A stretch of 52,282 nucleotides of DNA. It comes from Rhodospirillales bacterium. GTDB lineage: Bacteria > Pseudomonadota > Alphaproteobacteria > Acetobacterales > Acetobacteraceae. The stretch spans positions 1 to 52,282 of the forward strand of contig JAGWRU010000001.1 of the NCBI GenBank assembly GCA_028869595.1, given 5' to 3'. The notes beneath the pieces are model-generated. The model made no database searches, was not told the DNA's origin, and worked only from the letters and a program-made list of their open reading frames with translations. Below are positions 1-52,282 of this stretch, in pieces. Each line of letters begins with the position of its first letter. Positions within the stretch are counted from its first letter, which is position 1. Position numbers and translations under genes: made by a program.

Positions 1-149
1 CGCCACCGCCGGGCATGCGGCGCTGGCCGGTGGCTGCGGCGGCGCTGGCGGCGCTGCTGGCCGCCTATGGCGGGCATTGGAACGCGGAAGCCGCCATCGA
101 CCGGGCCGCGCCGGGGATTCTGGGGTTTTTCGGTTTCTGCACAGAATAG
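1..149 (+). CDS. C-terminal tail of an unidentified protein (partial, 5' end outside window)
   Basis: An open frame enters from the left edge in the third frame and stops with TAG at 147-149. The visible residues contain an Ala/Leu-rich stretch that could be the last membrane helix, followed by a short tail ending in GFFGFCTE. An in-frame ATG lies at 15, but the frame is open through the window edge, so this is more likely the end of a longer gene. There is too little sequence to assign a family. It is co-directional with the toxin-antitoxin pair that follows. Confidence 0.4.
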   Translation, partial: PPPGMRRWPVAAAALAALLAAYGGHWNAEAAIDRAAPGILGFFGFCTE

Positions 150-163
150 GGAGACAACGATGC

Positions 164-192
164 TTGTTAATAATGTAATTTCGCCTTATACC
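164..192 (+). promoter_or_regulatory. Sigma70-like promoter of the toxin-antitoxin pair
   Basis: In an AT-rich patch within otherwise GC-rich DNA, TTGTTA (164-169) and TATACC (187-192) stand exactly 17 bp apart, the spacing expected of a sigma70 promoter. The predicted start of transcription is near 199, only a few bases before the ATG at 202. If that start codon is right, the message would be leaderless or nearly so. This is motif reading only. Confidence 0.5.
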
Positions 193-201
193 GATTTGGT
201 C

Positions 202-468
202 ATGAGCACTCTCTCGATCACCGAACGCGGTCAGGTCACGTTGCGCAAGGATGTGCTGCGCCATCTCGGGCTGCGACCGGGCGATAAGCTGCATGTCGAT
301 CTGCTGCCTGGCGGGCGGGCCGAATTGCGGGCGGAACGGCGGGGCGGCGATTGGGACGATTTCGCCGCGCTGCTGGCGCCCGATGCCGCGCGCCCGCGCC
401 TGTCGATCGAGGAGATCGAGGCGGTGATTGCCGAGGCCGGCCACGGTGCCGGGCGCGGCGTGGCCTGA
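202..468 (+). CDS. vapB: AbrB/VapB-type antitoxin
   Basis: Short protein (88 aa) with an N-terminal SpoVT-AbrB swapped-hairpin DNA-binding domain at about residues 3-45 (ITERGQVTLRKDVLRHLGL, then a PGD turn). The acidic C-terminal half is typical of the region that wraps the toxin. It should neutralise the PIN-domain toxin encoded just downstream and repress the shared promoter. The ATG at 202 puts the conserved RGQVTL motif at the usual distance. An alternative ATG at 160 has a good GGGAGA ribosome site but would add 14 residues and would overlie the predicted promoter. The stop codon lies inside a 17-bp tandem duplication. Confidence 0.75.
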   Translation: MSTLSITERGQVTLRKDVLRHLGLRPGDKLHVDLLPGGRAELRAERRGGDWDDFAALLAPDAARPRLSIEEIEAVIAEAGHGAGRGVA

Positions 469-492
469 GGGGCGGTGTGGCCTGAGGGGCGG
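459..492. repeat. 17-bp tandem duplication over the antitoxin stop
   Basis: CGTGGCCTGAGGGGCGG (459-475) is followed directly by TGTGGCCTGAGGGGCGG (476-492), with 16 of 17 bases identical. The first copy carries the antitoxin stop codon and the second forms the spacer before the toxin. Because 17 is not a multiple of three, the duplication cannot extend either reading frame but lengthens the intergenic distance. Confidence 0.85.
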
Positions 493-507
493 CGCGGTCC
501 TCGCCTG

Positions 508-927
508 ATGAAGATCACCGCCGATACCAATCTGCTGTTGCGCGCCGCCCTCGGCGACGATGCGGCGCAGCAGCGTGCCGCGCTGGATGTGCTTCGCGCG
601 GCGGAGACGGTGGCGATCGGCGCGCAATCCCTCGCCGAATTCGCCTGGGTGCTGCAACGTGGCTACCGCCTGTCGCGCGGCGAAACCGCGGCGGCGATCC
701 GCAAATTGTTCGATCTCGCCAATGTCGCGCTCGACCGCCCGGCGGTGGAGGCGGGACTGGCGATGCTGGAAGCGGGCGGCGATTTTGCCGACGGCATCGT
801 CGCCCATCAGGGCCAATGGCTGGGCGGGGAGGTGTTCGCCTCCTTCGATCGCAAGGCGGTGGAATTGCTCCGCCGCCAGGGCCAGCCGGCGATGCTGGTG
901 GAAGGCGAAGGTGGGGCGGCAGGGTGA
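508..927 (+). CDS. vapC: VapC-type PIN-domain ribonuclease toxin
   Basis: A 139-aa PIN-domain protein, the usual size of a VapC toxin. The acidic metal-binding residues are all visible: Asp6 in ITADTN, Glu44 in SLAEF, Asp95 in FADGIV and Asp114 in FASFD. Such toxins cleave tRNA or rRNA and are held inactive by the upstream AbrB-type protein. The ATG at 508 is chosen because PIN domains begin directly with the beta strand containing the first Asp. A GTG at 475 with GAGGGG upstream is a possible longer start, created by the tandem duplication. Lies 39 bp after the antitoxin. Confidence 0.8.
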   Translation: MKITADTNLLLRAALGDDAAQQRAALDVLRAAETVAIGAQSLAEFAWVLQRGYRLSRGETAAAIRKLFDLANVALDRPAVEAGLAMLEAGGDFADGIVAHQGQWLGGEVFASFDRKAVELLRRQGQPAMLVEGEGGAAG

Positions 928-934
928 ACGCGGA

Positions 935-2161
935 TTACGGCGCCGCCTCCGTGCCGTCCCGCGCCCCCCGCGTTTCCGGCATGGCCACCAGCACCAGCAA
1001 TGTCGCCGCAAGCCCGGCAAGCCCCAGCACCATGAAGGCGATTTTCGGCGAGAATGCCTGTGCGACATCGCCGGCGATCACGGTACTCAGCGCCGCACCG
1101 ATGCCCATCGCCAGGCTCAGCGTGCCGATGCAGAGATTGAACCGGTTGGTGCCCACCGTCAGATCGGCCGCGATCAGCGGCAGCATCACCCCGAACATGC
1201 CGGCGCTGACGCCATCGAGCATCTGCACCGGGATCAGCGCATAGGGATTGCTGATCAGCGCCAGCAGCAGGGCGCGCGCGGGCAGGGCGGCGAAGCCGAG
1301 CAGCAGCACCAGCCGCCGTCCGCGCCGATCGGCCAGCCGCCCGATCAGCGGCGAGATCACCGCCACGCCAAGCTGCGGCAGCACGATGCAGGCCGCGACC
1401 ACCATGCTTGCCCAGACCCCGACGGAGCGTGTCACCTCGGACGCCGCCAAGGGCAGCATCGCCGCGTTCGAGAGATGAAACAGCAGGATACAGGCGGCGA
1501 AAATCAGCACCCGTCGATCCGATAGCAGGCTGGCCATCTGGCCCAGGAACGTCCCTTTGGCCCGGCCCGCGCGCGGTGTCGATGCCGGCGCAGCGGGCGG
1601 CACGGCGATCGCCATCAACGCGATCATGCCCGGCAGCATCAGCAGGGCGGTCAGATAAAATACCGAGCGTTCCGACACATAGGTGCCGCTGGCGCCGAAA
1701 ATCGCCGCCGCGACGCCGCTGCCCAAGGCGGCGAAGCTGGTGTTGCGGCCCAGTCTTTCGCCCAGCTTCGCCCGCCCGACCAGTTGCAGGCTGATCGCCG
1801 CGATCGCCGGGCCGAGGATGCAACTGGCAAATCCGTGCAGGATTTCGGCCACCAGAACCGGCAGCCAATGCGGCCAGAACGCGAAGATCAGGGCGCTGAA
1901 GGCGACCGCCAGCCCGCCGGCCAGGGCGGCGAGCTGCTTGTTGCGCAAGGCATCGACCACCGCCCCGCCGGGGATCTGGCTGACCATGGAAGCAAGGGTG
2001 CCGATCGCCAACACATTGCCGATATCGCGCAGCGTCCAGGCCTGGGCGGTCAGGTAGACCGCGATGAACGGGCCGAAGCCGGTCTGGGCGTTGGCCACGA
2101 AGAAATTCAGCCAGTCCAGCCCGCGCCGGCTGCGCGCGGACGGGGCGATGCGCCAGCTCAC
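935..2161 (-). CDS. MFS transporter
   Basis: A 408-aa hydrophobic protein with the twelve-helix pattern of the major facilitator superfamily and Arg-rich loops such as GRLADRRGRR between helices of the second half. It belongs to the general MFS_1 type; the substrate cannot be read from the sequence. It starts with GTG at 2161, which overlaps the stop of the PRC-barrel gene in the arrangement GTGA, so the two are probably translationally coupled. The stop lies 8 bp from the convergent vapC stop. Likely inner-membrane drug or metabolite exporter. Confidence 0.8.
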   Translation of the reverse strand: MSWRIAPSARSRRGLDWLNFFVANAQTGFGPFIAVYLTAQAWTLRDIGNVLAIGTLASMVSQIPGGAVVDALRNKQLAALAGGLAVAFSALIFAFWPHWLPVLVAEILHGFASCILGPAIAAISLQLVGRAKLGERLGRNTSFAALGSGVAAAIFGASGTYVSERSVFYLTALLMLPGMIALMAIAVPPAAPASTPRAGRAKGTFLGQMASLLSDRRVLIFAACILLFHLSNAAMLPLAASEVTRSVGVWASMVVAACIVLPQLGVAVISPLIGRLADRRGRRLVLLLGFAALPARALLLALISNPYALIPVQMLDGVSAGMFGVMLPLIAADLTVGTNRFNLCIGTLSLAMGIGAALSTVIAGDVAQAFSPKIAFMVLGLAGLAATLLVLVAMPETRGARDGTEAAP

Positions 2162-2760
2162 TGTTTGGGGAGGGCCGGTGGCGGCATCTCGGATGGGCTC
2201 GCCTGCGGCGGGCTGGAAGAATTTTCCGGCGCCGAGATTTGGCTCCGCGGCGGCGCAGGGCTTTGCACCTGCGGCGCGCCGGGCGGCTGCGGCGCGGAAA
2301 TTTCCGGCGGCGCCGGGAGATGCGGCGGCGCGGCCACCACCACCGGCGGCGCGGTCGGGACGACGGGGCGGTGGAACTCCGGTGTCGCCTTGATCTGGTC
2401 CAGCGTCATGTCCAGCGTGATCGTGCCGTGCCCGGCCGCCGTTGCGAAATGCAGCGCCCGCCAGGCCACCGCGATATGCCGGTCGCCCACCCCCATGAAG
2501 CCGCCGAGATCGATGATCGCCGCGCGCGGCTGGCCGGCATCGTCCACGAGCAGATCGACGATGCGCCCGAGCACGCGGTGTTCCGGATCGCGCACCTGGC
2601 GCCCGAGAATGCTGGTTGCCTCACCGCTATAGATCAGCTCCTGCGCGGCCGGCGGCTGCGCGGCCGCCGGGGGATGCGGCGCAGGCGGCGTAGTCTGTGC
2701 CGCTGCCGAGCCCGCCAGGAGCAGGAGCAGCGACAGGGCCAGCACGGCAATGCGGTTCAC
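2158..2760 (-). CDS. Secreted PRC-barrel domain protein with proline-rich tail
   Basis: 200 aa. A Sec signal peptide spans residues 1-21 (Leu-rich core, cleavage after SAAA). A Pro/Ala linker precedes a PRC-barrel domain at about residues 45-115, recognisable from SILGRQVRDP followed by LGRIVDLLVDDAGQPRAAII. The last 70 residues are dominated by Pro, Ala and Ser. PRC barrels are small adaptor folds; exported single-domain versions are common in alphaproteobacteria and have no defined function. The product should sit in the periplasm. It lies 57 bp after manC and overlaps the downstream MFS gene by 4 bp. Confidence 0.75.
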   Translation of the reverse strand: MNRIAVLALSLLLLLAGSAAAQTTPPAPHPPAAAQPPAAQELIYSGEATSILGRQVRDPEHRVLGRIVDLLVDDAGQPRAAIIDLGGFMGVGDRHIAVAWRALHFATAAGHGTITLDMTLDQIKATPEFHRPVVPTAPPVVVAAPPHLPAPPEISAPQPPGAPQVQSPAPPRSQISAPENSSSPPQASPSEMPPPALPKQ

Positions 2761-2817
2761 GGGCAGATTCCTTGAAACCGGGACACCGGACCCCTGGCCC
2801 CCCGTACGCCCGGCGGT

Positions 2818-4242
2818 TCAGCTGCGCCCGTAGGTATCCTCGATCCGCACGATATCATCTTCGCCGAGATAGGCGCCGGACTGCACCTCGATCAGCGTCA
2901 GCGGAATACGTCCGGGATTTTCCAGCCGGTGCACGCAACCCAGTGGCAGATAGATGCTTTCGTTCTCGCGCACCAGAAGCTGTTCGTGATCGCGCGTCAC
3001 CAGCGCGCTGCCGGCTACCACCACCCAGTGCTCGGCGCGGTGGAAATGCTTCTGCAGCGATAATTTGCCGCCCGGCGGCACGACGATGCGCTTGACCTGG
3101 AAGCGGTCGCGCGAAATCAGGCTCTCATAGAACCCCCAGGGGCGATAGACGCGGTTATGGGTGCTGGCCTGGGCGCGCCCGGCGGCTTTCAGCCGGTCCA
3201 CGACGGTCTTCACATCCTGCGCGGCATCGCGATGCATCGCCAGCACGGCATCGGCGGTGACCACCAGCACCACATCCTCCAACCCCAGCACGGCGGTCAG
3301 CATGCCATCGCTGCGGACATAGCAATTGCGGCTGGCCTCCATCATCACATCGCCTTGTGTCGCATTGCCGTTGGCATCCTTGGGCGAAAGCTCCCACAGC
3401 GCATCCCAGGCGCCGACATCGGACCAGCCGATATCGGCAGGCACCACGGCGGCCAGCGCGGTGCGTTCGGCCACGGCATAGTCGATGCTGATATTCGGGC
3501 TGGCGGCGAAGGCCTCCGGCTCCAGGCGGATGAAATCAAGGTCGTTCTGCCGCCCGGCGACCGCGCGCCGGACCGCTTCCAGCACCGCCGGTGCATGGGC
3601 CTGCATTTCCGCCAGCAGGGTCGCCGCGGTGAAGACGAACATCCCAGAATTCCACAGATGCCGCCCATCCGAGGCGAGGCTCGCCGCCTTCGCCGCATCG
3701 GGTTTTTCCACGAAGCGGGCCAGCGCGAAGACGCCCGGCGCGTCAGCCAGCGCCGCGCCGGGTTCGAGATAGCCATAGCCGGTTTCTGCCCGGCTCGGCT
3801 TCATCCCGAACGTGACGATCCGGCCCGCCCGCGCCGCGCCCACCGCCGCATCGAGCGCGCTGCGCAGCGCCTGCGTATCGGCGATCGCGGCATCGGCGGC
3901 CATCATCCACAGCACGGTGTCGGGATCGGTTTCGGCGGCGATCAGCGCGGCGGCGGCGATGGCCGGGGCGGAATTGCGGCCCACCGGCTCCAGCACGATG
4001 CGTGCCCCGGCAATGCCGGCTTCGCGCAATTGCTCGGCGATCAGGAAACGGTGCTCCTGGTTGCAGACCAGCAAAGGCGGGGCGAAGCCTGGCCCATGGG
4101 CGCGCAAGGCGGTGTCCTGCAACAGGCTGTTCGGCCCCAGCAGCGGCCAGAGCTGCTTGGGATAGCTCGACCGCGACACCGGCCATAAGCGGGTGCCGGA
4201 GCCGCCGGACAGAATCACGGGCAGCACGGGAGAGGCGCTCAC
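2818..4242 (-). CDS. manC: Bifunctional mannose-1-phosphate guanylyltransferase / mannose-6-phosphate isomerase
   Basis: 474 aa, the usual size of the AlgA/ManC fusion that makes GDP-mannose for exopolysaccharide or LPS. The nucleotidyltransferase signature LSGGSGTRLWPVSR is near residue 10, FVEKPD, WNSGMF and SIDYAV follow, and the cupin isomerase motif QKHFHRAEHWVVV is in the C-terminal third. The GTG at 4242 is chosen because AAGGAG sits 7 bases upstream on the minus strand and the product then begins right before the first beta strand. An ATG further upstream would add about 24 low-quality residues. Oddity: the usual PSDH/PADH metal-site motif reads MAADAAI, keeping the Asp but not the His. 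Confidence 0.9.
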   Translation of the reverse strand: MSASPVLPVILSGGSGTRLWPVSRSSYPKQLWPLLGPNSLLQDTALRAHGPGFAPPLLVCNQEHRFLIAEQLREAGIAGARIVLEPVGRNSAPAIAAAALIAAETDPDTVLWMMAADAAIADTQALRSALDAAVGAARAGRIVTFGMKPSRAETGYGYLEPGAALADAPGVFALARFVEKPDAAKAASLASDGRHLWNSGMFVFTAATLLAEMQAHAPAVLEAVRRAVAGRQNDLDFIRLEPEAFAASPNISIDYAVAERTALAAVVPADIGWSDVGAWDALWELSPKDANGNATQGDVMMEASRNCYVRSDGMLTAVLGLEDVVLVVTADAVLAMHRDAAQDVKTVVDRLKAAGRAQASTHNRVYRPWGFYESLISRDRFQVKRIVVPPGGKLSLQKHFHRAEHWVVVAGSALVTRDHEQLLVRENESIYLPLGCVHRLENPGRIPLTLIEVQSGAYLGEDDIVRIEDTYGRS

Positions 4243-4338
4243 GCAGGTGCTCCTTGGCCGGGACGGGCGCATTGCATGCCAAGAAGTGTATGCCAATCCG
4301 GTTGCACCCGCCATGCGCGGATCCGATCCCGGCCTCCC

Positions 4339-4368
4339 CTACTACGACCTCTCCTTCTACGACCTCCC
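4339..4368. repeat. 15-bp tandem repeat in the manC / amidohydrolase divergent region
   Basis: CTACTACGACCTCTC (4339-4353) is followed by CTTCTACGACCTCCC (4354-4368), 13 of 15 bases identical. It lies in the 187-bp divergent region upstream of both manC and the amidohydrolase. It may be a tandem regulator site or simple slippage; nothing else in the region decides between them. Confidence 0.5.
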
Positions 4369-4429
4369 CTCTGGCCGGCGGCGGCGCGCGGGTGCAGCAT
4401 GCGGCCTTGCCGATGCAGCAGGAGCGATC

Positions 4430-5623
4430 ATGTCGACCACAAGCCTGGCCAACGACCCCACCACCGCCATCGCCACCCTGGCCGAGCAGGCGGCCCCCGG
4501 GCTGATCGCCATCCGCCGCGACATCCACGCCCATCCCGAGCTGGGATTCGAGGAGCATCGCACCGCCGCGACGGTTGCCGCCGAACTCACCCGTCTGGGC
4601 ATCGCCCACCGCACCGGAATCGGCAAGACCGGCGTGGTCGGGCTGATCGAGGGCGGGCGGCCCGGCCCGGTGCTGGCCATCCGCGCCGATATGGACGCGC
4701 TGCCGATCGCCGAGGAAACCGGCCTGCCTTTCGCCAGCACCGCGCCCGGGCTGATGCATGCCTGCGGCCACGACATCCATACCGCGACGCTGCTCGGCGT
4801 GGCGGCGGTGCTGAAGGAGATGGCCCCCCGCCTTGCCGGCACGGTCAAGCTGGTTTTCCAGCCAGCCGAGGAAGGGCTGGGCGGCATGGCGGCGATGATC
4901 GCCGATGGCGTCATGGACGCCCCGCGCGTCGATATGGCGCTGGGGTTTCATAACCAGCCCGATCTGCCGGTCGGCCGCTTCGGCTATGTGCGCGGCGCGA
5001 CGCTTGCCGCCTCCGACCGCTTCGACATCACCCTGACCGGCAAATCCGGTCATGCCGCGGCGCCGCACACCACCATCGATCCGATCATGGCCGGCGTCGC
5101 GCTGGTGGCGCAGATGCAGACCGTGGTGTCGCGCGAAGTGCCGCCGCTGCGCCCCGCCGTGGTTACGGTCGGCGCCTTCAAGGGCGGCACCACGCATAAC
5201 ATCATCGCCGAGAGCTGCCTGATCCAGGGCACGGTGCGCACCCTCGATCCGATGACGCGCGATCTGGCCGAGGCCGCGATCCGGCGACTATGCGAGGGGG
5301 TTGCGGCGGGGATGCGGGTGCGGGCCGACATCAAATACCGTCGCGGCACGCCGCCCTTGCGCAACGACGACCGCGTGCTCGACCCGGCGATTGCCGCCGT
5401 CGCCGCCCAGCTCGGCGCCGTGATCGAGGAAGGTCGGCCCAGCATGGGCGGGGAGGATTTCGCCCTGATGGCCGATCTGGTGCCGTCCTTTCAGTTGCGC
5501 GTCGGCTCCGGCGCGCCGGGGCGCGATGACCGGCTGCACAATGCCCGCTACCAGCCGGATGAGGCCTCGATCCCGCTCGGCGTGCAGGCGCTGTCGCGCG
5601 CGGCGCTGGAATTGCTGTCCTGA
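4430..5623 (+). CDS. M20D-family amidohydrolase (hippurate hydrolase / IAA-amino acid hydrolase type)
   Basis: 397 aa, normal for the family. The di-metal site is visible: His110, Cys112 and His114 in HACGHDIH, the acidic pair Glu147-Glu148 in FQPAEEG, and His174 in GFHNQP. The N-terminal signature RRDIHAHPELGFEEH and the lid motif around GKSGHAAAPH are also intact, and MGGEDFA closes the site. These enzymes hydrolyse N-acyl amino acids such as hippurate; the exact substrate is unknown. The ATG at 4430 has GGAG six bases upstream. Its stop overlaps the start of the next gene (TGATG), so the two form a coupled pair. Confidence 0.88.
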   Translation: MSTTSLANDPTTAIATLAEQAAPGLIAIRRDIHAHPELGFEEHRTAATVAAELTRLGIAHRTGIGKTGVVGLIEGGRPGPVLAIRADMDALPIAEETGLPFASTAPGLMHACGHDIHTATLLGVAAVLKEMAPRLAGTVKLVFQPAEEGLGGMAAMIADGVMDAPRVDMALGFHNQPDLPVGRFGYVRGATLAASDRFDITLTGKSGHAAAPHTTIDPIMAGVALVAQMQTVVSREVPPLRPAVVTVGAFKGGTTHNIIAESCLIQGTVRTLDPMTRDLAEAAIRRLCEGVAAGMRVRADIKYRRGTPPLRNDDRVLDPAIAAVAAQLGAVIEEGRPSMGGEDFALMADLVPSFQLRVGSGAPGRDDRLHNARYQPDEASIPLGVQALSRAALELLS

Positions 5624-6606
5624 TGCGGGTCTGCGTCTATGGCGCGGGGGCGATCGGCGGCTATCTCGCCGCCAGCCTGGCCGAGGCCGGGGCGGCGGAG
5701 GTCTCGGTGGTGGCGCGCGGGGCGCATCTGGCGGCGATCCGCGCCAACGGCCTGACGGTGGAGACGCCGGAGCGGCGCTTCACCGCGCCTCTCGCGGCGA
5801 GCGACAACCCCGCCGATCTCGGGACGCAGGATCTGGTGATCGTCACCGTCAAGGCGCCCGCCCTGGGCCAGGTCGCCGCCGGCATTGGCCCGTTGCTGCA
5901 GGAAGGCACCACGGTCGCGTTCCCGATGAACGGCATTCCCTGGTGGTATTATCACGGCATTGGCGGGGCAGACGAAGGACGTCAGATCGCGCTGCTCGAC
6001 CCCGGCGGCGCGCTGTGGCGGGCGGTGGGGCCGGCGCGTGCGGTCGGGGCCATCGTCTGGCCGGCCTGCTCGGTGCCGGCGCCGGGGGTGGTGCGGCTGC
6101 TTTCGGGCGCGGCGGCCGGCACGGTGTTCGGCGAGCCCGATGGCAGCGCCTCCCCCCGTCTGGACGCGATCGCATCCTTGTTTGCCGCCGCCGGGCTGGG
6201 GGTTTCCACCAGCGCCGATATCCGCGCGCTGATCTGGCGCAAGCTCGCGGTCAATCTGTGCACCGGTCCGCTTTGCGTGCTGGGACGGGCGGATATCGCC
6301 GCCGCGATGGGCAGCGAGGACGGGGCGGATGCGCCGCTGGCCGATGCCGCGCGCGGCCTGCTTGGCGAGGCCTGTGCGCTGGCAGCGGCGATGGGCTATC
6401 CGCTCGACCTCGATCCGGCGCGTATCCTCAGCGGCAATCGCCGTGTCGCGCATCGGCCGAGCATTCTGCAGGATCTCGAAGCCGGTCGGCCGATGGAGGT
6501 CGAGGCGCTGTACGGCGTGCCCCTGCAGATGGCCGCCGAACAGGGTGTGGCGATGCCGCTGCTGGCGCTGCTGTCTTCCCTGGTGCGTCTCGCCGGGCGC
6601 GCCTAA
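5623..6606 (+). CDS. 2-dehydropantoate 2-reductase family oxidoreductase (ApbA/PanE-like)
   Basis: 327 aa. The N-terminal Rossmann fold has GAGAIG at residues 7-12. The invariant lysine of the family is in WRKLAVN, and the C-terminal domain has the diagnostic PSILQDLEAGRPMEVE segment. PanE reduces ketopantoate to pantoate for CoA synthesis, but many paralogues act on other 2-keto acids. Coupling to an amidohydrolase rather than to pantothenate genes argues for a catabolic role here. The start codon shares one base with the previous stop. It converges with the MarR gene, their ends overlapping by 4 bp. Confidence 0.82.
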   Translation: MRVCVYGAGAIGGYLAASLAEAGAAEVSVVARGAHLAAIRANGLTVETPERRFTAPLAASDNPADLGTQDLVIVTVKAPALGQVAAGIGPLLQEGTTVAFPMNGIPWWYYHGIGGADEGRQIALLDPGGALWRAVGPARAVGAIVWPACSVPAPGVVRLLSGAAAGTVFGEPDGSASPRLDAIASLFAAAGLGVSTSADIRALIWRKLAVNLCTGPLCVLGRADIAAAMGSEDGADAPLADAARGLLGEACALAAAMGYPLDLDPARILSGNRRVAHRPSILQDLEAGRPMEVEALYGVPLQMAAEQGVAMPLLALLSSLVRLAGRA

Positions 6607-7118
6607 TCAATCCCGGCGCCGGGCGAGCCCTCCTCCATCGCCTGGACATGGGCAAGCAGCTTGTCGAGGATCGGTCCCAGCGCCTGCCATTCCCCGGGGC
6701 TGAGCCCGGCGGCGAGCTGGGCTTCCAGCGTGCGGGCCAGCGGGATCACCCCGCGATGGATGCCGCGGCCCTTGCGGGTCAGCGACAGCTTTCGCCCGCG
6801 CCCGTCTTCGGGATCGGCGTTCTGGCGTAGCAGGCCGCGCGCCACCAGCGAGGCCGCCGCGCGGCTGACCTTCACCTTGTCCATCGCCGCCCATTCCGCG
6901 ACGCGTCCGGGCGAGAGCGTGCCGGCCCTGCCGATCACCGCCATCACCCGCCATTCCGGAATGCTGAGTCCGTAGGCATCGCAATAGCGCCGGGCGAACA
7001 GGCGAGAGATGCGGTTGGTGGCAACCGACAGGCGATAGGGCAGAAACGCCTCCAGCAGGAATAATTCGGCCTCCGCCTCGGCCAGGTCCGGTTTCGCCGC
7101 GCTTGACTTTTGTTTCAT
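6603..7118 (-). CDS. MarR-family regulator of homogentisate catabolism (probable)
   Basis: 171 aa with a MarR winged helix at about residues 30-130: LSIPEWRVMAVIG, the recognition region KVKVSRAAASLVARGLL, and the wing DPEDGRGRKLSLT. It is divergent from hmgA-fahA, and its own ATG lies inside a perfect 14-bp palindrome. This strongly suggests autoregulation and control of hmgA, with a phenylacetate- or homogentisate-type ligand. The link to homogentisate is inferred from position; many MarR proteins act on divergent aromatic catabolic genes. The start MKQKSS is fixed by the start of the conserved region and the short upstream space. Confidence 0.85.
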   Translation of the reverse strand: MKQKSSAAKPDLAEAEAELFLLEAFLPYRLSVATNRISRLFARRYCDAYGLSIPEWRVMAVIGRAGTLSPGRVAEWAAMDKVKVSRAAASLVARGLLRQNADPEDGRGRKLSLTRKGRGIHRGVIPLARTLEAQLAAGLSPGEWQALGPILDKLLAHVQAMEEGSPGAGID

Positions 7119-7131
7119 ATGAAACTATCCA
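7103..7131 (+). promoter_or_regulatory. hmgA promoter
   Basis: TTGACT (7103-7108) and TATCCA (7126-7131) are separated by exactly 17 bp, giving a predicted start near 7138 and a leader of about 66 bases before hmgA. The spacer is occupied almost wholly by the palindrome GTTTCATATGAAAC. A repressor bound there would exclude RNA polymerase. Confidence 0.6.
7112..7125. promoter_or_regulatory. Perfect palindromic operator, probable MarR site
   Basis: GTTTCATATGAAAC is a perfect 14-bp palindrome, a size typical of MarR-family sites. It sits between the -35 and -10 boxes of the hmgA promoter and covers the start codon of the divergent MarR gene. Binding by the adjacent regulator is inferred from position and symmetry. 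Confidence 0.7.
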
Positions 7132-7143
7132 GGTGTTGGAAAA

Positions 7144-7172
7144 ATCATAGCCTGCGCGCAGGCCGATGAAAA
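7144..7172 (-). promoter_or_regulatory. Promoter of the MarR gene
   Basis: On the minus strand TTTTCA (7172-7167) and TATGAT (7149-7144) are 17 bp apart, with a predicted start near 7137. It faces the hmgA promoter, and the two polymerase footprints would overlap. A perfect 12-bp palindrome, CCTGCGCGCAGG (7151-7162), fills the spacer and could be a second control site. Confidence 0.5.
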
Positions 7173-7203
7173 CCGCAACCAGCAGCCTTGGGGGAAACGA
7201 AGG

Positions 7204-8487
7204 ATGGGCGATCAGCCGGAGCCGCTTCGCTATCTGTCGGGTTTCGCCAATGAACATGCCAGCGAAGCAATCCCCGGCGCCTTGCCGGTCGGACAGAATT
7301 CCCCCCAGCGCGCCCCGCTCGGCCTGTACGCCGAGCAGATTTCAGGCAGCCCCTTCACCGCCCCGCGCCATGCCCAGCGGCGAAGCTGGCTCTATCGCAT
7401 CCATCCCTCCGCCCGCCATCCCGCCTATCGCCCGATGCCCGCGCCGATGCTGGGCGGGGCTTTCGCCGCGCCCGATCCCAACCGCATGCGCTGGAACCCG
7501 CTTGCCCTGCCCGATGTGCCGCGCGATTTCATCGACGGGCTGTTCACCCTGGCCGAAGGCAGTGCCGGCGGCATCGCCATCCATCTCTATGCCGCATCGG
7601 CCGATATGGGCCGGGTGCTGCGCAACGCCGATGGCGAAATGCTGGTGGTGCCGCAGCAGGGCAGGCTTGCCATCGACACCGAATGCGGCCGGCTGCATGT
7701 CGCACCCGGGGAGATCGCGATCCTGCCGCGCGGCATGGCGATCCGCATCGCCCTGCCCGATGGTACCGCGCGCGGCTATATCGCGGAAAATCGCGGCGCG
7801 GCGCTGCGGCTTCCCGAACTCGGCCCGCTGGGTGCCAACGCGCTTGCCTATCCGCGCGATTTCGCGGCCCCCGTCGCATGGTTCGAGGATCGGGCCGCGC
7901 CGACCGCGATCGTGCATAAATTCGCCGACCGGCTATGGACCCATACGCTCGATCATTCCCCCTTCGACGTGGTCGCCTGGCACGGCACGCTGGCGCCGTA
8001 CAAATACGATCTCGCACGCTTCATGGCGGTCGGCACGGTCAGTTTCGATCATCCCGATCCCTCGATCTTTACCGTGCTCACCGCGCCATCCGATACGCCG
8101 GGCACGGCAATGCTCGATTTCGTGGTCTTCCCGCCGCGCTGGATGGTGGCCGAGCATACATTCCGCCCGCCCTGGTTTCATCGCAACGTGATGAATGAGT
8201 TCATGGGGCTGATCCACGGCACCTATGACGCCAAGGCGGAAGGCTTCCTGCCCGGCGGCGCCAGCCTGCATCCGATGATGAGCGCGCATGGCCCGGACGC
8301 GGCAACCACCGAACGCGCGATGGCCGCCGATCTGGTTCCGCACAAAATCGACGGCGCGCTGGCCTTCATGTTCGAAACCCGAGAGACGCTGCGCATCGCC
8401 GAACGCGCCCTGGCGCCGCCGCTGCTGCAGGATGACTATGATGCCTGCTGGGACGGCATCGCCCGGCATTTCGGAGGCCGCGCATGA
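7204..8487 (+). CDS. hmgA: Homogentisate 1,2-dioxygenase
   Basis: 427 aa. It opens the aromatic ring of homogentisate, the central intermediate of tyrosine and phenylalanine breakdown, to maleylacetoacetate. The N-terminal [13 protein letters not shown] signature is present. The three iron ligands of the family can be placed at His326 and Glu332 (FHRNVMNEF) and His362 (SAHGPD), matching the spacing of the human enzyme. ATG at 7204 follows a purine-rich GAAGG. It overlaps fahA by 4 bp (ATGA), so the two steps are co-translated. No maleylacetoacetate isomerase or HPPD gene is visible in the window. Confidence 0.96.
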
Positions 8488-9770
8488 GCATCGATGCGAC
8501 GCATGATCCGGCGCTGCCCTGTTTCGTCGCCAGTGCGGCGGGGCATGCGGATTTTCCGATCCAGAACCTGCCGCTCGGCGTGTTCGCCCCGCCGGATGGG
8601 AAGCCACGCGGCGGGATGGCGATCGGCGATGCGATTCTCGATCTGTCCCTCGCCGCCCCGCTGCTGCGCGGTGCGGCGGCGGAAGCGGCGGAACTTGCCG
8701 CCGCCCCGCAACTGAACGCGCTGCTCGCTGCGGGCGCAGAGGCGCGGCGGGCCTTGCGCGCGGGGGTTTCCGCCCTGCTTTCGGGCGCCGATCCGCGCTT
8801 GCCCGGGCTGATCCGCCCGGCGCGGGATTGCACGCTGCATCTGCCCTGCGCGATCGGCGATTACACCGATTTCTATGCCGGCATTCACCACGCGACCAAT
8901 ACCGGGCAGATGCTGCGGCCGGAAAATCCGCTGCTGCCCAATTATAAATATGTCCCCGTCGCCTATCACGGTCGCGCTTCCTCGGTGCGGCTGTCAGGAA
9001 TGCCGGTGCGTCGCCCGCATGGCCAGCGCAAGCCCGCCGCCGCCGCCGCGCCGGAATTCGGGCCGAGCCGCAATCTCGATTACGAACTCGAACTCGGCAT
9101 CTGGATCGGCCCAGGCAATGAGCCGGGCACGCCGATTCCGATCGGCGAGGCCGGTGCGCATATCGCCGGGTTCTGCCTGCTGAATGATTGGTCGGCGCGC
9201 GACATCCAGGCCTGGGAATATCAGCCGCTGGGCCCGTTCCTGGCCAAGAATTTCGCGACCTCGATCTCCCCCTGGATCGTCACGGCGGAGGCGATGGCGC
9301 CGTTCCGCGCCGCGCAACCGCCGCGCCCGGCAGGCGATCCGGCGCCGTTGCCCTACCTGTGGGATGACGCCGATCAGGCGGGCGGGGCGCTCGACCTCGA
9401 TCTCTCGGTGGCGCTGGAAACATCGGCGATGCGCGCGGCGGGGCTGGCCGCGCAGCCGCTGTCGCGGGTCAATGCCCAGGTGCTCTATTGGACGGTGGCG
9501 CAGATGGTCGCGCACCATGCCTCGGGCGGCTGCGATCTGCGCCCGGGCGATCTGTTCGGCTCCGGCACGCTGTCCGGGTCGGAGGAGGACGCGCGCGGCA
9601 GCCTGCTGGAAATCATCCGTGGCGGGCGTGTGCCATTGAGCCTCCCCAATGGCGAGACGCGCCGCTTTCTGGAGGATGGCGACCGGGTGATCTTCACCGC
9701 GCGCGCCACCCGGTCGGGCTTTGCGCCGATCGGCTTCGGGGTTTGCGAGGCGGAGGTGGCGCCGGCCTGA
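8484..9770 (+). CDS. fahA: Fumarylacetoacetase
   Basis: 428 aa. It hydrolyses fumarylacetoacetate to fumarate and acetoacetate, the last step of the homogentisate pathway. A small N-terminal SH3-like domain containing [11 protein letters not shown] is followed by the FAH catalytic domain. Visible motifs are [16 protein letters not shown] (metal Asp and catalytic His), [20 protein letters not shown] (metal Glu residues) and NDWSARDIQ (metal Asp). The start overlaps the hmgA stop by 4 bp. The gene ends 24 bp before the convergent gcvP stop. Confidence 0.95.
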
Positions 9771-9794
9771 ACCGGCGCCATTGCTGCCGCAGCG

Positions 9795-12677
9795 CTACTC
9801 CGCCGCCTCCGCATAGGACGACAAGGGCGCGCAGGAGCAGATCAGGTTGCGATCGCCATAGACATTGTCCACCCGCTTGACCGGCGGCCAGTATTTCGTG
9901 GCCGCGACGAAGGGCAGGGGAAACGCCGCCTGTTCGCGCGGATAGGGATGCGTCCAGGCCGTCGCCATCACCTCGGCGGCGGTATGCGGGGCATTCTTCA
10001 GCGGGTTATCGGCGCGGTCCATCCGTCCCTCGGCGATCGCTGCGATCTCGGCACGGATCGCGATCATCGCCTCGCAGAACCGGTCGATCTCGGCGCGGCT
10101 TTCGCTTTCCGTCGGCTCGATCATCAGCGTGCCGGCGACCGGCCAGGACATGGTCGGCGCATGGAAGCCGTAATCGGCCAGGCGCTTGGCGATGTCTTCG
10201 ACCATCACCCCGGAATCGGCCTGGAAGCTGCGGCAATCGATGATGCATTCATGCGCCACGCGCCCGTTCTCGCCGGTGTAGAGCACGGGATAATGCGGGG
10301 CGAGGCGGGTTGCGATGTAATTGGCATTCAGGATCGCGACCTTCGATGCCTGGGTCAGCCCGTCGCCGCCCATCATGCGGATATAGGCATAGCTGATCGG
10401 CAGGATCAGGGCGGAGCCGAAGGGTGCGGCCGCGACCGGCCCGAAACCGCTGGCGGGGCCGGCATCGTCGCGCAGCGGATGGTTGGGCAGATGCGGCGCG
10501 AGATGGGCGGCCACCGCGATCGGCCCGACACCCGGCCCGCCGCCGCCATGCGGGATGCAGAATGTTTTGTGCAGATTGAGATGGCAGACATCCGCCCCGA
10601 TCGCCGCCGGGCTGGTCAGGCCCAATTGGGCGTTCATATTCGCCCCGTCCATATAGACCTGCCCGCCAGCCGCGTGCACGGCGGCGCAGATATCGCGGAT
10701 CGCGCCTTCGAATACGCCATGCGTGCTGGGATAGGTGATCATCAGCGCGGCGAGTTTGTCGGCATGCCGGGCGATGGCGGCGTGCAGATCGGCGAGATCG
10801 ACATTGCCCATCTTATCGCAGGCCACGACGACGACTTTCAGACCGGCCATCGCCGCACTGGCCGGATTGGTGCCATGCGCGCTGGCCGGGATCAGGCAGA
10901 TATCGCGATGGCCCTGGCCAAGCGCTGCCTGATAGGCGCGGATCGCCAGCAGCCCGGCGAATTCGCCCTGCGAGCCGGCATTGGGTTGCAGGCTGACCGC
11001 AGCAAAGCCGGTCGCCTCGGCCAGCCAGGCGGAAAGCCGGGTGATCAGCGTCACGAAGCCTTCGGTCTGATCGGCCGGGGCAAAAGGATGGATGTCGGCA
11101 AAACCCGGCCAGGTGATCGGCAGCATCTCGGCCGCTGCATTCAGTTTCATCGTGCAGGAGCCGAGCGGGATCATCGAACGGTCGAGCGCCACGTCGCGAT
11201 CGGCCAGCCGCTTGAGGTAGCGCAGCATCTCGTGCTCGGAGCGGTACTGGCTGAACACCGGCTGCGGCAGCAGCGCGCCGCGCCGGGCAAGTGCCGCCGG
11301 CCAGCCGCCCGTGGCCGTATCCAGCCTGCCGCCGAGCAGCGCGGCGAGGCTGTGCAGCTCCGCGATCGTCACGGTCTCGTCCAGCGCGATGGCGATGCCG
11401 GTCGCATCGATCCGGCGCAGGTTGAAGCCGGCGGCGCAGGCGCGGGCCAGCATCGCATCGGCGTCGGGCACATCGAGCGCGATGGTGTCGAAAAACGCCT
11501 CGTGCCGCAGCGTCAGCCCGGCGGTGCGCGCCGCCCCGGCCAGAAGCTGCGCGCCGAGCGCGACGCGGCGGGCGATGCGCACCAGCCCTTCCGGCCCATG
11601 CCAGATCGCATAGCAGCCGGCCATGACCGCCAGCAGCACCTGCGCGGTGCAGATATTCGAGGTGGCTTTCTCGCGGCGGATATGCTGCTCGCGCGTTTGC
11701 AGGGCAAGGCGCATGGCCGGCGTGCCGGCGGCATCCTGGCTGACACCAACGAGGCGGCCCGGCATGTGGCGGCGATAGGCATCCTTCGTCGCGAAGAAGC
11801 CGGCATGCGGCCCGCCGAAACCCATCGGCACACCGAAACGCTGGGCCGAGCCCACCACCACATCCGCGCCCATCGCCCCGGGCGGGGTCAGCACGGTCAG
11901 CGCCAGCGGATCGGCGGCGACGATGGCGAGCGCGCCGGCGGCATGGGCGGCGGCGATTTCCGCCGTCAGGTCGCGCAACGCCCCGGTGCTGCCGGGATAT
12001 TGCAGCACCACGGCAAAGGGCGCGGCGGCGGCGATCGCGGCGGTATCGCCCGGGGCAAAACTCTGCACGCGCTGGCCGAGCGGGGCGGCGCGGGTTTCGA
12101 TCACCGCGACGGTCTGCGGATGCGTATCGGCGGCCACCGCGATGACGCGGCTTTTCCCGCGCGCCACGCCGGCCGCCATGGCCACCGCCTCGGCCGCCGC
12201 GGTGGCTTCGTCGAGCAGCGAGGCATTGGCGATTTCCAGCCCGGCCAGTTCGGCGATCAGCGTCTGGAAATTCAGCAGCGCCTCCAGCCGGCCCTGGGCG
12301 ATCTCCGCCTGGTAGGGGGTGTAGGCGGTGTACCAGGCCGGGTTCTCCAGCACGTTGCGCAGGATCACCGGCGGGGTGTGGGTGCCGTGATAGCCCATGC
12401 CGATCAGCGAGCGCAGGCGCTTGTTCCGCGCCGCCAGCCCGGCCAGCTCGGCCAGGCTTTCCGCCTCGCTCGCCGCTGCCGGCAGATCGAGCGCGCGGTT
12501 GGAGCGGATCGCCCCCGGCACTGTGGCCGCGATCAGATCATCGAGGCTGGCCGCCCCGCAGGCCCGTGCCATCGCCGCGAGATCGGCGGCACGCGGCCCG
12601 ATATGGCGGGCCGCGAAAGGATCGGCGGCGGCGAGGGTGGTGAGATCCGCAAGCGCCGTGCTGGAGGAGGACGACAT
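9795..12677 (-). CDS. gcvP: Glycine dehydrogenase (decarboxylating), glycine cleavage P-protein
   Basis: 960 aa, the full-length single-chain form rather than the split GcvPA/GcvPB type. It decarboxylates glycine with PLP and passes the aminomethyl group to the lipoyl arm of GcvH. The PLP lysine is Lys704 in [15 protein letters not shown], close to position 706 of the E. coli enzyme. The N-terminal half begins with [10 protein letters not shown] and has [14 protein letters not shown]. It directly follows gcvH without a gap and is the last gene of the riboswitch-controlled operon. Confidence 0.97.
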
Positions 12678-13061
12678 TCACAGCGTCTCCAGATATTCGG
12701 CGTAGGCGGCTTCGTCCATCAGCGCGTCGAAGGCTTCCGGCTCGTCCAGCTCCAGGCGGAAGAACCAGGCCCCGCCCATCGGATCGCCGTTGACCAGCGC
12801 CGGATCGTCGATCACCGCCTGGTTGATTTCCACCACCTTGCCGGAAAGCGGGGCGTAGACGTCGCTGGCCGCCTTGACGCTTTCCACCACCGCGCAAGCC
12901 TCGCCCTCGGTGACGGCGCGTTCGGGTTCGGGCAGTTCGACGAAGACGATGTCGCCCAGCGCTTCCTGGGCATGATCGGTGATGCCGATGGTGGCGACAT
13001 CGCCGTCTAGGCTGACCCATTCGTGATCGCGCGTGTAGCGGATATCGGGGGCGGCGGGCAT
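12678..13061 (-). CDS. gcvH: Glycine cleavage system H protein
   Basis: 127 aa, the usual size. It is the lipoylated shuttle between P, T and L proteins. The lipoylation lysine is Lys63 in [10 protein letters not shown]. The preceding [21 protein letters not shown] segment is characteristic and the [11 protein letters not shown] motif closes the domain. It sits between gcvT (26 bp upstream) and gcvP (adjacent). The L protein (dihydrolipoamide dehydrogenase) is not in this cluster, as is usual. Confidence 0.97.
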
Positions 13062-13087
13062 GGCGGGCTCCGGGTTCGGGGGAGAGG

Positions 13088-14275
13088 TCAGCGGATATAG
13101 CGGTGCGGGACGAACGGCATCGGTACGACCTGGGCGGGCAGGCGCTGGCCGCGCACCGAGAGCCAGAGTTTCGTGCCATCGCCCGCCGCGTCGCGGCGGA
13201 CATAGCCCATGGCGATCGGCGCGCTCAGGCTGGGGGAGAAGCCGCCGGAGGTGATGGTGCCGACAGTCTCTCCGGCTTCATTGAGGATGGCGGTGCCGGC
13301 CCGCGCGGGGGCGCGGCCTTCGGGGCGGATGCCGACGCGCAGCCGCGCCGGTCCCTCGGCCAGGGCGGCAAGGATCGGACCGGCACCGGGGAAATCGGCG
13401 GCCATGCGCCGGCGCTTGCCGATCGTCCAGGTCAGCCCCGCCTCGATCGGGTTGGTGGCGGGGTCGATATCGTTGCCGTGCAGGCAGAGCCCGGCTTCCA
13501 GCCGCAGGCTGTCGCGCGCGCCGAGGCCGGCGGGGATCAGCGCGGAAAAGCCGAGCAGGGCATCGGCCAGCGCCTCGGCTTGTTCGGCCGGGCAGGAGAT
13601 TTCAAACCCGTCCTCGCCAGTATAGCCGGAGCGGCTGATCAGGCAGTCGATGCCGGCCAGCCGTGCCGTAGCGAAGCCGAGAAAGGGCAGGGCGGCGGTG
13701 GCGGGATCGAGCGCGCCCAGAATCGCCGCCGCTGCCGGCCCCTGCACCGCGACCAGCGCGCGCGCCGGCAGCGGCGTCAGCGTCACCCCGGGCGGCAGAT
13801 GCGCGGCGATATGGGCGAAATCCGCCTCCTTGTTGGCGGCGTTCACCACCAGGAACAGGCGCTGCGTTCCATCCGCGCCGGGTGCCGCGCGGGCGATCAT
13901 CAGATCATCCAGAATGCCGCCTTGATCATTCGTCAGCAGGGAATAGCGCTGACGTCCTTCGCGCAGCCCGGCAATGTCGCCGACCACCAGGGTTTCCAGC
14001 ACGGCATCGGCGCCGGCGCCGGTAATCCAGGCTTGGCCCATATGGGAGACGTCGAACAGCGCCGCCTGGGCGCGGCAATGCAGGTGTTCGCCCAGCACGC
14101 CGCCGCGGCAGCGCGCGGCCATTTCGCCGGCGAAATCGTACTGCACCGGCATCGCATAGCCGGCGAAAGGCACCATCCGCGCGCCGAGGCGGCGATGCCA
14201 CGCATCCAGCGGCGTGGTGGCAAGCGCCGGGGGCGTGGGCAGCGTGGCGGCGGGTTCGTCAGGCGGGGGGGACAT
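13088..14275 (-). CDS. gcvT: Aminomethyltransferase, glycine cleavage T-protein
   Basis: 395 aa. It releases ammonia and transfers the one-carbon unit to tetrahydrofolate. Visible features are the early [23 protein letters not shown] segment, [10 protein letters not shown], the [13 protein letters not shown] folate-site motif, and [20 protein letters not shown]. The ATG at 14275 is fixed by GAAGGAG eight bases upstream on the minus strand. The reading frame stays open back through the riboswitch, but that part is not coding. First gene of the gcvT-gcvH-gcvP operon. Confidence 0.95.
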
Positions 14276-14303
14276 GAGGTCCGCTCCTTCGGTCGGGTCG
14301 GGC

Positions 14304-14319
14304 GCCGGCATATGCCGGC
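14304..14319 (-). promoter_or_regulatory. Candidate expression-platform hairpin of the glycine riboswitch
   Basis: GCCGGCATATGCCGGC is a perfect 16-bp palindrome between the second aptamer and the gcvT ribosome-binding site (14284-14290). The wider stretch 14301-14318 matches 14361-14378 inside aptamer 2 at 17 of 18 bases. The two copies could therefore compete for the same partner strand. Confidence 0.45.
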
Positions 14320-14330
14320 AGGACGACCCC

Positions 14331-14527
14331 CCTCTGTCGCGGTACCTGAGAGATTCGGAAGGCGCCGGCATAAGCCGGGCGGCCCTCCTTTCTCCGTCGG
14401 TGCGCCCCGCCTTGCGGCGACGCGGCTTTCCAGAGATCCCTTGTTCCAGCGCGGTCCTTTGTGCCTGAGCGTTTCCGGGGGCCGGTTGCGCCTTCGGCGG
14501 CGGGCAAGCCCGCACTCTCCCGCGCCG
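14331..14527 (-). ncRNA. Tandem glycine riboswitch (two aptamers)
   Basis: On the minus strand the leader of gcvT has both aptamer signatures. Aptamer 1 lies at about 14527-14450: GGGAGAGTGCGG, then GCCGAAGGCGCAACC, then GCTCAGGCACAAAGGACCG. A short linker follows. Aptamer 2 lies at about 14437-14331: GATCTCTGGAAAG, then CACCGACGGAGAAAGG, then TCTCAGGTACCGCGACAGAG. This is the classical tandem arrangement upstream of glycine cleavage genes, where glycine binding turns the operon on. The conserved CTCAGG elements are intact in both halves. Confidence 0.93.
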
Positions 14528-14545
14528 GATGCTCGGGACAGCGCG

Positions 14546-14574
14546 ACCATGACGGATTAGTGGCGCCGGTTCAA
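14546..14574 (-). promoter_or_regulatory. Candidate promoter of the gcvTHP operon
   Basis: On the minus strand TTGAAC (14574-14569) is followed after 17 bp by CATGGT (14551-14546), giving a predicted start near 14539, about a dozen bases before aptamer 1. The -10 box is a poor match, but position and spacing fit. Confidence 0.4.
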
Positions 14575-14599
14575 CCGCGCTTTTCGCGCAAGCGAAGGT

Positions 14600-15784
14600 T
14601 TACCGCCCGGCATGCGCCGTCATTGCCGCCCGGCCACCCGATGCCAGCACGATGTCCCCGGCGCCCGGGCGGAGGGATGGGCCGGTGGCGGATGGCTTCG
14701 CTGATCCCGGCGGCTGCGTCGCGGCCTTTGCGATGGTGCCGCCGGGTCGGGCCGGCCAGGCCAGATCGCAGCGCATGCGGGCCGGCGCCTGGCCCAGGCA
14801 GGCGGCGAGGCGTGTCGTCAGGCGTGGCGCGCCGCGCGGATTGAGGTGCGAGAAGCCATCGCCGAAATACCGGTCGGGCCAGGCGGTGAACAAGGGTGCT
14901 ACGATGTGAAACCCCGGATAACGCGCGGCATAGCCGGCCAGATAGGCGGCAAAGCCGCGCCGCAAAGCGGGCGCGATCGCATCCCCGGTGGCGCGGTTGA
15001 CCGGCATCGCCAGAAACACCGCCGCGACATGGTGCCGGGCGAGCAGCGTCAGCATGCGGTCGAAATAGAAATCCAGGATCGGCAGGGCACGGAAATCGCC
15101 CAGCGCGGCATCTTCGGCCACTATGTCGGATCGGTCGGCGGTGCCGAAGAAATACTGCCCGCCGGCAGCACGCACCCGGGCCAGCACGCGGCGATTGCGC
15201 CATAGCCGCAGGAATACCCCGCCATGCACCAGGTTGGCGGTGTAATGCGACGGAAAATGCACTTCGTACAGCCAGGCGCGCAGCCGGGCCGGCACGCCAT
15301 CGGTATTGCGCAGCGCATAAAGCGATGGGTCGCCGAGCCGGGCCGAGGCGCGGCGCAGCCCGGCCAGATCGCGGCCTTCGACGAAGCCGAAGCGCACGCT
15401 GCGTTCCCAGAACAGGTCGGGGCGCATGAAATGCCCGGGATCGAGAGAGATCACCACCAGCTTCGGCGCGCGCGGGCAGGCCAGCGCCCGGCGCAGCGCG
15501 GCATAGGCCTCGATCGTTTCGCCGCCGCCGATGGCCAGATTGCTGACCGCGACCGGCAGGCGCGCCGGCATGATATCGGCGGCGGCGCGCGAGTCGCCGA
15601 CCACCAGAACCGGCGCCAGCGCGCAGCGATGCAGCATCGCGATCTTCACCGCCCAGGCCGGGTATTCGCGATCCAGGAAGGCCATCGGCATGGCCAGCAC
15701 CCAGACCCAGATCAGCGCGAGCGTCAGGCCGGCAGCGGTGAAGGCGGCGGCGAAGAAGCGCGGCGGAGAGAGCGGCGCGGACAT
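14600..15784 (-). CDS. SGNH-hydrolase-like membrane-anchored protein of the ACP-MBOAT cassette (DltD/AlgJ-like role)
   Basis: 394 aa. A single N-terminal membrane helix (about residues 10-33) is followed by an exported domain. VLVVGDSRAA (residues 59-68) provides the nucleophile Ser65 in a GDS motif, and DGFSHLNPRGA (Asp309, His313) supplies the acid and base. Such proteins pair with MBOAT acyltransferases to place acyl groups on extracytoplasmic glycans. ATG at 15784 is chosen as the first residue before the helix; the frame continues open upstream but inside the MBOAT gene. It lies 13 bp after the MBOAT stop. The last 70 residues are Pro/Gly-rich and low complexity. Confidence 0.75.
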   Translation of the reverse strand: MSAPLSPPRFFAAAFTAAGLTLALIWVWVLAMPMAFLDREYPAWAVKIAMLHRCALAPVLVVGDSRAAADIMPARLPVAVSNLAIGGGETIEAYAALRRALACPRAPKLVVISLDPGHFMRPDLFWERSVRFGFVEGRDLAGLRRASARLGDPSLYALRNTDGVPARLRAWLYEVHFPSHYTANLVHGGVFLRLWRNRRVLARVRAAGGQYFFGTADRSDIVAEDAALGDFRALPILDFYFDRMLTLLARHHVAAVFLAMPVNRATGDAIAPALRRGFAAYLAGYAARYPGFHIVAPLFTAWPDRYFGDGFSHLNPRGAPRLTTRLAACLGQAPARMRCDLAWPARPGGTIAKAATQPPGSAKPSATGPSLRPGAGDIVLASGGRAAMTAHAGR

Positions 15785-15797
15785 GCCCTGCCGCGCT

Positions 15798-17351
15798 TCA
15801 GAACTGGAAATAGAGGAATTCGCTGGTGCCGCCGACCGACAGCAGCGCCGCCATCGCCGCAACGCCGCCGGCCAGCGCCCAGGGCAGGCTGAGCCGAAAG
15901 CGCAGCCGGCTTGCCGCGCCTTTGCCGGCCTCGCCCATGATCTGCTGGGTGGTCGGGGCGAGAAAGATGATCGCATACAGACCGCCCAGCCACAGCCAGG
16001 CGACGGCATGATGCCCCGCTGCCACCAGGCTGGCGCCGACCAGCAACCCGTGCCCGTCCGAGGCAATGAATGGCAGCGCCACATGCCTCACCCCGTGCCT
16101 GCCTGCCATCGCCGCCAGCATCGCCCATGCCGCCCCGTCGGAGGGCGCGCGAAACAGCACCGTGCCGACCAGCACGCCCAGATAGGTCAGCGCCACGCGG
16201 CACAGACGGGCGGGCCGGCGCGACGATGGCCGGCGCGGCCCGAAGCAGCGCCAGGCGTGGTTCACCGTCAGCAGCGCCGCATGCCACAGCCCGAACAGCA
16301 GATACTGCCAGCCGCTGCCGTGCCAGATGCCGGCCAGGGTCATGGTCACAAGGAGGGGCATGGCCAGCGTCTCGGTGAAGCCGCCAAGGCTCGTCGCGCC
16401 GGGCCGCTCCGGTATCTGCCCGCGCGCGCCGCGCCGGCGGGCGGCGGCCATCGCCAGCGGGTTGAACAGATAAAGGGTCAGCCAGCGGGTCAGCGTCATA
16501 TGCCAGCGCTGCCAGTAATCGATCACGCTTTCGGCGCGGTAGGGCGCGTTGAAGTTCTGCGGGAAACGCAGGTTGAACATCCGCGCCAGCCCGATCGCCA
16601 TGTCCGAATAGCCCGAGAAATCGAAATAGAGCTGCAGCGAATAGGCCAGCACGGCATGCCAGGCGGCGAAGGCCGACAGCCCGCCCGGTGCGGCGAAGCC
16701 GGCGCCCGCTGCCGGCCCCAGCGGATCGGCCAGGGCGCATTTTTTCAGCAGGCCGATGGTGAAGATCGCAGCCCCGGCAACCAGGTTCTGCCCGTCCGGC
16801 CGGGCGATGGCGGGGTTGCGGAATTGCGGGATCATCTCGCGGTTGGACAGGATCGGCCCGGCGATCAGATGCGGAAAGAACGTCACGAACAGCAGATACG
16901 CAAGCGGGCCTTCCGCGGGCGCAAGCCCGGCGCGACGATCGATCAGCCAGCCGATCTGGGTGAAGGTGAAAAAGCTGATGCCCAACGGCAGGGCGATCGC
17001 CGGTAGCGTCGGCACCGAACCGAACGCCGCATGCAGCGTGCCCAGCAGATCGGCCAGGTATTTGTAGCGGATCAGCAGCGCCAGATTGGCCGCGATCCCC
17101 AGCCCGAGGAACAGGCCTTGCCGCGCGGGTCTGGCCTCGGCCGCGCCGATCAACCGTCCGCAGGCGTAATTGCCGGCGATCGAGGCGCCCAGCAGCAGCA
17201 GATAGGCCGGGTTCCACCAGCCATAGAATACCAGCGAGGCGAGCAGCAGAAAGACCAGCCCGGCCCGGCCGGACAGGCGCGACAGGGCGAAGAAACCGGC
17301 CAGGCTGAGCGGCAGGAACGCCAGCAGGAACACGTAGGAGTTGAACAGCAT
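15798..17351 (-). CDS. MBOAT-family O-acyltransferase (AlgI/DltB type), first copy
   Basis: 517 aa multispanning membrane protein. Family hallmarks are the N-terminal MLFNSYVFLLAFLP, GISFFTFTQIGWLID, LYFDFSGYSDMAIGLARM, the conserved His284 in YWQRWHMT and the catalytic His344 in GIWHGSGW. It ends in EFLYFQF, as AlgI-type proteins do. These enzymes move an acyl group from a cytoplasmic donor across the membrane. The donor here is probably the acyl carrier protein encoded 11 bp upstream, and the SGNH protein 13 bp downstream the final transferase. The acceptor glycan is unknown. Confidence 0.9.
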   Translation of the reverse strand: MLFNSYVFLLAFLPLSLAGFFALSRLSGRAGLVFLLLASLVFYGWWNPAYLLLLGASIAGNYACGRLIGAAEARPARQGLFLGLGIAANLALLIRYKYLADLLGTLHAAFGSVPTLPAIALPLGISFFTFTQIGWLIDRRAGLAPAEGPLAYLLFVTFFPHLIAGPILSNREMIPQFRNPAIARPDGQNLVAGAAIFTIGLLKKCALADPLGPAAGAGFAAPGGLSAFAAWHAVLAYSLQLYFDFSGYSDMAIGLARMFNLRFPQNFNAPYRAESVIDYWQRWHMTLTRWLTLYLFNPLAMAAARRRGARGQIPERPGATSLGGFTETLAMPLLVTMTLAGIWHGSGWQYLLFGLWHAALLTVNHAWRCFGPRRPSSRRPARLCRVALTYLGVLVGTVLFRAPSDGAAWAMLAAMAGRHGVRHVALPFIASDGHGLLVGASLVAAGHHAVAWLWLGGLYAIIFLAPTTQQIMGEAGKGAASRLRFRLSLPWALAGGVAAMAALLSVGGTSEFLYFQF

Positions 17352-17362
17352 CCCGGCTCGGC

Positions 17363-17617
17363 TCAGGCGGCGGAAAGGACGGATTTGGCCCGGATCAGCT
17401 GCATCAGGGCACCGACATCGTGCATCGCTTCGATCTCGCTGGCGTCGAAGGCGATGCCGAACCGGCATTCAGCCTCCACCGCGAGCGAGATCTGGGCGAG
17501 CGAGTCCCAGGCCGGCAGCGCATCGGGACTGCTTGCCTTGGTCAGTTCGATCGTCGCATCGCCCAGCACGTCGCGGAAAATCGCAGTGAGACGGGAGAGC
17601 AGCGCATCGTCATCCAT
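17363..17617 (-). CDS. Acyl carrier protein of the MBOAT cassette
   Basis: 84 aa. Phosphopantetheine attachment serine is Ser39 in PAWDSLAQI, in the place where standard ACPs have DSL. The protein is acidic and has the helical pattern of an ACP. The ATG at 17617 has GGAG six bases upstream. Being the first gene of a tight ACP-MBOAT-SGNH operon, it is likely a dedicated donor, functionally like DltC, rather than the fatty-acid synthesis ACP. No DltA-like adenylating ligase lies nearby, so the source of its acyl group is unknown. Confidence 0.85.
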   Translation of the reverse strand: MDDDALLSRLTAIFRDVLGDATIELTKASSPDALPAWDSLAQISLAVEAECRFGIAFDASEIEAMHDVGALMQLIRAKSVLSAA

Positions 17618-17961
17618 CCGAGTCTCCGCCGGCTGCGCGGTTGCCACGATGGCGAGTGCAACAGAGCGGGATGACCAAAGCGCTAATTTCGCGGTGTCCG
17701 ACCCTGCCTGGCTGGTTGTGGAACCGTCGCATTCGGTGGGAGCCGGGCCACGGAGAGCCAGGGAATCCGCCCCATGCATCCGCCGCGCATCCGCCGGCGC
17801 CGCCGGCGCGTAAGGCGCATATGAATGGTTGCACTCTTTCCCTGCCCGGCATGGCCGGTACCGGCGTGATGGATGCCCTGGTGCTGCGGCGGGATGCGGG
17901 TCGCTTGTTGCGCCGGGGCTCGGGGCGCTATGGTCAGGTCTTCCCACTCCCCGCCGGACCA
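17618..17961. other. 344-bp divergent region between the ACP cassette and the sigma factor
   Basis: This stretch should hold the promoter of the ACP cassette (minus) and that of the sigma factor (plus). A direct repeat GCATCCGCC occurs twice, 2 bp apart, near 17777-17796. On the plus strand GGAACC near 17722 resembles an ECF -35 box, but I find no convincing -10 partner. An ATG at 17821 with AAGG five bases upstream is in frame with the sigma factor and would lengthen it by 47 residues. No other gene is supported. Confidence 0.4.
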
Positions 17962-18582
17962 GTGCGTCGCGGCGGAGTTCGACGCGAGGCCACCCTGAAC
18001 GATACGCGCCGCCCCCCCGGTTCGGAGCAATCCGACCCTGCCGACCCAGCCGATCCGCCGATCGCAGCCCTGCTGCTCGGCTGTGCCCGCAAGGACGAGG
18101 CGGCGTTTCGCGCGCTTTATCGGCGCGAAGCGGCGCGGTTGCACGGCATTGCGCTCCGGATCACCCGCGAACGGGTGCTGGCGGCGGATGCGGTGCATGA
18201 TGTGTTCGTCAGCATCTGGCAGCACGCCAGCGCTTTCGACCCGGCGCGCGGCGCCGCCGAAGCCTGGTTGACCTCGATCGCCCGCTATCGCGCGCTGGAT
18301 ATCGTCCGCCGGCGGGCGCGGGAAGTGACCGGCGCGGAACCGCCGGAAGTCGCCGACCCCGAGCCGGATGCGCTGACCCGGCTGGCCGGCACGGCGGAAG
18401 TGGCGGCGCTGCGTCGCTGCCTCGACCTGCTGGATACGGAAAAGCGCCGGCTGGTGACGATGGCGTTTCTCGACGGGCTATCGCATAGCGAGCTGGCAAC
18501 CCGGCTGGGTATGGCACTGGGCACCGTGAAATCCTCCATCCGGCGCGGTCTCGCCGGTTTACGCCGGTGCCTGGAGCCATGA
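17962..18582 (+). CDS. ECF-type RNA polymerase sigma factor
   Basis: About 206 aa from GTG 17962. Region 2 is clear: FRALYRREAARLHGIALRI, then DAVHDVFVSIW, then AWLTSIARYRALDIVRR. Region 4 has LDTEKRRLVTMAFLDGLSHSELATRLGMALGTVKSSIRRGL, a typical helix-turn-helix. It overlaps the anti-sigma gene by 4 bp (ATGA). The start is uncertain: GTG 17962, CTG 17995 (with GAGG six bases upstream) and ATG 17821 are all in frame, and the conserved domain begins near 18058. It is divergent from the ACP-MBOAT-SGNH operon, which is a candidate target. Confidence 0.88.
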   Translation: MRRGGVRREATLNDTRRPPGSEQSDPADPADPPIAALLLGCARKDEAAFRALYRREAARLHGIALRITRERVLAADAVHDVFVSIWQHASAFDPARGAAEAWLTSIARYRALDIVRRRAREVTGAEPPEVADPEPDALTRLAGTAEVAALRRCLDLLDTEKRRLVTMAFLDGLSHSELATRLGMALGTVKSSIRRGLAGLRRCLEP

Positions 18583-19337
18583 GCGACAGCCCCGAGGACC
18601 GCGATCTGCTGGCCGGCATCTACGTGCTGGGCGTGCTCGATCTGGAAGAATGCCGCACGGTGGAGGATATGGCGCGTCTCGATCCGGCGATGGCCGAGGC
18701 GATCGAGGCCTGGCAGAACCGTCTCGCGCCGCTGGCCACGCTGGTCACCCCGGTCGCGCCGCCGCCGATACTGTGGCCGCGCATCGCCACCAGCCTGGGC
18801 ATCGAGGCCGCGCCGCATCCGCTGCCGGCGGCGCTGGGCCTGGTCCAGGCCGATCCTTCCGGCCAGACCGCCTTGTCCGGGCAGGCCGCGCGCCGGCCAT
18901 CGGTGGCCGGGCGGGTCTGGCGTTCCACCGGATTCTGGCGGGGCAGCACGGCGGCCGCGCTGGCGATCGCCGCCGGCATCGCCGCGTTCGCCCTGTTCCA
19001 GCCGCCGCCGCCACCGCGCTTTACCGCGGCCCTCGCGCCGCTGCATGCGCCAGGGGCCGCCTTCATCGCCGAGACCGAATCCGATGGTGCGCTGCTGGTG
19101 CGCCCGATCGCACCCGTTTCGGTGCAGCCGGGCAAGGATCTGGAATTGTGGGCGCTGGCGCCGGGGGCAAAGGTGCCGCGCCCGCTCGGCGTGCTGCCGG
19201 CCATCGGCAAGCGCGTGACGGGGCTGAAGCTCGCGGCCGATACCCAGATCATGATCAGCCTGGAACCGCAAGGCGGATCGCCGACGGGCTTGCCGACCGG
19301 CCCGGTGCTGTGGGCCGGCACGCTGGGCAAGCTGTAG
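18579..19337 (+). CDS. RskA-type anti-sigma factor
   Basis: 252 aa. The N-terminal cytoplasmic domain (about residues 1-85) starts DLLAGIYVLGVLDLEE, as in the ZAS-like domain of this group but without zinc ligands. A single membrane helix spans about residues 121-140. The periplasmic RskA C-terminal domain contains LELWALAPGAKVPRPLGVLP and ISLEPQGGSPTGLPTGPVLW, which is diagnostic. It should hold the co-encoded sigma factor at the membrane until an envelope signal triggers proteolysis. Translationally coupled to the sigma gene. Confidence 0.88.
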   Translation: MSDSPEDRDLLAGIYVLGVLDLEECRTVEDMARLDPAMAEAIEAWQNRLAPLATLVTPVAPPPILWPRIATSLGIEAAPHPLPAALGLVQADPSGQTALSGQAARRPSVAGRVWRSTGFWRGSTAAALAIAAGIAAFALFQPPPPPRFTAALAPLHAPGAAFIAETESDGALLVRPIAPVSVQPGKDLELWALAPGAKVPRPLGVLPAIGKRVTGLKLAADTQIMISLEPQGGSPTGLPTGPVLWAGTLGKL

Positions 19338-19404
19338 CCCGCGGCCAGCCAGCGCCGCGCGGCAGCGGGGTGGGCGGTCTATCTCGCCTCAGTGATGGCC
19401 CGTC

Positions 19405-20016
19405 TCAGCCATGGCCGGCGGTGGCGGAGAGCAGCGCCGGGTCGATGCGCAACAGGCCGAGCGCGCGGCGCCAGCGCGTGTCATCGCCGGCGTCGAATAG
19501 CAGCTTTTCCTCGGCCGGGGCGGAAAGCCAGGCATTGGCCTGGATCTCGGCATCGAGCTGGCCCGGACCCCAGCCGGCATAGCCCAGCGCGAGCAGCCCC
19601 TGGCGCGGCCCCGCCCCGCCTGCGATCGCCTTCAGCACATCGAGGCTGGCGGTCAGGGCCAGCGCATCGGTGACGCGCAGACTGCCCTCTCCGGTCCAGT
19701 CGCTGGTGTGCAGCACGAAGCCGCGCGCATTGTCGACCGGCCCGCCAGACATCAGCCGGATGCGCCGTGCCGGCGGCACCGGCGCGATCCCCAGCTGCTT
19801 CAGCAGATCATCGAAGCTGGGCCTGGCGAGCGGACGGTTCAGCACGATCCCCATCGCACCTTCGGCCGTATGGGCGCAGAGATAGATCACGCTGTTGGCG
19901 AAGCGCTGATCCGCCATGGCGGGCATGGCGATCAGCAGCGAGCCGGTCAGGAAATTGCCGGTTTCGGCCTTATCCAGCGGCGGGGTGGGGATCGGGAAGG
20001 GAAACGGGCTTGCCAT
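19405..20016 (-). CDS. YqgE/AlgH family protein
   Basis: 203 aa from the ATG at 20016. Family hallmarks are GNFLTGSLLIAMPAMADQRF, GAMGIVLNRP, GGPVDNARGFVLH and GYAGWGPGQLDAEI. The molecular function is unsettled; the name AlgH comes from a link to alginate regulation in Pseudomonas. The frame extends 12 codons further upstream, but those residues do not belong to the conserved domain. It converges with the anti-sigma gene across 67 bp and lies downstream of the lysozyme-inhibitor lipoprotein on the same strand. Confidence 0.92.
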   Translation of the reverse strand: MASPFPFPIPTPPLDKAETGNFLTGSLLIAMPAMADQRFANSVIYLCAHTAEGAMGIVLNRPLARPSFDDLLKQLGIAPVPPARRIRLMSGGPVDNARGFVLHTSDWTGEGSLRVTDALALTASLDVLKAIAGGAGPRQGLLALGYAGWGPGQLDAEIQANAWLSAPAEEKLLFDAGDDTRWRRALGLLRIDPALLSATAGHG

Positions 20017-20098
20017 GGCCCTAATCTGGGCGCGTGGGGGGGCGGGTTTCAAGCGCGGCGATGGGCCGGCACGGCGCCCGCCTGCCAGATTGCGCGTG

Positions 20099-20434
20099 TT
20101 ACGGCCAGTTCATGGCGGTGCAGCGATGGGTTGTGCCGCCGCTTTCGGTCCAGTCCAGCGCCGCGCCCTTGCCGCGCAGGCTTTGACCGGCCCCGGCATA
20201 GCGAAACCCGGAGCCGGATCGTTGCAATGCCAGCGTCCAGGTACTGCCATCGGCGTGCAGCACCGCGTGGTTCGCCACGAAATCGACGGTGATGTCGGAA
20301 TGATCGGCGCAGCGGAAGGCAACCACCCGCCCGGCCCCGGCCGGGTGCGACGGCGCGGCGCAGCCAGACAGCGCCGCCAATGCGATGGCGGCGCTGGTGA
20401 CAGGACCGGCGGCGCGGGCTAGGGTCCGGCGCAT
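20099..20434 (-). CDS. MliC-like lysozyme-inhibitor lipoprotein
   Basis: 111 aa. A lipoprotein signal peptide ends at the lipobox ALSGC (Cys25). The mature domain follows the MliC/PliC pattern: VVAFRCADHSDITVDF, then an alanine-rich strand, then the SGFRYAG loop that inserts into the lysozyme active site, then a KGAALDW strand and a closing Cys near HRCTA, able to pair with the first Cys. It should sit on a membrane facing the periplasm and block C-type lysozyme. It is divergent from the peroxiredoxin gene. Confidence 0.75.
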   Translation of the reverse strand: MRRTLARAAGPVTSAAIALAALSGCAAPSHPAGAGRVVAFRCADHSDITVDFVANHAVLHADGSTWTLALQRSGSGFRYAGAGQSLRGKGAALDWTESGGTTHRCTAMNWP

Positions 20435-20515
20435 TGCGTTGGGCGGGCCGTTGCAGGTCCGTCCGCGCTGCCAGTCACGCCCATCCAGTCAAGCCCCCCA
20501 GGGAGACCGCATTCC

Positions 20516-20998
20516 ATGACGATCAAGGTCGGCGACAGCATCCCCTCCATGAAATTGATGATGGGTACGGCGGATGGACCGAAGGAAGTGTCCACCGACA
20601 ATCTGTTCAAAGGCAAGAAGGTCGTGATGTTCGCCGTGCCGGGCGCCTTCACCCCGACCTGCTCGGCCAAGCATCTGCCCGGTTTCGTCGCCAATGCGGC
20701 GGCGCTGAAGGCCAAGGGCGTCGATACCGTGGTCTGCGTCGCGGTGAACGATGCCTTCGTGATGGGCGCCTGGGGCAAGGACCAGGGCGTGGGCGATGGC
20801 ATCGTCATGCTGGCCGATGGCTCGGCGGCGCTGACCAAGGCGCTGGGGCTGGAACTCGATCTCGTGCCGCGCGGCATGGGGGTGCGCAGCCAGCGCTACG
20901 CGCTGATCGCCGAGGACGGCAAGGTGACGCATCTCGCCGTGGAACCGCCCGGCGGGTTCGAGGTGAGCAAGGCGGAGTCGATTCTGGCCGCGCTGTAG
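20516..20998 (+). CDS. Peroxiredoxin, Prx5/AhpC-TSA-like (glutathione-dependent type)
   Basis: 160 aa. The peroxidatic cysteine is Cys49 in PGAFTPTCSAKHLPG, the signature of the Prx5 subfamily. DAFVMGAWGKDQG and GMGVRSQRYALI complete the family pattern. It reduces hydrogen peroxide and alkyl hydroperoxides, normally with glutathione and glutaredoxin. AGGGAGA precedes the ATG. A single-gene unit, with mliC divergent upstream and DUF2218 convergent 22 bp downstream. Confidence 0.93.
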   Translation: MTIKVGDSIPSMKLMMGTADGPKEVSTDNLFKGKKVVMFAVPGAFTPTCSAKHLPGFVANAAALKAKGVDTVVCVAVNDAFVMGAWGKDQGVGDGIVMLADGSAALTKALGLELDLVPRGMGVRSQRYALIAEDGKVTHLAVEPPGGFEVSKAESILAAL

Positions 20999-21020
20999 GC
21001 CGCGCTTCCACAGACCCCGC

Positions 21021-21326
21021 TCAGGCGGGCGCCGCGGCCCAGGCCAGCGGCGCCGCCTCGCGGAAGGCGAAGCGCAGCAGGTGGCGCTCGACCACGTCCT
21101 GCAATGTGCCCAGCGTCGCCGCATCCGGGGCGTCCAGATGCAGCACCAGCGCCTCCGCCTCGGCGCGGGCGATGCAATGCCCGCTCGGGAAGGCGATGCG
21201 GCCTTCGCTCTCGCCCTGGGTGACCGGCAGGCGATGGGCGAAATGCTTGCATAATTGCCCGAGATAGCGCCGCGCCATCGGGGTGGCGAAGCGCGCCTCG
21301 GCATGGGCAGGGAACAGCGCGTCCAT
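21021..21326 (-). CDS. DUF2218 protein
   Basis: 101 aa. It matches the DUF2218 pattern: ARFATPMARRYLGQLCKHFAHRLPV, GRIAFPSGHC, then VVERHLLRFAFREAAPLAW. DUF2218 domains often occur with siderophore-interacting (YqjH-type) proteins, but no such protein is next to it here. It is the second gene of a unit with the His-rich PadR regulator; its ATG shares one base with the PadR stop (TGATG). A role in metal homeostasis is inference from the neighbour and family. Confidence 0.85.
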   Translation of the reverse strand: MDALFPAHAEARFATPMARRYLGQLCKHFAHRLPVTQGESEGRIAFPSGHCIARAEAEALVLHLDAPDAATLGTLQDVVERHLLRFAFREAAPLAWAAAPA

Positions 21327-22081
21327 CAGATCTGCTCCACGGCAGTGGCGGCGGCATCGATGGCGGCGGCGATGGCGTTGGTTGCCGCCTCGTCGGGGCG
21401 CGCGCGGGCCAGGCGCAGACGCAGCGCCAGTTTGAGATTTTCCATCGCCCGCAGGATCTGCGGCGCCGGTCCGTCGCCCTGGATGCGCGCCGCCTCGTCC
21501 ATGCGCGCGAGCAGGGCGTCGCGCATCGCCGCATTGGCGGTCAATTGCGCCTCGCCTTCCGCCGTGATGGCGTAGAGTTTGCGCGGGCCCTCGCTGCTGG
21601 CGCTGACCTGTCCGGTTTCCTCCAGCAGCGTCAGGGTCGGGTAGATCACGCCCGGGCTCGGGCTGTAGGTGCCGCCCACCCGTTCCTCGATCGCCTTGAT
21701 GATCTCATAGCCGTGGCGCGGCTTTTCGGCGATCAGATGAAGGATCACCAGGCGCAGATCGCCATGCGCGAAGAAGCGCCCGAGCCGGCCGGCGGGGCTG
21801 TCGCGGTGATGTTTCGGGCCGTGATGCTTGTGCTCGCCGTGCTTGTCGTCGTGATGGCGGTCGTCGCGATGCTTGGCCCCATGGTGCTTCGGGCCATGGT
21901 GCTTCGGGCCGTGATGCTTGGGGCCGCGATGCCGGACGTCATGCGCGTCCCCTTCATGGGCCTCGGGGCCGTGCGCCTGCGGGTCATGGGCGAAGCGCTG
22001 TCCGCCAGGCGCGGCGCTGGCCGGCGCCGAAGCGTGGGGGCGGCGATGGGCGTGGAGATGATGGCGAAGCCGATCGAACAT
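21326..22081 (-). CDS. PadR-family regulator with histidine-rich N-terminal extension (YqjI-like)
   Basis: 251 aa. Residues 1-95 are rich in His, Lys, Asp and Pro, with HHGPK repeated four times or nearly so, a likely metal-binding segment. The PadR winged helix follows: GRFFAHGDLRLVILHLIAEK, HGYEIIKAIEE and the SPSPGVIYPTLTLLEE motif. The last third is helical and dimer-forming. The layout and the RFF-HG-LRLVIL segment match E. coli YqjI, a nickel-responsive repressor. The ATG has GGAG seven bases upstream. A strong inverted repeat overlaps its promoter, so autoregulation is expected. Confidence 0.85.
   Translation of the reverse strand: MFDRLRHHLHAHRRPHASAPASAAPGGQRFAHDPQAHGPEAHEGDAHDVRHRGPKHHGPKHHGPKHHGAKHRDDRHHDDKHGEHKHHGPKHHRDSPAGRLGRFFAHGDLRLVILHLIAEKPRHGYEIIKAIEERVGGTYSPSPGVIYPTLTLLEETGQVSASSEGPRKLYAITAEGEAQLTANAAMRDALLARMDEAARIQGDGPAPQILRAMENLKLALRLRLARARPDEAATNAIAAAIDAAATAVEQI
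21805..21929. repeat. In-frame 15-bp repeats encoding HHGPK units
   Basis: Tandem 15-bp units of the form ATGGTGCTTCGGGCC (plus strand) run from about 21875 to 21925, with degenerate copies from about 21805. They encode the HHGPK repeats of the PadR N-terminus. The nearly identical neighbouring units suggest recent slippage expansion, so repeat number may vary between strains. Confidence 0.7.
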
Positions 22082-22099
22082 GGGGCAACTCCGAGTGTG

Positions 22100-22132
22100 T
22101 TTCGATATAACGAAAAATAAGATATATCGAAA
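22100..22132. promoter_or_regulatory. PadR operator and promoter
   Basis: TTTCGATATA (22100-22109) and TATATCGAAA (22123-22132) form a perfect inverted repeat with 10-bp arms and a 13-bp spacer. On the minus strand TTTCGA (22132-22127) and TATATC (22109-22104), 17 bp apart, can serve as -35 and -10 of the PadR gene. The arms therefore cover both promoter boxes, the arrangement expected of an autorepressor. Confidence 0.75.
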
Positions 22133-22150
22133 TCCATCCGCTTCAAGGGG

Positions 22151-23209
22151 TCAGTGTCGCCGCAGCAGCGCGAAGGCGATCGATCCGCCTTCCTCCCCCG
22201 GCGGCCGCGGGCAGACCTCCCCGGCCGGCAGGGGAATGGCCGGCGCCGGACCCGCCATCACCCCGAGCAGCGGTGCCAGAGCGCGCGCCACCAGCACCGA
22301 ATGGGCGATCTGGCAGGGCTCGCTGAGGTGATCGGGCGTGTCGAAGAAATCGGCGCGCGGATAGCGGCTGTGATTGGCCAGGACCAGAAACCCTGCCCCG
22401 TGCGCGCGATACAGTGCGGCGATCGCGGTCAGTGTCGCGGGCGGGATCGGGCTGTCGGCAAATCCCGTCGGCAGGCCGCCGATCGCCGTTATCCCGTGAT
22501 TGCGCGCCCAGTCGAGGAAGGTTGCGATCTCCCGGCTGCCGAAGCCGTTGCGCACCTGCCGGGCGCTGGCATGCCAGGGCTGGGCGGCGGCCAGCGCAGG
22601 GCGGTCGATCGCGCCCAATGCCGGGCTGTGCCCGACATGATCGCCCCAGCGATTCGAAGCCCCTTCCGTCATGGCGCGCGGATCGTGAAATCCGCCGGCC
22701 ACCAGCGCGGTTTCGATGCCGCTCATGATCGCCCCGTTCAGATCGCCGGAAAACGCCGCCCCCAGCCAGCGGCGCGGGCCTAGCCGGGCGAGCTTGCGCC
22801 AGTCATGGCGGAACAGGATCGTCGCGTCCGGGCCCAGCCCGGAAGCCGCCCGTCCGCGCGCATACTGCGCCTCCTCCATCGGTAGATAGACGGCATCGCC
22901 CGGATGCAGCAGTGCCTCCCAGTCCAGGAACAGCGTATCGAGGCCGATCCCCACCGCGACGCCGGCATTGATGCAGGGCCGGTGCAGCATCGTCCCGATC
23001 ACCTGGCAGCGATGCGAATAAGGCCCGTTGGAGCCGGCCAGGATCACCAGCTTCGGCCCGCGCGCCGCTGCCCCCTCGGCCAGCCGGGCGGCGATCTGGG
23101 CGCGGATGAAGCCGAGCGTCAAAGGCCGGTCCAGCACGCAGGCGAAGGCCGTCCAATAGAGCAGCAGCGACAATGCGCAGGCGCCGAGCAGCCGGGCGAA
23201 AGGACGCAT
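22151..23209 (-). CDS. SGNH-like protein of the second MBOAT cassette
   Basis: 352 aa. An N-terminal signal anchor (about residues 7-26) is followed by an exported domain. VILAGSNGPYSHR (residues 55-67) places a serine (Ser60) where SGNH enzymes have GDS, here in a GSNG form. A late DTPDHLSEP segment offers Asp290 and His294 at the same spacing as in the first cassette. The start shares one base with the MBOAT stop (TGATG), so the two are co-translated. Probable role: final transfer of an acyl group to an extracytoplasmic polymer. The two SGNH proteins are only distantly alike. Confidence 0.7.
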   Translation of the reverse strand: MRPFARLLGACALSLLLYWTAFACVLDRPLTLGFIRAQIAARLAEGAAARGPKLVILAGSNGPYSHRCQVIGTMLHRPCINAGVAVGIGLDTLFLDWEALLHPGDAVYLPMEEAQYARGRAASGLGPDATILFRHDWRKLARLGPRRWLGAAFSGDLNGAIMSGIETALVAGGFHDPRAMTEGASNRWGDHVGHSPALGAIDRPALAAAQPWHASARQVRNGFGSREIATFLDWARNHGITAIGGLPTGFADSPIPPATLTAIAALYRAHGAGFLVLANHSRYPRADFFDTPDHLSEPCQIAHSVLVARALAPLLGVMAGPAPAIPLPAGEVCPRPPGEEGGSIAFALLRRH

Positions 23210-24690
23210 CAGAACCGGAAATACAGGAACGGCGCGACATGCGGGGCGAAGAACAGCCCCTGCATGGAAAGCGCAAATCCCGCCACCAGCGCGCGCATCT
23301 GCCCGTTGCGGCGCATGCGATGCAGCGAAGGCAGAAACAACACGATGGCCCAGCCCAGTGCCAGCAGCGCCACGGCCTGGGGCAGGGCCAAAGTGCGGGC
23401 ATCGCCGAGATGGGCGAGCATGGCGACCGGGCGGAAGAATGGCTGGACCCAGGGCAGGGCGCGCCAGATCATCGCCGGCAGGGCGCAGCCATTCAGCCCG
23501 GCCAGGCCGCGCAGCATCGCCCCGCTTGCCGCCATGCCCTCGGCGCGGAACGGCACCCAGGCGAGGATCACGGCGGCGAGCGTCAGACATTGCGCGAGCA
23601 GCCCTGGCAGGCGCAGCCCGAGGCGCCGCCAGAGACGCTCGGTGATCAGAAACACCCCGTGCAGACCGCCCCAGAGCACGAAACGCCAGGCCGCCCCATG
23701 CCACAGCCCGCATAGCAGCATGGTGGCCATCAGGTTGCAGCCCGCCCGCCATGCCCCGGACCGATTGCCGCCGAGCGGAATATAGACGTAGTCGCGCAGA
23801 AACCGGCCCAGCGTGATATGCCAGCGGCGCCAGAAATCGCCGATGCCGCGGGCCTGATAGGGGCTGTCGAAATTCAGCGGAAACCGCACGTTCAGCATCC
23901 GCGCCAGGCCGATCGCCATGTCGGAATAGGCGGAAAAATCGAAATAGATCTGCAGGGCATAGGCGAGCGTGGCGACCCAGGCCTCCAGCAGGCTCGGTTG
24001 TGCGCCGGCGGCGGCGGCGGCGAAGCCGGGATCGGCAAGGGCGCCGAAGGCATCGGCCAGCACCAGCTTCTTGGCCAGCCCGAGCAGGAACAGCGTCGCC
24101 CCCGCCGCCAGTGCCTCCGCATCCGGGCGGGCCAGGGCGGGGCGGCGAAGCTGGGCGATGATCTCCGCCGGGCGGACGATGGGCCCGGCGATCAGATGCG
24201 GGAAGAAGGCGATGAAGGCGGCATAGTCGCGCAGATTGCGCGCCGGGCAGCCGCTGCGCGCGGTATCGACCAGAAACATCACCTGCTGGAAGGTGAAGAA
24301 GCTGATCGCCAGCGGCAGCACGATGCCGCTGGCCGGCGCCGCCCGCCCCGTGAGCGCGCCGGTAAGCGCGGCGAGGCTGCCCCACACGAAATCGGCATAT
24401 TTGAACACCCCGAGCAGGCCGAGATCGAAGACCAGCCCGACGATCAGCCAGCGCCGCGCGCGATTGCCGGGGCGGGCCGCGTCGATCCGCCGCGCCAGGG
24501 CATAATTGACCAGAATGGAGCCGCCCAGCAGCAGCACATAAGGCGGGTTCCACCAGGCATAGAACACCAGACTGCCGCCAATCACCGCCGCCAGCGCGCC
24601 ACCCACCCCGCCCCATCGCCCGGCCAGAAAAAAAACCGCCAGCATCGCCGGCAGAAAGCCCAGCACGAAAACCGGCGTATTGAACAACAT
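23209..24690 (-). CDS. MBOAT-family O-acyltransferase, second copy
   Basis: 493 aa multispanning protein. It begins MLFNTPVFVLGFLP and contains LAISFFTFQQVMFLVD, FFPHLIAGPI, IYFDFSAYSDMAIGLARM, His291 in FWRRWHIT, the VYIPLGGNR loop of AlgI, and the catalytic His331 in GLWHGAAW. It ends in FLYFRF. It is closer to the AlgI/PatA pattern (IPLGGNR present) than the first copy, which lacks that loop. The gene is coupled to the SGNH gene, but no ACP accompanies this cassette. Confidence 0.9.
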   Translation of the reverse strand: MLFNTPVFVLGFLPAMLAVFFLAGRWGGVGGALAAVIGGSLVFYAWWNPPYVLLLGGSILVNYALARRIDAARPGNRARRWLIVGLVFDLGLLGVFKYADFVWGSLAALTGALTGRAAPASGIVLPLAISFFTFQQVMFLVDTARSGCPARNLRDYAAFIAFFPHLIAGPIVRPAEIIAQLRRPALARPDAEALAAGATLFLLGLAKKLVLADAFGALADPGFAAAAAGAQPSLLEAWVATLAYALQIYFDFSAYSDMAIGLARMLNVRFPLNFDSPYQARGIGDFWRRWHITLGRFLRDYVYIPLGGNRSGAWRAGCNLMATMLLCGLWHGAAWRFVLWGGLHGVFLITERLWRRLGLRLPGLLAQCLTLAAVILAWVPFRAEGMAASGAMLRGLAGLNGCALPAMIWRALPWVQPFFRPVAMLAHLGDARTLALPQAVALLALGWAIVLFLPSLHRMRRNGQMRALVAGFALSMQGLFFAPHVAPFLYFRF

Positions 24691-24745
24691 CCCCCGATCC
24701 TGCCCCGGCTACGATAACCGCCGGTAAACACCCGCCAATCGGCCC

Positions 24746-24835
24746 GGGACCGTTCGAAAACGCGCTGCGGTGCGTGGGAGAAGGGCGGTTTCGGCCCGCC
24801 GGCTGACCGCTGCAGTAGCGTTATCGAACGGTCTC
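24746..24835. mobile_element. MITE-like 90-bp element with terminal inverted repeats
   Basis: GGGACCGTTCGAAAACGC (24746-24763) and its inverted partner, which reads GAGACCGTTCGATAACGC on the minus strand (24835-24818), match at 16 of 18 bases and enclose 54 bp with a smaller inner hairpin (GGCGG, 7-base loop, CCGCC). There is no coding capacity. The layout resembles a miniature inverted-repeat element or a large cruciform. No clear target-site duplication is visible, so mobility is unproven. It ends 19 bp before the hisZ start codon. Confidence 0.5.
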
Positions 24836-24854
24836 TGATAGCTGACGTTCCGCC

Positions 24855-26009
24855 ATGACCGATGATCTTCCGACCAACCCGGCGCTGCTGCCCGCCGGCC
24901 TGCGCGACCTGCTTCCCCCCGACGCCGAGACCGAGGCGGCGGCGGTGGAGCAATTGATGGCGGTCTTCGCCGGGCACGGCTATCAGCGCGTCAAGCCGCC
25001 GCTGCTGGAATTCGAGGATAGTCTGCTGGCCGGCTCGGGCGCGGCGGTGGCCGAGCAGACTTTCCGTCTGATGGACCCCGACAGCCAGCGCATGATGGGG
25101 CTGCGTGCCGATACCACGCCGCAGGTCGCCCGCATCGCCACCACCCGCCTGGCCGGCGCGCCGCGCCCGCTGCGGCTTTCCTATGCCGGGCAATGCCTGC
25201 GGGTGCGCGGCAGCCAGTTGGCGCCGGACCGTCAGGTCGCCCAGGCCGGCATCGAACTGATCGGCGCCGATCATGCCGAGGCCGATGCCGAAATGATCCT
25301 GGTCGGCGCCGAGGCGCTGGCCGCGATCGGCCTGAGCCGGCTGAGCTTCGACCTGACCCTGCCGACCCTGGTGCCGCTGATGCTGGATGCGGCGGGGATC
25401 GTCGGCGCCCAGCGCAATGCGCTGGCGCATGCGCTGGACCGCAAGGATGCCGCCGCGGTCGGCCGCCATGGCGGAGTGCTGGCCGGCGTGCTGGGCGATC
25501 TGCTGCTGAATGCCGGGCCGGCGCCGCGCGCGCTGTCGGCGCTGGGTGCGGCCGATCTGCCTGCCCCGGCGCGGGCGCTGGCGGCGCGGCTGGAGGCGGT
25601 GGTGGCCCATGTCGGGGCCGTCGCGCCGGATTTGCGCCTGACCGTCGATCCCGTCGAATTCCGCGGCTTCCGCTACGAAACCGGGGTATCGGTGACGATC
25701 TATGCGCCGGATCGGCACGAGGAGCTGGGCCGTGGCGGGCGCTATCTGTGCAACGAGACGGAGCCGGCGACCGGGCTGACGCTCTATCCCGATGCGCTGC
25801 TGCGCGCCGCCCCGGCGCGGATGGCGCGCCCGCGCCTTTATCTGCCGGCCGGCACGCCGCCGGCCAGCGCCGCCGCCTTGCGCGCGCAGGGTTTTGCCAC
25901 CATTGCCGCGCTGGGCGATGCGGCCGAGGATGCGATGGCCGAGGCGCGCCGTCTGCTGTGCACCCATGTGCTGCGTGACGGTGCCGCCATCGCCGTGCAG
26001 CCCGCCTGA
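24855..26009 (+). CDS. hisZ: ATP phosphoribosyltransferase regulatory subunit
   Basis: 384 aa. HisZ is a catalytically inactive paralogue of histidyl-tRNA synthetase that completes the short form of HisG for the first step of histidine synthesis. The class II synthetase core is visible in PAGLRDLLPPDAETE, YQRVKPPLLEFEDSL, MGLRADTTPQVARI and RLSYAGQCLRVRG. The histidine-binding motif is present as GRGGRY. The C-terminal anticodon-binding domain is short, as expected for HisZ. The 35-bp gap to purA indicates one operon. Confidence 0.93.
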   Translation: MTDDLPTNPALLPAGLRDLLPPDAETEAAAVEQLMAVFAGHGYQRVKPPLLEFEDSLLAGSGAAVAEQTFRLMDPDSQRMMGLRADTTPQVARIATTRLAGAPRPLRLSYAGQCLRVRGSQLAPDRQVAQAGIELIGADHAEADAEMILVGAEALAAIGLSRLSFDLTLPTLVPLMLDAAGIVGAQRNALAHALDRKDAAAVGRHGGVLAGVLGDLLLNAGPAPRALSALGAADLPAPARALAARLEAVVAHVGAVAPDLRLTVDPVEFRGFRYETGVSVTIYAPDRHEELGRGGRYLCNETEPATGLTLYPDALLRAAPARMARPRLYLPAGTPPASAAALRAQGFATIAALGDAAEDAMAEARRLLCTHVLRDGAAIAVQPA

Positions 26010-26044
26010 CCGGCGCCCGTTTTCATGCGTAACGGAGACTTCCC

Positions 26045-27334
26045 ATGACCAATGTCGCGGTGATCGGTGCCCAGTGGGGCGACGAGGGCAAGGGCAAGGT
26101 CGTCGATTGGCTGGCCAGCCGCGCCGATGTCGTGGTGCGCTTTCAGGGCGGGCATAATGCCGGGCATACGCTGGTGGTGGCGAACCAGACCTACAAGCTG
26201 TCGCTGCTGCCCTCCGGTCTGGTGCGCGGCAAGCTCGGCGTGATCGGCAATGGCGTGGTGATCGACCCGGAGGCGCTGCTGGCCGAGATCGCGCGGGTTT
26301 CCGAACAGGGTCTGTCGGTCTCGCCGGAAACCCTGCGGATTGCCGAGAACGCGATCCTGATCCTGCCGCTGCACGCCGCCATCGACCGGGCACGGGAAGC
26401 GGCGCGCGGGGAGCGCAAGATCGGCACCACCGGGCGCGGCATCGGCCCGGCCTATGAGGATAAGGTCGCGCGCCGGGCCATCCGCGTCGCCGATCTGGCC
26501 GAGCCTGAAACCCTGTCGGCCAAGCTCGACGAATTGCTGCTGCACCACAACACGCTGCTGGCCGGGCTGGGCGCGGAAACCTTCGAGAAGCAGGCCCTGC
26601 TGGACCGGCTGCTGGCGCTCGCCCCGCAGATCCTGCCTTTCGCCGAACCGGTATGGGAACGGCTTGATACGCTGCGCCGCGCCGGCAAGCGCATCCTGTT
26701 CGAGGGCGCGCAGGCGGTGATGCTGGATGTCGATCACGGCACCTATCCGTTCGTGACCAGTTCCAACACGGTGGCGGCCACCGCCGCCTCCGGCGCGGGG
26801 GTCGGGCCGGGCACGGTGGGCATGGTGCTGGGCATTGCCAAGGCGTACTCCACCCGGGTCGGCTCCGGCCCGTTCCCGAGCGAATTATCGGATGCGACCG
26901 GCGCGCTGCTGGGCGATCGCGGCCATGAATTCGGCACCGTCACCGGCCGGCGGCGGCGCTGCGGCTGGTTCGATGCGGCGCTGGTGCGTCAGGCGGTGAA
27001 GGTGGCCGGCATTCAGGGCCTCGCGCTGACCAAGCTCGACGTGCTGGACGGCCTGCCGGAGCTGAAAATCTGCACCGGCTATCGCATCCATGGCACCGAA
27101 TTCCGCCATCTGCCGGCCGCCCCCGGCGCGCAGGCCGCCGCCCAGCCGATCTATGAGACGATGGAGGGCTGGGCCGGTTCGACGCGCGGGGCGCGTTCCT
27201 GGGCCGAATTGCCGGCCCAGGCGGTGAAATATGTCCGCCGCATCGAGGAACTGACCGAAGCGCCGGTGACGCTGCTGTCGACCAGCCCGGAACGCGATGA
27301 CACGATTCTGGTGAAGGATCCGTTCGAGGGGTAG
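26045..27334 (+). CDS. purA: Adenylosuccinate synthetase
   Basis: 429 aa, standard length. It joins IMP and aspartate with GTP in the first step from IMP to [11 protein letters not shown] (residues 11-18) holds the catalytic Asp and GTP loop; [20 protein letters not shown] and [11 protein letters not shown] are all intact, and the [11 protein letters not shown] loop is present. CGGAGA precedes the ATG. It follows hisZ, an order common in alphaproteobacteria. A GC-rich hairpin lies just past the stop. Confidence 0.97.
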
Positions 27335-27341
27335 AAGCCTG

Positions 27342-27359
27342 CCGCGACGCGGTTCGCGG
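27342..27359. terminator. Hairpin between convergent purA and ThDP-enzyme genes
   Basis: CCGCGA (27342-27347) and TCGCGG (27354-27359) form a perfect 6-bp stem with a 6-base loop in the 29-bp gap between two convergent stops. It lacks a T tract, so it is at best a weak bidirectional terminator. Confidence 0.35.
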
Positions 27360-27363
27360 TGCG

Positions 27364-29082
27364 TCAGCCTTCGTCCAATGCGGCCAGCCGAACATCCAGC
27401 ACCGCCGCGCGGCCTTCCTCGCGCACCACGCGCAGCGCCGCATCCAGCACGGCCATAGTCTGTGCGCCGTCGGTCAGCGTGAAGGAAGCCGCCCCGCCGG
27501 CTGCGGCAGCGATCCCGCCATAATCGGCGGGCGGGTCGAAACGCACGCCTATATCCGCCTCTGCCGCCGCCGCGCCTTGCGGGTATTGCGCCAGCAGCGA
27601 CAGGCGCGGCGATTTCCAGCCGCGATTATTCAGCACGATCTGCAAAAACGGCGTGGCATAGCGCCGCGCCATCCAATGCACGGAAGCCGGCACGGAGAAC
27701 ATGTACGACCCGTCGCCGCTGACCGCGATCACCCCGGCATCCGGCATGGCGAGTTTCGCCCCGATCGCCGCCCCGCCATTCCAGCCGAGCGAGCCGCCGC
27801 CGCTCGCCAGCACCGCCCCCGGGCGGCTTGCCGCCAGATGGTCGAACACCGTCGCGTAGTGCGATATCGCCTCGTTCAGCACGATGTCGCGCGGGCCGAG
27901 CCGGTCCCGCAGGCAGGCCATGAGATGTGCCACCGTCACGGCCGCGCCCGGTGCCGCCTCCACCTGCAGCCGCGCCGCCCGGGCGCGGTGATGGCCCGCC
28001 CAATGCGCGGCCCGCGCCGCGACCGCCGCCGGATCGGCGGGCAGGGCGGCGAAGGCGGCGGCGATCTGGGCAAGGGCGGTCGCCGCATCGGCGCGGAAGA
28101 TGCGGCTGGCCGGCAATTGAAACAGCGGCATCGCCTGTTTCAGCGGATCGCGGTCGATCTGGAGAACCGTCGCCGTCTCGGCGGGGCGGTTATGCAGCGG
28201 GATCCACGGCACGTCGCTTTCCAGCACCAGCACGCAATCGGCCTCCGCCAGCACCGGGTTCTGACGCGGTTCGTTCCATTGCTGGCCGAGATAAAGCGGA
28301 TCGGTCGCGGGAAAATTCACCGCACTCGGCACCGAATCGAGCACCCCGATCCCCACCGCGCGGGCCAGATCGGCGAGCGCCGCAAACCCCGCCGCACTGC
28401 GCCCGAGATAGGAGGTGACGACCAGCGGGCGGCGCGCCGCCGCCAGCGCCTGCGCGATCGCCGCCGCATCCGCCGGCGCCAGCGCGGCCGGCGCGATGCG
28501 CGGCCAGGCGGCCGGGTGCGGGGTTGCCTCCGGCGCCTCCTCGGCCAGCACTTCGCGCGCCGCCATCAGATAGGTGGGGCCCTGCGGATCGCTTTCGGCG
28601 AATTGCAGGGCGCGATGCACCAGGGCGCGGATATTGCGCGCGCTGCGCAATTCGTTGTCGTAGCGCATATAGCCGCGCACCAGCCCGCGCTGGTCGCCGA
28701 CATCCTGGATCCACTGAATGAATTCGTTGCGACTGCCGGGCAGCTCGCCTTCCTGAGTGAAGGGGGAGGCACCGGCCAGGATCAGCACCGGGGCGCGTCC
28801 GCGCGCGGCATTATGGACCGCGCCGGCCAGCGCCTGGGTGCCGCATTCGACATGCACCAGCACCGCCTGGGCGCGGCCGGAGACCAGCGCATGCCCATGC
28901 GCGGCGGAGAGCGCCACCATCTCGTTCGGGCAGGTGACAATGCGCGGGGCGGGCAGACCGCGCGTTCGCGCTGCGGCCAGCGCCTCGATCAGCGGCGGGT
29001 GGTCGCTGCCGAGATTGGCGAACAGGCAGTCAATGCCGGCTTCGGCCAGTGCCGCGATCAGGATCGCAGCGCCGCTTGCCAT
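27364..29082 (-). CDS. Thiamine-diphosphate-dependent enzyme (acetolactate synthase / benzoylformate decarboxylase type)
   Basis: 572 aa with the three-domain ThDP layout. The activating glutamate is Glu54 in CPNEMVALSAAHGHA. The central domain carries SYLGRSAAGFAALADLA. The C-terminal ThDP motif starts at SGDGSYMFSVPA and ends at LNNRGW, the usual 25-30 residues later. Metabolic role unknown; the FAD-binding central motifs of true acetolactate synthase are not evident. It follows zwf after one base and is the last gene of a minus-strand unit with CoA-transferase, SDR and zwf. Confidence 0.85.
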   Translation of the reverse strand: MASGAAILIAALAEAGIDCLFANLGSDHPPLIEALAAARTRGLPAPRIVTCPNEMVALSAAHGHALVSGRAQAVLVHVECGTQALAGAVHNAARGRAPVLILAGASPFTQEGELPGSRNEFIQWIQDVGDQRGLVRGYMRYDNELRSARNIRALVHRALQFAESDPQGPTYLMAAREVLAEEAPEATPHPAAWPRIAPAALAPADAAAIAQALAAARRPLVVTSYLGRSAAGFAALADLARAVGIGVLDSVPSAVNFPATDPLYLGQQWNEPRQNPVLAEADCVLVLESDVPWIPLHNRPAETATVLQIDRDPLKQAMPLFQLPASRIFRADAATALAQIAAAFAALPADPAAVAARAAHWAGHHRARAARLQVEAAPGAAVTVAHLMACLRDRLGPRDIVLNEAISHYATVFDHLAASRPGAVLASGGGSLGWNGGAAIGAKLAMPDAGVIAVSGDGSYMFSVPASVHWMARRYATPFLQIVLNNRGWKSPRLSLLAQYPQGAAAAEADIGVRFDPPADYGGIAAAAGGAASFTLTDGAQTMAVLDAALRVVREEGRAAVLDVRLAALDEG

Positions 29083-29083
29083 C

Positions 29084-30568
29084 TCAGCCCAGATCCTCGT
29101 GCCAGGATCGTCCGTCGCGCGCCATCAATGCCACCGCGGCCGAAGGTCCCCAGGAACCGGCGGGGTAGAGTTTCGGCACCTCCGACTGCGCTCCCCAGGC
29201 TTCCAGGATCGGTTCGATCCAGGTCCAGGCTGCCTCTACCTCGTCGCGGCGCATGAACAGCGTGGCATTGCCGCGCACCGTATCCATCAGCAGGCGTTCA
29301 TAGGCATCGGGAAAGCGCATGCCGAAACTCTGCTCGAAATTGATGTCGAGCGCGGTGGGGCGCAGGCGCAGCCCGCCCGGGCCGGGATCCTTGGCCATCA
29401 TCGACAGGCGGATGCCTTCCTCCGGCTGCAGGCGGATGATCAGCTGGTTGGGCACGGGGCCGGCGCCATCGGTCGGAAAGATGGAGAAGGGCAGGGCGCG
29501 GTACTGCACCACGATTTCCGAAACCTTCTGCGGCAGGCGTTTGCCGGTGCGCAGATAGAAGGGCACGTTGGCCCAGCGGAAATTCTGGATTTCCGCACGC
29601 AGCGCCACGAATGTTTCGGTGCGGCTGGGATCGGCTCCGGCCGCCTCTCCCAGATCGTCCTGATAGCTTGCAACCGCCTTGCCCTCGATGGCGCCGGCGG
29701 CGTATTGCCCGCGCACCGTCGCCTGCGCCACTTCATGGGCGGCCATCGGGCGCAGCGCGCGCAGGACCTTCAGCTTCTCGTCGCGCAGCCGGTCGGCATC
29801 CAGCGACACGGGTGGCTCCATCGCCAGCAGACAGAGAAGCTGCAGCATATGGTTCTGCACCATGTCGCGCAGCGCGCCGGAGCGGTCGTAATAGCCGCCG
29901 CGCCCTTCGACGCCGACGGTTTCGCCCACCGTGATCTGCACGTGATCGATCACGTCGGTGTTCCACAGCCGCTCGAAAATCGTGTTGGCGAAGCGCAGCG
30001 CCAGCAAATTCTGCACCGTTTCCTTGCCGAGATAATGGTCGATGCGGTAGGTCGCCGCCTCGCTGAAGACGCGGCCTACCTCGTCATTGATCGCCCGCGC
30101 GGATGGCAGGTCGTGGCCGATCGGCTTTTCCAGCACCACCCGCGCCTTGGCATCGACCAGCTTGGCGCTGGCCAGATGCGCGCAGATCGGGCCGTACAGA
30201 TCGGGGGCGGTGGCCAGATAGAAGACGCGGATGCGTTCGGGGTCGAGCAGCTTGCCCAACGCCTTCCAGTGCGGACCATCGCGTGTCACATCGATCTGGA
30301 CATAGCGCAGCCGCGCGCAGAAGCGGCTGATCGTCTCATCCTCCACGGTTTCCTTGGGCAGGAAGCGGCGTAGCCCTTCCTCGGCCCGGGCGCGGAAGGC
30401 GGCATCGTCCATCTCGGTGCGCGCAGCACCGATCACCGCGCTGTCTTCGGGCATCTGCCCGTCGCGGAAGCGCAGATAGAGCGAGGGTAGAAGCTTGCGC
30501 AGCGTCAGGTCGCCGGTTGCGCCGAATACCACGAAATCGAAAACCGCGACGGGGATGATGCGTGCCAT
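29084..30568 (-). CDS. zwf: Glucose-6-phosphate 1-dehydrogenase
   Basis: 494 aa. It oxidises glucose 6-phosphate to 6-phosphogluconolactone with NAD(P)+, feeding the oxidative pentose phosphate and Entner-Doudoroff routes. The Rossmann motif FGATGDLTLRKLLPSLY and the active-site signature YRIDHYLGKETVQN are intact, with EKPIGHD between them. The ATG at 30568 places the Rossmann strand at the N-terminus; the frame is open for 81 more codons but these overlap the upstream SDR gene. No pgl or edd is adjacent, unlike most zwf loci. Confidence 0.95.
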   Translation of the reverse strand: MARIIPVAVFDFVVFGATGDLTLRKLLPSLYLRFRDGQMPEDSAVIGAARTEMDDAAFRARAEEGLRRFLPKETVEDETISRFCARLRYVQIDVTRDGPHWKALGKLLDPERIRVFYLATAPDLYGPICAHLASAKLVDAKARVVLEKPIGHDLPSARAINDEVGRVFSEAATYRIDHYLGKETVQNLLALRFANTIFERLWNTDVIDHVQITVGETVGVEGRGGYYDRSGALRDMVQNHMLQLLCLLAMEPPVSLDADRLRDEKLKVLRALRPMAAHEVAQATVRGQYAAGAIEGKAVASYQDDLGEAAGADPSRTETFVALRAEIQNFRWANVPFYLRTGKRLPQKVSEIVVQYRALPFSIFPTDGAGPVPNQLIIRLQPEEGIRLSMMAKDPGPGGLRLRPTALDINFEQSFGMRFPDAYERLLMDTVRGNATLFMRRDEVEAAWTWIEPILEAWGAQSEVPKLYPAGSWGPSAAVALMARDGRSWHEDLG

Positions 30569-30600
30569 GGCGGCAGTGTATATCAAGCCGGCACCGGCCT

Positions 30601-31398
30601 TCAAACGACCGGCGACGCCCCGCCATCCACGTTGATCGCTGCCCCGGTGATGTAGCCGCCGAGATCGGAGCACAGGAAGCAGGCGGTGGCGGCGAATTCC
30701 TCCGCGCGGCCCAGCCTTCCCATGGGGATCTTGCTGCCCATGCCGGCGAGGAATTCCTCCAGCGAGGTATTGCTGCCGGACGCCGCCTGGGCCTTGTGCC
30801 GGCGCACCCATTGATCGGATTCGATCTGCCCGACCAGCAGCGCGTTCACCAGCACGTTATGCGCCGCGCCTTCATTGGCCAGCACCTTCATCAGCGCCAT
30901 GCCGGCGGCACGCGAGACGGCGGTGGGCGCGCCATTACCGCGCGGTGCCTTGGCGCCGATATTCAGCACATTGATCACTCGCCCCCAGCGCCGTTCGGCC
31001 ATTTGCGGCCAGGCGAGGCGGATCAGCCGGATCGCGGCGAACAGCTTGAGGTCGAGATCCTCTTGCCAGGCGGCATCGCTGATCTGCCCGAACGGCATGG
31101 CGCGCGAGATACCGGCATTGTTGATCACGATATCGAGCTTGCCGAAAGCGGCCATCGCGGCATCGAAGCCGGTCTGCACGCCGGCGGCGGTGGCGATGTC
31201 GCAATCCTGCACCGCCACGCGCGCGCCCGGCGCGGCCTTGGCCAGGACCTGATCGCGCGCCTCCTCCAGCGTTACGCGGGTGCGGGCCAGCAGCATCACA
31301 TCGGCACCGCTCGCGGCGAAACGCTCCGCCATGGCAAGGCCGAGCCCCTTGCTTCCGCCGGTGATCACCGCGCTGCGCCCGCTCAGACTGATCTGCAT
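30601..31398 (-). CDS. SDR-family protein with altered catalytic residues
   Basis: 265 aa. The cofactor loop TGGSKGLG (residues 13-20) and the NNAG motif are intact, as is the C-terminal GGYITGAAINVDGG. The catalytic YxxxK, however, reads TAVSR: Thr159 in place of Tyr and Arg163 in place of Lys. The serine strand reads INVLNIG. Classical dehydrogenase activity is therefore doubtful; it may use a different mechanism or bind without catalysis. It sits between a CoA-transferase and zwf on one strand. Confidence 0.82.
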   Translation of the reverse strand: MQISLSGRSAVITGGSKGLGLAMAERFAASGADVMLLARTRVTLEEARDQVLAKAAPGARVAVQDCDIATAAGVQTGFDAAMAAFGKLDIVINNAGISRAMPFGQISDAAWQEDLDLKLFAAIRLIRLAWPQMAERRWGRVINVLNIGAKAPRGNGAPTAVSRAAGMALMKVLANEGAAHNVLVNALLVGQIESDQWVRRHKAQAASGSNTSLEEFLAGMGSKIPMGRLGRAEEFAATACFLCSDLGGYITGAAINVDGGASPVV

Positions 31399-31474
31399 CG
31401 CATCCTCCCCGTCCTGTCCACCCTGGCCTGGCGCCAGTCTGCGGCGGGTCGGGCGGATGGGGAAGGGGGGCGGC

Positions 31475-32668
31475 TCAGGGGGCGAGGATCGCGGCGATCT
31501 CCTCGGCCGCGTACCCCGCCTCGGCCAGCACCGCCGCGCCATCGGCGCCGAGCTTCGGCCACAGGCCGGGCGGCGCCGGCGGGGTGGCGGAAAACCGCGC
31601 CGGTGCGCGCCGCGCGATCACCGCGCCTTCGTCGGGATGCTCCGTGGGCTGGAAATAGCCGCTTTCGCGCAGATAGGAATCGTCGAGCAGCCCGGCCAGC
31701 GTGCCCACCGCCCCGTTGGGAACATCCGCCGCATCGAGCAGGCTGCGCCATTCTGCCGTGGGGCGGGCGCGCAGCCCTTCGGCCAGCAGCCCGTAGAGTT
31801 CATCGACATGGCGGGCCCGCGCCGCGACCGAGGCAAAGCGCGGATCGGCGGCGAGATCGGGCCTGCCCAGCACCGCGAAGATGCGCTGCCATTGCTGGTC
31901 GGACACCGCGATCACGCAGATATAGCCATCCGCCGTGGCATAGGGTCGGCGATGCGGCGTCAGCATGCGCGGATAGCCCATGCCGCGCGCGGGTTCGGCG
32001 ATGGTGGCGGCCCAGAAATGCTCCGGCAGCAGGAAATCGAGCATGGTCTCCAGCATCGGCACATGCACTTCCTGGCCTTCCCCGGTGCGGGCGCGATGCA
32101 CAAGGGCCATCGCCGTCATCGAGGCCAGCACATGGCCGCACAGCTTGTCGGCGATCACCGAAGGGACGTAGCGCGGCGCCCCGTCGGGCCCGGCATTCAG
32201 TGCGGCGAGCCCGGACATGCCCTGGATCAGATCGTCATAGGCCGGGCTATCGCGGCGCGAGGTATCGGCGCCGAACCCGCCGGCCGAGGCATAGACGATC
32301 GCCGGGTTGCGCGCCGCGACGGCGGCATAGTCGAGTCCCAGCCGGGCGATCGCGCCGGGGCGCATATTATGGACGAAGACATCCGCCCCCTCGATCAGCC
32401 GCCACAGGGCCGCCTTGGCGGCGGGACGCTTGAGGTCAAGCGCGATGCTGCGCTTGTTGCGGTTGAGATTGGCGTAATAGCTGCCCATCGCGGCGCTGCG
32501 GCACGGGCCGATCTGGCGGGTGCTGTCGCCGGCCGGGGTTTCCACCTTGATGACATCGGCGCCCATATCGCCCAGCACCTGGGTCGCGAATGGGCCCAGC
32601 ACCACCTGCGTCAGATCGATCACCCGGATGCCGTGGAGCGGTCCGCCGCGACGCGCCTGCTCGGCCAT
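31475..32668 (-). CDS. Family III CoA-transferase (CaiB/BaiF)
   Basis: 397 aa, the typical size. It begins GPLHGIRVIDLTQVVLGPFATQVLGDMGADVIKVE-like, the family N-terminus. ANLNRNKRSIALDLK and the catalytic Asp145 in SPAYDDLIQGMSG are visible. These enzymes move CoA between carboxylic acids. The ATG at 32668 has GGAGG seven bases upstream. It is the first gene of the CoA-transferase, SDR, zwf, ThDP set, 76 bp before the SDR, and is divergent from an MFS transporter. Confidence 0.9.
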   Translation of the reverse strand: MAEQARRGGPLHGIRVIDLTQVVLGPFATQVLGDMGADVIKVETPAGDSTRQIGPCRSAAMGSYYANLNRNKRSIALDLKRPAAKAALWRLIEGADVFVHNMRPGAIARLGLDYAAVAARNPAIVYASAGGFGADTSRRDSPAYDDLIQGMSGLAALNAGPDGAPRYVPSVIADKLCGHVLASMTAMALVHRARTGEGQEVHVPMLETMLDFLLPEHFWAATIAEPARGMGYPRMLTPHRRPYATADGYICVIAVSDQQWQRIFAVLGRPDLAADPRFASVAARARHVDELYGLLAEGLRARPTAEWRSLLDAADVPNGAVGTLAGLLDDSYLRESGYFQPTEHPDEGAVIARRAPARFSATPPAPPGLWPKLGADGAAVLAEAGYAAEEIAAILAP

Positions 32669-32770
32669 GTCGTTTCCTCCGTTCTGCTTTGCGCGGAAAG
32701 ATGCTGCCTTGCCGTGATGGCCCTGCCAACGGGCTTGGCGACGCGCTGCGGCTGGTTCACTGTCGTTGCA

Positions 32771-34222
32771 ATGGAAACCGCCACGCCCGTGCAACCGCTG
32801 CCGACCGGACAGCGCCCCACCGGACGCATCGTCAGCTCCCGCACGGTCGGGCTGATCGTGGCGAGCGCGATGTTCATGGAACAGCTCGACGGCACGGTAC
32901 TGGCGACCGCCCTGCCGACCATGGCCAAATCCTTCCACGCCGATCCGCTGCACATGAACGTAGCTCTGACCTCCTACCTGCTGTCGCTCGCCGTGTTCAT
33001 TCCGGCCAGCGGCAAGATGGCGGATCGCTTCGGCAGCCGTACGGTGTTCCGCACCGCGATCGGCCTGTTCGTCACCGGTTCCATCCTGTGCGGCCAGGCG
33101 CACAGCCTGCCCTTCCTGGTCGCATCGCGCATCCTGCAGGGAGTCGGCGGGGCGATGATGTCCCCGGTCGGGCGGCTGGTGCTGCTGCGTGCCGTCTCCA
33201 AGGCCGAGCTGGTCACTGCCATGGCCTGGCTGATGATCCCCGCGACGATCGGCCCGATCGTCGGCCCGCCGGTCGGCGGCTTCATCGTCACCTATCTGTC
33301 GTGGCGCTGGATTTTCTACATGAACGTGCCGATCGGCCTGCTCGGCGTGGTGCTGGTCAGCCTGTTCATCGCCGAAACCCGGGCCGAGGAGCCAGTGCAT
33401 TTCGACCTGCGCGGCCTTGCTTTGTCCGGCACCGCGCTCGCCTGCCTGATGTTCGGCATCGAGATGGCCAGTCGCGGCGTCGGCTCGGTCGATCTGACCG
33501 GCACGCTGGTGGTGGTGGGCGTGGTGGCCGGGTTCCTCTATTGGCGCCATGCGCGGGTGGCGCCCGATCCGATGCTCGATCTGCGCCTCATGCGCATCCA
33601 GACCTTCCGCATGTCGGTGCTGTGCGGGGCGTTTTCGCGCATCGGGGCGGGGGCGATGCCGTTCCTGATGCCGATGATGATGCAGCTCGGTTTCGGCTAT
33701 TCGGCGGCGCAGAGCGGCATGATCACCTTCGCCAGCTCGATCGGCACGCTGGCGATGCGCTTCTGTGCCCCCCGTCTGCTGCGCCGCATCGGCTTTCGCA
33801 ACGTGCTGATCTGGGTAGGCATCGTCTCGGTGTTGCTGCTGGGCTTCTGCGGTGCCTTCCGCCCCGATTGGCCGGTCGGCTGGATCTATGCCGTGCTGAT
33901 CGCCGGCGGCTTCGTGCAGTCGCTGCAATTCATGGCCTATAACACCATCGCCTATGCCGATGTGCCGCGCCTGCAGATGAGCTCGGCAACCAGCTTCTAT
34001 ACCACCTTCCAGCAGATGTCGCTGACGCTGGGCATCGCGGTATCAGCCGCCTCGCTGGCCGGATCAATGCTGATGGCCGGGCACAAGGCGCCGTTGCTGA
34101 GCGATTTTACGGCGGCGTTTCTGATGGTGGCGGCGTTTTCGATGTGCGCGCCGGCTTTGTCCACCCGCCTCGATCCCGGGGCGGGGGCGGAATTGTCGGG
34201 CCAGCGGATCGGCGGGCATTGA
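32771..34222 (+). CDS. MFS transporter, DHA2 (EmrB/QacA) type
   Basis: 483 aa with fourteen predicted helices. Family motifs are FMEQLDGTVLATALPTMAKSF at the first helix, GKMADRFGSRTVF (motif A), RILQGVGGAMMSPVGRLVLL (motif B/C region) and GPPVGGFIVTYLSWRWIFYMNVPIG. Probable proton-driven multidrug exporter. The start is taken at ATG 32771; an in-frame ATG at 32717 would add 18 residues, and neither has a strong ribosome site. It is divergent from the CoA-transferase across about 100 bp. Confidence 0.85.
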   Translation: METATPVQPLPTGQRPTGRIVSSRTVGLIVASAMFMEQLDGTVLATALPTMAKSFHADPLHMNVALTSYLLSLAVFIPASGKMADRFGSRTVFRTAIGLFVTGSILCGQAHSLPFLVASRILQGVGGAMMSPVGRLVLLRAVSKAELVTAMAWLMIPATIGPIVGPPVGGFIVTYLSWRWIFYMNVPIGLLGVVLVSLFIAETRAEEPVHFDLRGLALSGTALACLMFGIEMASRGVGSVDLTGTLVVVGVVAGFLYWRHARVAPDPMLDLRLMRIQTFRMSVLCGAFSRIGAGAMPFLMPMMMQLGFGYSAAQSGMITFASSIGTLAMRFCAPRLLRRIGFRNVLIWVGIVSVLLLGFCGAFRPDWPVGWIYAVLIAGGFVQSLQFMAYNTIAYADVPRLQMSSATSFYTTFQQMSLTLGIAVSAASLAGSMLMAGHKAPLLSDFTAAFLMVAAFSMCAPALSTRLDPGAGAELSGQRIGGH

Positions 34223-34269
34223 CCTTCCCGGATGGGAAGCTCCAGCTCTCCTGGCATCAGGAGGTTCCG

Positions 34270-34461
34270 ATGATCGAACTCAAAGTCTCCGGCATGACCT
34301 GTCAGCATTGCGTGCATGCGGTGACGGCGGCGGTCGGCGCGCTACCCGGAGTACGCGGCGTTGCCGTCGATCTGGCCGCCGGCACGGTGCGGGTGGAAGG
34401 CAGCCCCGATCCCGCCGCCCTGCGCGCGGCGATCGAGGAGGAAGGCTACAGCCTGGGCTGA
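34270..34461 (+). CDS. Heavy-metal-associated domain protein (CopZ-like copper chaperone)
   Basis: 63 aa, a single HMA domain. The metal-binding pair is Cys11 and Cys14 in GMTCQHC. The ferredoxin-like fold pattern follows through VRGVAVDLAAGTVRVEG and ends at EEGYSLG. It carries Cu(I) or another soft metal in the cytoplasm. AGGAGG stands five bases before the ATG, a strong site. Its 3' end overlaps the convergent HAD gene by 16 bp. No copper ATPase is present in the window. Confidence 0.9.
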   Translation: MIELKVSGMTCQHCVHAVTAAVGALPGVRGVAVDLAAGTVRVEGSPDPAALRAAIEEEGYSLG

Positions 34462-35150
34462 GCGTCCCGTGCCGCCGGCAGATGGGCCAGTGCCGCAGGC
34501 AGATCAGCGAGTGCTGCGATCCGCAGATCCGGCGCCAGCGCCTCGCACGCCGCGCGATCGCCGAAGCCGTATTCCGCCCAGACCGCCTCTGCGCCGATTG
34601 CCCGGGCAAATCCCAGATCGGGCGCGGCATCGCCCACCATCACCAGCCGGCCGATGCCGCTGACGGCGAAATGCGGCACGATGGCGGCGTGAAACGCATC
34701 CGGGGCCGGCTTGCGCGCGAAGCCGGCGCGATCGCCGATAACCGGCGCGAAGCGTCCGGTCAGACCGAAATGCTCTAGGCTGGCATGGACCGAGCTTTCG
34801 CCCTTGTTGCTGACGATGGCAAAGGCGAAGCCGCGCGCGGCAAGCGTGTCGAGCATCGCCGCCGCGCCGGGGAATAGCCGGGTCAGGGCAAGCCCCTCGC
34901 CCTCGTCGTAGATCGCGCGATAGGTGGCGACGATGGCGGCGATCCGCTCCGGCTCGGCCGCAAGATGCGGGGCCAACCGCAGCACGGAATGGCCCATCGC
35001 CCCGCCGGCACGCATCGCCGCCTCGTTCGCCGCACGCTCCGGCACCGCCTCGCCATGCGCCGCGAAGGCGCGTTCGGTGCAGTGCAGGATCGCCTCATGC
35101 GTGTCGCATAGCGTGCCGTCGAAATCGAAGATCACCAGATCCTGGGGCAC
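34446..35150 (-). CDS. HAD-family phosphatase (phosphoglycolate phosphatase-like)
   Basis: 234 aa. All four HAD motifs are present: FDFDGTLCD with Asp9 and Asp11, AIVSNKGE (motif II), the Lys in RKPAPDAF (motif III), and MVGDAAPDLGFARAIGA (motif IV). An alpha-helical cap lies between motifs I and II, as in Gph. Candidate substrate is 2-phosphoglycolate, but the family is broad. The start abuts the stop of uppP with no gap. Convergent overlap with the HMA gene. Confidence 0.87.
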   Translation of the reverse strand: MPQDLVIFDFDGTLCDTHEAILHCTERAFAAHGEAVPERAANEAAMRAGGAMGHSVLRLAPHLAAEPERIAAIVATYRAIYDEGEGLALTRLFPGAAAMLDTLAARGFAFAIVSNKGESSVHASLEHFGLTGRFAPVIGDRAGFARKPAPDAFHAAIVPHFAVSGIGRLVMVGDAAPDLGFARAIGAEAVWAEYGFGDRAACEALAPDLRIAALADLPAALAHLPAARDAQPRL

Positions 35151-35984
35151 TTACAGCGCCAACAGCAGGGCCAGGCTGCCGACGCCGACGATCACGCAGT
35201 AATAGCCGAACGGATCCAGCGCCCAGGCATCGTTGCGCCGGAAATAGCGCATCAGGAAGGCGGTGCTGGCAAAGGCGGTGATGCCGGCGACGATGGCGGC
35301 CATGATGGCATGGCTCAGCACGCCGGGCGCGATGCCGGCATGCAGCAGCTTGGGCACCTCCAGCACCGTCGCGCCGAAGATGATCGGGGTTGCGATCAGG
35401 AAGGAGAAATGCGCCGCCCCCTCATGGTCGATGCCGCGCAGCAGCCCGCCCACCATGGTCGCGCCGGAGCGCGAGATGCCGGGGATCAGCGCGGTGCATT
35501 GCCACAGCCCGATGATGACGGCATCGCGCGGCGTCAGCGTCGAAAGCGGGCGGGTGGCATTGGCGCGCAGACGCTCGGCGGCCATCAGCATGATGCCGTT
35601 GACGATCAGAAAGACCGCCGCGACCACCGGCGAGCCGAACAGGGAGCGGAAGAATTTCTCCAGCGTGAAGCCGACGATCACCGCCGGGATGGTGGCGATG
35701 ACGATCAGCAGAAAGACGCGCCGACTTTCGCGCACCTGATGCGCCTCCTCCAGCCCCAGCACGCCTTTCGCCAGCGCCCACCAGTCGCGCCAGAAATACA
35801 GCAGCAGCGCGGTCGCGGTGCCGAGATGCAGCATCACCAGGAAGGGCAGGAAGGCCGGGCCATGCTGGTCGAAATGCCAGCGCATCAAGGCCGGCAGCAC
35901 GACGGCATGGCCCAGGCTGCTGACCGGAAACAACTCGGTCGCACCCTGGAGCAGGGCGATCAGAAGCGTATGGAGCGTATTCAT
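35151..35984 (-). CDS. uppP: Undecaprenyl-diphosphatase (UppP/BacA)
   Basis: 277 aa membrane protein. It recycles undecaprenyl pyrophosphate to the carrier lipid for peptidoglycan and surface glycan synthesis. Visible motifs are LLQGATELFPVSSLGH near the N-terminus with Glu17 and the paired serines, and LIPGISRSGATMVGGLLRG in the second half. Eight helices are expected. In some proteins of the family the first motif reads LLGVVEGLTEFLPVSSTGH; here it is slightly divergent but its key residues hold. It lies 114 bp after the ATP-grasp gene and directly precedes the HAD gene. Confidence 0.92.
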   Translation of the reverse strand: MNTLHTLLIALLQGATELFPVSSLGHAVVLPALMRWHFDQHGPAFLPFLVMLHLGTATALLLYFWRDWWALAKGVLGLEEAHQVRESRRVFLLIVIATIPAVIVGFTLEKFFRSLFGSPVVAAVFLIVNGIMLMAAERLRANATRPLSTLTPRDAVIIGLWQCTALIPGISRSGATMVGGLLRGIDHEGAAHFSFLIATPIIFGATVLEVPKLLHAGIAPGVLSHAIMAAIVAGITAFASTAFLMRYFRRNDAWALDPFGYYCVIVGVGSLALLLAL

Positions 35985-36022
35985 GCAGGGATCCGACTCG
36001 GGGGACGTCCTTGTAACCCGAT

Positions 36023-36050
36023 CTGCTGGCGTTTCGAAATCCGCCAGCAG
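36023..36050. terminator. Strong hairpin between the ATP-grasp gene and uppP
   Basis: CTGCTGGCG (36023-36031) pairs perfectly with CGCCAGCAG (36042-36050) around a 10-base loop containing the palindrome TTTCGAAA. It is in the 114-bp gap between two minus-strand genes. It may terminate the DedA/ATP-grasp transcript, or act as an attenuator or RNA stabiliser in the uppP leader. There is no T tract on either side. Confidence 0.5.
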
Positions 36051-36098
36051 GGGCGGGATGCATCACGTCTGGTCATGGTGGTGCGAGTCGGGGCCGGA

Positions 36099-37205
36099 TC
36101 AGTCATGCGCCGGATAGGCCGCCATCAGGCGCTTCTGCGTGCGCCAAAGCCGCCATAATTCCAGCAGGCCGGTCGGGCGTGCGCCGCGCGCGCGATTGGC
36201 CGCACCGATGCGGAAGGCTGCGCCATAATGTTCGAACTGGGCGCGCCAGGCATCGACCAGGCGGGTGGCCGGGTCCCAGACATGCGTGGCCTCGGAACCG
36301 GCGCCGTTGATCTCGATGACGCGGAATGCCTCGCCACGGGCCAGGGAGGCGGCATTGGCATAGCGCAGGTCGAAGCGGCCGAAATGGAAATCGGGCAGGG
36401 CGCGGGCCAGACGCTCGATCGCCGCGGTCAGTGCCGGGGTGACCAGATGGGCGCCATTCTCGAAGACCGAGCCCTTGCAGTGATTGCCGACAAAGACCAG
36501 CGGCACACGTTCACCGAGCGCGGGGACGGTGTCGAGCCGCGCGCCGAGATGGGGAAAATACAGCCAGGACAGGCGGCCATGGCGGGGATCGGCCGTGATC
36601 AGGGTGCGCAGGCTGCGCACGCCGTCGCCGGTGACGGTGGCCGGATGCTTCAGGGTCACGGAGCTGATGCGCCCCACCGGCTCGCCCGGGGCGCGGATAT
36701 AGAAAATCCCCGCCTCGCCGGGATCGGCGACGAATTCCTGCACCACCACCCCGGCACTGCGCGGGAAGGCGGCAAAGTAGGCCGCCAGTGCCGGGGCATC
36801 TTGGATCAGCCGCACGCCGGTACCGTTGCAGCCGATATCGGGCTTGACGACGACCGGATAGGTGATGCCGGCCGCCGCCATCGCCGCCTCGGCGGCAGGC
36901 AGATCGGCGGCGGGATCGCGCGGATCGGTGGTGATCGCGCCATAGGGGGCGATCAGGGCGCGGGCGGAACCTTCCACCTGATCGAGAATGGCGCATTTCG
37001 ACTCGCCGCACAGCCCGCCCGAGGTGATGCGCGGATTGGCCGCGGTCGGCAGCAGGGCGCCGCGATAGCGGATGGCGCAGAGCAGCCAATGCGCGACGAC
37101 CGGGGTGTAGAAGGCCCAGTCCGGCCAGAATTCGAAGAAGGAGATATTGGGGGCGGAAGGCGGGGTGGCGCCGCCGGGCAGCGGCAAGGCATGTTCCAGC
37201 TTCAA
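36099..37205 (-). CDS. ATP-grasp-like protein coupled to DedA
   Basis: About 368 aa. ITYPVVVKPDIGCNGTGVRLI has the ATP-grasp lysine and glycine-rich loop, VVVQEFV the hinge, and FRVIEINGAGSEATHVWDP the metal-binding Glu and Asn near the C-terminus. The family couples a carboxylate to an amine through acyl phosphate. The start is inferred to be TTG at 37205, which overlaps the DedA stop as TTGA and has GGGGG about seven bases upstream. An open frame continues into the DedA gene. The substrate is unknown; an early FWPDWAFYTPV segment is aromatic-rich. Confidence 0.75.
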   Translation of the reverse strand: MKLEHALPLPGGATPPSAPNISFFEFWPDWAFYTPVVAHWLLCAIRYRGALLPTAANPRITSGGLCGESKCAILDQVEGSARALIAPYGAITTDPRDPAADLPAAEAAMAAAGITYPVVVKPDIGCNGTGVRLIQDAPALAAYFAAFPRSAGVVVQEFVADPGEAGIFYIRAPGEPVGRISSVTLKHPATVTGDGVRSLRTLITADPRHGRLSWLYFPHLGARLDTVPALGERVPLVFVGNHCKGSVFENGAHLVTPALTAAIERLARALPDFHFGRFDLRYANAASLARGEAFRVIEINGAGSEATHVWDPATRLVDAWRAQFEHYGAAFRIGAANRARGARPTGLLELWRLWRTQKRLMAAYPAHD

Positions 37206-37798
37206 GGCGTGCCCCCATGATTGGCCATTCTGCGGGGCCGGGACGCCGCGATCCGCCCGAGAATGATCAGCGCCAGCACGAAGCCGCCCGCACCCAGCCA
37301 GCGCCAGGCGCCGAAATAGGCGGTCAGCCATTCGCCCACGTAGAGCGAGACGGTGAACAGGCCCGAGGTCCAGACCGCAGTGGCCAGCACCGTGGCCAGG
37401 GTGAAAGCGCGCAGATCGGCGCGCACATAGCCGCATGTCGTATAGGTGGGCAGGCGCAGCCCGGGCAGAAAACGGCTGATCAGCACCACTTTGAAGACCC
37501 GCCCGGCAATCCAGCCGCGCACCATGTCGGTGCGGCGCGGCGGCAGACGGCGGGCGATGAAGCCGATGCGCGACGCCGCTACCCCCAACCCGTACAGGCC
37601 GAGATCGCCCAGCACGATGCCGACATAGAGCGCGCCCAGCGCCACGCCGATGGACAGGCTGCCATCGGCCGCCTGCATGGCAGCCAGCACCGTCGCGGCA
37701 TCTTCCAGCACGAACGTGGCCAGAATGATGACGAGGGATTGCAGCAGGGGCGCGTGACCCGCCAGCGCGAGCCAGGCGGCGAAATTGGAGCTGAGCAT
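37202..37798 (-). CDS. DedA-family membrane protein
   Basis: 198 aa from ATG 37798 (an in-frame ATG at 37828 is possible). Family features are FVLEDAATVLAAM with the conserved acidic residues, GIVLGDLGLYGLG, and the basic loop VVLISRFLPGLRLPTYTTCGYVR. DedA proteins are membrane transporters, some of which flip undecaprenyl phosphate, and they depend on proton gradients. The downstream gene order DedA, ATP-grasp, UppP suits a lipid-carrier-related function. GGAAAGG precedes the chosen start. Confidence 0.85.
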   Translation of the reverse strand: MLSSNFAAWLALAGHAPLLQSLVIILATFVLEDAATVLAAMQAADGSLSIGVALGALYVGIVLGDLGLYGLGVAASRIGFIARRLPPRRTDMVRGWIAGRVFKVVLISRFLPGLRLPTYTTCGYVRADLRAFTLATVLATAVWTSGLFTVSLYVGEWLTAYFGAWRWLGAGGFVLALIILGRIAASRPRRMANHGGTP

Positions 37799-38020
37799 GC
37801 CTTTCCGCCCGTCGCGGCGCGAAGCCATCGCGCGTGAAACCGCGGCCGAGCGCCGGCGGCTAAGGTGGAAATAGGCTGAAATGGCGTTTTGCGACAGGGT
37901 TAAACAAAGGATTTACCGGCGGTGATGCAGAAAAATCGGCGCACTACGGCCCAGGATTGCTACCCAATGGCTATGACATGAACGCCTTGTAACGGTTGCG
38001 CGAGGACCGGTACGACCCGA

Positions 38021-38038
38021 CGGATGAGGGAGCATCCG
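38021..38038. terminator. Hairpin downstream of the DUF1127 gene
   Basis: CGGATG (38021-38026) and CATCCG (38033-38038) form a perfect 6-bp stem with loop AGGGAG, 22 bp past the DUF1127 stop at 38060 on the minus strand. No T tract follows. The rest of the roughly 260-bp region between DedA and DUF1127 shows no gene, tRNA or repeat that I can recognise. Confidence 0.35.
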
Positions 38039-38059
38039 CCGGGCCCGCCGCACGGACGA

Positions 38060-38383
38060 TCAGCGCCAGAAGGGCCGGTTCGCCTCGTGTTCCGCCTCGG
38101 CATAGGTCACGCCGATATCGCGCAGCAGATGCGGGTCGAGCTGGCCGATGAACTGGCGCGAGCGATGCCGCCGCCACGCCGCCGCCAGCCAATTCCGCGC
38201 CGCCACACCTGCCGCCCAGCCCTGGCGCCGCGGTCGCGGCGCCTCGCCCAGGGCGAAGCCTGCCGGGCGGCGCGGCGGCAGACCCAGCCCGCCCTGCGGC
38301 GTGGCCAGGCGCGCGCGCAACGCCGGCAGCGCGCGGATGGGAGCGAAGAACAGCGAAGCGGAGAGGGCGAAGCGGAGCGTCAT
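38060..38383 (-). CDS. DUF1127 domain protein
   Basis: 107 aa. The C-terminal 45 residues fit DUF1127: AWRRHRSRQFIGQLDPHLLRDIGVTYAEAEHEANRPFW. The N-terminal half is Arg/Ala/Pro-rich and could be a membrane-active or RNA-binding basic segment. AGGAGG stands five bases before the ATG at 38383. DUF1127 proteins are small arginine-rich proteins of alphaproteobacteria and enterics; some affect phosphate or carbon metabolism through RNA turnover. It is divergent from the LysR regulator, which may control it. Confidence 0.75.
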   Translation of the reverse strand: MTLRFALSASLFFAPIRALPALRARLATPQGGLGLPPRRPAGFALGEAPRPRRQGWAAGVAARNWLAAAWRRHRSRQFIGQLDPHLLRDIGVTYAEAEHEANRPFWR

Positions 38384-38453
38384 GGGATCCTCCTGTGACC
38401 CGACTGGAACCGGAATATCGGCGGGCGCTGGAAATAAGTGAAACGAATTGCAT

Positions 38454-38468
38454 TGATGTCGGATATCA
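38454..38468. promoter_or_regulatory. LysR-type dyad between DUF1127 and lysR
   Basis: TGAT (38454-38457) and ATCA (38465-38468) form a dyad with a 7-base spacer, 15 bp in all, the size and shape of a LysR box. It lies in the divergent region just before the LysR start. Binding is inferred. Confidence 0.4.
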
Positions 38469-38477
38469 GGGATGTTG

Positions 38478-39401
38478 ATGGGCATGGCGCTTCTCCCCGG
38501 TCTCGATGCCGATCTGTTGCGGGTCTTCGTGCTGATCGCCGAAGGCCGCAGCTTCACCCGTGCCGCTGCCCTGGTCGGGCGCACCCAGTCGGCGGTGTCG
38601 ATGCAGGTGAAACGGCTGGAACAGGCGCTCGGCCAGCCGGTGATGTTTCGCGGCAAGGGCGGCGCGGTGGAGCTGACGCCGCACGGCGAATATCTGCTGG
38701 GCCGCGCCCGCGAGATCCTCGCCCTGAATGACGAGGTGATGGCGACGTTCCGCGAACCGGCGATTGCCGGCACGGTGCGGCTGGGTTCGCCCGACGATTA
38801 CGCCTTCGGCTATCTGCCGCCCATTCTCAAGCGCTTCGCCGAAACCCATCCGGCGGTGCAGGTCGATGTGCAATGCGCGCCGTCGGAAGAACTGGTGACG
38901 AAACTATCCGATGGCGAGCTCGACCTCGCCTTGCTCTCGGACGGTGCCGCGCCGCGCCGCTGGCCCGCCGTGTCGCTGTGGCGCGGCCCGCTGGTCTGGG
39001 TGACGGCGACGCGCTTCGCGCCGCATCGCCAGGACCCGCTACCGCTGGCGCTGGCGCATCAGGACCCGCTGGCCGCGCGCCATGCCTGCGACTGGAGCAA
39101 AGCGGCGGTGCAGGCGCTGGAAAAAGCGGGACGCGCCTATCGCATCGCCTATACCTCCTCCTCTCAGACCGGCACGCATGCCCCGGTGCTGGCCGGGCTT
39201 GCCGTCACCATCTCCGCGGTGTGCTGGCTGCCGGAGGGGCTGCGTCCGCTGCGCCCCGATGAAGGTCTGCCGGCCTTGCCCGATTTCGGCATCGTGCTGG
39301 TCAAGGGCCGCCGGCCCGCCGCGCCGGTCGCCGATGCGCTGGCCCGGCATATCGAGGAGAATTTCCACATCGAAAGCCGTCGCGCGGGGTTTGCCGCGTA
39401 G
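38478..39401 (+). CDS. LysR-family transcriptional regulator
   Basis: About 307 aa. The N-terminal winged helix is DLLRVFVLIAEGRSFTRAA, then GRTQSAVSMQVKRLEQALGQPVMFR, the canonical LysR pattern. The periplasmic-binding-like effector domain follows from about residue 90 (TVRLGSPDDYAFGYLPPIL). Three ATG codons are in frame at 38472, 38478 and 38484; 38478 is preferred because AGGG lies six bases upstream. It is divergent from the DUF1127 gene across a TGAT-N7-ATCA dyad. The effector ligand is unknown. Confidence 0.9.
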   Translation: MGMALLPGLDADLLRVFVLIAEGRSFTRAAALVGRTQSAVSMQVKRLEQALGQPVMFRGKGGAVELTPHGEYLLGRAREILALNDEVMATFREPAIAGTVRLGSPDDYAFGYLPPILKRFAETHPAVQVDVQCAPSEELVTKLSDGELDLALLSDGAAPRRWPAVSLWRGPLVWVTATRFAPHRQDPLPLALAHQDPLAARHACDWSKAAVQALEKAGRAYRIAYTSSSQTGTHAPVLAGLAVTISAVCWLPEGLRPLRPDEGLPALPDFGIVLVKGRRPAAPVADALARHIEENFHIESRRAGFAA

Positions 39402-39464
39402 ATTGGAGAGATCGCCCGCGCGCCCGTCGTGGCGCAGCGGCGGTTCCGCTCTCCCTCATGCGGG

Positions 39465-40682
39465 TCAGCTTGTCGCCAGCGCCCGGCCGAGGCTGTCCAC
39501 CAGCCGGTCCACCTCGTCGATGGTGTTGTAATGCACCATCGAGGCGCGCACCACGCCATTGCCGGGGGCAAGCCCCAGCGCCTCCACCAGCCGGCGCGAA
39601 TGGAAATCGCCGTAGCGGATGCCGATCCGATCGCCATCCACCGCCCGCACGATCGCCGCCGAATCCCGCCCCGCGACCTTGAAGGAAATGGTCGGCACGC
39701 GGATCGCCGGATCGGCTTCGGGAAGTCCGATGATGCGGATGTCGTTGCGCCCACGCAGGAAGCGCAGCAGTCGCTCCGCCAGCGCCGCCTCATGCAGGGC
39801 GATCTCGGCGAAGGCTCGCTCCACCCCCGCCCGCCCTGCTTGGCCGCCCAGCTTTTCCAGATAGGCAACGATGCCGGCCGAGGCCCAGGCCGCCTCGTAG
39901 CTGGCATTGCCCGGCTCCAGTTTGCCGGGTACCACTTCCCGCCCGTAGAAATAATGATAAAGGCCGTCGAGTGCGGCGAGCTTGTCGTATTTGCCGTACA
40001 GCACGGCGAAATGCGGGCCATAGGTCTTGTAGAAGCTGAACACGTAGTAATCGACATCCAGCGCCGCGACATCGACCGCCCGATGCGGCGCATAGGCGAC
40101 GGCATCGACCGTCAGTTCCGCCCCGGCCGCGTGGACCATCGCCGCGATCTCATGGATCGGGTTGATGGTGCCGAGGATGTTCGAAGCATGCGTCACCGCC
40201 ACCAGGCGGGTGCGCGGACCGAGCAGCGCCCGCAGATCGGCAAGGTCGATCGTCAGTCGCGCGGGATCGATCTTCCATTCGCGGATCACGACGCCCTGGG
40301 CCGCCAATCCGCGCCAGGCGCCGATATTCGATTCATGATCGAAATTCGTGACGATCACCTCGTCGCCCGGCCGGAAGCGGCTGGCCATCGCGCGGGCCAG
40401 GAACTGACACAACACCGTGGTGGAGGGGCCGAACACCACTTCCTCGGCCCGCCGGGCGCCGATCATGGTGGCGATCCGCGCCCGCGCCTCCGCCATGCGC
40501 GAGGAGGCGCGGGTGGAATGGACGTAGCTTGCCCCGGTCTGCACGCTGGTGGTCAGCAGATACTCCGCCATCCGCTCGGCTACGTCGCGCAGCACCAGTG
40601 AACCGCCGGCATTGTCGAAATAGGCGAAGCCGTCGGCAAGCGCCGGAAACTGCGCGCGGACGAATTCCAGATCGAGCGCCAT
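39465..40682 (-). CDS. Cysteine desulfurase-like class V aminotransferase
   Basis: 405 aa. PLP fold type I, with the Schiff-base lysine at Lys219 in YVFSFYKTYGPH, the ring-stacking His116 in FDHESN and Asp193 in TVDAVAYAPH. The start YFDNAGGS is that of the SufS/NifS superfamily. Lack of a clear catalytic-cysteine loop and the SFYKTYGPH motif fit the desulfurase-like group of uncertain function. The downstream position after an MFS gene, 33 bp away, suggests a joint unit. Confidence 0.85.
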   Translation of the reverse strand: MALDLEFVRAQFPALADGFAYFDNAGGSLVLRDVAERMAEYLLTTSVQTGASYVHSTRASSRMAEARARIATMIGARRAEEVVFGPSTTVLCQFLARAMASRFRPGDEVIVTNFDHESNIGAWRGLAAQGVVIREWKIDPARLTIDLADLRALLGPRTRLVAVTHASNILGTINPIHEIAAMVHAAGAELTVDAVAYAPHRAVDVAALDVDYYVFSFYKTYGPHFAVLYGKYDKLAALDGLYHYFYGREVVPGKLEPGNASYEAAWASAGIVAYLEKLGGQAGRAGVERAFAEIALHEAALAERLLRFLRGRNDIRIIGLPEADPAIRVPTISFKVAGRDSAAIVRAVDGDRIGIRYGDFHSRRLVEALGLAPGNGVVRASMVHYNTIDEVDRLVDSLGRALATS

Positions 40683-40715
40683 CGGAGTATCTCCTTGGTT
40701 CCATCAAGCAGTCTG

Positions 40716-42209
40716 TTACATCCGCCGCAACGGCATCGTCGCCGCGGCCGCCACGATGACCGCACCGAATACGGCGATCGCGGCGAATACGAAGCGGAAG
40801 CCGGTGACGATACGCGCAAGTGCTGCCATGCGCGCGCCAGGATCCAGGTTTTCCAGCGCGCCGCGGCCATGGCGCAGCAGCGCCAGGAACAGCCGTGCCG
40901 TCGCCGGGTCCATCCAGTGCAGCACCGCGAACAGCACCGTGCCCGACAGCGCGACGCCGAAGGCCGATCCCAGCGCCCGGCAAAGCTGCACCGATCCTGC
41001 CGCCGCGCCCAGCTGGGCCGGCCCCGCCACGGCCTGCGCCGTAATCTGCGCCACCAGCATCGCCGAACCCTGGCACAGCCCGCCTGCGGCCAGCACCATG
41101 GCCAGTAGCCACGGCCCCATCATCTGCGCATAGCCCGCCAGTAACAGCATCGCGGTGACGGTGATCATCAGGCCGCAGGCCGGCCAGATCGCGGTGCGCC
41201 GTGTGCGCGAGGCGAGCCAGCCGGTGATCACCGAGCCCGAGCTGACCGAAACCGTCAGCGGGATCAGCAGCAAACCCGATTGCGCCGGGCTCGTCCCGCC
41301 CACCAGCTGCAGATAGATCGGCAGAAACGTCACCATGGTGGTCAGCGATGCGCCGGAGCAGGCGGCCATCAGATCGGCCCGCCAGAAGGATGGGTCGCGC
41401 AGCAGATGCAGCGCGAGAAGCGGCGTCCGTGCGCGGCGCTGCTGCATGCCCAGCGCCGCGCCAGCCGCCAGCGTGCCGGCCGACAACGCCACGAACAGCG
41501 CGAGGTTGCGCTCGGAGAGGTGCTGCGCCTCCTCCAGCGCCATCAGCAGCGGCGCCACGGTGGCGGTCAGCAGGATCATGCCGAATCCGTCGAAGCTGCC
41601 GCCGCGCGCCGCCTCCGGCGCGGCGGGACGGGGCACCAGGCGCAGGATCAGGAGCGCCGCCAGCGCGGCCAGCGGCAGATTGATGAGAAAGACCGAGCGC
41701 CAGCCAAAGCCCTGGGTCAGCAGCCCGCCCGCCACCGGACCGAAGGCGGAACCGGCGACGATGATGCCGGCCAGATACCCCTGATAGCGCCCGCGTTCGC
41801 GCCCGGGCACGCCCTGCGCCAGCAGCGCCTGCGACAGCGTCATCAGCCCGCCGCCGCCCAGCCCTTGCAAGGCCCGGCCGAGGATCAGCACCGGCAGGTT
41901 CGGCGCCAGGGCGCACAGGGCGGAAGCGGCCGCGAACAGGCTGAGCGCGGTGACGATCATTTGCCGCCTGCCGAACAGATCGCCAAGCCGCCCATAGCCG
42001 GGCGCGGCGATGGTCGCGGCGATGAGGTAGGCCACCACCACCCAGGAAATATAGCGAGCGCCGCCCAGCCCGCGCGCCATCGAGGGCAGCGCGGCGGCAA
42101 CGATGGTCTGGTCGATCACCGCCAGAAAGACCGGCAGCACGATCGGCGGAAAGACCCGTAGAAACAGGCCCGGCGCGGCCGGCGGTTCGAGGGTGGCGGT
42201 CGCGGACAT
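40716..42209 (-). CDS. MFS transporter, DHA2 (EmrB) type
   Basis: 497 aa with about fourteen helices. VFLAVIDQTIVAAALPSMARGLGG at helix 1, GRLGDLFGRRQMIV (motif A) and RALQGLGGGGLMTLSQALLAQ (motif B) place it with drug/H+ antiporters of the EmrB group. The pair with a PLP enzyme suggests export of, or resistance to, an amino-acid-like compound, but this is inference. It is divergent from the DUF169 gene across 51 bp. Confidence 0.87.
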   Translation of the reverse strand: MSATATLEPPAAPGLFLRVFPPIVLPVFLAVIDQTIVAAALPSMARGLGGARYISWVVVAYLIAATIAAPGYGRLGDLFGRRQMIVTALSLFAAASALCALAPNLPVLILGRALQGLGGGGLMTLSQALLAQGVPGRERGRYQGYLAGIIVAGSAFGPVAGGLLTQGFGWRSVFLINLPLAALAALLILRLVPRPAAPEAARGGSFDGFGMILLTATVAPLLMALEEAQHLSERNLALFVALSAGTLAAGAALGMQQRRARTPLLALHLLRDPSFWRADLMAACSGASLTTMVTFLPIYLQLVGGTSPAQSGLLLIPLTVSVSSGSVITGWLASRTRRTAIWPACGLMITVTAMLLLAGYAQMMGPWLLAMVLAAGGLCQGSAMLVAQITAQAVAGPAQLGAAAGSVQLCRALGSAFGVALSGTVLFAVLHWMDPATARLFLALLRHGRGALENLDPGARMAALARIVTGFRFVFAAIAVFGAVIVAAAATMPLRRM

Positions 42210-42260
42210 CGCGGACTACGCTCGCCGCAAAGCGGCCAGGGGGAAGCCCGGGGGGAAGCC

Positions 42261-43064
42261 ATGGACATGCCGACCGACCATGCCATCGATGCCGCCGCGC
42301 TGCGCGAGGCGGCAACCGCACTGACCGAGATGCTGCGCCTGCGCACCCTGCCGATCGGCATGAAGCTGTTCGAGGATGCGGGCGCGATCGAGGCCATTCC
42401 CGGGCTGCGCCGCCCGCCGGCGGGCAAGACCTATTCCACCTGCCAGTTGGTCACCCAGGCGCGCATCGCCGGACTGACGCTTGGCATCACCACCGCGAAC
42501 GTGCCGGAATTTTCCAATTGCAGCGGCGTCATCGGCCTCGATGCCCCCTCCGACCTTTATTTGTCGGGGCGCAAGATGGAGGGCGTGTGGTTCGAAAACC
42601 GGGAGGCATCGGCGGCGCATCAGGCTGGCATGCCGCGCGTGCCGGCGGGGCGCTATCACGCGCTGGTGGTCTCGCCGTTGCGCGCCGGGCGGCTCGATCC
42701 GCCGGATATCTGCCTGTTCTATGCCAATCCGGCGCAGATGATTCTGTTCTTCAACGGGCTGCAATGGAAATCCTATCGCCGCTACGATTTCTCCATCACC
42801 GGAGAGAGTGCCTGCGCCGATAGCTGGGGCCGGGCGCTGGCCACGCGGCAGGTATCGCTGTCGATCCCGTGCTACGCCGAGCGCCGCTATGGCGGGGTGG
42901 CCGATGACGAATTGCTGATGGCCTGCCCGCCGGAAGATCTGCTGCGCGGCGTCACCGGTCTGGCCGGCCTGTCCAAGGCCGGGCTGCGCTATCCGATCAT
43001 GCCCTTCGGTCCGCAGGCCGAACCGGCGGAGGGGATGGCGCGCAGCTATGGCGGCAAATCCTGA
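42261..43064 (+). CDS. DUF169 protein
   Basis: 267 aa. It matches DUF169, a family of bacterial and archaeal proteins of unknown role: TLPIGMKLFED, the TYSTCQLVTQARIAGLTLG segment, then CSGVIGLDAP, VVSPLRAGRLDPPDICLFYANPAQ, NGLQWKSYRRYDF, GESACADSWG and SLSIPCYAERRYGG. Cysteines at 61 and 87 and in the later GESAC and IPC motifs are conserved and could bind a metal or cluster. GGGGGAAG precedes the ATG. It is divergent from an MFS gene and 114 bp before trmO. Confidence 0.85.
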   Translation: MDMPTDHAIDAAALREAATALTEMLRLRTLPIGMKLFEDAGAIEAIPGLRRPPAGKTYSTCQLVTQARIAGLTLGITTANVPEFSNCSGVIGLDAPSDLYLSGRKMEGVWFENREASAAHQAGMPRVPAGRYHALVVSPLRAGRLDPPDICLFYANPAQMILFFNGLQWKSYRRYDFSITGESACADSWGRALATRQVSLSIPCYAERRYGGVADDELLMACPPEDLLRGVTGLAGLSKAGLRYPIMPFGPQAEPAEGMARSYGGKS

Positions 43065-43178
43065 AAGGCGGAACCGTGACAAGGCGGGGCGTTTCCTGAT
43101 GCATTGTTCAACCCGCGCGCGCGGCGGTTCGTGCCAGAGCAAGCGGCGCGGCCGCGCCCCTGTCAAGCCGGGGCGCGC

Positions 43179-43640
43179 ATGAGCCCGCCGCCGGTCCGCT
43201 GCGTTTCCCTGACGCCGATCGGGGTGCTGCGCACGCCGTTTGCAACGCTTGCCGATTGTCCGCGCAATGGCCGCGCGCTGAACCCGCCGCCGCTCTGTCA
43301 TGTCGAGCTGGCCGAAGGCATGGAGGAGGGGCTGGAGAGTATCGAGGGGTTTTCTCACCTCATCCTGCTGTACTGGTTGGGCGGTGATTTTCCCCGCCTG
43401 CTGCGGGTGACGCCGCGCTCCTCCGACCGCTCGCGCGGCGTATTCGCCACACGCAGCCCGCGTCGGCCGAATCCGATCGGCCTGTCTGTGGTGACGCTGG
43501 AGGGGCGGCAGGGCCGCGTGCTGGCGGTGCGTAACCTCGATTGTCTGGACGGCACGCTGCTGCTGGACATCAAACCCTATATCGCGCGCACCGATGCCGA
43601 GCCCGCCGCCGGCCGGGGATGGCTCGATGCCCCGCCCTGA
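43179..43640 (+). CDS. TrmO/YaeB family (UPF0066) tRNA methyltransferase
   Basis: 153 aa. The signature GVFATRSPRRPNPIGLSVV and the closing DIKPYI strand identify the TsaA/TrmO barrel. In E. coli TrmO methylates N6-threonylcarbamoyladenosine at position 37 of threonine tRNA with S-adenosylmethionine. Short versions such as this have only the barrel, so activity on tRNA is likely but not certain. ATG at 43179 places FTPIG-type residues (SLTPIGVLRTPF) at the N-terminus. The frame is open for another 25 residues upstream. Confidence 0.85.
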   Translation: MSPPPVRCVSLTPIGVLRTPFATLADCPRNGRALNPPPLCHVELAEGMEEGLESIEGFSHLILLYWLGGDFPRLLRVTPRSSDRSRGVFATRSPRRPNPIGLSVVTLEGRQGRVLAVRNLDCLDGTLLLDIKPYIARTDAEPAAGRGWLDAPP

Positions 43641-43749
43641 TCCCATCGCGCTTGCGTGATGCGCGGCCTGCCCGGTATGAAGTTGCCGGCGCAACGAGAT
43701 GCGTGGCGCGCGGACAGGGGGTAGCGGGCACGTGTCACGGCACGGACGG

Positions 43750-44904
43750 ATGACCGGCTTTATCGCGCGCGCCGCCGGGCCGCTGCTGATTGCGGCCGCT
43801 TTGGCGGGCTGCAAGAAGAACAATACCTATGTCGCTCCGCCGCCGCCGCAGGTGGGCGTGGCCAAGCCGCTCTCGCAGGCGGTCACCCCCTATCTCGATC
43901 TGACCGGCAGCGCGGTGGCGTTCAATCAGGTCAGCCTGGATGCGCGCGTCGAAGGCTATCTGCAGGCGATCAATTACCAGGACGGGGCGGAGGTCAAAAA
44001 AGGCACGCCGCTTTTCGTCATCGAGCCGGCGCCGTTCCAGGCGAAATTGCAGCAGGCCCAGGCGACGCTGGCGGCCGCCAAGGCCGCGCTGGTGCAGGCC
44101 GAGGCGGAATTCACCCGTCAATCGACGCTCAGCCGCAACGATTTCGCCTCTCAGTCCAAGGTGGACGAGGCGCGGGCCAAGCGCGATTCCGATCGCGCCG
44201 ATGTCACCAATGCCGAGGCCGGGGTGGCGCTGGCGGCGATCAATCTCAGCTACACGCAGGTGCTGGCGCCGTTCGACGGGGTGGCGACCAAGCATCTGCA
44301 ATCGGTGGGCGAGCTGGTCGGCGTGACCGGCCCGACACAGCTGGCCATCCTGATCCAGATCGCGCCGATCTATGTCACCTTCACGGTCAGCGAGCAGGAT
44401 GTGCTGCGCATCCGCAAGGCGCTGGCGGCGCGTGGCCAGGCATTGGGGCCGCTCGATAAGATCCCGGTCGAAATCGGCCTGATGAACGAGCAGGGCTATC
44501 CCCATAAAGGCGTGCTCAATTACATCTCCCCGGCGATCGATCCCTCGACCGGCACGCTGACCGTGCGGGCGATCCTGCAGAACAAGGATCGCGCTTTGCT
44601 GCCGGGCAATTTCGTGCGGGTGCGGGTGCCGCTCGCGGTGCAGGCCGGTACCGCCCTGCTGGTGCCCGATGTCGCGCTGGGCACCGACCAGCAGGGACGG
44701 TACGTGCTGGTGGTCGGGCCGGACGGCAAGGTTGCCCAGCACGTCGTGCAGACCGGGCAGAGCTATGGCCAGCTCCGGGTGATCGAGTCCGGGTTGAAGC
44801 CGGATGACGAGGTGGTGATCTCCGGCATCCAGCACGCGATCCCCGGCGATCCGGTCAAGGCCGTTCCCGCCGCGATGCCGAAGCTGCCGGCCAGCGGCCA
44901 ATGA
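43750..44904 (+). CDS. RND efflux periplasmic adaptor lipoprotein
   Basis: 384 aa. A lipobox (AAALAGC, Cys21) is followed by the standard adaptor layout: beta-barrel and lipoyl parts around LDARVEGYLQAINYQDGAEVKKGTPLF, then a coiled-coil hairpin rich in Ala and Gln, then the closing lipoyl half (YTQVLAPFDGVATKH), a beta barrel and the membrane-proximal domain. It links an RND pump to an outer-membrane channel. The ATG at 43750 is the first that gives an intact signal peptide. It overlaps the RND gene by 4 bp (ATGA). Confidence 0.92.
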   Translation: MTGFIARAAGPLLIAAALAGCKKNNTYVAPPPPQVGVAKPLSQAVTPYLDLTGSAVAFNQVSLDARVEGYLQAINYQDGAEVKKGTPLFVIEPAPFQAKLQQAQATLAAAKAALVQAEAEFTRQSTLSRNDFASQSKVDEARAKRDSDRADVTNAEAGVALAAINLSYTQVLAPFDGVATKHLQSVGELVGVTGPTQLAILIQIAPIYVTFTVSEQDVLRIRKALAARGQALGPLDKIPVEIGLMNEQGYPHKGVLNYISPAIDPSTGTLTVRAILQNKDRALLPGNFVRVRVPLAVQAGTALLVPDVALGTDQQGRYVLVVGPDGKVAQHVVQTGQSYGQLRVIESGLKPDDEVVISGIQHAIPGDPVKAVPAAMPKLPASGQ

Positions 44905-47900
44905 TCTCCAAGTTTTTTATCGAGCGGCCGGTTCTGGCCAATGTGCTCGCCATCCTGTTCGTGCTGATCGGCGGGGTGGCGCTGTTCACCCTGCCGATCG
45001 CGCAATATCCCAATGTAGTGCCGCCGACCATTTCGGTCACCACGCGCTATCCCGGCGCCAGCGCGCAGACCGTGATGAACACCGTCGCCCTGCCGATCGA
45101 GCAGCAGGTCAACGGCGTTGCGCATATGCTGTATATGCAGTCGACCAGCGCCAGCGACGGCACCTATACGCTGACCGTCACTTTCGATATCGGCACGGAT
45201 CTGAATTTTGCCCAGGTGCTGGTGCAGAACCGGGTGGCGAGCGCGCTCTCCTCCCTGCCGCAGGCGGTGCAGGCGCAGGGCGTGACGGTGCAGCAGCGCT
45301 CCACCTCGATCCTGCAGATCGTGACGCTCGCCTCCAAGGATGGCCGCTATGACGGGCTGTTCCTGAGCAATTACGCCACCCTTAATCTGGTTAACGAACT
45401 TGCCCGCCTGCCCGGGGTCGGCAACGTCAACGTCTTCGGTGTCGGCCAGTACTCGATGCGTATCTGGATGAACCCGGAGGCGCTGAAGGCGCGCGGCCTC
45501 AGCCCGCGCGACGTCATCGATGCGATCAAAAGCCAGAGCCAGGAAGTGGCGGCAGGGCAGGTCGGCACCCCGCCCGTGCCGGCCGGGCAGGATTTCCAGT
45601 ACACCGTCAATGTCTCCGGCCGGTTCGACGATCCCAAGCAATTCGGCGATATCGTCGTCAAATCCGACAGTGCCAATGGCGGGCAGATCACCCGTCTGCG
45701 CGATGTCGCGCGGGTGGAGCTGGGCGCGCAGACCTATTCGCAGGATTTCCGCCTGAACGGCAAGCCGGCGGCGGGCATCGCGATCTTCCAGTCGCTCGAT
45801 GCCAATGCGCTGACGGTCGCGACCGAGGTCAAGGCGCGGATGGCGCAGCTGGCCAAGGCGTTCCCGCCGGGGATGCAATATTCGATCCCGTTCGATACCA
45901 CCGGCTTCGTGAAAGCCTCGATCGACGAAGTGTATAAAACGCTGATCGAAGCCGGGGTGCTGGTGCTGATCGTCATCCTGGTGTTTCTGCAGGATTGGCG
46001 GGCGATGCTGGTGCCGGCCACCACCGTGCCGGTGACTATCATCGGCGCCTTCGCGGCGATGGCGGCGCTGGGCTTCACGGTCAATCTCTCGACCCTGTTC
46101 GCGATCATCCTGGCCATCGGCATCGTGGTGGACGATGCCATCGTGGTGGTGGAAAGCGCGTCGCATTATATCGAAAGCGGCATGTCCGGCCATGATGCGG
46201 CGGTGCGCGCGATGAACGAACTGCTGGGCCCGATCATCGGCATCACCCTGGTGCTGATGGCGGTGTTCATCCCGGCTGCCTTCCTGCCCGGGCTGACCGG
46301 CAAGATGTATGCCCAGTTCGCCCTGGTGATCGCCGCCACCGCGCTGATCAGCGCGATCAACGCAGCCACGCTGAAGCCCACGCAATGCGCCATGTGGCTG
46401 CGCGCGCCCGTGCCGCCGGAAAAGCGCAACGCTTTCTATCGCGGCTTCAACGCCGTCTATAACCGGGTGGAGCGCTTCTACGTGCGCATCGTCGGGGCGA
46501 TGACGCGTCATGCGCTGGCGATGGTCGGCATCGCCCTGCTGGCCATGGCGGTCGGCATCTACGGCATCATGCGCCTGCCCACCGCCTTCATCCCGACCGA
46601 GGATCAGGGCTATGTGCTGATCGCTGCACAATTGCCCGACGGCGCCTCGCTGGAACGCACCCAGGCGGCGCTGCAGAAAATCTCTGCCATGGCGCAGGCA
46701 ACGCCGGGGGTCGATCAGGCGATCTCCATCGCCGGGGTCTCGCCACTCGATAACAACGCGACGTTGGCGAATGCCGGGGCGGTCTATGTCGTGTTGAAGG
46801 ACTGGTCGGTGCGCAAAAGCCCTGCCGAAAGCCTGCGCGGCATCTATATGCATCTCCAGGCGGGGCTGGCTAAAATCCCCGATGCGATCAGCCTGGTGCT
46901 GATTCCGCCGGCCATTCAGGGCATCGGCAATGCCAGCGGCTTCACGATGATGGTGGAGGCGCGCGACGGCAATACCGATTTTCCGCGTCTGGAAAACGCC
47001 ACGCGCGCCCTGGTCGGCAACGCCAACACGCAAAGCAGCCTGCAGCGTGTCGCCACCACATTCCGCGCCGATGTACCGCAGATCGCGGTGCATATCGACC
47101 GCACCAAGGCGGAGACGCTGGGTGTGTCGGTGGGCGATGTGTTTTCCACCCTGGCCTCCTATGTCGGCTCGACCTTCGTCAATCAGTTCGACAAATTCGG
47201 CCGCACCTTTCAGGTCTATGTGCAGGCCGATCCGCGTTTCCGGGTCAAGCCCGCCGATCTGCTGCGGCTGGATGTGAAAAGCGCCAGCGGCAAGATGGTG
47301 CCGTTGGGGGCGCTGGCCACCATCACCCCGGTGGTCGGGCCGTCGCTGATCACGCTGTATAATCTCTATCCGTCGGCGACGGTGGTGGGCGGGCCGGCGC
47401 CCGGGTTCAGCTCCGGCCAGGCGATGGATCTGATGGAGCAGATCGCCAGCCGCACATTGCCGCAAGGCATGGGCACGGATTGGACGGCGATGTCCTATCA
47501 GGAAAAAATCGTCGGCAATCAGATCGTCTATGTGTTCGGGCTGGGCATGCTGCTGGTCTATCTCTGTCTCGCGGCGCAGTACGAAAGCTGGATCGCGCCG
47601 CTGGCGGTGATCCTGGCCGTGCCGCTCGCCCTGCTCGGCCCGGTGATCGCGCTGACCTCGCTCGGCATGGCGAATAATCTCTACACCCAGATCGGTCTGG
47701 TGCTGCTGATTGCGCTCGCCGCCAAGAACGCCATCCTGATCGTCGAGGTAGCGCGCGAGAAGCGCCATCACGGCGAACCCATCATGCAGGCCGCGCTGGA
47801 GGCGGCGCGGGCCCGGCTGCGGCCCATCCTGATGACCTCCTTCGCCTTCATCCTGGGCGTGGTGCCGCTGATCACCGCAACCGGCGCCGGGGCGAATGCG

Positions 47901-48053
47901 CGCATCTCGCTCGGCATGTGCGTTTTCAGCGGCATGATCGCCTCCACCTGTCTGGCGGTGCTGTTCGTGCCGTCCTTCTTCGTGGTGCTCCAGAGATTTG
48001 AGGAGCGCGGCAAAGCCCCCGCCCATGCCGCGCCGGAAGGGCATGCCGGGTGA
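44901..48053 (+). CDS. RND-type multidrug efflux transporter (HAE1, AcrB-like)
   Basis: 1050 aa. It begins MISKFFIERPVLANVLAI. The proton-relay aspartates are Asp411 and Asp412 in AIGIVVDDAIVVVE. Two repeats of six helices and large periplasmic porter domains are present (for example TRYPGASAQTVMNTVALPIEQQVNG and the switch-loop region). It ends near SFFVVLQRFEER. Exports hydrophobic toxicants from the periplasm. No TolC-family gene follows, so the outer channel must lie elsewhere. It overlaps both neighbours by 4 bp. Confidence 0.95.
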   Translation: MISKFFIERPVLANVLAILFVLIGGVALFTLPIAQYPNVVPPTISVTTRYPGASAQTVMNTVALPIEQQVNGVAHMLYMQSTSASDGTYTLTVTFDIGTDLNFAQVLVQNRVASALSSLPQAVQAQGVTVQQRSTSILQIVTLASKDGRYDGLFLSNYATLNLVNELARLPGVGNVNVFGVGQYSMRIWMNPEALKARGLSPRDVIDAIKSQSQEVAAGQVGTPPVPAGQDFQYTVNVSGRFDDPKQFGDIVVKSDSANGGQITRLRDVARVELGAQTYSQDFRLNGKPAAGIAIFQSLDANALTVATEVKARMAQLAKAFPPGMQYSIPFDTTGFVKASIDEVYKTLIEAGVLVLIVILVFLQDWRAMLVPATTVPVTIIGAFAAMAALGFTVNLSTLFAIILAIGIVVDDAIVVVESASHYIESGMSGHDAAVRAMNELLGPIIGITLVLMAVFIPAAFLPGLTGKMYAQFALVIAATALISAINAATLKPTQCAMWLRAPVPPEKRNAFYRGFNAVYNRVERFYVRIVGAMTRHALAMVGIALLAMAVGIYGIMRLPTAFIPTEDQGYVLIAAQLPDGASLERTQAALQKISAMAQATPGVDQAISIAGVSPLDNNATLANAGAVYVVLKDWSVRKSPAESLRGIYMHLQAGLAKIPDAISLVLIPPAIQGIGNASGFTMMVEARDGNTDFPRLENATRALVGNANTQSSLQRVATTFRADVPQIAVHIDRTKAETLGVSVGDVFSTLASYVGSTFVNQFDKFGRTFQVYVQADPRFRVKPADLLRLDVKSASGKMVPLGALATITPVVGPSLITLYNLYPSATVVGGPAPGFSSGQAMDLMEQIASRTLPQGMGTDWTAMSYQEKIVGNQIVYVFGLGMLLVYLCLAAQYESWIAPLAVILAVPLALLGPVIALTSLGMANNLYTQIGLVLLIALAAKNAILIVEVAREKRHHGEPIMQAALEAARARLRPILMTSFAFILGVVPLITATGAGANARISLGMCVFSGMIASTCLAVLFVPSFFVVLQRFEERGKAPAHAAPEGHAG

Positions 48054-48780
48054 TCGCCCGTCGCGCGATCCTGCTGCTGGCGGCGCTGCTGCCGGCCGGC
48101 TGTTCCGCCGCCCGGGTCAGCTCCAGCGGGCCGGCGACGATGACCCGGCTGGCGCCGCCCGAACATGTCTATGTCTACGATTTCACCATCACGCCGCAGG
48201 CCGTGGAACTCGACCAGGGGGTGCGGGCGCGCCGCCAGCGCGGCAGTGATCCGGCGGTGATCGCCGCCGATCAGGCGCGCGCCGCCGCCAATGCCACGGC
48301 GTCGCTGCGCGATGCGCTGATCGCAGCGCTCGGCAAGCACGGCATGCCCGCAACCAGACTGACCGGTGCGCCGCCGCGCGCCGGCATCCGGCTGATCGTG
48401 CAGGGGCGCATTCTGACGCTGGATGAAGGCAACCGCACCCGTCGCCTGCTGGTCGGCTTCGGTGCCGGGCAGAGCAGGCTGGCCGCCGATGCCGCGATCT
48501 ATTACGCCGGTCCCGGGCAGAGCCCGCGCCTGCTGCGCCGCTTCACCATCGACAGCGATAGCGGGCGCATGCCCGGTGCTGCCGGCAGATGGGGCTCGGC
48601 GCGGCAGCGGGGGCCGCGACGGCGGCCAGTGCCGCGGCTTCGGCCGGCGCGCATGCCGCTGATGAGAACCGCAATACCGGCGATGCCGCGCTGGCTAGCA
48701 AGGCGGCGGAGGCGCTCGCTGGGCAGATCGCGCAATACGCCGCGACCCAGGGCTGGATCGCGCCCGATTTGGCGCAGTAG
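48050..48780 (+). pseudogene. DUF4410-type lipoprotein, frameshifted
   Basis: The 5' part starts with GTG at 48050 (overlapping the RND stop), has a lipoprotein signal (Cys18 in LLPAGC) and runs through LLVGFGAGQSRLAADAAIYYAG and DSDSGRMPGAA, a DUF4410-like pattern. The expected continuation, MGLGAAAGAATAASAAASAG and onward to AATQGWIAPDLAQ, is found only in the next frame (48589-48780). A one-base shift near 48575-48590 separates them. In the first frame translation would run on into Arg-rich nonsense as far as 49111. Either the gene is broken, a base was lost in sequencing, or the frame is shifted on the ribosome. Third gene of the RND operon. Confidence 0.75.
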
Positions 48781-48827
48781 CGCAAGGCGCCTAAGCTTTC
48801 GCCCCATCGATAGGGGGGAGAAGCGGC

Positions 48828-49637
48828 ATGCTCGATCTGACGGGCAAGGTGGCGATCGTCACCGGGGCGGGATCGGTCGGTCCGGGCTGGGGCAATGGAC
48901 GGGCGACCGCCGTGCTGCTGGCGCGTCAGGGCGCCAAGGTCTTTCTGCTCGATCTGAACGAGGCGGCGCTGGAACAGACCGCGCGCAGCATCGCCGAGGA
49001 AGGCAGGGAGGCCGCGACCCATCTCTGCAACATGACCGATGCGCGCGATGTCGCGGCGATGGTGCAGGCCTGTCTCGCCCGCTTCGGACGGATCGATATT
49101 CTGGTGAATAATGTCGGCGGCTCCGAGCCCGGCACCGCCGTCACCCTGTCGGAGGAAGCCTGGGACCGGCAGATCGATCACAATCTGAAAACCGCTTTCC
49201 TGGGCTGCAAACTCGTGCTGCCGGTGATGGAGGCGCAGGGCGCCGGCGCCATCGTCAACATCGCTTCCATCGCCGGGATGCGCAATTCGCGGGATCGTTC
49301 GCATGTCGGCTATGCCGCGAGCAAGGCCGGCGTGATCCAGCTTTCCCGCTCCACCGCCGGCGCCTATGCGGCGAAGGGGGTGCGCTGCAACACCGTAGTG
49401 CCCGGTCTGATGAACACGCCGCTGGTCGAACATCGTCTGGCGCGTCAGGTGGGCAATAACGATGCCGCCGCGCTGATCGCCCGCCGCCACGCCCAGGTGC
49501 CGATGGGGCGCATGGGCACGGGCTGGGATGTCGCGCATGCGGTGCTGTTCCTGGTCTCCGAGGAGGCGGGCTACATCACCGGCACGGAAATCATCGTCGA
49601 TGGCGGCTACACCACATTCGGCCCCGGCGAGAATTGA
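48828..49637 (+). CDS. SDR-family oxidoreductase
   Basis: 269 aa. Catalytic residues are intact: Asn119, Ser147 in NIASIAG, Tyr162 and Lys166 in GYAASKAG. The cofactor loop is unusual, TGAGSVGPGWGNGRA, longer than the usual TGxxxGIG. It also has NNVG and the C-terminal GYITGTEIIVDGGYT. Substrate unknown. GGGGAGAAG precedes the ATG. It is 14 bp upstream of the carboxymuconolactone-decarboxylase-like gene, so probably one operon. Confidence 0.88.
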   Translation: MLDLTGKVAIVTGAGSVGPGWGNGRATAVLLARQGAKVFLLDLNEAALEQTARSIAEEGREAATHLCNMTDARDVAAMVQACLARFGRIDILVNNVGGSEPGTAVTLSEEAWDRQIDHNLKTAFLGCKLVLPVMEAQGAGAIVNIASIAGMRNSRDRSHVGYAASKAGVIQLSRSTAGAYAAKGVRCNTVVPGLMNTPLVEHRLARQVGNNDAAALIARRHAQVPMGRMGTGWDVAHAVLFLVSEEAGYITGTEIIVDGGYTTFGPGEN

Positions 49638-49651
49638 GCAAGGAACCAGCC

Positions 49652-50218
49652 ATGACCCAGGAACGCTTCCCCGAGATCGCGCCGGAGGCCATGAGCCCGG
49701 CCCAGACCGCCATGGTGCAGGCGATCGCCGCCGGCCCGCGCGGCGCAGGCCTGCGCGGGCCGTTCAAGGCGCTGCTGCAAAGCCCGCAACTCGGCACGCT
49801 GGTGCAGGCGGTCGGCGCCTATATCCGCTATGACAGCGCCATTCCCCGCGCCCTGAACGAGATGGCGATCCTGATGGCCGGGCGTAAATGGAATGCCCAG
49901 TACGAATTCTACGCCCATCGCAAACTCGGCATCGCCGCCGGCATGCGGGCCGAGATCGCCGATGCCATCGCACTCGGCCAACGCCCCGTCGAGATGAGCG
50001 AGGATGAAGCCATGGTCTATGATTTCGCCAACGAGCTGTTGACCACGACCGAGGTTTCGGACGCCAGTTTCGCCCGCGTGAAGCATCGTTTCGGGGCGCA
50101 GGGCGTGCTCGATCTGGTCGGCGCGGTGGGCTATTACAGCCTGGTCTCGATGATCCTCAACGTCGATCGCGTGCAGTTGCCGGCCGGCGAAACCCCGCCG
50201 CTGAAAAAACTGCCCTGA
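49652..50218 (+). CDS. Carboxymuconolactone decarboxylase family protein
   Basis: 188 aa. The CMD/AhpD helix pair is visible as RALNEMAILMAGRKWNAQYEFYAHRKLGIAAG, with the Glu and His of the YEF-AH motif. It lacks the CxxC pair, so it is not an AhpD peroxidase. Members of this group are often linked to aromatic or lactone degradation with SDR partners, as here. AAGGA precedes the ATG by seven bases. Its stop abuts the convergent PbfA-like gene. Confidence 0.82.
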   Translation: MTQERFPEIAPEAMSPAQTAMVQAIAAGPRGAGLRGPFKALLQSPQLGTLVQAVGAYIRYDSAIPRALNEMAILMAGRKWNAQYEFYAHRKLGIAAGMRAEIADAIALGQRPVEMSEDEAMVYDFANELLTTTEVSDASFARVKHRFGAQGVLDLVGAVGYYSLVSMILNVDRVQLPAGETPPLKKLP

Positions 50219-51571
50219 TCAGGCGTTCTCGGCGAGGGCGGCTTCCAGCATATCCAGCGCCTCGTCCATCCGCTCCGGCGCGATGGTCAGCGGCGGGCAC
50301 AGCACGCAGACCGTGCCGGCGCCGATCTTGAAACTCAGTCCGCGGGCGAGGGCGGCATACATCACCGCCTCCGCCCGGGCCGGATCGTCGAGTTCCAGGG
50401 CCAGCGACAGGCCCATGCCGCGCGCCGCGCGCAGCCCCGGTTTCGCCCCCACCCAGGATTGCAGCCGGGCGAGCGCGGTGGCCCCCAGCGCATTGGCGTA
50501 GCCCAGCAGGTCCTCGTTTTCGATGACATCCAGCGTCGCCAGCGCCGCCGCCGCGCCGAGCGGCGATTTCTCATGCGTGTAATGACCCAGCGCGGCATCG
50601 GCGGCGACATTCAGCCCGGGCCGCGCCAGCAGGGCGGCGATCGGCATCACCGCCCCACCCAACCCCTTGCCCAGCACCAGCATGTCGGGCACCGCGCCGA
50701 CCTGTTCATGGGCGAAGAAGGTGCCGGTGCGGCCGAGGCCGCTCGGGATCTCGTCGAAGATCAGCAGCGTGCCGTGGTTCGTGCAGCTTTCCCGCACGCG
50801 CGCCCAGAAACCCTCGGGCGGGGCTTCGATGGTGGTCCAGCGCACCGGCTCGGCGATCAGGGCGGCGATATCGCCCTCGGTCGCCAGGATATAGTCGATG
50901 TAATCGGCCAGGCGTTCATGCGCATGCCCGTCATTGCCGAAGAAGCGCGCGGCGAGCGCCGGCGGTGGCACATGCTCGGTTCCCGCCAGCAGCGGACCGG
51001 CATGGCGGCGGAAAATCGCCTCGCCGCCGACCGAGATCGCATCGAGGGAGGCGCCGTGAAACGCCTCCCACATCGACAGCATCTTGTGCCGCCCGGTGGC
51101 GGTGCGGGCGAGCTTGATCGCCATGCCCACCGCCAGCGTGCCGGCCGGGGCGAACAAAGCGCGCCAGCGATCCGGGCCATCGTCGCTGCCCATGCGTGCC
51201 GATAGCCGGGCGGCCAGCGCGGTTGCCGGAATATTGGCGAAGCGGCGCGGGCTGAAGGGCAGGCGGGCCATCTGGCCCGACACGGCGGCCAGCACGGCGG
51301 GATGGGCGTAGCCGATCTGGTGCACGGAATTGCCGTGAAAATCCATCACCCGCCGGCCATCTTCCATGATCAGATAGATGCCTTCCGCGCCGGCCACGAC
51401 ATCCAGGCAGGGGGTCGATAAAGCCTGATGCAGGAACAGATCGGCGTCGCGCGCGAGCAGGGCGCGGGTTTCCGCCGGGCGCGCCTCGATCCAGGCGGCA
51501 CGGGCCGGCGTTGCGTTGACATCGCCTTCGCTGCGATCCGGGCCTTCTCCGTTGCCTGTGGCTTGGTGCAT
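50219..51571 (-). CDS. pbfA: Class III aminotransferase-fold enzyme, probable (R)-1-hydroxy-2-aminoethylphosphonate ammonia-lyase (PbfA-like)
   Basis: 450 aa. PLP lysine Lys302 in LVLGKGLGGAVMP, Asp273 in IFDEIPSGLG. The segments VMDFHGNSVHQIGYAHP, FHGASLDAISVGGEAIFR and PLLAGTEHVPPP match what I recall of the PbfA group more closely than ordinary aminotransferases. PbfA eliminates ammonia from hydroxy-aminoethylphosphonate to give phosphonoacetaldehyde. The ATG at 51571 is supported by AGGAGG five bases upstream. One variation: the phosphate-loop motif reads PAGTLAVG, with Leu at a usual Glu. Divergent from the flavoenzyme below. Confidence 0.75.
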   Translation of the reverse strand: MHQATGNGEGPDRSEGDVNATPARAAWIEARPAETRALLARDADLFLHQALSTPCLDVVAGAEGIYLIMEDGRRVMDFHGNSVHQIGYAHPAVLAAVSGQMARLPFSPRRFANIPATALAARLSARMGSDDGPDRWRALFAPAGTLAVGMAIKLARTATGRHKMLSMWEAFHGASLDAISVGGEAIFRRHAGPLLAGTEHVPPPALAARFFGNDGHAHERLADYIDYILATEGDIAALIAEPVRWTTIEAPPEGFWARVRESCTNHGTLLIFDEIPSGLGRTGTFFAHEQVGAVPDMLVLGKGLGGAVMPIAALLARPGLNVAADAALGHYTHEKSPLGAAAALATLDVIENEDLLGYANALGATALARLQSWVGAKPGLRAARGMGLSLALELDDPARAEAVMYAALARGLSFKIGAGTVCVLCPPLTIAPERMDEALDMLEAALAENA

Positions 51572-51665
51572 AGTGACCTCCTGCGACGGGTCGGCAGTGT
51601 GCCCGCCTCGGGCCAGCAGCTCCAAGACTTAATGCCGCTTCAGGATTTATCCCGGTGAAAGATCG
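51572..51665. promoter_or_regulatory. Divergent control region of the phosphonate genes
   Basis: The 94-bp region between the PbfA-like and flavoenzyme genes should hold both promoters. The only clear element is a small dyad, GCCCG-CCT-CGGGC (51601-51613). An AT-richer stretch follows near 51630-51650. No regulator gene is adjacent within the window. Confidence 0.35.
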
Positions 51666-52282
51666 ATGACGCAGGACTGCGATTGCCTCATCGTCGGTGG
51701 CGGCATTCTTGGGCTTGCCCATGCCCTGGCGGCCCATCGCGCCGGCATGCGCGTCACGGTGCTGGAGCGCGAGGCCCGCGCGGTCGGTGCCTCGATCCGC
51801 AATTTCGGTTTCATCACCGTAACCGGGCAGGAAGCCGGCCCGACCTGGCGGCGGGCGCGGCGTTCGCGCGATGTCTGGGCGGAGATCGCCCCGCGCGCCG
51901 GCATCGCCATCCATCAGCGCGGCCTGCTGCTCTGTGCCCGCCGGGCGGAGGCGCTGGCGGTGATCGAGGCCTTCGCCGCGACCGATATGGGGGCGGCCTG
52001 CCGCGTGCTGCGCGGGCGGGAGATGGAGCGGTTTGCCCCGGCGCTGCGCCCCGGTCTTGCCGGCGCTCTGCTCAGCCCGCACGAAATCCGCGTCGAAAGC
52101 CGCGAGGCGATCCCGCAACTGACCGCCTGGCTGGCCGGGCAGGGGGTGATGTTTCTGCCGCGCATGGCCGTCTCGGCGGTGGAGGAAGGCGCGGTCGTCA
52201 CCCCGGCCGGGCGGTTCACCGCCAAGCGTATCATCGTCTGCCCCGGCCCCGATCTGGCGACGCTGTTCCCCGAAGTGATGGC
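51666..52282 (+). CDS. FAD-dependent oxidoreductase of the HpnW/PbfD type (partial, 3' end outside window)
   Basis: 205 complete codons are visible. The N-terminal dinucleotide motif is IVGGGILGLAHALAAHRAG, followed by the ERE that binds FAD ribose. ARAVGASIRNFGFITVTGQ is characteristic of the TIGR03364 group, proposed to act on phosphonates and, in the PbfD case, on N-methylated aminoethylphosphonate. GGTGAAAG precedes the ATG. Facing the PbfA-like gene across 94 bp, it supports a phosphonate role for both. The C-terminal catalytic part is beyond the window. Confidence 0.8.
   Translation, partial: MTQDCDCLIVGGGILGLAHALAAHRAGMRVTVLEREARAVGASIRNFGFITVTGQEAGPTWRRARRSRDVWAEIAPRAGIAIHQRGLLLCARRAEALAVIEAFAATDMGAACRVLRGREMERFAPALRPGLAGALLSPHEIRVESREAIPQLTAWLAGQGVMFLPRMAVSAVEEGAVVTPAGRFTAKRIIVCPGPDLATLFPEVM

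Follow-up and report, generated by a model that had tools for sequence, protein, structure and literature searches.

A Dlt-like ACP-MBOAT-SGNH cassette in an alphaproteobacterium, with a carrier protein probably charged by an FkbH-type enzyme encoded elsewhere

Results

A compact three-gene cassette

Three co-directional genes on the minus strand of the 52,282-nucleotide stretch of DNA analysed here (the window) encode an acyl carrier protein (ACP), an MBOAT acyltransferase resembling DltB and an SGNH/DltD-like acyltransferase, in that order and with intergenic distances of exactly 11 and 13 bp. The ACP gene (17363-17617, minus strand) specifies a protein of 84 aa with a predicted phosphopantetheine site at Ser39 (codon 17501-17503). 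It is followed by the MBOAT gene (15798-17351, minus strand; 517 aa), whose product has His344 and His284 as predicted catalytic residues, and by the SGNH gene (14600-15784, minus strand; 394 aa), whose N-terminally anchored product carries Ser65, Asp309 and His313. A preliminary description of this DNA had reported such a cassette, and its coordinates, gaps and named residues were all confirmed.

The same gene order was found again in many genomes by a scan based on the MBOAT, and the arrangement is therefore not due to chance. Among close relatives in the Acetobacteraceae the upstream gene is mostly AlgH (YqgE), an adjacency that we read as housekeeping synteny, and a conserved upstream functional partner was rejected on that basis. 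After the triad come a divergent ECF sigma gene and a gene for an RskA-type anti-sigma factor, a pair that may control the cassette, as the preliminary description proposed.

Docking segment and shuttle motif of the MBOAT

The MBOAT matches PF03062 in Pfam (E 5.6e-22). Its nearest NCBIfam model is that of DltB (TIGR04091), against which it scores 162 bits, under the equivalog cut-off of 375 bits. In the PDB its profile matches DltB alone (6bug, E 5e-44), and the best fold for its structural model is again DltB 6bug (E 5e-11, TM 0.56/0.69). Both H284 and H344 are invariant in an alignment of 30 MBOAT homologues.

A stretch of 56 residues between the motifs RWH and GIWHG (16332-16499, minus strand) corresponds in the alignment to DltB with helix HC. 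This helix of DltB (M302, V305, I306, M309, K312, R317) binds the carrier protein DltC (PMC11035591). The RWH-to-GxWHG distance is 53-56 residues in nearly all members of the clade, the shorter exceptions being 44 in one distant row that adjoins FkbH and 40 in one triad member. At this place only 36 aa are present in the genome's three remaining MBOATs, which have no adjoining ACP. Arg307, which equals DltB Lys312 when the alignment of the two proteins is extended by eye, occurs in all 27 clade rows and is missing from these three ACP-less MBOATs. The comparison supports the prediction that the 56-residue segment corresponds to the DltC-docking helix HC of DltB.

The protein ends in the hexapeptide FLYFQF (15801-15818, minus strand), an instance of the acyl-shuttle motif FXYXXF that is located on DltX in Dlt systems and on the MBOAT in PatA (PMC12148441). 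Its tyrosine, Tyr514, is invariant in the MBOAT alignment, and almost all MBOATs compared have the motif, the exceptions being confined to rows in which the C-terminus is truncated or ambiguous. With both the docking segment and this C-terminus, the window MBOAT is, to judge from its sequence, a hybrid that joins a Dlt-type carrier interface to a PatA-type fused shuttle.

The SGNH protein and the carrier protein

No match to the SGNH protein was obtained in Pfam or NCBIfam. Its structural model (pLDDT 85.5) has a helix at residues 7-31, and the three best PDB fold matches are all DltD, with probability 1.00 but with TM values of only ~0.4 and E 1.7e-3. The profile made from the family alignment likewise finds DltD first in the PDB, weakly (E 0.038), and residues D64, S65, D309 and H313 are invariant in the alignment of 20 SGNH homologues. 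Taken with the MBOAT results, a real likeness to Dlt is supported for all three parts of the cassette, of which the SGNH part is the weakest.

The ACP passes the Pfam model PF00550 with 22.6 bits (cut-off 20.8), and its Ser39 sits in the motif WDSL. Against models of fatty-acid ACPs it reaches only 14-20 bits, where cut-offs are 66-84. Members of its family are encoded alongside MBOAT and FkbH genes, and the concern raised earlier that it might be a stray acpP copy with no link to MBOAT genes was therefore dismissed.

FkbH accompanies the ACP and MBOAT in relatives

The MBOAT scan yielded 80 loci, whose neighbouring genes were called with profiles built for this analysis and checked with Pfam and NCBIfam. 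Three layouts recur. In one, FkbH, ACP and MBOAT genes are joined by SGNH or AlgX genes, as in the operons at L018, L029, L044, L053, L063 and L185. Another, from beta- and gammaproteobacteria, has the order AlgX-AlgX-MBOAT-ACP-AMP ligase-AlgF, and the third, seen also in the window, consists of the triad by itself and occurs chiefly in Acetobacteraceae. Plasmid pSC52_6 of Rhodobacteraceae bacterium SC52 carries ACP-FkbH-MBOAT followed by a gene for a hypothetical protein of ~358 aa, beside sulfotransferase genes.

Because a scan that starts from the MBOAT could bias the linkage to FkbH, we also used the window ACP as the sole query against 385 Alphaproteobacteria genomes. FkbH was located within ~1.5 kb of 13 of the 14 matches outside the window genome, and six of these have the arrangement FkbH-ACP-MBOAT. 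Against a profile built from the ACPs of FkbH-MBOAT operons the window ACP reaches 87 bits, compared with 17 bits against one built from the ligase-linked ACPs of beta- and gammaproteobacteria. However, the ligase-side ACPs of L219, L226 and L227 also score with the FkbH type, so that carrier type tracks clade as well as charger.

On a midpoint-rooted tree of 67 MBOAT rows, FkbH-linked rows are deep and scattered, and linkage to ligases arises within them. Two FkbH-linked loci (L029 and L053) are basal to the ligase clade, and there FkbH occupies the place that the ligase has in the AlgX clusters of beta- and gammaproteobacteria. A second case of ligase linkage (L184, L190) is nested in the Acetobacteraceae clade. 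The simplest reading, a parsimony argument on a midpoint-rooted tree rather than proof, is that the association with FkbH would be ancestral, that ligases took the place of FkbH on two or more occasions, and that the linkage was lost in the branch of the window.

Candidate charging enzymes in the window genome

The window genome encodes a complete FkbH of its own (C11:6281-8179), unlinked to the triad and 52% identical to the FkbH of the L018 operon. It scores 289.6 bits with TIGR01686 (cut-off 146.65), and its DLDNT and MSCRVLGR motifs are intact. No ACP adjoins this gene, and its cluster includes exosortase A, an XrtA-type deacetylase, a GT4 gene and two GNAT (FemAB-like) genes. At L018, a GT4 gene, two GNAT genes and an exosortase-associated O-glycosylation ligase (TIGR03097) flank a complete FkbH-ACP-MBOAT-SGNH operon. 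Given the similar context, the window genome looks like a split version of an L018-type locus. That the C11 cluster is common to all triad genomes was rejected, since in the family genomes used for comparison exosortase and FkbH lie on separate contigs. The genome also holds a second, more distant FkbH-domain protein (C183) and a second ACP (C85), which adjoins an SDR gene and is a possible partner of the genome's FkbH.

Triad and FkbH also occur together across the family. Among 249 genomes surveyed, 17 have the SGNH protein of the triad, and FkbH (E 1e-50 or better) is present in 15 of these versus 49 of the 232 others (Fisher p 3e-8, uncorrected for kinship). As a background control we used the SGNH partner of an ACP-less AlgI-type pair in the window (22154-24690), which is present in 30 genomes; FkbH accompanies the triad in 14 of the 16 that have it and is found in 1 of the 14 that do not (p 1e-5, again not kinship-corrected). 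Two triad genomes lack FkbH. One is G073, where an AMP ligase adjoins the triad as it also does in G150, and the other is G077, a 94% complete draft with no adjacent ligase. Many FkbH genes of the family have their own adjoining ACP, and FkbH may therefore serve another pathway.

The preliminary description had named a nearby ligase outside the window as the sign of an ordinary Dlt locus. No AMP-binding domain is encoded on the window contig. Of the 11 AMP-binding genes in this 86.7% complete draft ten were tested, and none matched a DltA model, the best matches being acyl-CoA synthetase models. A DltA gene just beyond the window was rejected on this evidence. As the draft is 86.7% complete, another charger could be absent from the assembly.

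Discussion

A proposed acylation relay

We consider it reasonably probable that the cassette is a Dlt-like relay for extracytoplasmic O-acylation, in which the ACP is charged in trans by FkbH and the group transferred is most likely glyceryl. FkbH (HAD-IIIC) would charge Ser39 of the holo-ACP in the cytoplasm, most likely with a glyceryl group drawn from 1,3-bisphosphoglycerate, in keeping with the known chemistry of FkbH enzymes (PMC7489565). The charged ACP would dock on the HC-like segment of the MBOAT, which would use His344 to transfer the acyl group through the membrane onto its own Tyr514. The anchored SGNH protein (Ser65-Asp309-His313) would then take the group from Tyr514 and esterify a glycan at the cell surface. 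This acceptor is plausibly an exosortase-associated exopolysaccharide, the pointers being two genomic contexts, those of C11 and L018. No dehydrogenase or methyltransferase recurs in the FkbH-ACP-MBOAT operons inspected, and with no further modifying enzyme recurring there, glyceryl would be the most economical acyl group.

Although this relay is the best explanation we can offer, several observations count against it. The FkbH gene of the window genome is separate from the triad, and many relatives have an FkbH with an ACP of its own; in G077 both FkbH and an adjacent ligase are missing, and in G073 and G150 the triad is accompanied by an AMP ligase. The dependence of carrier type on clade and the weak similarity of the SGNH protein to DltD are further points of this kind.

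A Dlt-type relay could alternatively be fed by an AMP-forming ligase acting in trans and supplying an amino, hydroxy or fatty acid. Such ligases adjoin the ACP and MBOAT in homologous clusters (those of beta- and gammaproteobacteria and L184/L190), and the window genome has 11 AMP-binding genes. However, the ten tested fit acyl-CoA synthetase models best, none is DltA and none lies on the window contig, while the ACP scores far better with the FkbH-linked type and ligase linkage looks derived on the MBOAT tree, and we regard charging by a ligase as rather unlikely. Charging from the general fatty-acid or acetyl pool, which the preliminary description had suggested, would mean that the ester formed is an ordinary one, acetyl or fatty acyl. 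The window operon contains no charging enzyme, and MBOAT-SGNH pairs such as PatAB do use acetyl-CoA (PMC12148441), but a pool-charged ACP would have no need of the FkbH or ligase that repeatedly stands beside it in related operons, and this route is unlikely. On the source of the acyl group the earlier account thus holds only in part, because linkage in relatives and the FkbH of the genome itself indicate that the charger is probably an FkbH-type enzyme encoded elsewhere rather than the general pool.

The ACP might even be a bystander or relic, with the MBOAT-SGNH pair drawing on acyl-CoA like AlgI/AlgJ or PatA/PatB. Some close MBOATs indeed lack an adjoining ACP (L008, L009, L010, L013 and L021). 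Nevertheless, adjacency of ACP and MBOAT is widely conserved, and the whole clade has retained the docking segment and its invariant Arg307, which the ACP-less AlgI-type paralogues lack; this makes a bystander role very unlikely. It is most improbable that FkbH charges the ACP and another enzyme then oxidizes or methylates the group, as occurs in methoxymalonyl-ACP biosynthesis. FkbH products are modified in this way in polyketide clusters (PMC7489565), and the second ACP of the genome adjoins an SDR gene, but the inspected operons lack a recurring enzyme of either kind.

Comparison with known systems

The cassette belongs to neither of the two nearest classes: no DltA was detected among the ligases tested in the draft genome, there is no DltX, and it has the carrier protein that AlgI and PatA systems do without. 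With the Gram-positive Dlt system (DltA, DltB, DltC, DltD and DltX) it shares, as far as genes can tell, a carrier protein encoded with the MBOAT, a docking segment with a basic residue, a shuttle tyrosine in FXYXXF and a membrane-anchored SGNH protein whose nearest fold, weakly matched, is DltD. It differs from Dlt in that no DltA was detected among the ten ligases tested in the 86.7% complete draft and FkbH is the likely charger. Moreover, the shuttle motif is fused to the MBOAT, and with only 11 and 13 bp separating the three genes, DltX could not be encoded between them. The host is a Gram-negative alphaproteobacterium, and neither D-alanine nor teichoic acid is implicated. Sequence and fold, together with the docking-segment test, support the earlier reading of the locus as DltC/DltB/DltD-like without DltA.

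The Gram-negative pairs PatA-PatB and AlgI-AlgJ/AlgX resemble the cassette in combining an MBOAT that has a C-terminal FXYXXF with an SGNH partner. Those pairs use acyl-CoA and no carrier protein (PMC12148441), whereas the cassette has an ACP and a docking segment that the genome's own AlgI-like MBOATs lack. Identity with an AlgI-type pair was rejected by the docking segment and by the MBOAT tree. The view that the locus is more than an ordinary alginate-acetylation pair was right, as the AlgI-type pair at 22154-24690 has neither ACP nor docking segment.

Tetronate and methoxymalonyl pathways likewise combine an FkbH-type enzyme with a small stand-alone ACP (for example Mad7/Mad8 and Mad14/Mad12). 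There glyceryl-ACP feeds a polyketide, whereas the window ACP is encoded together with a membrane acyltransferase and an SGNH protein. Of the features of these pathways, an FkbH with intact motifs is present (C11), and the window ACP belongs to the FkbH-linked type but has no FkbH beside it in this genome.

In literature outside subscription journals, we found no publication that links MBOAT, SGNH and acyl carrier proteins, and for FkbH together with MBOAT only papers of the aeruginosin type; nor did we find an experimental study of any member of the family. The odds slightly favour a broader view, in which cassettes of this family form a widespread and apparently undescribed Gram-negative counterpart of Dlt: FkbH would charge a private ACP from 1,3-bisphosphoglycerate, the MBOAT-SGNH pair would export glyceryl onto cell-surface polysaccharides or exopolysaccharides, and AMP ligases would replace FkbH in some branches. 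The family is a broad exception to the carrier-less MBOAT-SGNH pairs of Gram-negative bacteria. To our knowledge, glyceryl esters are present on bacterial polysaccharides such as gellan and have no enzymatic explanation. If the proposed relay is correct, the cassette is a candidate source of such esters, and if the group is glyceryl, its genes are candidates for those that place glycerate esters on bacterial glycans. The relay also predicts that the activated donor is the product of FkbH, which would connect glycolysis directly to the modification of surface polymers, and it names single residues at which it can be tested (Ser39, Arg307, Tyr514 and Ser65).

The closest solved structure to the window ACP in a PDB profile search is 2lml (E 1.7e-10), which we take to be GmACP3 of Geobacter metallireducens. 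The title of the 2011 paper by Ramelot et al. on GmACP3, which is cited in PMC4847154, reportedly proposes a role in lipopolysaccharide.

Surroundings of the cassette

The ACP–MBOAT–SGNH cassette is bordered on its upstream side by an ECF sigma gene and an RskA-type anti-sigma gene (17641-19337, plus strand), which are transcribed divergently from it. Downstream of the SGNH gene lies a tandem glycine riboswitch on the minus strand (14324-14532), represented by two RF00504 matches of 67 and 45 bits and located upstream of the same-strand glycine cleavage genes that come after the cassette; this riboswitch is a unit separate from the cassette.

The window also carries a second MBOAT–SGNH-type pair on the minus strand (22154-24690), which is AlgI-like and has no accompanying ACP. 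Its MBOAT lacks the docking segment, the 56-residue stretch that matches the DltC-docking helix HC of DltB, and ends in FLYFRF, a version of the FXYXXF acyl-shuttle motif. A Pfam search with the partner gene of this MBOAT returned no match. The minus-strand gene at 21326-22081 encodes a protein with a histidine-rich KHHGP repeat ahead of an apparent PadR-like domain.

Relatives of the cassette and of its carrier

One conserved cluster recurs among loci L011-L082, including those of Achromobacter, Pandoraea, Delftia, Pseudomonas and Stenotrophomonas among others, with the gene order GT2, NfrA/TPR protein, AlgX, AlgX, MBOAT, ACP, AMP ligase, AlgF and acyl-CoA dehydrogenase. This arrangement is apparently a carrier-dependent system for exopolysaccharide acylation, in which the acyl group is perhaps processed. 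At two loci from genus g53 of the family (L184 and L190), the triad is followed by an alpha/beta hydrolase gene and an AMP ligase gene, with a short-chain dehydrogenase gene coming next at L190. Here one type of charging enzyme has apparently been exchanged for another in a separate event.

Pairs of ACP with FkbH, the enzyme type that probably charges the carrier of the cassette, occur without an adjoining MBOAT in many Acetobacteraceae, and their neighbours are unrelated, as illustrated by a photolyase at locus L200 and an AMP ligase at L203. The window genome itself encodes a second ACP of the same family as that of the cassette, situated between hemF and an SDR gene (G000:C85:41855; L083 7826-8098).

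The contig of locus L012 is titled Nitrosovibrio sp. Nv4, yet it is probably mis-binned or mis-titled, because its AlgH and triad are of the Acetobacteraceae type.

Follow-up and report, generated by a model that had tools for sequence, protein, structure and literature searches.

A predicted NfeR-type PadR regulator in a two-gene unit with a stand-alone DUF2218 gene

The closest described relative of the locus reported here is the NfeR (YqjI)/NfeF (YqjH) pair of Escherichia coli, which shares with it a PadR winged helix, a histidine-rich N-terminal extension and an operator with the core GATATATC at the regulator's own promoter. The accessible part of one report states that repression by NfeR is relieved by nickel and that NfeR homologues have been implicated in nickel resistance by fitness screens (PMC7981267). 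PadR-NfeF pairs are also found in Variovorax, Acetobacter and Roseomonas; these match our locus in regulator type, in operator box and in the slot downstream of the regulator, but their partner gene encodes a flavin reductase. The partner described below instead belongs to DUF2218, a widespread family without an assigned function. Members of the same Pfam family, such as MllG, occur in siderophore clusters, where they differ from our gene in sitting among siderophore genes, and in the accessible part of the report on the methylolanthanin locus, which includes a DUF2218 gene, a role in regulation or transport was suggested (PMC11317620). In the literature searched, which falls short of most subscription papers, we found no description of a padR-DUF2218 operon and no work joining DUF2218 to PadR, and searches on SMa0974 and on His-rich nickel PadR proteins returned nothing useful.

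Layout of the locus and features of its regulator

The padR and DUF2218 genes follow each other on the minus strand of the window (the whole stretch of DNA analyzed, 52,282 nucleotides; Table 1), which belongs to a genome assembly of 3.44 Mb that is 86.7% complete. The family of this genome, which also contains Roseicella, is Acetobacteraceae or Roseomonadaceae according to the taxonomy followed. The PadR stop codon and the DUF2218 start codon overlap by 1 nucleotide (TGATG), an arrangement of translational coupling. Since the next gene downstream, encoding a redoxin (positions 20516 to 20998), lies on the other strand, the unit consists of two genes and, as the earlier note had stated, DUF2218 is the only gene coupled to the regulator. 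Whereas E. coli nfeF, which encodes an NADPH ferric reductase, is divergent from nfeR, the partner gene here runs in the same direction as padR. On the upstream side, a reading frame ends at position 22151, leaving some 70 bases for promoter and operator. Further afield in the window, positions 14600 to 17468 and 22151 to 24690 hold apparent paralogous pairs, each with an MBOAT acyltransferase-like frame followed by a second minus-strand frame (the MBOAT at 23209 to 24690 was confirmed by Pfam, and the other MBOAT-like frame was judged by eye), and positions 17641 to 19337 encode an ECF sigma factor and, after it, an anti-sigma factor of the RskA type.

Table 1. Features of the padR-DUF2218 unit, in window coordinates
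Feature	Positions	Strand	Basis
DUF2218 gene, stand-alone, 101 aa	21021..21326	minus	Pfam PF09981
PadR repressor gene (NfeR/YqjI-type, predicted)	21326..22081	minus	Pfam PF03551, alignment
Operator box 2, TTTCGTTATATCGAAA	22100..22115	minus	17 bp from box 1
Operator box 1, TTTCGATATATCTTAT	22117..22132	minus	Same box in E. coli nfeR/nfeF intergenic region
Putative -10 element TATCTT, inside box 1	22119..22124	minus	Placed from conserved TTG
Putative -35 element TTGAAG, outside the boxes	22141..22146	minus	Conserved TTG in relatives

In a Pfam search, the regulator matched PF03551 at 71.2 bits (cut-off, 27) over residues 113 to 181, the winged helix, which is preceded by a His-rich extension (residues 1 to approximately 101) and followed by a helical C-terminal part. 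No fewer than 25 histidines fall within the first 101 residues, against just 3 in the remaining 150, and the HHGPK motif has three exact copies (residues 56, 61 and 86) along with variant forms at residues 51 and 66; the description of the protein as a His-rich PadR with HHGPK repeats was therefore accurate. Identity to E. coli NfeR amounts to 39% in an alignment that includes 22 relatives. The entire window PadR, extension included, is free of cysteine. Given that the extension of E. coli NfeR contains seven cysteines, the metal bound and its coordination geometry may differ between the two proteins. However, since a Cys-free extension was found in 58 of 106 related PadR loci (of the 109 described below, 3 lacking the alignment anchor were left out), we did not treat cysteine in this region as a defining property of NfeR/YqjI.

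Operator boxes and promoter

An exact inverted repeat, TTTCGATATA-N13-TATATCGAAA, is present at positions 22100 to 22132. It is the sole match in the window at up to three mismatches (none in 100 shuffles), and the 33-bp sequence is unique across the whole 3.44-Mb assembly (86.7% complete). This repeat had been put forward as a single perfect operator; while its exactness and uniqueness hold, its reading as one long unit was rejected, with both the box scan and the spacing in related loci favoring two boxes. It is better read as two 16-bp palindromes resembling TTTMGATATATCKAAA, placed 17 bp apart, a spacing in which the locus differs from E. coli nfeR/nfeF, and the 33-bp repeat arises because the outer halves of these two adjacent boxes pair up.

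We scanned 109 related PadR loci (29 from relatives, 78 named loci, the window's own and that of E. coli; L041 and L063 had been removed as duplicates of the loci L008 and L012, with identical PadR proteins in L008 and L041) for the palindrome TTWMGATATATCKWAA, allowing up to three mismatches. The scan returned 186 matches in the 42,054 bp around the PadR starts versus 5 in the 919,371 bp elsewhere, and 107 of the 109 loci carry at least one box close to the PadR start, the exceptions being L019, where boxes lie further upstream, and L110. Among 20 permuted control palindromes (range, 0 to 135 matches), the highest-scoring one, a near-copy of the true box, yielded 135 matches in 97 loci; the second highest yielded 37 and the others 0 to 11. 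Neighboring boxes were most commonly spaced 17 bp apart (39 pairs), followed by 16 bp (5 pairs). In E. coli K-12, ATTAGATATATCTAAT precedes nfeR and ATCAGATATATCTAAA precedes nfeF, both with the same box consensus as the window.

The presence of one and the same box at nfeR/nfeF and at nearly all related PadR genes places the window regulator with NfeR/YqjI, and the likeness to YqjI proposed in the earlier note is borne out beyond mere resemblance. By domain, tail and operator, the protein is a predicted NfeR-type PadR, and its predicted DNA target is that of NfeR. Judged from sequence, this common operator is stronger evidence of kinship than the His-rich tail. In its own genome (86.7% complete), no second box pair was found, nor any other single box at one mismatch, so that the genome shows one box target, namely, padR itself together with DUF2218. 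The further operator targets that had been anticipated, such as a YqjH homologue, did not appear.

A strict sigma-70 scan returned no promoter in the padR upstream region, so the promoter in Table 1 is a prediction from conservation. In all, 105 loci were aligned on box 1 (4 of the 109 had no usable box 1 and were dropped). The clearest upstream element was a TTG, enriched 14 to 15 bases upstream of box 1 and present in 45 of the 105 loci; in the window, it corresponds to a putative -35 element, TTGAAG, separated by a 16-base spacer from a putative -10 element, TATCTT. With the former outside the boxes and the latter inside box 1, the operator would cover the -10 and start region but not the -35 element, and the earlier view of a repeat lying over both promoter boxes is doubtful.

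Partners of related PadR regulators

Using profiles for DUF2218 and for NfeF-like reductases on all reading frames of the 109 loci, we assigned DUF2218 as the partner in 37, a reductase in 24, both in none and neither in 48 (in 4 of which the sequence downstream of PadR is absent). All 37 DUF2218 genes lie directly downstream of padR on the same strand, in taxa that include Acetobacteraceae, Azospirillum, Caulobacteraceae, Sphingopyxis and Xanthobacteraceae. The reductase occupies the same downstream, same-strand slot, at no more than 107 bases, in 20 of its 24 loci; of the others, one lies at 512 bases, two are upstream on the same strand and that of E. coli is divergent. Were the two partners independent, a complete lack of loci with both would be expected with a probability of about 1e-5, a value that serves as a guide only, given that the loci are related and the genes compete for the slot; the mutual exclusion could partly stem from this sharing of one slot. 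A quick tree of the 109 PadR sequences, in which 42 of 106 inner branches are weak, implied at least six changes between DUF2218 and reductase partners, and swaps are seen among close relatives, with a reductase in Roseomonas and DUF2218 in Falsiroseomonas and Belnapia. The comparison shows that predicted NfeR-type regulators are not tied to NfeF. Moreover, because 85 of the 109 loci lack a linked reductase, such a gene is characteristic of the layout in E. coli and not of the regulator family. The notion of a reduced metal-response module is therefore only partly apt: the locus does lack a reductase partner, but the padR-DUF2218 pair is a recurrent alternative to the padR-reductase pair (37 versus 24 loci) and not an odd reduction.

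Among the loci with neither partner, 28 of 44 have a first downstream frame that runs opposite to padR (with neighbors crudely called), and a scan of ten upstream frames revealed no common family except between near relatives. In three loci (L083, L102 and L110, from Herbaspirillum and Accumulibacter), padR is followed by a different small gene, possibly a third partner, which we take by eye to resemble one encoding a DUF3861 protein; two boxes in Herbaspirillum are separated by 27 bp. In two Edaphobacter loci (L047 and L065), padR is divergent from a gene of the phosphatidate cytidylyltransferase family, with boxes near the PadR start.

A reductase hidden elsewhere in the window's own genome (86.7% complete) was considered and rejected, as a profile search gave no match to PF08021, PF04954 or PF06276. 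We extended the survey to the genomes of 120 relatives, this one included. In 41 of the 120, PadR was matched at 75 bits or higher, and DUF2218 adjoins PadR in 16 of these 41. Of these 16 genomes, 12 have no FAD_binding_9 reductase, a count that rests partly on incomplete genomes, and 4 do have one (G010, G103, G110 and G112). In the 25 genomes without a PadR-adjacent DUF2218, a reductase was found in 12, in 11 of them near a PadR match (among these 11, the match in G006 spans only 34 residues and that in G008 scores 72 bits). A reductase anywhere in the genome is not significantly rarer in the genomes with a PadR-adjacent DUF2218 (4 of 16 versus 12 of 25; P = 0.20). With 12 of 16 genomes lacking such a reductase, DUF2218 can mostly not be an accessory to it, and substitution fits better.

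DUF2218 and its proposed role

The DUF2218 protein matches PF09981 at 99.4 bits (cut-off, 29.1). Its AlphaFold2 model (mean pLDDT, 91.4) had a single strong structural match, PA4090 of Pseudomonas aeruginosa (PDB 2jpi; TM-score, 0.78; 32% identity), which shares its fold and is the one solved structure of the family that we found; weaker matches to phosphoglucomutase-like and spermine synthase domains say little. Three histidines stand out in PadR-linked DUF2218 proteins: H28 and H31 are kept in 40 of 40 sequences and H82 in 39 of 40, the one miss being a row that ends early. Each is also kept in 12 of 13 other DUF2218 sequences, and the plasmid examples discussed below have histidines at the same positions. 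The protein lacks a flavin domain, which rules out an NfeF-type reductase activity.

On these grounds, we propose, with moderate confidence, that the locus is a two-gene operon of the NfeR kind, in which metal-relieved autorepression governs an iron-handling DUF2218 protein that substitutes for NfeF. Without metal, PadR would occupy both boxes over the -10 and start region and repress padR-DUF2218, presumably by blocking polymerase. Binding of a transition metal to the His-rich extension (nickel by analogy with NfeR, or possibly iron or cobalt) would release the repressor from the DNA, upon which both proteins would be made. Less certainly, DUF2218 would then do the job that NfeF does in E. 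coli, sustaining the iron supply under metal stress; its three conserved histidines might serve for this as a binding site for iron or a ferric siderophore, in place of flavin-dependent reduction. Such handling of iron or ferric siderophore is the most economical reading of the predicted function. That a flavin-free, three-His DUF2218 has repeatedly replaced NfeF under NfeR control in this capacity is a broader proposal, which we advance only tentatively. If it were true, one regulon would have arrived at two different chemistries, each exchangeable for the other, for coping with the same metal stress. The combination of a conserved operon, a sensor with a characterized E. coli member, a defined operator and a recurrent exchange with a reductase whose activity is known opens the way to direct tests of DUF2218 function.

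The company that DUF2218 keeps elsewhere bears on this proposal. In relatives, profiles identify five open frames that hold both DUF2218 and a reductase, and coordinates point to one more (G010). Among the five fused domains, H28, H31 and H82 are kept in four, three and four cases, respectively. In L134, L135, L139, L143 and L144, DUF2218 forms the N terminus of a siderophore-interacting reductase, with no NfeR-type boxes nearby. The gene preceding two fully read fused frames presumably encodes a siderophore-binding protein, to judge by eye. Among ten plasmid DUF2218 loci, taken from 40 listed of 167 records, four are surrounded by siderophore synthesis or uptake genes; of the remainder, one has DUF2218 immediately preceded by a gene annotated as PadR, two are annotated without such a link and three are unannotated. 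Fused frames and siderophore loci together support the linkage of DUF2218 to siderophore reductases stated in the earlier note.

The same observations weigh against two other functions. DUF2218 might detoxify or store nickel or cobalt in a metal-resistance operon with an indirect link to iron, an idea that draws on the 25 histidines in 101 residues of the sensor and on the implication of NfeR homologues in nickel resistance by fitness screens (PMC7981267); since DUF2218 outside the operon turns up at siderophore loci and as a fusion partner of ferric-siderophore reductases, we regard this as quite improbable. We also consider it unlikely, if somewhat less so, that DUF2218 serves PadR itself as an anti-repressor, co-repressor or metallochaperone rather than as an iron-handling effector. 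Its translational coupling to the regulator, the restriction of box targets seen in the genome to padR and DUF2218, and a weak match to the SMa0974 family conjugal transfer regulators (NCBIfam NF049882; 29.7 bits, below the cut-off of 80) would suit such a cofactor, but 72 of the 109 PadR relatives have no DUF2218 alongside, and siderophore loci as well as reductase fusions provide examples of DUF2218 with no PadR next to it.

Finally, a few plasmid loci connect the box to DUF2218. DUF2218 is preceded by a PadR frame and by two boxes both on an unannotated Shinella plasmid and on one of Agrobacterium; an Azospirillum plasmid record holds a third PadR frame, without a box. With the two loci that have a box-preceded PadR set aside, the box is absent in seven of eight plasmid DUF2218 loci, and, among 12 loci with a stand-alone DUF2218 gene and no PadR next to it, just one has the box. 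This single case, one of the two loci annotated without a siderophore or PadR link, is plasmid p1 of Novosphingobium sp. ES2-1, on which no PadR match was found (the search covering that plasmid only) and where one NfeR-type box lies immediately in front of a lone DUF2218 gene (L180:4941-4956), with TTGACA 16 bases before TATCTT, a geometry like that of the window. The arrangement is a hint that the box may by itself target DUF2218, and the lone gene is possibly regulated in trans. This also touches on the idea that the linkage is incidental, with an autoregulated PadR and a passenger gene that have no function in common. Although the 48 loci with neither partner would suit such a passenger, the invariable placement of DUF2218 (37 of 37) across several taxa and the box in front of the lone Novosphingobium gene make it highly improbable.
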